In this document: positions 1 to 20,111 of the stretch, one piece after another
Layout: every line of letters starts with the position of its first letter
How positions within the stretch are numbered: the first letter of the stretch is position 1
From: a virus
Length of the DNA: 20,111 nt
Direction: 5' to 3' (one strand)
IMG/VR virus record: IMGVR_UViG_3300046804_003423
Coordinates: 1-20,111 of that record
The notes under the pieces: model-generated
The model's input: the letters and a program-made list of their open reading frames with translations, nothing else
Told to the model about the DNA's origin: nothing
The model's database searches: none
Position numbers and translations under genes: made by a program

Positions 1-204
1 GTATCTCGTTTTTACCTTCTGATGGAAGGTGGCAATCCTAACTTGAAGCCTATTAAACGAGAACAAATCTTTATCCAAATGTTGGAAGCAGTCAGTGCAG
101 ATGATGCACAATTGCTGATTGCAATGAAGGATAAGAAGAGTCCTTATAAGAATATTACTAAGGACATTGTTAATGAAGCATTCCCAGGTCTTCTTTCAGG
201 GTAA
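1..204 (+). CDS. C-terminal part of a conserved phage protein of unknown function (5' end outside window)
   Basis: The frame is open from base 1 to the stop at 202-204 with no in-frame stop before it. The gene therefore starts upstream of the window, and the ATG at 22 is probably internal. The visible 67 residues begin VSRFYLLMEGG and end NEAFPGLLSG. They include the segment QLLIAMKDKKSPYK followed by ITKDIVNEAFPG, which resembles the C-terminal end of a widespread T4-like phage protein of unknown function (I think of the DUF6433 type, from memory and unverified). The next gene follows after 5 nt, so it is the first visible member of the small-gene operon. No function can be assigned. Confidence 0.7.
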   Translation, partial: VSRFYLLMEGGNPNLKPIKREQIFIQMLEAVSADDAQLLIAMKDKKSPYKNITKDIVNEAFPGLLSG

Positions 205-209
205 GGAAC

Positions 210-410
210 ATGAGTCAAAAGTATACTAAGACGAATAGTAGCTTTAGTAAATTTAAAAGTAAAAAGGGTGGAGTCCGAAGCTTCTATGAGGAAGAAGAAG
301 TTTCCATCAAAGACATCAAACGAGACAAACAACATAAGCATTATCGCAACTATGAAAATGCTTTACGATCAAAAAATGTAGACAGGCTTCTTTCATATGA
401 CGATGAATGA
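210..410 (+). CDS. Small basic hypothetical phage protein
   Basis: A 66-residue protein that is strongly basic in its N-terminal half (MSQKYTKTNSSFSKFKSKK) and has an acidic EEEE patch near residue 27. It has no membrane segment and no motif I recognise. A Shine-Dalgarno-like AAGGA lies just before the ATG, in the 5-nt gap after the upstream stop. Its 3' end overlaps the next gene by up to 14 nt, which fits translational coupling in a packed phage operon. Function unknown. Confidence 0.65.
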   Translation: MSQKYTKTNSSFSKFKSKKGGVRSFYEEEEVSIKDIKRDKQHKHYRNYENALRSKNVDRLLSYDDE

Positions 411-600
411 CTTTTATAACATTATTCTACCATCAGCAGGCATTGTATTTCTTCTTATGATTACATCTTTTTATTATTGGTGGCGTGGGAAGAATGAAGG
501 TATAATGGAAGCAGTAGCAGTGTTTAATGAATTTGAACCAGATGCAGTAGATCGTGTAGGAAAAAAACTAAAGGAAAAGTTTAATGTTGAACTCGAATAA
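397..600 (+). CDS. Small single-pass membrane protein, unknown function
   Basis: A 67-residue protein with one clear hydrophobic segment at about residues 8-28 (IILPSAGIVFLLMITSFYYW). Basic residues R-G-K follow it, and then a charged, probably cytoplasmic tail of about 38 residues. This is typical of a small phage-encoded inner-membrane protein with a short periplasmic N-terminus. Translation may start at 397 or at the second ATG at 403, which lies beside the upstream stop at 408-410. No family is recognised, so the role is open (possibly host-envelope related, as inference only). Confidence 0.65.
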   Translation: MTMNDFYNIILPSAGIVFLLMITSFYYWWRGKNEGIMEAVAVFNEFEPDAVDRVGKKLKEKFNVELE

Positions 601-775
601 AGAAGTAGATCTTAGTAAACTTATTGACGAACAATTTAGACCAATCGTAAGTGAAGATGTACAATATCTTGATGAAATGGTTGCAGCAGAGATGCGTGCC
701 AAAGGTCTTGATCCGCTAAATAAAGATGATGTCAGAGCGTTCTGGTCATCAAAGGGTGTGGATTTGAATGGCTAA
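584..775 (+). CDS. Small hypothetical phage protein
   Basis: A 63-residue acidic, probably helical protein (MLNSNKEVDLSKLIDEQFRP at the N-terminus, ending FWSSKGVDLNG). Its start overlaps the preceding gene by 17 nt and has an AAGGA-type ribosome site about 8 nt upstream. Its stop overlaps the next gene by 8 nt. The chain of overlapping starts and stops supports a real coding gene even though I do not recognise the family. Confidence 0.6.
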   Translation: MLNSNKEVDLSKLIDEQFRPIVSEDVQYLDEMVAAEMRAKGLDPLNKDDVRAFWSSKGVDLNG

Positions 776-1007
776 TTATACATTCTATGATACAAAGAAA
801 AAGAAAGAGTTCGACATTGATATGCCGATCTCAGAATTAGATTCGTACAAAGCCAACAATCCCCATCTACAACAACGTATCAAAACAGCTCCCGCAATCG
901 CAGACCCAACCCGATTAGGCCTTAGAAAGCCTGATGCGGGTTTTCGTGATGTGTTGAAGAAAGTTAAGAAAGCGAGTGGGAGGAAAAATACTATCAACAC
1001 TTGGTAA
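768..1007 (+). CDS. Conserved-type T4-like phage protein of unknown function
   Basis: A 79-residue protein. The N-terminus MANYTFYDTKKKKEF looks like the short beta-rich start seen in phage proteins of FmdB-like regulatory or zinc-ribbon type, but no cysteines are present, so there is no zinc ribbon. The C-terminal part is basic and has the pattern ADPTRLGLRKPDAGFRDVLK followed by KKVKKASGRKNTINTW, which I associate with a small protein common in marine T4-like phages. It overlaps the previous gene by 8 nt and lies 16 nt before the PhoH gene. Function unknown. Confidence 0.65.
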   Translation: MANYTFYDTKKKKEFDIDMPISELDSYKANNPHLQQRIKTAPAIADPTRLGLRKPDAGFRDVLKKVKKASGRKNTINTW

Positions 1008-1023
1008 AACAAACGAGGCTTGA

Positions 1024-1719
1024 ATGGAAAGACTAACTCGCGCTGAAAAAAGAGAACTAAGACAACAGAAGCGAACAGAACGTCAGGAGAATAAGAAACA
1101 AAAACTAAGCCTTAACTTAAAAACAATCACAGCTAAAACACCCAATCAAGAATTAATATTTAAACATTTTATTAATGGTAAAAATTTACTAATACACGGC
1201 CTACCTGGAACTGGTAAATCATTTTTGTCTCTCTATCTTGCATTAGATGAGGTAGAAGAATATAGAGATTATGATTCAGTTACAATTATTCGATCTGTTG
1301 TCCCATCGCGCGATATGGGCTTTCTTCCAGGAAACATTAAAGACAAATCAAAAGTATTCGAAGCACCCTATCAAGCAATCTGTGCTGAACTTTATGGTAG
1401 GGGTGATGCTTATGACATCCTTAAACAAAAAGGTGTCTTGAACTTCGAAACAACCTCCTTCTTGAGAGGTATGACAATGGATAATACAATTATCATTGTT
1501 GACGAATGTCAAAATATGACATATCAAGAACTCAATACAGTTATAACTAGAGTAGGAAATAATTCACGTATTATATTCTGTGGAGATTATAGACAAACTG
1601 ATCTAAAATGGGATGATGAGAAGGATGGAATCCTTAAATTCATGAAGATCTTAAAGAGTATGTCTAAGTACTTCACTACTATTGAACTTCTAGAAGGCGA
1701 TATTGTTAGATATAATTAA
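1024..1719 (+). CDS. phoH: PhoH-like P-loop ATPase
   Basis: A 231-residue protein. After a lysine/arginine-rich N-terminal tail (about 1-30) comes a PhoH-type NTPase core: Walker A GLPGTGKS (59-66), the PhoH signature around RDMGFLPGN (96-104), Walker B IIIVDECQN (156-164) and a sensor segment IIFCGDYRQTDL (183-194). This matches the short phage PhoH family, an ATPase of uncertain biological role often linked to phosphate stress or RNA metabolism. GAGG at 1015-1018 provides the ribosome site. The gene sits between the small-gene cluster and the nuclease gene on the same strand. The family assignment is firm, the function in infection is not. Confidence 0.93.
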   Translation: MERLTRAEKRELRQQKRTERQENKKQKLSLNLKTITAKTPNQELIFKHFINGKNLLIHGLPGTGKSFLSLYLALDEVEEYRDYDSVTIIRSVVPSRDMGFLPGNIKDKSKVFEAPYQAICAELYGRGDAYDILKQKGVLNFETTSFLRGMTMDNTIIIVDECQNMTYQELNTVITRVGNNSRIIFCGDYRQTDLKWDDEKDGILKFMKILKSMSKYFTTIELLEGDIVRYN

Positions 1720-1757
1720 AAAGAATATGATTGAACATGGGATACCAGTGACACAAA

Positions 1758-2447
1758 ATGCAAACTATTTTAGCGACGCGAAAGCAGTTCACGCACCTTC
1801 GAAGGAACCTTAACGAAGACGTAGAACAAATTAATTCAGACTCCGGAAGGTATTATAAGACTCCTTCCGGAGCACTTTACCCTTCAGTTACTTCTGTTGT
1901 TGGGTTAATGAATCAAGAAGCCATTATGAAGTGGCGTGCAAGAGTAGGTGAAGAAGAAGCAAACAAGATTGCTCAGAAAGCTTCATCTCGTGGTACTCGC
2001 ATTCATCAATTATGCGAAGATTATTTAAATAATGTTGATATAGATCTAAAAAAATATTCATATGAAGATCAAATTAACTTTAGTGAATTAAAACCCTTTC
2101 TTCATAATATAGATAATATCCATCTGCAAGAAACTAGAATGTACTCGGATCATTTGAGAATGGCAGGTACAGTTGATTGTGTTGCAGAGTGGAAGGGTAA
2201 ACTTGCTATAATAGATTTTAAGACAGCAAAGAAGTTAAAAGAAAAAAGCTATATTACAAATTACTTTTGTCAAGCATCAGCATATGCTATAATGTATGAA
2301 GAGTTGTTTGGTATACCTGTTAGTAGAATTGTGATTCTTATTTCAGTAGATAACGAAATGCCTCAGGTGTTTGAGGAACGAAGAGATAACTTTGTTGAAC
2401 CTTTGTTAGATATCAGAGAAAAATACAAACAAAAATACGGAGTATAA
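1758..2447 (+). CDS. PD-(D/E)XK nuclease, MGME1/RecB-like exonuclease
   Basis: A 229-residue protein with the layout of the MGME1/Cas4/RecB-like single-strand exonuclease family found in T4-like phages. It has an N-terminal RYYKTPSGALYPSVTSV strand pair (31-47), RGTRIHQLCE helix (78-87), LQETR (123-127), GTVD with acidic D140, DFKT (153-156, the D-x-K of the catalytic core) and a QASAYAIMYE helix (172-181). The predicted role is trimming of DNA ends during replication or recombination using divalent metal. The ATG at 1758 is the first in-frame start after a TGA at 1749-1751. It has no clear Shine-Dalgarno sequence, so initiation may depend on upstream translation. Confidence 0.85.
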   Translation: MQTILATRKQFTHLRRNLNEDVEQINSDSGRYYKTPSGALYPSVTSVVGLMNQEAIMKWRARVGEEEANKIAQKASSRGTRIHQLCEDYLNNVDIDLKKYSYEDQINFSELKPFLHNIDNIHLQETRMYSDHLRMAGTVDCVAEWKGKLAIIDFKTAKKLKEKSYITNYFCQASAYAIMYEELFGIPVSRIVILISVDNEMPQVFEERRDNFVEPLLDIREKYKQKYGV

Positions 2448-2449
2448 AA

Positions 2450-2590
2450 ATGGCTAAGACAATTAACAGAACAAAAAATTCTAAGGTTGTAAAGAACAAG
2501 AATGGTTCTACATCAACTTACACCAAAGTCAAAAAGCAATCTGGTGCTACTTCTTGGCGTAAGTCTGGTGGTTCTGGAAAGTCAAGATAA
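2450..2590 (+). CDS. 46-residue highly basic small protein
   Basis: A short ORF with ATG at 2450 and TAA at 2588-2590, two bases after the nuclease stop. GGAG at 2439-2442 is well placed as its ribosome site. The product (MAKTINRTKNSKVVKNKNGS at the start, ending SGGSGKSR) has about a dozen lysines and arginines, many serines and glycines, and no acidic residues. It is probably flexible and nucleic-acid binding, but no family is recognised. It is the last gene before the tmRNA promoter. Confidence 0.7.
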   Translation: MAKTINRTKNSKVVKNKNGSTSTYTKVKKQSGATSWRKSGGSGKSR

Positions 2591-2593
2591 CAG

Positions 2594-2624
2594 TTGACTT
2601 GTTATGTCGTATCCTGTATAAATA
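2594..2624 (+). promoter_or_regulatory. Promoter for tmRNA: sigma70-like and T4-late-like at once
   Basis: TTGACT (2594-2599), a 17-bp spacer and TATAAA (2617-2622) form a near-consensus sigma70 promoter. The same -10 region reads TATAAATA (2617-2624), the exact T4 late-promoter box. Either would start transcription at about 2629-2630, just before the acceptor piece of the tmRNA. It follows directly after the stop of the 46-residue gene. Confidence 0.75.
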
Positions 2625-2696
2625 AGATGCTGAGGTCGTTGAGGCGTAAGGAATAGACGTTTCGGACGGGAGGGCAGTACTCCCCGCCTCCACCAC

Positions 2697-2763
2697 AGAT
2701 ACATTGCGGTGCGTTATACCAGCGTAATTGACTATAGTCACAGAGGTAGAAAGCAGTGTATCT
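2697..2763 (+). other. Precursor helix in the tmRNA intervening segment
   Basis: Bases 2697-2707 (AGATACATTGC) pair with 2753-2763 (GCAGTGTATCT) over 11 bp with one G-U. This prolongs the acceptor stem outward and closes the spacer that must be cut out to give two RNA pieces. The loop contains the palindrome GACTATAGTC (2730-2739). Such a helix is expected of a permuted pre-tmRNA that is processed at CCA (2695) and at G2769. Confidence 0.75.
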
Positions 2764-2831
2764 TTGATGGGGGCGAAATAGGATCGACGTGCGTAATAAA
2801 GGTGCGAAGAGACCAAAAGCAAACGTTAGAT

Positions 2832-2873
2832 GCAAACGATAATGCACCAATCGCAATGGCACTAGCTGCCTGA
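2832..2873 (+). other. tmRNA proteolysis-tag reading frame
   Basis: From the resume codon GCA at 2832 the frame reads ANDNAPIAMALAA and stops at TGA (2871-2873). The context TTAGATGCAAACGA closely resembles that of bacterial tmRNAs (UAGUCGCAAACGA in E. coli). The AND start and the LAA end are the conserved SspB/ClpA- and ClpX-type degron features. The tag is 13 encoded residues plus the alanine brought by the tmRNA itself. Confidence 0.9.
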
Positions 2874-2884
2874 GCATGAGCTTA

Positions 2885-2912
2885 GGGGTGAGCTTGGAAA
2901 CAGAATCACCCC
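2885..2912 (+). other. Stem-loop after the tmRNA tag (P5-like)
   Basis: GGGGTGA (2885-2891) pairs perfectly with TCACCCC (2906-2912) around a 14-nt loop, starting 11 nt after the tag stop codon. This is the place of helix P5 in tmRNAs. A further 7-bp pairing, AGACCAA (2810-2816) with TTGGTCT (2932-2938), closes the mRNA-like domain around it. Confidence 0.65.
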
Positions 2913-2970
2913 ACCTTTTCTTTGCGTAGGATTGGTCTTGTTTAGCACGCATCGTAGAATTAACAAGCTA

Positions 2971-3012
2971 AACGGAACGCCGTGTATCCGTTGCCAAAAA
3001 CCTAAACACGGC
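2971..3012 (+). other. H-type pseudoknot at the 3' end of the tmRNA coding piece
   Basis: Two interleaved perfect helices are visible. AACGGA (2971-2976) pairs with TCCGTT (2987-2992), and GCCGTGT (2979-2985) pairs with ACACGGC (3006-3012). Loop lengths are 2, 1 and 13 nt, the last A-rich, which is classical H-type geometry. It corresponds to the pseudoknot kept downstream of the tag in two-piece tmRNAs. Confidence 0.8.
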
Positions 3013-3035
3013 ACACACATCACAAAGGATATATT

Positions 3036-3269
3036 ATGACTAAGAGTCCATACGAACTTAGATTTGAACTTCTACAATTTGCACACAGCACTTTATCATC
3101 CCAATACTATGCTGAACTTGAACAAACAAAATATATTCAAAGTCTTATCAACGAAGGTAAGGTTGGTAATCCTGAAGAGGTCCACAACTTGAATATTCCA
3201 GATTATCCTACAGTCGAGGAAATCTTTGATCTCGCTGATAAGTTCAAGGCATTTATTGATCAAAAATGA
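3036..3269 (+). CDS. Conserved-type small phage protein of unknown function
   Basis: A 77-residue protein (MTKSPYELRFELLQFAHSTL at the start) predicted to be mostly helical, with an acidic C-terminal half ending PTVEEIFDLADKFKAFIDQK. A small protein with a similar S-P-Y-x-x-R start is common next to the gp33-gp59-gp32 block in marine T4-like phages, but its role is not known to me. AAAGGA (3024-3029) is its ribosome site. It is the first protein gene after the tmRNA, and it overlaps gp33 by 4 nt (ATGA), so it heads the co-translated gp33-gp59 unit. Confidence 0.75.
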   Translation: MTKSPYELRFELLQFAHSTLSSQYYAELEQTKYIQSLINEGKVGNPEEVHNLNIPDYPTVEEIFDLADKFKAFIDQK

Positions 3270-3499
3270 AGATATCAAACATTCGCACCTCAGCAGACTT
3301 TGTAAAAGAAATCGATAAATTAGTCATCAGTAAGAATATTACTTTCTTCGATGCGGTGATTTTATTTTGCGAAAGTAATAATATAGAGATTGAAACAGCT
3401 GCTTCTTTGGTCAAGCAGAGTACTGTACTCAAGGCCAAGATTCAAGTAGAAGCAGAAAACCTCAACATGGTCAAGAAATCTGCACGACTTCCAATATGA
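3266..3499 (+). CDS. 33: gp33-like late-promoter transcription accessory protein
   Basis: A 77-residue protein, shorter than T4 gp33 (112 residues) but matching the compact form seen in distant T4 relatives. It has a helical FVKEIDKLVISKNITFFDAV region, then ILFCESNNIEIETAASLVKQ, and a hydrophobic end ARLPI. In T4, gp33 bridges RNA polymerase (beta flap) and the sliding clamp, and its C-terminal hydrophobic tail contacts the clamp. The end LPI could play that role (inference). The fixed order gp33-gp59-gp32 supports the call. It has ATGA overlaps with both neighbours, indicating coupled translation. Its presence implies that late promoters of TATAAATA type are used. Confidence 0.75.
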   Translation: MKISNIRTSADFVKEIDKLVISKNITFFDAVILFCESNNIEIETAASLVKQSTVLKAKIQVEAENLNMVKKSARLPI

Positions 3500-4068
3500 G
3501 TCCTTTTGAAGCCTTTAAATTGTACACAGCTATCAAGAACCATTTTACAACTGAATCGTATGATTTTTTTAAGTATAATGGTAAAGTGAGAGCATCAGAA
3601 CATTCGTTTGAGACGCGCAAGGACAAGTATATGTTCTACAAGTTGTCTAAGCGTGACAATCCCCTTGAATATCTTGTAGCCAATCTCTCAGAAGATCCTA
3701 AGCTATGGGTTGGAGAATTATTTGACCCAAAGCACGAACAGGTTTATGCTTCTTATATGAAGCGTAAAGAGTCTCTGACATACATCTTTAAAAATGACAT
3801 CGATAAGTTACTAGAGAACTTCGATGATAATTTTAAAGTAGATGAAGGAGACTACCCTTACCTTCTCAAGCTTCTTGTGCAAGGTAAGATAGCTAAGGAG
3901 ACATTCATTATCATCAATGATTGTGTCCGTTTCTATTCTAAGTGGAATAAGCAAATTGCAGATCCTGTGCTGTGGCCAAAGATAGCATTGAACTGTAAGA
4001 AACTTTATCCATTCTTAGAATATGAAAAAGCTAAATACTGTGACGTCTTGAGAAATAAATTCTCTTGA
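3496..4068 (+). CDS. 59: gp59-like loader of the replicative helicase
   Basis: A 190-residue, helix-rich, strongly basic protein; T4 gp59 has 217 residues. The N-terminus MSPFEAFKLYTAIKNHFTTE followed by SYDFFKYNGKVRAS is characteristic of the gp59 N-terminal domain that binds forked DNA. The C-terminal part carries the second helical domain (FIIINDCVRFYSKWNKQIAD and PVLWPKIALNCKKLYPFL). gp59 loads the gp41 helicase onto gp32-covered ssDNA at recombination forks. It lies directly before gp32, its functional partner, separated by a 64-nt leader, and overlaps gp33 by 4 nt. Confidence 0.9.
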   Translation: MSPFEAFKLYTAIKNHFTTESYDFFKYNGKVRASEHSFETRKDKYMFYKLSKRDNPLEYLVANLSEDPKLWVGELFDPKHEQVYASYMKRKESLTYIFKNDIDKLLENFDDNFKVDEGDYPYLLKLLVQGKIAKETFIIINDCVRFYSKWNKQIADPVLWPKIALNCKKLYPFLEYEKAKYCDVLRNKFS

Positions 4069-4132
4069 TATCATATACATCGTATACTACAATAAAATCG
4101 TTCATACATCGTCATACAACGGAGATACAAAT
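4069..4132 (+). promoter_or_regulatory. Leader of the gp32 gene with direct repeats
   Basis: This 64-nt gap is the only real spacing in the gp33-gp59-gp32 block. It contains ATACATCGT twice (4075-4083 and 4104-4112) plus a degenerate copy ATACAACGG (4114-4122) running into the GGAG ribosome site at 4121-4124. The stretch is A-rich and looks unstructured. T4 gp32 represses its own mRNA by binding such a leader, so an operator role is plausible but inferred. No convincing promoter spacing was found. Confidence 0.35.
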
Positions 4133-5047
4133 ATGACTACTATTAACTTCGAAGCCCTCAAGAACAACAGCAAGTCACAGTTCGATAAGTTGACTAGCGA
4201 GCTCAATAAGCTCACACAGGGCACAAATCCAAATCAAGAAAGCACTGGTGATGATCGTTTCTGGAAGCCTGACGTAGATAAGGCTGGTAACGGTTACGCA
4301 GTTATTCGTTTTCTTCCTGCTCCTACTGGAGAAGATACTCCTTTCATCCGTATCTGGGATCATGGTTTCCAGGGTCCAGGTGGATGGTACATTGAGAAGT
4401 CTTTGACTACTCTTGGTAAGGCAGATCCAGTTTCTGAATACAACTCTAAGTTGTGGAACTCTGGTATTGAGTCAAACAAGGAACTCGTTCGTAAGCAGAA
4501 GCGCCGTTTGAGCTTCTACAGCAACATCTATGTTGTTTCTGATCCTACTCGTCCTGAGAACGAAGGTAAGGTGTTCTTGTTCAAGTATGGCAAGAAGATC
4601 TTCGACAAGCTCAACGAAGCTGCATTCCCTCAGTTCCCTGGTGAAGTTCCTGTCAACCCATTCGATCTTTGGAATGGTGCTAACTTCAAGTTGAAGATTC
4701 GTAATGTTGAAGGCTATCGTAACTACGATAAGTCTGAGTTCGATAAGCCAGCACCATTGTTCGATGATGACAGTGAGTTTGCAAAGCGTATTACTAACAT
4801 CTACTCACTTCAGGAGCTTATTGATCTTAAGCACTTTAAGAGCTACGATGAATTGAAGATGCGCCTTGAAAAGGCTCTCGGTAATCTCACTCAGAATGAG
4901 AAGTCATTCATGGATGAAGATGCAGCACCTTCACAGGCAGCACCGGTTATGCGTACTGCTGCACCTAAGGAAGCTCCAAAGGCTAATACACCTTGGGATG
5001 ATGAAGATGATGAAGACTTGAGCTTCTTCAAGAAGCTGGCTGAATAA
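4133..5047 (+). CDS. 32: gp32 single-stranded DNA-binding protein
   Basis: A 304-residue protein (T4 gp32 has 301). It has a basic N-terminal arm, an OB-fold core with WYIEKSLTTLG (85-95), NIYVVSDPTRPENEGKVFLF (131-150) and FDLWNGANFKLKI (177-189), and an acidic tail WDDEDDEDLSFFKKLAE (288-304) for partner binding. It coats ssDNA during replication, recombination and repair. T4 gp32 holds a zinc ion with H64, C77, C87 and C90; here the equivalent segment contains no cysteine, nor does the whole protein, so a zinc-free fold is predicted. Codon choice differs from the neighbours: lysine is essentially always AAG, suggesting very high expression. Its TAA directly abuts the stop of the convergent tape measure gene. 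Confidence 0.95.
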   Translation: MTTINFEALKNNSKSQFDKLTSELNKLTQGTNPNQESTGDDRFWKPDVDKAGNGYAVIRFLPAPTGEDTPFIRIWDHGFQGPGGWYIEKSLTTLGKADPVSEYNSKLWNSGIESNKELVRKQKRRLSFYSNIYVVSDPTRPENEGKVFLFKYGKKIFDKLNEAAFPQFPGEVPVNPFDLWNGANFKLKIRNVEGYRNYDKSEFDKPAPLFDDDSEFAKRITNIYSLQELIDLKHFKSYDELKMRLEKALGNLTQNEKSFMDEDAAPSQAAPVMRTAAPKEAPKANTPWDDEDDEDLSFFKKLAE

Positions 5048-7273
5048 TTAAGGATAGCCAGCACCATAATCGCCATACAACGAGCGATCGAGGTGAGAAC
5101 CAACAGGGGCGGTGGAAACTGCCCCTGAAACTCTAGGTGCTGCAGATGAGCTACCACCTGAGTTGCTAACATTATTATTAATAATAACTGGGTTCAATGC
5201 TCCTGAAGCTGATGTCACAGCATTATCATTAGAACTTTGAATAGCAGTGGTTGCACTACTATTCGTTACTGGAGCAAGACCAGGAACTAGTGGCATACCG
5301 GTAATCATATCATATTCAGTACCAGGTGATACGTAAGGTGTCTGAGGTACTGCCTGAGTTCCTTGAGAAGAAGCTGTTGGAGTACCTTGCTCGCTTGGAC
5401 CTATAAACTTTTTGAGTGTATTTTTTACCATTCCATCTGGTAGTGCATCGACTATGTTAGAAGGAAGGTCTGCAAAGAATTTAGCAATACCGTTTGCAAA
5501 ATTGCCTATCTTTTCTGCAATAAAGCCAACTGGATTGAATGAGAGTACATCATCCATTGCTTTAGATAAAGTATCTCCACTGAATAAAGACATCACTTTA
5601 TCCTTAAGCCAGTTGAAGCCACCTAAAATTGTATCAACAAGATTGAACCCATCCCACCATTCCTTAAATGAATCTATCATTTTAGGAACTGCTTCGGTCA
5701 CATAATCTTTTACGTATTTTACTGTATCAATAAAACCATCAACAAAGCTACTAAACATTTTTTCAAAACTAAAAGAATTTAATATTTCTTTAGCTTTATC
5801 GAATCCAAAAAATCCTAAGACCCAAGCAGCTGCATCCTTGATCATATCAAGTGGACCAAAGATTAGTGAGTTAAATAGTCCCTTAATAGCTCCAGAAATA
5901 GCACCTACTATTCCATCTTGCTCATAGCCTTCCATTGCACCTTTAACAGTATCCCACACTGACATAACTATAGTTAAAGGAAGAGCAAGTTTACCAACAA
6001 TTTTAGCTACTGTACCAAAGATAGATCCAAACTTGGATAGACCACCAAACACAGTAGAAAATAACTCACCTATTGTTTCAACAACACCCATAATAGGTTT
6101 GAAGAACTCACCTATCTTAGAAAACACACTAGCAATTTTAGGTCCAACGGCTAATGCCAGTTCTCTAAGGTAAGCAAAAGCACCTATGATAGGTTGAATA
6201 GATTCTACTATCATATCAGCAAAGTTAGTTTTATCTAAGTAATCTCTAATATACTTTGCAGCTCTGTCAAAACCAAAGAACTCTAGTATATTAGCAAATA
6301 ATCTTCCAATTCCTGTTATAAGGAAGTCTTGGATAGTACCAAATGTTCGTAGGATAGCTGTTAGATAATCACCTTTAATTAGATCATCAAATATCTTAGA
6401 TAGATTTGTGAAGATCTTTACCCAATCTTGTTTCTCTAATGAAGCTACTATTCCCACTAAGATGGCAATAGGTATAGCTGCTTGAGCAGCAAATGCAGCC
6501 AATCCAGTAAAAATAGATCCCAAATTCTTAAACATACCTAAAATAGGTTGTAGCATTTTAGTGCTGAAACCACCTATTGAGGAAAGTATTCCTCCACCAG
6601 CTCCACCTTTACCACCCTCGCCTTTTTGCTCTAGAGCACCAGGAATTGCAGCTGCTTCTCTTTGCGCTTCAATATTTTGGGCACCTTTTCCTTTAATAGC
6701 ATCAAGGATATTGAGAAGGATTTCTTTATTGACTTCAGTAACAGCTAGAATTCCAGTCAACACCTCAACTTGCGTTGCCTGAAGTGTTTCTGCTTTACCT
6801 GGACCCTTCTTATCTCTTACAATGCTTCCTAAGGCTAAACCTAGACCTTTAAGACCTAGAGATTCATTCATAGCAGCTGCTATTCCCTTTATAGAGAAAG
6901 CACTTCCAATTGTCTGTTCTTTAATTGCAGAACCAACTGTACCAGCAACACCAGCTGCAGAAGCACCTAACGGTCCAGTAGTTTGTAGAGCAGCACCTGA
7001 TCCCTTAGATCCAGCACCCTTTTTGTTGCTAGCAGTTTCTTGTTTGATACTATCAATTACTTGTTTTATTGACTGCTTTTCTGCATCTCTGACAGCTTTG
7101 GCTTCTTTTCTTTTTTCTACAGCTGCTGCTTTTGCTTCTTTTGCTGTTTTAGCCTCTTCAGCTAAAGCCTCTTCTACAGCTTTTCTAGCTTCATCAGATA
7201 ATTTGAGATTTGCCAATTCTTCTGGCGTATATTTGCCATACCCAGATGATCTATTCGAAGGACCCTTAGCCAT
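5048..7273 (-). CDS. Tail tape measure protein (gp29-like role)
   Basis: A 741-residue protein (T4 gp29 has 590). Residues 26-80 form a charged Ala/Lys/Glu coiled coil. Glycine/alanine-rich hydrophobic stretches follow (about 103-150, 226-279 and 405-470), then amphipathic helices with two copies of an FFGFDxA motif (332-338 and 488-494). A Pro/Ser/Thr-rich linker spans 625-690, and the C-terminus is Gly/Tyr-rich (GDYGAGYP). Length, composition and position right after gp26/gp51 identify it. It sets tail length inside the tube and is probably passed into the host envelope. Its ATG overlaps the stop of the gp51 frame (TAATG), so translation is coupled to the frameshifted product. Confidence 0.88.
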   Translation of the reverse strand: MAKGPSNRSSGYGKYTPEELANLKLSDEARKAVEEALAEEAKTAKEAKAAAVEKRKEAKAVRDAEKQSIKQVIDSIKQETASNKKGAGSKGSGAALQTTGPLGASAAGVAGTVGSAIKEQTIGSAFSIKGIAAAMNESLGLKGLGLALGSIVRDKKGPGKAETLQATQVEVLTGILAVTEVNKEILLNILDAIKGKGAQNIEAQREAAAIPGALEQKGEGGKGGAGGGILSSIGGFSTKMLQPILGMFKNLGSIFTGLAAFAAQAAIPIAILVGIVASLEKQDWVKIFTNLSKIFDDLIKGDYLTAILRTFGTIQDFLITGIGRLFANILEFFGFDRAAKYIRDYLDKTNFADMIVESIQPIIGAFAYLRELALAVGPKIASVFSKIGEFFKPIMGVVETIGELFSTVFGGLSKFGSIFGTVAKIVGKLALPLTIVMSVWDTVKGAMEGYEQDGIVGAISGAIKGLFNSLIFGPLDMIKDAAAWVLGFFGFDKAKEILNSFSFEKMFSSFVDGFIDTVKYVKDYVTEAVPKMIDSFKEWWDGFNLVDTILGGFNWLKDKVMSLFSGDTLSKAMDDVLSFNPVGFIAEKIGNFANGIAKFFADLPSNIVDALPDGMVKNTLKKFIGPSEQGTPTASSQGTQAVPQTPYVSPGTEYDMITGMPLVPGLAPVTNSSATTAIQSSNDNAVTSASGALNPVIINNNVSNSGGSSSAAPRVSGAVSTAPVGSHLDRSLYGDYGAGYP
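5104..5127. other. 10-bp GC-rich hairpin with GGAA loop
   Basis: CAGGGGCGGT (5104-5113) pairs with ACTGCCCCTG (5118-5127), with one G-U, around a GGAA tetraloop as read on the + strand. It lies 57 nt past the gp32 stop, inside the 3' end of the tape measure gene. No U-tract follows on either strand, so it is not a typical intrinsic terminator. It may mark or protect the 3' end of the gp32 transcript (inference). Confidence 0.45.
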
Positions 7274-7455
7274 TATTTACTTTTCTTTCTCTGCTCTTCT
7301 ACTTCTTTGAGATGTCTAATTAATAATTCTAAGAAAAGGTCACGTTCGTATGGATACATCTCATAAACTTCTGTCAAACTATATTTATGGTGTTGGACTA
7401 GAGAAAAGAGAGTATTATAGTAGACCGCGATATTACTATATCCGGTCGTTATGTA
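7273..7455 (-). CDS. 51: gp51-like frame, made as a -1 frameshift extension of gp26
   Basis: After the slip at 7461-7455 the -1 frame encodes 60 residues, starting YITTGYSNIAVYYNTLFSLV, continuing with LTEVYEMYPYERDLFLELLI and ending EQRKKSK, with the stop overlapping the tape measure ATG. The YPYERDLFLELL pattern resembles gp51-type and other tail-assembly chaperone C-termini. The frame is closed upstream by TAA, and no ATG, GTG or TTG lies between that stop and the slip site, so its full length can be made only by frameshifting. The fusion (8144 to 7273) would have about 290 residues. By analogy with lambda gpG/gpGT it is a chaperone for the tape measure protein. The gp51 name is from similarity of motif and position. 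Confidence 0.82.
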   Translation of the reverse strand, partial: YITTGYSNIAVYYNTLFSLVQHHKYSLTEVYEMYPYERDLFLELLIRHLKEVEEQRKKSK

Positions 7456-7461
7456 AAAAAA
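7423..7461 (-). promoter_or_regulatory. Programmed -1 ribosomal frameshift signal
   Basis: Reading the minus strand, the slippery heptamer T TTT TTT (7461-7455) lies in the gp26 frame as AAT TTT TTT, two codons before the TAA. A 7-nt spacer (7454-7448) follows, then a hairpin: GACCG (7447-7443) with CGGTC (7427-7423) and GATAT (7442-7438) with ATATC (7433-7429), one bulged G and an AGTA loop. Slip site, spacer length and stimulatory stem all fit the known pattern. Confidence 0.85.
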
Positions 7462-8144
7462 TTGTTTAATCCCTTTAGAACTACTTCGAATGACTTACCA
7501 TCTTTATTCTTGAGCTTTACTGTGTGTTCTACGGATGGCATCGTTTCAAAAAAATCACGAATTTTGATCATGCTATCCATAGGAAGGCTATTAACAAATT
7601 CTTCTAATTCTTGATCAGAAAAATCGTCGTATACATTATCGTTATCGTAGATCTTATCAATACACTTGAACAGAATCTCTAGTACCGCCTGATCTTGATT
7701 TTGACTGCTTTCAATTAACTTAATTTCATTTAAGGTAGGATATCTCATCTGCACACCAATATCACCATGAACGGTGAACTTGTTGGAATGCTTAGGATTA
7801 TACTGAACTTGAATCTCATCGAGATTAACCTTGAATCTAATAACCTCTTCTGTCTCTGGTACCTTATATTCAAGATCTACTACTTCACCAACAGACTTTG
7901 ATCTTAGTTTCAAGAAAATGTATTCAATATCAAATGTCGATAATCTATCAACATCAATAGCCTCAATAACGCTATTACGGATGATTTGTTTGACGGCATT
8001 AATGATATCGTCAGAATTTTCTGAAGACTTTGCCATCATAAGAAGTTTTTCTTCTTGAACAGTGAATGGTCTTATATTCACTTCTTGCTTTGTAGAAGGA
8101 ATAGTGATAGCATATGTTGGATGCTTAATTTTAGGTAGTGCCAT
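7449..8144 (-). CDS. 26: gp26-like baseplate hub / tail assembly chaperone (zero-frame product)
   Basis: A 231-residue protein (T4 gp26 has 208) starting MALPKIKHPTYAITIPSTKQ, then IRPFTVQEEKLLMMAKSS. It has the typical LSTFDIEYIFLKLRSKSVGE segment of the T4-like gp26 family and ends at TAA 7451-7449. In T4 it is needed for hub assembly. Its place just before the tape measure gene and its frameshift link to gp51 argue for a chaperone acting on the tape measure, like lambda gpG. AGGGA about 9 nt upstream is the ribosome site. It follows the gp54-like gene after 17 nt. The family call is confident, the chaperone role is inferred. Confidence 0.88.
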   Translation of the reverse strand: MALPKIKHPTYAITIPSTKQEVNIRPFTVQEEKLLMMAKSSENSDDIINAVKQIIRNSVIEAIDVDRLSTFDIEYIFLKLRSKSVGEVVDLEYKVPETEEVIRFKVNLDEIQVQYNPKHSNKFTVHGDIGVQMRYPTLNEIKLIESSQNQDQAVLEILFKCIDKIYDNDNVYDDFSDQELEEFVNSLPMDSMIKIRDFFETMPSVEHTVKLKNKDGKSFEVVLKGLNNFFT

Positions 8145-8161
8145 TTCAAAAAGTCCCTATA

Positions 8162-8998
8162 TTAAAATAATGATAAAATAGAAGAGAATATATTTACTTG
8201 TCTCTGAATATAAATTGGTGAAGTTATGTTTAGAATCTCTCTTACATCGCTTACATTTCTATCTACTCTTGTTTGAGTATAATTGACTGCATTAGATCTT
8301 GCATTAGATCTAGCTGTAATAGTTCCTTGATCGAGTGTCTGAGCATTCCAATACTTGTAAGAGAATGTAACAGGAATTCTTACAAGAGTATCATCCATAC
8401 CCCAACCTACCTGAATATCACCAACACTGATAGGATAAGCTTCGTTGAGTGTATATTTAATCACACCCTGTTCCTTTGCAGGAGGAGGATTCTTTGGTTG
8501 ATTGGGTTGCTTATTAGCAGATCTATTTTCTTTGGTAGCTAAATTAGAAGAATTGCTCTTTGTGGTAATGTTACCTGTATCATCATAATGAATAATTTCT
8601 ACAGTACCAAAATAGTCCTTAGGGTAGGCAAGGAGGTTTGGCTTTAAACCTGCAGACTCACCATTACGAGGTGTATTCTCATTCCAATTAAAGATAGATT
8701 GCATCCACGAATGGAAGAACTTTAATACTTTTCCATCTGAATCGCAATAGAACGTAAGAGGAACATCCTGGAAGATAGGAGCATAAGGTACCTTGTTTAC
8801 GTTACCGTAACCAGTCATTCTGATTTCTTCTGTTTGTAATGCAAATCCAGGAAGGACCGCACTCTCACAAAGAAACTCAAATATTCTATCGCCCTGCTTC
8901 GAAGAAGGAGGAGTAATTCTTACTAAAAATTTAGATGCTTTGGTTAGACCGCCAACTCCGTTGACAACACCAAGCATTTCGTTGACATTAAATGCCAT
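8162..8998 (-). CDS. Tail-tube-fold baseplate protein, gp54/gp19-like
   Basis: A 278-residue protein with a tail-tube-type domain: ASKFLVRITPP (21-31), EFLCESAVLPGFALQTEEIR (41-60), the loop VPYAPIFQDVPLTFYCDSDG (70-89) and LKFFHSWMQSIFNW (92-105). A second beta part starts near 177 (GVIKYTLNEAYPISVGDIQV) and includes LVRIPVTFSYKYW. T4 gp54 (320 residues) starts tube polymerisation on the baseplate and shares the gp19 tube fold, so a gp54-type initiator is the best fit. A low-complexity Asn/Lys/Pro loop (about 141-177) is inserted between the two halves. The start overlaps the upstream gene by 11 nt. It could alternatively be another tube-like hub protein. Confidence 0.7.
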   Translation of the reverse strand: MAFNVNEMLGVVNGVGGLTKASKFLVRITPPSSKQGDRIFEFLCESAVLPGFALQTEEIRMTGYGNVNKVPYAPIFQDVPLTFYCDSDGKVLKFFHSWMQSIFNWNENTPRNGESAGLKPNLLAYPKDYFGTVEIIHYDDTGNITTKSNSSNLATKENRSANKQPNQPKNPPPAKEQGVIKYTLNEAYPISVGDIQVGWGMDDTLVRIPVTFSYKYWNAQTLDQGTITARSNARSNAVNYTQTRVDRNVSDVREILNITSPIYIQRQVNIFSSILSLF

Positions 8999-9617
8999 TT
9001 ATATACACTCTCGAATCTCTGTGAACCTGTGTCATAGTTTTCTTAGCAAATCTTTCAAGAGGTAGGAATAATGCAATGTCCCATTCATTAGCAGGAATGA
9101 GTAAAAACTTACTTTGAACATGACTGTTTAAATACTTCTTCACGCATGGTTTAAAATATTTATAGCGTGAAGCTGAGTTAAGAAACTCATATGAAGCACG
9201 AATCTTAGTAGTTTCATCGTACTTGTTATTGTTGAGCAAACCGTAAAGATTGTCCATCAACTTTGCTCTATAAAGATGGGGAATGTAGTGAAGATTCATT
9301 CCTAGGAAGCCATCTTCTTCAGCATGAAAAGGAAATACAAGAGGAAAGCGATCGTAATAAGGAAGCTCGTCTTTCATCTTAGGATTGTAATTAAACAGAT
9401 ACAGGAATCCTGGTCTAATCTGAGTTCTATTAAAAGAAGGATTCTTTCTTATGATGTTCTCAACTCTTACAGTACGAACTTCTCTTGCCTTCTCTCTATA
9501 CCAGTCACGAACCTCTGTTGATCCAGGATTCAACATACCAGTAACACCATCAGAAGTTCTTTTGTTCTGAAGAAGATTAGTGAATATTCCTGCTTGCGCA
9601 TTGTTTGCAATTGGCAT
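8988..9617 (-). CDS. gp2-like DNA end protector / virion protein
   Basis: A 209-residue basic protein with IRPGFLYLFNYNPKMKDELP and YYDRFPLVFPFHAEEDGFLG, then MNLHYIPHLYRAKLMDNLYG, and near the end EWDIALFLPLERFAKKT. Proteins with this pattern in marine T4-like phages are usually annotated as the DNA end protector gp2. In T4, gp2 binds packaged DNA ends and shields them from host RecBCD. T4 gp2 is longer (274 residues), so I give the name as a likely family only. Adjacency to gp4 (TAATG overlap at 9617), as in T4 where genes 2 and 4 are neighbours, supports it. Confidence 0.65.
   Translation of the reverse strand: MPIANNAQAGIFTNLLQNKRTSDGVTGMLNPGSTEVRDWYREKAREVRTVRVENIIRKNPSFNRTQIRPGFLYLFNYNPKMKDELPYYDRFPLVFPFHAEEDGFLGMNLHYIPHLYRAKLMDNLYGLLNNNKYDETTKIRASYEFLNSASRYKYFKPCVKKYLNSHVQSKFLLIPANEWDIALFLPLERFAKKTMTQVHRDSRVYINGI
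9157..9164 (-). promoter_or_regulatory. T4-late-type promoter box inside the gp2-like gene
   Basis: The minus strand reads exactly TATAAATA (9164 to 9157), in the sense direction of the cluster, about 160 nt before the gp54-like start. It could give extra late transcription of gp54-like, gp26/51 and the tape measure gene. Confidence 0.45.
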
Positions 9618-10060
9618 TATAGCTTATCTAATCCTAATTCTTTTTCCGTTAATACCTTGAATTGCCATTTTCTGTCTTCACAAAACTGTATCGCTGCTTT
9701 CCATTTAGCAGTATTAACACCATAAGTACGAACTTCACTGATGTATCTTCTAGAAACCTTATCGGGCTTTATAGGTGCTTTTGTTTGCTTTAGCGGTTTA
9801 ATCTCTATCAATAAAGTATTTATCTGGCCATCAGAACCTTTAGTCTTGACCCAGAAGTCTGGAAAATATCGATGTATTTTGTTATCGAGAGGGCTAACGT
9901 ATGGTATGATTACTTCTTCGGATGCCCATTGGATTACGCCAGGATGCTGATCCAAGTGTCTCATGAATCGCAATTCCCATAGACTGCGATAAATTATATT
10001 TGTAGGATTACCCCTGTACTTCTCAGGATATTTTGGTCTGAATTTGCCTTTGTACGCCAT
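9617..10060 (-). CDS. 4: gp4 head completion protein, PD-(D/E)XK nuclease fold
   Basis: The start at 10060 gives 147 residues (T4 gp4 has 150) beginning MAYKGKFRPKYPEKYRGNPT, close to the T4 start MAYSGKF. An upstream in-frame ATG at 10078 would add six residues (MWFNDS) but fits the family less well. The nuclease-like core is visible: W-E29-L in SLWELRFMRHL, D68 in HRYFPDFWV, and E86-x-K88 in LLIEIKP. T4 gp4 is added to filled heads before tail joining. Its exact enzymatic role is not settled. A minus-strand TATAAATA box at 10097-10090 lies just upstream, leaving a leader of about 24 nt. It heads the minus-strand tail cluster. Confidence 0.9.
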   Translation of the reverse strand: MAYKGKFRPKYPEKYRGNPTNIIYRSLWELRFMRHLDQHPGVIQWASEEVIIPYVSPLDNKIHRYFPDFWVKTKGSDGQINTLLIEIKPLKQTKAPIKPDKVSRRYISEVRTYGVNTAKWKAAIQFCEDRKWQFKVLTEKELGLDKL

Positions 10061-10075
10061 GCTGTCATTGAACCA

Positions 10076-10083
10076 CATAAATA
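10076..10083 (+). promoter_or_regulatory. Possible late promoter (CATAAATA) for the right-hand tail cluster
   Basis: CATAAATA differs in one base from the T4 late box. It would start transcription near 10089, 18 nt before the gp48-like ATG, and leave the AGGGG ribosome site (10097-10101) in the leader. It overlaps the face-to-face minus-strand box. Confidence 0.4.
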
Positions 10084-10089
10084 ATTAGA

Positions 10090-10097
10090 TATTTATA
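10090..10097 (-). promoter_or_regulatory. T4-late-type promoter for the minus-strand tail cluster
   Basis: The minus strand reads exactly TATAAATA (10097 to 10090) in the short divergent gap between gp4 and the gp48-like gene. A start near 10084 is predicted, just upstream of the gp4 start codon at 10060. Confidence 0.65.
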
Positions 10098-10106
10098 GGG
10101 GTTAAA

Positions 10107-10985
10107 ATGGCCGATAGTTTAGTTTTTCCAAGCAACATGACATCAGGTGGTATTCACACGAACATTTCGTTGAGAGAATACAGCCGTCCTAAACCTGGAT
10201 CTCCTGTCCAAACTAACTTGGGCGCGGTAATCATTCTACCCCTTCCTGTAGCTTTACAAGATTCTTTTAACATAGATGTAGCAAATCCTGCTTTTGATTT
10301 GCTAGGAAATGATTTCTCTCAGATTCTCAATTCTGGTAAAACATCAACAGAACAGATTGTTAATGAGATAAAGAATAACAACTTTTCTGTAAGCAAGGCA
10401 ATGGAAACTGCTCTCAAAGCAGGATCGCTGACTCCAGGTATTTCTGACACTGGACTAGGCAGACTAGGTCAAGCTAATTTTGGTGTAGTAAGAAACCCTC
10501 ACGTTACTACAATCTTTGAAGGTGTTAAATTAAAAACATACCAATTTACTTGGAGACTATCACCTCAGTCAGAAGCTGATGCAAAGAGATTAAATTCTAT
10601 CATATCAACTCTAAAGATGCTCATGCATCCTAAAAAAGCTATTGGTGGATTTGCATTGGAGTATCCTTACCTTGCTACAGTAAAATTTCAAGGATTAGAA
10701 AAGTCGATAGTTCCTAATGTTAAGGATTCTTTCATTACTGGATTACAAATCAACGGAGCTGCTTCTGGGGCACTTGCGTTCTATAGAGATGGTCAACCTC
10801 TTTCAATTGATTTAACATTATCTTTCCAAGAAATCAATATTCAAACGAGAGAAGATTTTGGTGCAACAGGTACTACTGGTGTTGAAGGTGTAGGAATAAC
10901 TTCGGGTGTATCTACTGTTTCATCGAGTGGAAACTTTGGAAGTTCAGAGATGCAGGATGAGTTTGCTGCCTATCGTCAAAACTAA
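10107..10985 (+). CDS. 48: Baseplate tail-tube protein, gp48-like (tube cap)
   Basis: A 292-residue protein. The core segment NPHVTTIFEGVKLKTYQFTW (about 131-150) followed by RLSPQSEADAKRLNSIISTL is the typical tube-fold loop and helix of gp48/gp54-type baseplate tube proteins. The N-terminus (residues 15-60) and a Ser/Gly/Thr-rich tail (after 255) look flexible. T4 gp48 (364 residues) caps the hub and precedes gp54 on the tube axis. Because another tube-fold protein is encoded at 8162-8998, the two presumably divide the gp48 and gp54 roles; which is which is inferred. AGGGG at 10097 is the ribosome site. First gene of the long + strand late unit. Confidence 0.75.
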   Translation: MADSLVFPSNMTSGGIHTNISLREYSRPKPGSPVQTNLGAVIILPLPVALQDSFNIDVANPAFDLLGNDFSQILNSGKTSTEQIVNEIKNNNFSVSKAMETALKAGSLTPGISDTGLGRLGQANFGVVRNPHVTTIFEGVKLKTYQFTWRLSPQSEADAKRLNSIISTLKMLMHPKKAIGGFALEYPYLATVKFQGLEKSIVPNVKDSFITGLQINGAASGALAFYRDGQPLSIDLTLSFQEINIQTREDFGATGTTGVEGVGITSGVSTVSSSGNFGSSEMQDEFAAYRQN

Positions 10986-10999
10986 TGGAATAAAATTAA

Positions 11000-11563
11000 A
11001 TGTCTATATTTGATTACTATCCTAAGGTACAATACAATAATATAACTGCAGTAAACATCCTCTCTGAAGCAGAGATTATGCAGAGTTATCTGCAAAATAT
11101 TAATTTATTTTATAAGTATTTGATAAGAGATGGTGAAAGACCAGATACTGTTGCTTACAAAGAGTATGGCGATTCTTCACTTGACTGGGTTATCTTATTA
11201 GCAAATGGTATTGTCGATCCTTACAAAGATTGGCCAATGGAGTATAGCCAATTTGTAAGATACCTCGAAGACAAATACAACACAGCAGCTGAGAAATTAG
11301 CTTCTCCTTCTATTGATTCTTCTGTAAAGTATTATTACTATACTGGTCTTACTTCAGATAGTCAAGAAACAATTAATTCTTATAATTATACTCTTACTCC
11401 TTATACCTATCAGCAGCTAGGATCTCCTGGAGGTTGGACTGCAAAAACAATTTGGGATTATGAGAGTGAGATAAACGAATCAAAAAGAGAGATAAAGATT
11501 CTTAGACCTGCTTACATAAGTGACTTCAAGCAGCAATTAAGAGATCTGTTCGTTAATGGCTAA
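11000..11563 (+). CDS. 53: gp53-like baseplate wedge protein
   Basis: A 187-residue protein (T4 gp53 has 196). It begins MSIFDYYPKVQYNN. The diagnostic segment is RPDTVAYKEYGDSSLDWVIL followed by LANGIVDPYKDWPM, matching the wedge protein 53 family, where the equivalent T4 stretch reads YGNPQLYWVLLMCNDNYDPY. The C-terminal part ESKREIKILRPAYISDFKQQ is the conserved closing helix. gp53 clamps wedges together around the hub during baseplate assembly. It lies 14 nt after the gp48-like gene and overlaps the hub gene by 8 nt. Confidence 0.9.
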   Translation: MSIFDYYPKVQYNNITAVNILSEAEIMQSYLQNINLFYKYLIRDGERPDTVAYKEYGDSSLDWVILLANGIVDPYKDWPMEYSQFVRYLEDKYNTAAEKLASPSIDSSVKYYYYTGLTSDSQETINSYNYTLTPYTYQQLGSPGGWTAKTIWDYESEINESKREIKILRPAYISDFKQQLRDLFVNG

Positions 11564-12968
11564 TTTAAATCCTTTAGAAATTAAAATAAAAGACGTTACC
11601 ATTACTAAGTTTAATGGTACAGATAAGATGAGCATTCTACCTCAATTTGTGGAGTTCACTATCTATCAGTCTATATTTGAACCTTCGATTAAAGCAGAAA
11701 TGCTTGTTAACGATCAAATTGGTTTATTTGCCAACTATCCCTTTACTGGTGAAGAGTTGGTTACAATCAGCTATGAACAAGTATCAAGTGTACCTGGAAC
11801 GACTGGACCTGGTAAATCAGAAAAAGATCTCAAGTTCATCATTAAGGGTGTAAGAGATATCATTATTGGTGATAGAGCTAGATCATTAATGTATGTTGTT
11901 GATCTAGTTTCTCCTCAGTTTCTTCAAAACGTCCGTAAGTATGTTTCCCATGCCTACTACGACCGTGTAGAAGATATGGCTGAAAAGGTTTATCAAGAAT
12001 ACATTAACGAACCTACAAAAGAAAAATACAATATAGATAAACCTTTCAATAAAGAAGAGTCGTTGAAGGTTAGATCTCTAGTTGTTCCTAATGTAAGACC
12101 ATTTCAAGGTATACAATGGCTAGCAAAGCATGCTGTAGCCAAAGACTATGAAAATCATTTCATTTATCTTTTCTATGAAGATCTAGAGCGTTATAACTTT
12201 ATTACACTACAACAAATTGTAGAAGAAGCTCTTAAGAAGAGGGAAGAGTTAAGAGCAAAGAAATTTAGATTTGTTTCTGATACTGAGGTTGCTAGTAGTT
12301 CTGCAGCTGCAGGAGATCCAGATCAAGATAAGAGATTGATTACCAACATTGTCAACAATAAGAGATTTTCTTCTATAGAAAAAATTTCTGGTGGTTACTA
12401 TCAGAACGAATTGTTTGAAATTAGTCTTCTTCAAAAAGCATTCAATAGCACTCCTACAGAGTTAAAAGATAGAAACGATACTAAGTTTCCGTTAGAAAAA
12501 TTTCCTCTCAATACCAAAGAGTATATTGCTTACGTAAAGAACGAGACCAATAAGACTGAATACTCCAACCGTATTCGTTATATAATTAACAACTATCAAG
12601 ACTTTGATGGTGGTGGCCGTTCTCAGCCAGGCTATAGATACAAGTTTGGCAACACCACTAAATATATGTACGCTTTGAATCAGATTGATCTTACAATCAC
12701 TGTTCCTGCTAATATGGATCTCAAAGCTGGCGATGTCATTTATTGTGACATACCAGAAAATCATGGTTTTAATAATGTTGAAACAGACAAATATATTTCA
12801 GGTTTGTTTGTTGTCACAGAAGCCAAGCATGTTATTTCATTTGGTGGAAGAGCTGCTACTTCACTAAGAATTAATAAAGATGGTTACCTCAACAGTCTAT
12901 TTGAAAACTCATTATACAACACCTCTAGTGTTCTTGGCACTGGTATGAGAGCTGGTGGCCCTAGATGA
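11556..12968 (+). CDS. 27: Baseplate hub protein, gp27-like
   Basis: A 470-residue protein (T4 gp27 has 391). The N-terminal part (about 5-135) has the alternating beta pattern of a tube-like hub domain (IKIKDVTITKFNGTDKMSIL, then VEFTIYQSIFEPSIKAEMLV). A helical and mixed region follows (about 170-280), then a second beta-rich domain (about 395-460) with LKAGDVIYCDIP and ISGLFVVTEAKHVISFGG. This layout fits the gp27 hub family, which forms the trimeric ring that connects tube to spike. Position directly before the gp5-like gene, with a 4-nt overlap, is the usual hub-spike arrangement. The assignment rests on layout and context more than on a signature motif. Confidence 0.75.
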   Translation: MANLNPLEIKIKDVTITKFNGTDKMSILPQFVEFTIYQSIFEPSIKAEMLVNDQIGLFANYPFTGEELVTISYEQVSSVPGTTGPGKSEKDLKFIIKGVRDIIIGDRARSLMYVVDLVSPQFLQNVRKYVSHAYYDRVEDMAEKVYQEYINEPTKEKYNIDKPFNKEESLKVRSLVVPNVRPFQGIQWLAKHAVAKDYENHFIYLFYEDLERYNFITLQQIVEEALKKREELRAKKFRFVSDTEVASSSAAAGDPDQDKRLITNIVNNKRFSSIEKISGGYYQNELFEISLLQKAFNSTPTELKDRNDTKFPLEKFPLNTKEYIAYVKNETNKTEYSNRIRYIINNYQDFDGGGRSQPGYRYKFGNTTKYMYALNQIDLTITVPANMDLKAGDVIYCDIPENHGFNNVETDKYISGLFVVTEAKHVISFGGRAATSLRINKDGYLNSLFENSLYNTSSVLGTGMRAGGPR

Positions 12969-13975
12969 TTAACAACGACTTCTATGGTGACAGATTTAGG
13001 TGGTTTGTTGGCGTTGTAAAAGACGTAGGTGGTGATCGATCACGCGTTCGTGTAAGAATATTTGGTATTCATCATACAGAAGATACTTCTAAAGTAGCTG
13101 ATGATGATCTTCCTTGGGCTTTGGTTATCTATCCTACAACAGGTGGTCAGACATCTGGTGGTACTGCTTCACATGGTCTTGTTCCTGGTACGTGGGTAGT
13201 TGGCTTCTTTGTTGATGCTGAAGATTCTCAACAACCTATAGTACTTGGTGTTATCAATGGTGGTGAAGGTTCTATGAACAACTCACCTGGAGGAACTGGT
13301 GCTGGAACACAAGGTGGTTCTTCACCTGGTAGCTCTACTGGTGCTGGCCAAGGAACTTCTACTCCCAATCCAAATGGTACAACCACTGCCAATGCTCCTG
13401 GAGCAACTGCTTCTGGTCCTACTACGGGTCAACTTTCTGGCAGTGATAATGAACAGAAAGTATACAATTACTTCTGGGAAAGAATTAAGAAAGAAGCTGC
13501 TTATACTGGTGATATTAAATGTATTGTTGCTGCCATCACAGGTCACGTAGCAAACGAATCAAGATGTGATCCACAAGCCAAGAATGGTAATGATTGGAAT
13601 AAGGAAGAGGGTTCCAAAGCTTCTTATGGTATTGCACAATGGCGTGAAGGCAAGTATGATCGTTATGGTCCAATGCTAAGATTCTGTGGAGTAGAGACAA
13701 GAGTTCAACCACCCAATCTTCCTTCTTTAGAAAAACAATTAGACTTTATGTGGCATGAGTTTCACACTTCTGAAAAGAGTGGTTACAATAGATGCATTTC
13801 TGCTGCTACTTTAGAAGATGCAATGGTTGGTGTTTACATGACAGGTCGTGGCTCTGCGTGGCAAAAAATTAATGGCACATGGATTGTTAATCGTAGTGAA
13901 GGCACATTTAAAAATAAGATGGACAATGCAAGACGTATTTTCTCTTCTAAGTCATATACAGGTAATGCAGTATGA
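12965..13975 (+). CDS. 5: gp5-like hub protein: OB-fold plus tail lysozyme domain
   Basis: A 336-residue protein. Residues 12-100 form a gp5-type OB-fold (FRWFVGVVKDVGGDRSRVRV, then HGLVPGTWVVGFFVD and PIVLGVINGG). A Gly/Ser/Thr/Asn linker follows (101-160), then a phage-tail lysozyme domain (161-336) with GHVANESRCDP, where E198 is the likely catalytic acid, and ASYGIAQW (219-226). The lysozyme would open peptidoglycan during tail penetration. Unlike T4 gp5, the beta-helical needle is not part of this protein but is on a separate gene two positions downstream. It has 4-nt overlaps on both sides, showing coupled translation. Confidence 0.88.
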   Translation: MINNDFYGDRFRWFVGVVKDVGGDRSRVRVRIFGIHHTEDTSKVADDDLPWALVIYPTTGGQTSGGTASHGLVPGTWVVGFFVDAEDSQQPIVLGVINGGEGSMNNSPGGTGAGTQGGSSPGSSTGAGQGTSTPNPNGTTTANAPGATASGPTTGQLSGSDNEQKVYNYFWERIKKEAAYTGDIKCIVAAITGHVANESRCDPQAKNGNDWNKEEGSKASYGIAQWREGKYDRYGPMLRFCGVETRVQPPNLPSLEKQLDFMWHEFHTSEKSGYNRCISAATLEDAMVGVYMTGRGSAWQKINGTWIVNRSEGTFKNKMDNARRIFSSKSYTGNAV

Positions 13976-14355
13976 ATAGAGTAGGATACGAAGCACCAAG
14001 CTATAGTAAAGATATTTCTTTTAACTTCTCCAAGACACTTAGAGGTGAAAAGGTAGATCTAAATCAATTTTCATCATACACATATATTCTTGATGTTGAT
14101 GGAAGCTTATATCAAGGTGCGCAGGCAAACGAGAATCAAGCATCTATTTGTATAATAGGTGGAACTACTCAATTTGTCAATACTAAGAGACCTAATAACG
14201 TATACTCTAACTTCTACGTTACAGAAGCTCAAAAAGTGGCTCTTTACAAAATAGTTAAAAAAATGTCAGAGTATTCTGATAGTGCAAACATTACTAGTGA
14301 TAATGATAAATTAGAACAAGCGATTAATTCCTTATATTCCAATTATTGCGGATAA
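13972..14355 (+). CDS. Amidase-like (PGRP/T7-lysozyme-type) protein without zinc ligands
   Basis: A 127-residue protein. Residues 52-64 (YTYILDVDGSLYQ), then ASICIIGG and SNFYVTEAQKVALYKIVKKM (about 99-118), follow the pattern of N-acetylmuramoyl-L-alanine amidases of the Amidase_2 family, whose matching parts read YHFIIKRDGTV, SIGVCLVGG and NFTPAQMQSLRSLL in T7 lysozyme. The protein has no histidine at all, so the zinc site of active amidases cannot form. It probably binds peptidoglycan or is purely structural (inference). It sits between the lysozyme-bearing hub gene and the peptidase-bearing spike gene, overlapping the first by 4 nt and 3 nt before the second. Confidence 0.55.
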   Translation: MNRVGYEAPSYSKDISFNFSKTLRGEKVDLNQFSSYTYILDVDGSLYQGAQANENQASICIIGGTTQFVNTKRPNNVYSNFYVTEAQKVALYKIVKKMSEYSDSANITSDNDKLEQAINSLYSNYCG

Positions 14356-14358
14356 AAA

Positions 14359-16158
14359 ATGTCGGTTGATAGATTTACAGATAATGATAAGTTAGTTAAG
14401 GACGTCACTAATAGAGAAGGTGATGGATTAGGTCGTTATGATGGACCTCAGGAGCTTGGTGCTACGGTACTTCCTTACTATGAGATTTCAGTAAAAGAAA
14501 GACCAGGAGCTGCTAGTGACTCCACCATTACTCATACTGGACCAGGTGCAGGCAACATGCCTGGCATTGGATCATCTACTGACTTGCAGGGATTTGTTTC
14601 AGCAACTGGTAATAAGGTAATCGTAGATAATACGTTTGGTGCCGATAAGATTATCCTCCAACATCACTCTGGTTCTACAATTCTCATCGATAGCGATGGT
14701 TCCATTCATATGGTATCCACAGGCAAGAAGGGTATTAGTACTGTAGCGCCTACTGGTGATAATACTGTTTATGCAAGAAAACATCTAATATTAAAGGGTG
14801 ATGGAAGAATATCTTTAGAGACTGAAGGTGATCTTGATATTAATGTTGGTGGTAGTCTTAATATCGATGTGGGTGGTGACTTTGTAGTAAATGTTGGAGG
14901 CTCTAAAGAAGAATCTATTGATGGCTCTGTATCATTTGAATGTGCTAAAGATATGAGTACTATGATTGCAGGTGACTACAGAGTAACATCAGCTGGTAAG
15001 TTTGGTCTTCAATCTCCTAAGTCAGTGGATATTGATACTGGTGGTCCAATGAACATCAGATCAGATTCTACACTTGCTATAAATGGTCAAGATAATGTTT
15101 CATTGAATTCTAATAATCAAATAAGAATCAATTCACAAGACTCAACCCAGATTAAATCTAAAGGATTGATGTCACTTCAATCTCAAAAGTCTTTCTCTAC
15201 AAGAGCAAAAGAGACCTATAAGATTTCTGCCGGTGGTGCTTTATCGTTAAATGGTTCTTCCACATTGGATGTGTTAGCAACTGGCAAAGTTCAAATCAAG
15301 GGTTCTGCTACAGACATCCAAATTGGTGGTTCTCCTAACGTTGATGATCCAACTGATATTGATACTATTAGCCTTGCTCAATACCCAGATTCTAATACAG
15401 TTATTGATAACATCACTTCGCTAAGAGAAGCACCAGACTTCCCAATGAATGCAAATAAGATGTCTGCTGAAAAGTTTGCGTTGTATGAACTAGAAGGTGG
15501 TAATCCCAATCCTAAGGCGAAGGCAAGAGCATTTGGTAATAAGGGTGCTGGTATGCAATATAAAAATACCAGCGAGGGTGTTGCAGCTTCTATTGCTGCT
15601 ACAGGAGCTTATGATAGACCAGGTGGAAGCGTTACAAATAATGGTAAGGCAGAACAAAATCCACTTCCTGTTCCTAATTCAATATTCAATACCAATGAAA
15701 AGATATCAAGACACGTTACGGTTGGTCAGATTATTAACATTAGAGCATGTCCTCCATCTCAACAAAAGGAGGTTCTCAAAGAAGCTATGAATGTTGCTTG
15801 GAATGTTATAGATCCTCTTTTTGAAAAGTTTGGTTCTAGAGTTCAGTTAACTAGCTGGTATAGAGATAATTCAGCTAACCATGTTAAAGGTGGAGCAGTT
15901 GATTTGAGATGCTCTAATAAACCTGACTTTGGATTTACTGCTGAGATTGCAGCATATATTAGAGATAATCTTCCATACAATAAACTTCTTTTAGAAAAGA
16001 ATGATCAGGGTGGTATTCATGTTCACGTGGAGTCAGCAAAGCCTGGCCAAAATGGTGGTGGAATTGTATTGACTTGCGCAGACCCTAAGTGTCAATCAAC
16101 TCAACAAGGACTGCAATTATCATTTGCAGTAGCAGCATTACAAGGTAGAACGGCTTAA
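14359..16158 (+). CDS. Beta-helical baseplate spike with C-terminal M15 peptidase domain
   Basis: A 599-residue protein. Residues 85-325 are a chain of short beta repeats rich in G, S, D and N (for example LDINVGGSLNIDVGGDFVVN), typical of the gp5C / VgrG-type triple beta-helix needle. A linker follows (about 330-440), then a domain at about 445-560 with the M15A (D-Ala-D-Ala peptidase) zinc signature: SWYRD (499-503), H508-VKGGAV-D515 and H554-V-H556. T4 gp5 carries lysozyme and needle in one chain. Here the needle has its own gene and its own peptidoglycan peptidase. The last 40 residues carry TCADPKC (572-578), a possible metal or disulfide site. It should form the tip region of the tail. 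Confidence 0.85.
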   Translation: MSVDRFTDNDKLVKDVTNREGDGLGRYDGPQELGATVLPYYEISVKERPGAASDSTITHTGPGAGNMPGIGSSTDLQGFVSATGNKVIVDNTFGADKIILQHHSGSTILIDSDGSIHMVSTGKKGISTVAPTGDNTVYARKHLILKGDGRISLETEGDLDINVGGSLNIDVGGDFVVNVGGSKEESIDGSVSFECAKDMSTMIAGDYRVTSAGKFGLQSPKSVDIDTGGPMNIRSDSTLAINGQDNVSLNSNNQIRINSQDSTQIKSKGLMSLQSQKSFSTRAKETYKISAGGALSLNGSSTLDVLATGKVQIKGSATDIQIGGSPNVDDPTDIDTISLAQYPDSNTVIDNITSLREAPDFPMNANKMSAEKFALYELEGGNPNPKAKARAFGNKGAGMQYKNTSEGVAASIAATGAYDRPGGSVTNNGKAEQNPLPVPNSIFNTNEKISRHVTVGQIINIRACPPSQQKEVLKEAMNVAWNVIDPLFEKFGSRVQLTSWYRDNSANHVKGGAVDLRCSNKPDFGFTAEIAAYIRDNLPYNKLLLEKNDQGGIHVHVESAKPGQNGGGIVLTCADPKCQSTQQGLQLSFAVAALQGRTA

Positions 16159-16160
16159 TC

Positions 16161-17867
16161 ATGGCATATGAATATACAGAACGACTATCTGGTGTAGATG
16201 GAAAAGCAATTAGCTATGGAGCAGGTGTTGAAGCTGCAAAAGCTGATGCTCAAGCAATTGCTGACTCTAAAGGTGAAGCTGTAACAGGAACATACATCTT
16301 TGGTACTGGGGAAAGATTTGTTTATACTGCCTATCCAACAGGCTCATCAAAACCTGCACCGGATACCCCAGCACCATCATCTAGCAATGACTATAGAATA
16401 AATCCCGATATTACTGCAGCAATGCAAAGAGGTAACATTCAGCAACCAGGCTTCTTTGGAAGTCAGGAAATGAAACCTTCCAACGATCAATTCAATCAAG
16501 CTGTAAACATAGCAGCTAACTTAGCTGGTTTAGCTGCTGCTCTAAAATCAAAACCAACTCCACCTTCCAATTATGTAAGAACTCCTACTAACTACGTTCT
16601 TACTGAACTAGAAAGACAAGCTATATCCTCAAAGAGTCGAGAGCTAGCTTCTTTTGGTGTTGTTCCAGTTGACGTTCTAGATCAATTTTTCTACATTCTG
16701 GCTGTTAACGAAAGTCAACAAGACCTTAACTATATTGCCCAGACTGTGGGTATTCCTGAACTTGGTCAATCAAGATACGTTAGAAACATTAGGGATATTA
16801 CATTAATTCCAGACATCTACAAGATAGGTTATCTTGCTAATGGTGTTGCTTCTGTTACTAATCAATTTGCTGGCAAGTACTCTAACATGCAACAGTATGG
16901 TGATCATACACAAAGTAGTATAGGTGGTATTCTTCAGGCTGCAGACGTAGGTCTATCATTGGGTGTAATGGGAGCAAACATTCTTAACTCTAGTTATTCT
17001 CTCAATGGTTATTCTGGTCCTCTAAGAAACTCACCAGGATTGTCATCTGGTGCTATTAATAATTCTATTAATGCCTATCAATTAATTGCGAGTGGAAATC
17101 CTGCTGCTTCACTATCTCCTTCTACGATCAGCAATGTATTAAATCCTGCTGCTAATATTCAAGCGCAAGCAACTACAATTGGTCCTAATTTAATTGGAGG
17201 GTTACTAAGTCAAAATCCTCTTGGAGGAGCAATGAGTGCTCTTGGACCATTAGGAGGTATTGCTGCAGGTATGCTGTTGAGTAAGGCAGGTGGTAATGCA
17301 TTAGGTGGCTTTATGTCAGAAGTTCTCCTAGGAGCTAGAATTGCTACTTCTAAACTTGCAAACAATCCAATGCTAACATCACCTTCTTATGCTGGCAAAG
17401 CCTTTTTTGGTGAAGCACCAGTTGCTCTTCCTGCAATCGATCAAGTATTTTGTAGAAAAATTGGAGCATTTGGTACAGCTCAGGGTGGTGGTGGAGTAGT
17501 AAGTTTTGGAATGCAAAACTTTGCTTCTCTTGGAGGAGCTTTATCAATTGCATCAGTTGTTTCTAGATTTATGACAGGATCTACAACTCCTCCTGCCCCC
17601 ACTACATTCTTTGGTCAGCAAGTAGCAATGATGACTAACAATTTATGCAACAATCTCAATGTCCCTACAACTTCAGATATTGAATTAAGAAGATCTGATA
17701 ATGCAATACCTTTCATGATAGGAATGAGTGCAACAATAGTTGGTGAAAACTTTTCACCCTTTGGTTCATCACCATTTACAAATGGATGGAGGCTAGCGTC
17801 TTCTACAGCAAATGATATTCAAAGGTACAATCCTCGATATCTAGAAGCATGCAGAACATCGTTATAA
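16161..17867 (+). CDS. Large Gly/Ala-rich virion protein of unknown function
   Basis: A 568-residue protein, not recognised. It has a small mixed N-terminal domain (1-62), a Pro/Ser linker (63-75), an Asn/Ser/Ala-rich middle, and a strongly hydrophobic Gly-Ala-Leu region (about 335-395; for example GPNLIGGLLSQNPLGGAMSA and LGPLGGIAAGMLLSKAGGNA). The C-terminal part has a few cysteines (about 432, 494 and 564). The Gly-zipper-like hydrophobic region suggests membrane insertion, as for a protein delivered into the host envelope, but this is inference. It lies between the spike and gp25, with gaps of 2 and 8 nt, and is therefore very likely a structural or ejected tail protein. Confidence 0.75.
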   Translation: MAYEYTERLSGVDGKAISYGAGVEAAKADAQAIADSKGEAVTGTYIFGTGERFVYTAYPTGSSKPAPDTPAPSSSNDYRINPDITAAMQRGNIQQPGFFGSQEMKPSNDQFNQAVNIAANLAGLAAALKSKPTPPSNYVRTPTNYVLTELERQAISSKSRELASFGVVPVDVLDQFFYILAVNESQQDLNYIAQTVGIPELGQSRYVRNIRDITLIPDIYKIGYLANGVASVTNQFAGKYSNMQQYGDHTQSSIGGILQAADVGLSLGVMGANILNSSYSLNGYSGPLRNSPGLSSGAINNSINAYQLIASGNPAASLSPSTISNVLNPAANIQAQATTIGPNLIGGLLSQNPLGGAMSALGPLGGIAAGMLLSKAGGNALGGFMSEVLLGARIATSKLANNPMLTSPSYAGKAFFGEAPVALPAIDQVFCRKIGAFGTAQGGGGVVSFGMQNFASLGGALSIASVVSRFMTGSTTPPAPTTFFGQQVAMMTNNLCNNLNVPTTSDIELRRSDNAIPFMIGMSATIVGENFSPFGSSPFTNGWRLASSTANDIQRYNPRYLEACRTSL

Positions 17868-17870
17868 ATA
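17863..17870 (+). promoter_or_regulatory. T4-late-type promoter box directly before gp25
   Basis: The exact box TATAAATA ends 5 nt before the gp25 ATG and overlaps the stop codon of the preceding gene. If used with normal late spacing the transcript would begin at or next to the A of the start codon. Confidence 0.5.
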
Positions 17871-17875
17871 ATTAA

Positions 17876-18265
17876 ATGACAACACAAATAGTATACTCAG
17901 ATATTCCTACTAATTTAACAGTCCATCCTGTCAAAGAGGATTTGGTGCTGCTAACTAATGAAAATGCGGTAAAAAGATCTATTAGGAACCTTCTTTTAAC
18001 AGATCCTTACGAAAGACCCTTTAGTCCTTCTCTAGGTTCAGGTATAAGAGGATCATTATTTGAAAATTTTGGACCTGAAACTGAGTATATTTTAACGGAA
18101 AAGATTAAAGAAACAATAAGAAACTATGAACCCAGAGCAAGACTTTTTAGCGTAAGTGTAAAAGCGCTCACAGATGATAATTCTTATTCTGCAACAATAG
18201 TGTTTTCCATAGTTAACAGTATCACACCTATTACTTTAGATTTAATTCTCAGAAGAGTAAGATAA
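17876..18265 (+). CDS. 25: gp25 baseplate wedge / sheath initiator
   Basis: A 129-residue protein (T4 gp25 has 132) of the gpW/gp25 fold. It shows AVKRSIRNLLLTDPYERPFS (31-50), the SLGSGIRGSLFENFGP turn (52-67) and the conserved EPR motif (85-87), followed by the VSVKALTDDN and ATIVFSIVNS strands. gp25 sits in the wedge core and provides the template on which the sheath starts to assemble. There is no Shine-Dalgarno sequence before the ATG; upstream is only the A/T-rich late box. It shares its TAATG with gp6, so the two are translationally coupled. Confidence 0.95.
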   Translation: MTTQIVYSDIPTNLTVHPVKEDLVLLTNENAVKRSIRNLLLTDPYERPFSPSLGSGIRGSLFENFGPETEYILTEKIKETIRNYEPRARLFSVSVKALTDDNSYSATIVFSIVNSITPITLDLILRRVR

Positions 18266-20052
18266 TGGCCAATACAGGGTTTTTAAGTGTTTCTGATCTA
18301 AGTTTTGATAGCATCAAAGAAAACTTAAAGAGTTTTGTTAAATTAAAGACAGAATTCAAAGATTATGATTTTGAAGGATCTAATCTAAGTGCTTTGCTCG
18401 ATGTGTTAACATATAACACTTACATGAACTCCTATTATCTTAATATGATTGGAAGTGAATCTTTCCTCGATTCATCTCAAATGAGAAGTTCAATTATTTC
18501 TCATGCAAAAGAATTGAATTATATTCCTCGTTCAAGAACATCAGCTCGAGCATTAGTTACTTTTACTGTTGATACTGGTATTGATAATCCAGGAATTGTA
18601 ACTATTCCTAAATTCTTTACTACAAGATCTGTTGTAGATAATGTCAATATGGAGTTTTCGACAGATGAACCCATTGTTATTACTGCTAATAACGGCGTAT
18701 ATCAGAGTCCGCAAGTCTACATCTACGAAGGCAAGGTAGTAACTGAATTCTTCCAAAAGAATGACACATCTAGATTTATTTTGAATTCTGAAAATGTTGA
18801 TACTAATAGTATTGACGTTACAGTTATTAACTCTTCAATTGATAACTCAAACACAGTATATTCTTATGCAGAAAATCTTTATGGATTAAATCCTAGATCA
18901 GAAGTATATTTTATTTCTGGATATGGTGAAAACCAATACGAAATTATATTTGGTGATGGTGTCTTAGGTAAATCATTAAAGAATGGTAATATTATTAAAG
19001 TAACTTATAGATCGACAAATGGTGAGCTAGGTAACAAGGCATACGCTTTTGAAGCAACAGGAAAGATCTCAAACTATCCAGTAACAGTTTCTACTAATGT
19101 TTCTGCTGCTGATGGGTCTGAAAGAGAAACTACTGAGTCTATTAAGTATAATTCACCTAGACATTTTGCTTCTCAAAATAGGGCAGTAACTAAGGATGAC
19201 TATGTAAATTTAATTAGAACTAATTATCCACAGATTAAAACGATCAATGTCTATGGTGGAGAAGATGCTGATCCTCCACAATTTGGTAAAGTAATCATCA
19301 GTATGATTCCCTATGGATCACAACCATTGGTATCTACAGAACTAAAGAATAATATTATTAGTTTTCTTTCTACTAAAAACTTAACTATTAGTCCAGTAGT
19401 AGTGGATCCTGAATATATGTACGTCGAAATAGTTTCTGATGTGAGATATAATCCATCACTAACATCAAAAAGTATTACTCAGATTAAAACAGAGATTGCT
19501 AACTCGATTAGAGAATATTCAGATTCCTATCTTACTGAGTTTGGAAACGATCTCCGTAAATCAAAATTAATAAGCTACATTGACAATGCTGATCCTTCAA
19601 TCATAAGCAATCAAACCTCACTAAGAGCAATCTATAGAATTACTCCTACTAAGGGTACTTCTACAAGAGTAAACTTCTCATTCTCAAATCCTTTGTATAG
19701 ACCTTACAAAGTAAAGTATATTGAAAATGAGACTGAGACTGTAAAAAGTGATTTATTCACATATTACAAGGACGGTGCCTTTTATAACGCTACTCTTTCG
19801 GATGATGGAATAGGCAATCTGAGAATATATTATACAACAGCTGATTCACGTCAAGTTGTATTAGAAGAGAATATTGGTACTGTAAACTATGACACTGGTG
19901 AGTTACTTTTCTATCTTAATGCTTATGATTACAATGGATACATCAATGTCTATGCAAAGACATTAAATGATGATATTGTTGTTCAAGAAAGTAAGTATTT
20001 ACAGATTGATTTTGAAAAATTATACGTAACTGTTAACGTCTTTAGACAATAA
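18265..20052 (+). CDS. 6: gp6 baseplate wedge protein (baseplate J-like)
   Basis: A 595-residue protein (T4 gp6 has 660). The N-terminal region FEGSNLSALLDVLTYNTYMN (about 36-55), then SYYLNMIGSESFLDSSQMRS and IISHAKELNYIPRSRTSARA, is the hallmark of gp6/J-type wedge proteins. The centre has the FGDGVLGKSLKNGNIIKVTY beta domain, and ASQNRAVTKDDYVNLIRTNY marks the J-like core. gp6 forms the ring that joins the wedges and drives baseplate opening. The gp25-gp6 order is conserved across contractile tails. Start and stop both use TAATG overlaps with the neighbours. Confidence 0.95.
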   Translation: MANTGFLSVSDLSFDSIKENLKSFVKLKTEFKDYDFEGSNLSALLDVLTYNTYMNSYYLNMIGSESFLDSSQMRSSIISHAKELNYIPRSRTSARALVTFTVDTGIDNPGIVTIPKFFTTRSVVDNVNMEFSTDEPIVITANNGVYQSPQVYIYEGKVVTEFFQKNDTSRFILNSENVDTNSIDVTVINSSIDNSNTVYSYAENLYGLNPRSEVYFISGYGENQYEIIFGDGVLGKSLKNGNIIKVTYRSTNGELGNKAYAFEATGKISNYPVTVSTNVSAADGSERETTESIKYNSPRHFASQNRAVTKDDYVNLIRTNYPQIKTINVYGGEDADPPQFGKVIISMIPYGSQPLVSTELKNNIISFLSTKNLTISPVVVDPEYMYVEIVSDVRYNPSLTSKSITQIKTEIANSIREYSDSYLTEFGNDLRKSKLISYIDNADPSIISNQTSLRAIYRITPTKGTSTRVNFSFSNPLYRPYKVKYIENETETVKSDLFTYYKDGAFYNATLSDDGIGNLRIYYTTADSRQVVLEENIGTVNYDTGELLFYLNAYDYNGYINVYAKTLNDDIVVQESKYLQIDFEKLYVTVNVFRQ

Positions 20053-20111
20053 TGCAAGTAGATCTAAAACATATTGCTCCACTAGTAAAGAAACAGTTTC
20101 CTGCTTTCTAT
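20052..20111 (+). CDS. Start of a further baseplate/virion gene (cut by window end)
   Basis: The ATG at 20052 overlaps the gp6 stop and opens a frame to the window end with 20 codons (MQVDLKHIAPLVKKQFPAFY). The LVKKQFPAFY start resembles large structural proteins that follow gp6 in marine T4-like phages, in the place of gp7, but too little is visible to name it. Confidence 0.6.
   Translation, partial: MQVDLKHIAPLVKKQFPAFY

Follow-up and report, generated by a model that had tools for sequence, protein, structure and literature searches.

A tail assembly chaperone gene of a T4-like myophage that is probably read by programmed −1 ribosomal frameshifting

In a T4-like myophage, the 3' end of the gene for gp26 is overlapped by a second open frame, 60 codons long, which runs up to the tape-measure-like gene and has no start codon near its beginning. 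This raises a puzzling question: how can such a frame be translated in full? We addressed it in the window, by which we mean the whole stretch of DNA analyzed, 20,111 nucleotides of a viral contig of metagenomic origin (IMGVR_UViG_3300046804_003423, positions 1 to 20,111). A sequence-only reading of this DNA had proposed programmed −1 frameshifting in a cassette like lambda G/GT. Our results support that proposal: slip-site conservation, selection on the −1 frame, RNA structure, a Shine-Dalgarno (SD)-like element and a fold like that of HK97 gp13 together make it very probable that this tail assembly chaperone (TAC) gene is read by programmed −1 ribosomal frameshifting.

Architecture of the overlapping frames

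The genes on the minus strand follow the order gp4-like head-closure protein, gp2-like DNA end protector, gp54-like tail tube, gp26, the −1 frame and the tape-measure-like ORF (Table 1). A family search with this last, 741-residue ORF gave no informative match, and its name is taken from synteny with annotated relatives; with the tape measure assigned in this way, the order of tail tube, gp26-gp51 and tape measure is the position expected of a G/GT-type chaperone. A scan of the window for promoters and terminators returned matches at chance level.

Table 1. Positions of the features at the gp26-gp51 locus (window coordinates).
Feature	Position	Strand	Basis or remark
Tail tube (gp54-like)	8162..8998	−	phrog_45, E = 4e-35; PF23849; directly upstream of gp26
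gp26 / TAC-N, short tail assembly chaperone, 231 aa, ends ..NNFFT	7449..8144	−	PF12322, phrog_150
SD-like element AAAGGGA	7470..7476	−	Sequence; 8 nt before heptamer; duplex −4.4 kcal/mol
Slippery heptamer T_TTT_TTT	7455..7461	−	In phase; kept as T_TTT_TT(T/C/A) in 95/97 loci
Spacer ACATAAC, 7 nt, includes gp26 stop TAA	7448..7454	−	Sequence
Downstream hairpin, 10 bp, one bulged G, 4-nt loop	7423..7447	−	Folding
−1 frame TAC-C ("gp51" domain), 60 codons + TAA	7273..7455	−	phrog_634, E = 1.3e-16; pN/pS 0.18; hhalign
Tape-measure-like protein, 741 aa	5048..7273	−	Position, composition; name from synteny

The gp26 protein is a clear member of its family (PF12322, E = 1.3e-62; phrog_150, E = 4e-67), with a Pfam T4_baseplate score of 211.7 bits against a curated cut-off of 24.5. 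Its gene ends AAC AAT TTT TTT ACA TAA, with the stop at 7451-7449, and the T7 run lies in phase exactly where the sequence-only reading had put it. That reading placed the run two codons before the gp26 stop, which is right if the stop itself is counted; in sense codons, only ACA stands between them. The −1 frame re-reads T7455, and its 60 codons begin YITTGYSNIAVYY and finish RKKSK (full peptide, YITTGYSNIAVYYNTLFSLVQHHKYSLTEVYEMYPYERDLFLELLIRHLKEVEEQRKKSK); its TAA (7275-7273) overlaps the tape-measure ATG (7273) as TAATG. Direct inspection also bears out the description of this frame as closed upstream and lacking an early start: a TAA stands at 7497-7495, no ATG, GTG or TTG precedes the slip site in the −1 frame, and the first starts after it are TTG 7377 and ATG 7359. 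A slippery site near the 3' end and a long open overlapping frame are the architecture of a G/GT-type gene, and the predicted frameshift product, TAC-NC, would join gp26 to TAC-C in a protein of ∼290 residues.

The peptide encoded by the −1 frame matches phrog_634, annotated "baseplate hub assembly catalyst" (gp51). The same profile matches T4 gp51 at about residues 205-248, pointing to a related C-domain, and hhalign pairs the peptide with the C-terminus of T4-type gp51 (probability 94, E = 1e-7). PHROGs alone provides this match; in Pfam the isolated peptide fell into no family.

Selection, conservation and stimulatory elements

To ask whether the −1 frame is used as protein-coding sequence, we compared the six closest sequences (the window and the related loci L002-L005 and L019) over the 31 codons after the slip site. 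From the slip site to the first ATG, the −1 frame has a pN/pS of 0.18, frame 0 one of 0.96 and the +1 frame one of 2.18, and the variable columns assigned by third position number 25 for the −1 frame versus 12 and 4 for the others. This pattern points to purifying selection on the −1 frame upstream of its first ATG. In the window, L002 and L004, the first start codon appears only about 74-92 nt past the gp26 stop (a TTG at about 74), and the full reading would therefore be reachable by frameshifting only, as had been argued from the window sequence.

A T7 run is not unusual by itself: the window holds 6 copies, with 15 expected by chance. Within gp26 itself, about 30 codons upstream, a second T_TTT_TTT has the same phase (7554-7548, minus strand, in RDFFETMP). 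The heptamer alone is therefore no proof of efficient shifting, and for these reasons we tested its conservation. The upstream copy is avoided in most relatives, often through TTC, and a −1 slip there would hit TGA immediately.

A gp26 relative is encoded in 733 phage records, and the sample compared consists of 97 sequences (12 annotated phages, 84 IMG/VR loci and the window). An in-phase T_TTT_TTN closes gp26 in 95 of them (N being T in 45, C in 45 and A in 5), bearing out the prediction that the run would be conserved among relatives, and in 35/37 when one sequence per cluster (<50% identity) is taken. Between heptamer and stop lie a single sense codon in 68 of these 95 loci, 0-3 in 94 and 9 in one; Rhizobium phage RHph_I1_18 has T_TTT_TTA nine sense codons ahead of the stop. 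Other [NDSATG]FF sites of the same loci are slip-like in 31/190 cases; at the one further FF site that is conserved in gp26, mostly as Phe-Phe, 4/84 are. TTT encodes the first Phe in 84/84 loci at the slip site versus 32/84 at the other conserved FF site (TTC in 52/84), a contrast that arises partly by construction because the slip-site search demanded TTT, so that the real test is the count of 95/97; the loci share descent, and P values are indicative only, but the two sites of this single gene differ sharply. What goes beyond chance is the conservation of the heptamer, not the occurrence of T7. Wherever an annotated relative that we read lists gp51 downstream of gp26, the gp51 frame is −1 with respect to that of gp26.

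Downstream of the slip site, the 7-nt spacer and 10-bp hairpin described earlier were both recovered, the latter with one bulged G (GACCGGATAT-AGTA-ATATC(G)CGGTC, 7447-7423), and the 60 nt downstream fold at −12.0 kcal/mol. Conservation of the stem, proposed as a check, held in part: all ten pairs are kept in five of the six close sequences (window, L002, L003, L004 and L019), but L005 breaks four pairs and loses the hairpin. Within this clade of six we found no covariation, and three pairs vary one-sidedly. Across the 95 loci, 50-nt segments starting 5 nt past the slip site have a mean folding z of −1.48 ± 0.17; the remaining offsets in this comparison give −0.04 to −0.64, and the fine profile reaches its maximum at +6. 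The shuffles kept dinucleotides but not codons, so we take this excess of structure as support rather than proof.

Upstream of the slip site, anti-Shine-Dalgarno pairing exceeds that of synonymous-codon controls family-wide, by 1.4-2.3 kcal/mol at −11 to −15 nt (for example, −5.4 versus −4.0 kcal/mol). The window's own element is modest (Table 1). The slip site of E. coli dnaX has an upstream SD element, which the SD-like element of this family resembles.

These observations suggest how the locus would be read. Most ribosomes would end at the gp26 stop and release the short form (TAC-N), while a minority would pause at T_TTT_TTT, aided by the hairpin 7 nt downstream and probably also by the SD-like AAAGGGA. 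Paused ribosomes would move back one base and append the 60 residues of TAC-C, giving the long form. If the lambda pair gpG/gpGT is a guide, the tape-measure protein, whose gene follows immediately, would be coated by the short form, and tail-tube subunits would be brought in by the long form. We infer the shift itself, its efficiency and the chaperone function from the sequence architecture, conservation, selection, structure excess and fold similarity observed here.

Competing explanations for the −1 frame

The gp51 domain might instead be a free small protein, made by stop-start reinitiation or internal initiation with no frameshifting. Some relatives fit such a route: an ATG lies within 15 nt of the slip site in 35/95 loci, several of them as TAATG or TGATG, and Vibrio phages K474 and YC have TAATG but no heptamer. 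The sequence-only reading had named homologues of this kind, lacking the run and giving gp51 its own start, as what would overturn it; they form a minority, K474 and YC among them. As a general explanation, however, free synthesis is very unlikely. It does not account for the conserved residues that precede any start codon in the window, L002 and L004, the heptamer is retained even in loci that have the ATG, and such ATGs stand about 22 nt away from the SD-like element, which is too far for normal initiation. Loci with an ATG by the slip site may express a free gp51 domain alongside the frameshift product.

The gp26 genes of K474, YC and Klebsiella phage Menlow all lack the slippery heptamer, and YC and Menlow belong to the Ackermannviridae. 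The gp51 domain still occupies the −1 frame in all three. K474 and YC have TAATG there and Menlow lacks any evident start, which suggests another expression route for gp51 in these phages.

Even less probable is slippage of RNA polymerase at the T run, which would add a base and join the two frames in the transcript. T7 is indeed a homopolymer within a phage gene, but 50/95 loci carry T6C or T6A, which are short for slippage, and the codon phase, the downstream folding and the upstream SD-like element are conserved as ribosomal shifting predicts. We rejected a homopolymer sequencing or assembly error that split one continuous gene, an extremely improbable explanation even for an error-prone T7 in a metagenomic virus contig, because relatives show the same split: it recurs in 95 loci, where both T6C and T7 are found, and in the complete genomes of the cultured phages S-RIM8, Syn19, P-HM1, Cr30 and nt-1.

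Ribosomal frameshifting may be embedded in a broader scheme, which we put forward tentatively and consider rather doubtful. Throughout the non-T4-type branch of T4-like phages, the signal would be a dnaX-like combination of three parts (SD-like element, T_TTT_TTN and hairpin), and many members would add a third product, a free TAC-C, by initiating where gp26 stops; in T4 and the phages closest to it, two paralogous genes would have taken the place of the signal.

Relation to T4 gp26/gp51 and to other tail assembly chaperones

Comparison with T4 required one correction. The fusion had been described as uniting two hub genes that are separate in T4, but T4 gp51 (249 residues) already contains both parts, a PF12322 domain (1-201) and the C-domain that is coded in the −1 frame elsewhere, while T4 gp26 (208 residues) is a PF12322 domain alone. 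By domain content, then, T4 gp51 is the counterpart of the predicted fusion and T4 gp26 that of the product made without a shift, so that T4 lends the assignment independent support. The product pair would be identical, one short and PF12322-only, one long with the C-domain; the difference is that T4 makes it from two divergent genes and the window from one gene and a frameshift. The 3' end of T4 gene 26 reads GAG TTC TTT GAG TTA CTA TAA, and the slip site is absent. In the T4 record, genes 26 and 51 (3803-4429 and 4480-5229) are paralogues, gp51 being the long form, and Enterobacter phage EC-F2 has two adjacent same-strand ORFs instead (2501-3794).

T4 gp51 is needed for assembly, yet the particle does not contain it (PMC3004832). 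The comparison suggests a concrete reading of gp26 and gp51, T4 hub proteins of long-unclear role, as the short and long chaperones of the tape measure. Annotations of many T4-like marine phages show "gp51" as a small free-standing protein begun at an internal ATG; most likely this annotated protein is the C-terminal half of the T4 gp51 equivalent that frameshifting yields, and the annotation would need to be revised.

The predicted structure of gp26 provides a link to TACs beyond the T4-like phages. In an AlphaFold2 model of the window protein (pLDDT 86.8), residues 1-94 align with 3fgx (Z = 7.8), the HK97 TAC gp13, 2ob9 (Z = 7.7 over 84 residues, 3.8 Å) and YqbN, 3klu (Z = 7.4), although values of Z below 8 can reflect a merely common arrangement, according to the tool's note. 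The next match is 5ir0 at Z = 5.0, and other, unrelated chains do not exceed 2.9. By Foldseek alone, HK97 gp13 comes second and third for gp26, with insignificant E-values, and a sequence-profile search of the PDB with gp26 gave no relevant match. In the structural alignment, the modeled fold of the gp26 N-domain matches that of HK97 gp13. For a model of T4-type gp51, VIA-align gave a best Z of 4.0 and no TAC match among candidates listed by Foldseek, a list that contained no TACs.

Like lambda gpG/gpGT and HK97 gp13/gp14, the gp26 locus lies ahead of the tape measure, has a −1 shift site near the 3' end of the gene, is predicted to yield a short and a long product, and has a TAC-like fold in its N-domain. 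Unlike those proteins, gp26 is larger (231 residues), with an extra beta-rich middle and a helical C-terminal part, and has no detected sequence similarity to PDB chains. The TAC locus of Pakpunavirus Adele and the Andersonviridae also has a conserved poly-T −1 slip near the end of TAC-N and a long form overlooked in annotation; it belongs to other phage families, and its slip motif is GTTTTT (PMC12846349).

Frameshifted TACs in T4-like phages were already reported in 2022, and the mechanism as such is not new. Vladimirov, Gautam & Davidson (Virology 566:9-15, PMID 34826709) treated the TAC genes of T4-like phages, as cited in the papers on PRFect (PMC10274946) and on Adele (PMC12846349). The citing papers credit this work with poly-T slip signals in TAC-N genes of these phages (PMC12846349) and with T4-like phages in which a short gene and a fused long gene stand in for frameshifting. 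The TAC-N and TAC-NC of that work, as these papers present it, are the short and long forms of the same gp26/gp51 family, and the window TAC therefore joins a known class. The window's lineage (L002-L005, L019) may lie outside the coverage of the 2022 study, and, judged against these citing accounts, the family-wide hairpin and SD-like statistics may be new.

Two further observations concern the rest of the window. A phage-encoded, permuted (two-piece) tmRNA lies at 2590-2915 on the plus strand (Rfam alpha_tmRNA, 103.7 bits; tmRNA_permuted, 99.9 bits); ARAGORN missed it. A two-piece tmRNA is also present in 10/20 related T4-like records and has been reported previously for marine T4-like phages (PMC9004378), and the one found here hints at a host lineage among the alphaproteobacteria. 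The gp5 hub/lysozyme appears to be split over two plus-strand ORFs, the first (12965-13975) covering the N-terminal part of the gp5 profile and a lysozyme-like region, and the second (14359-16158) the C-terminal part of gp5.
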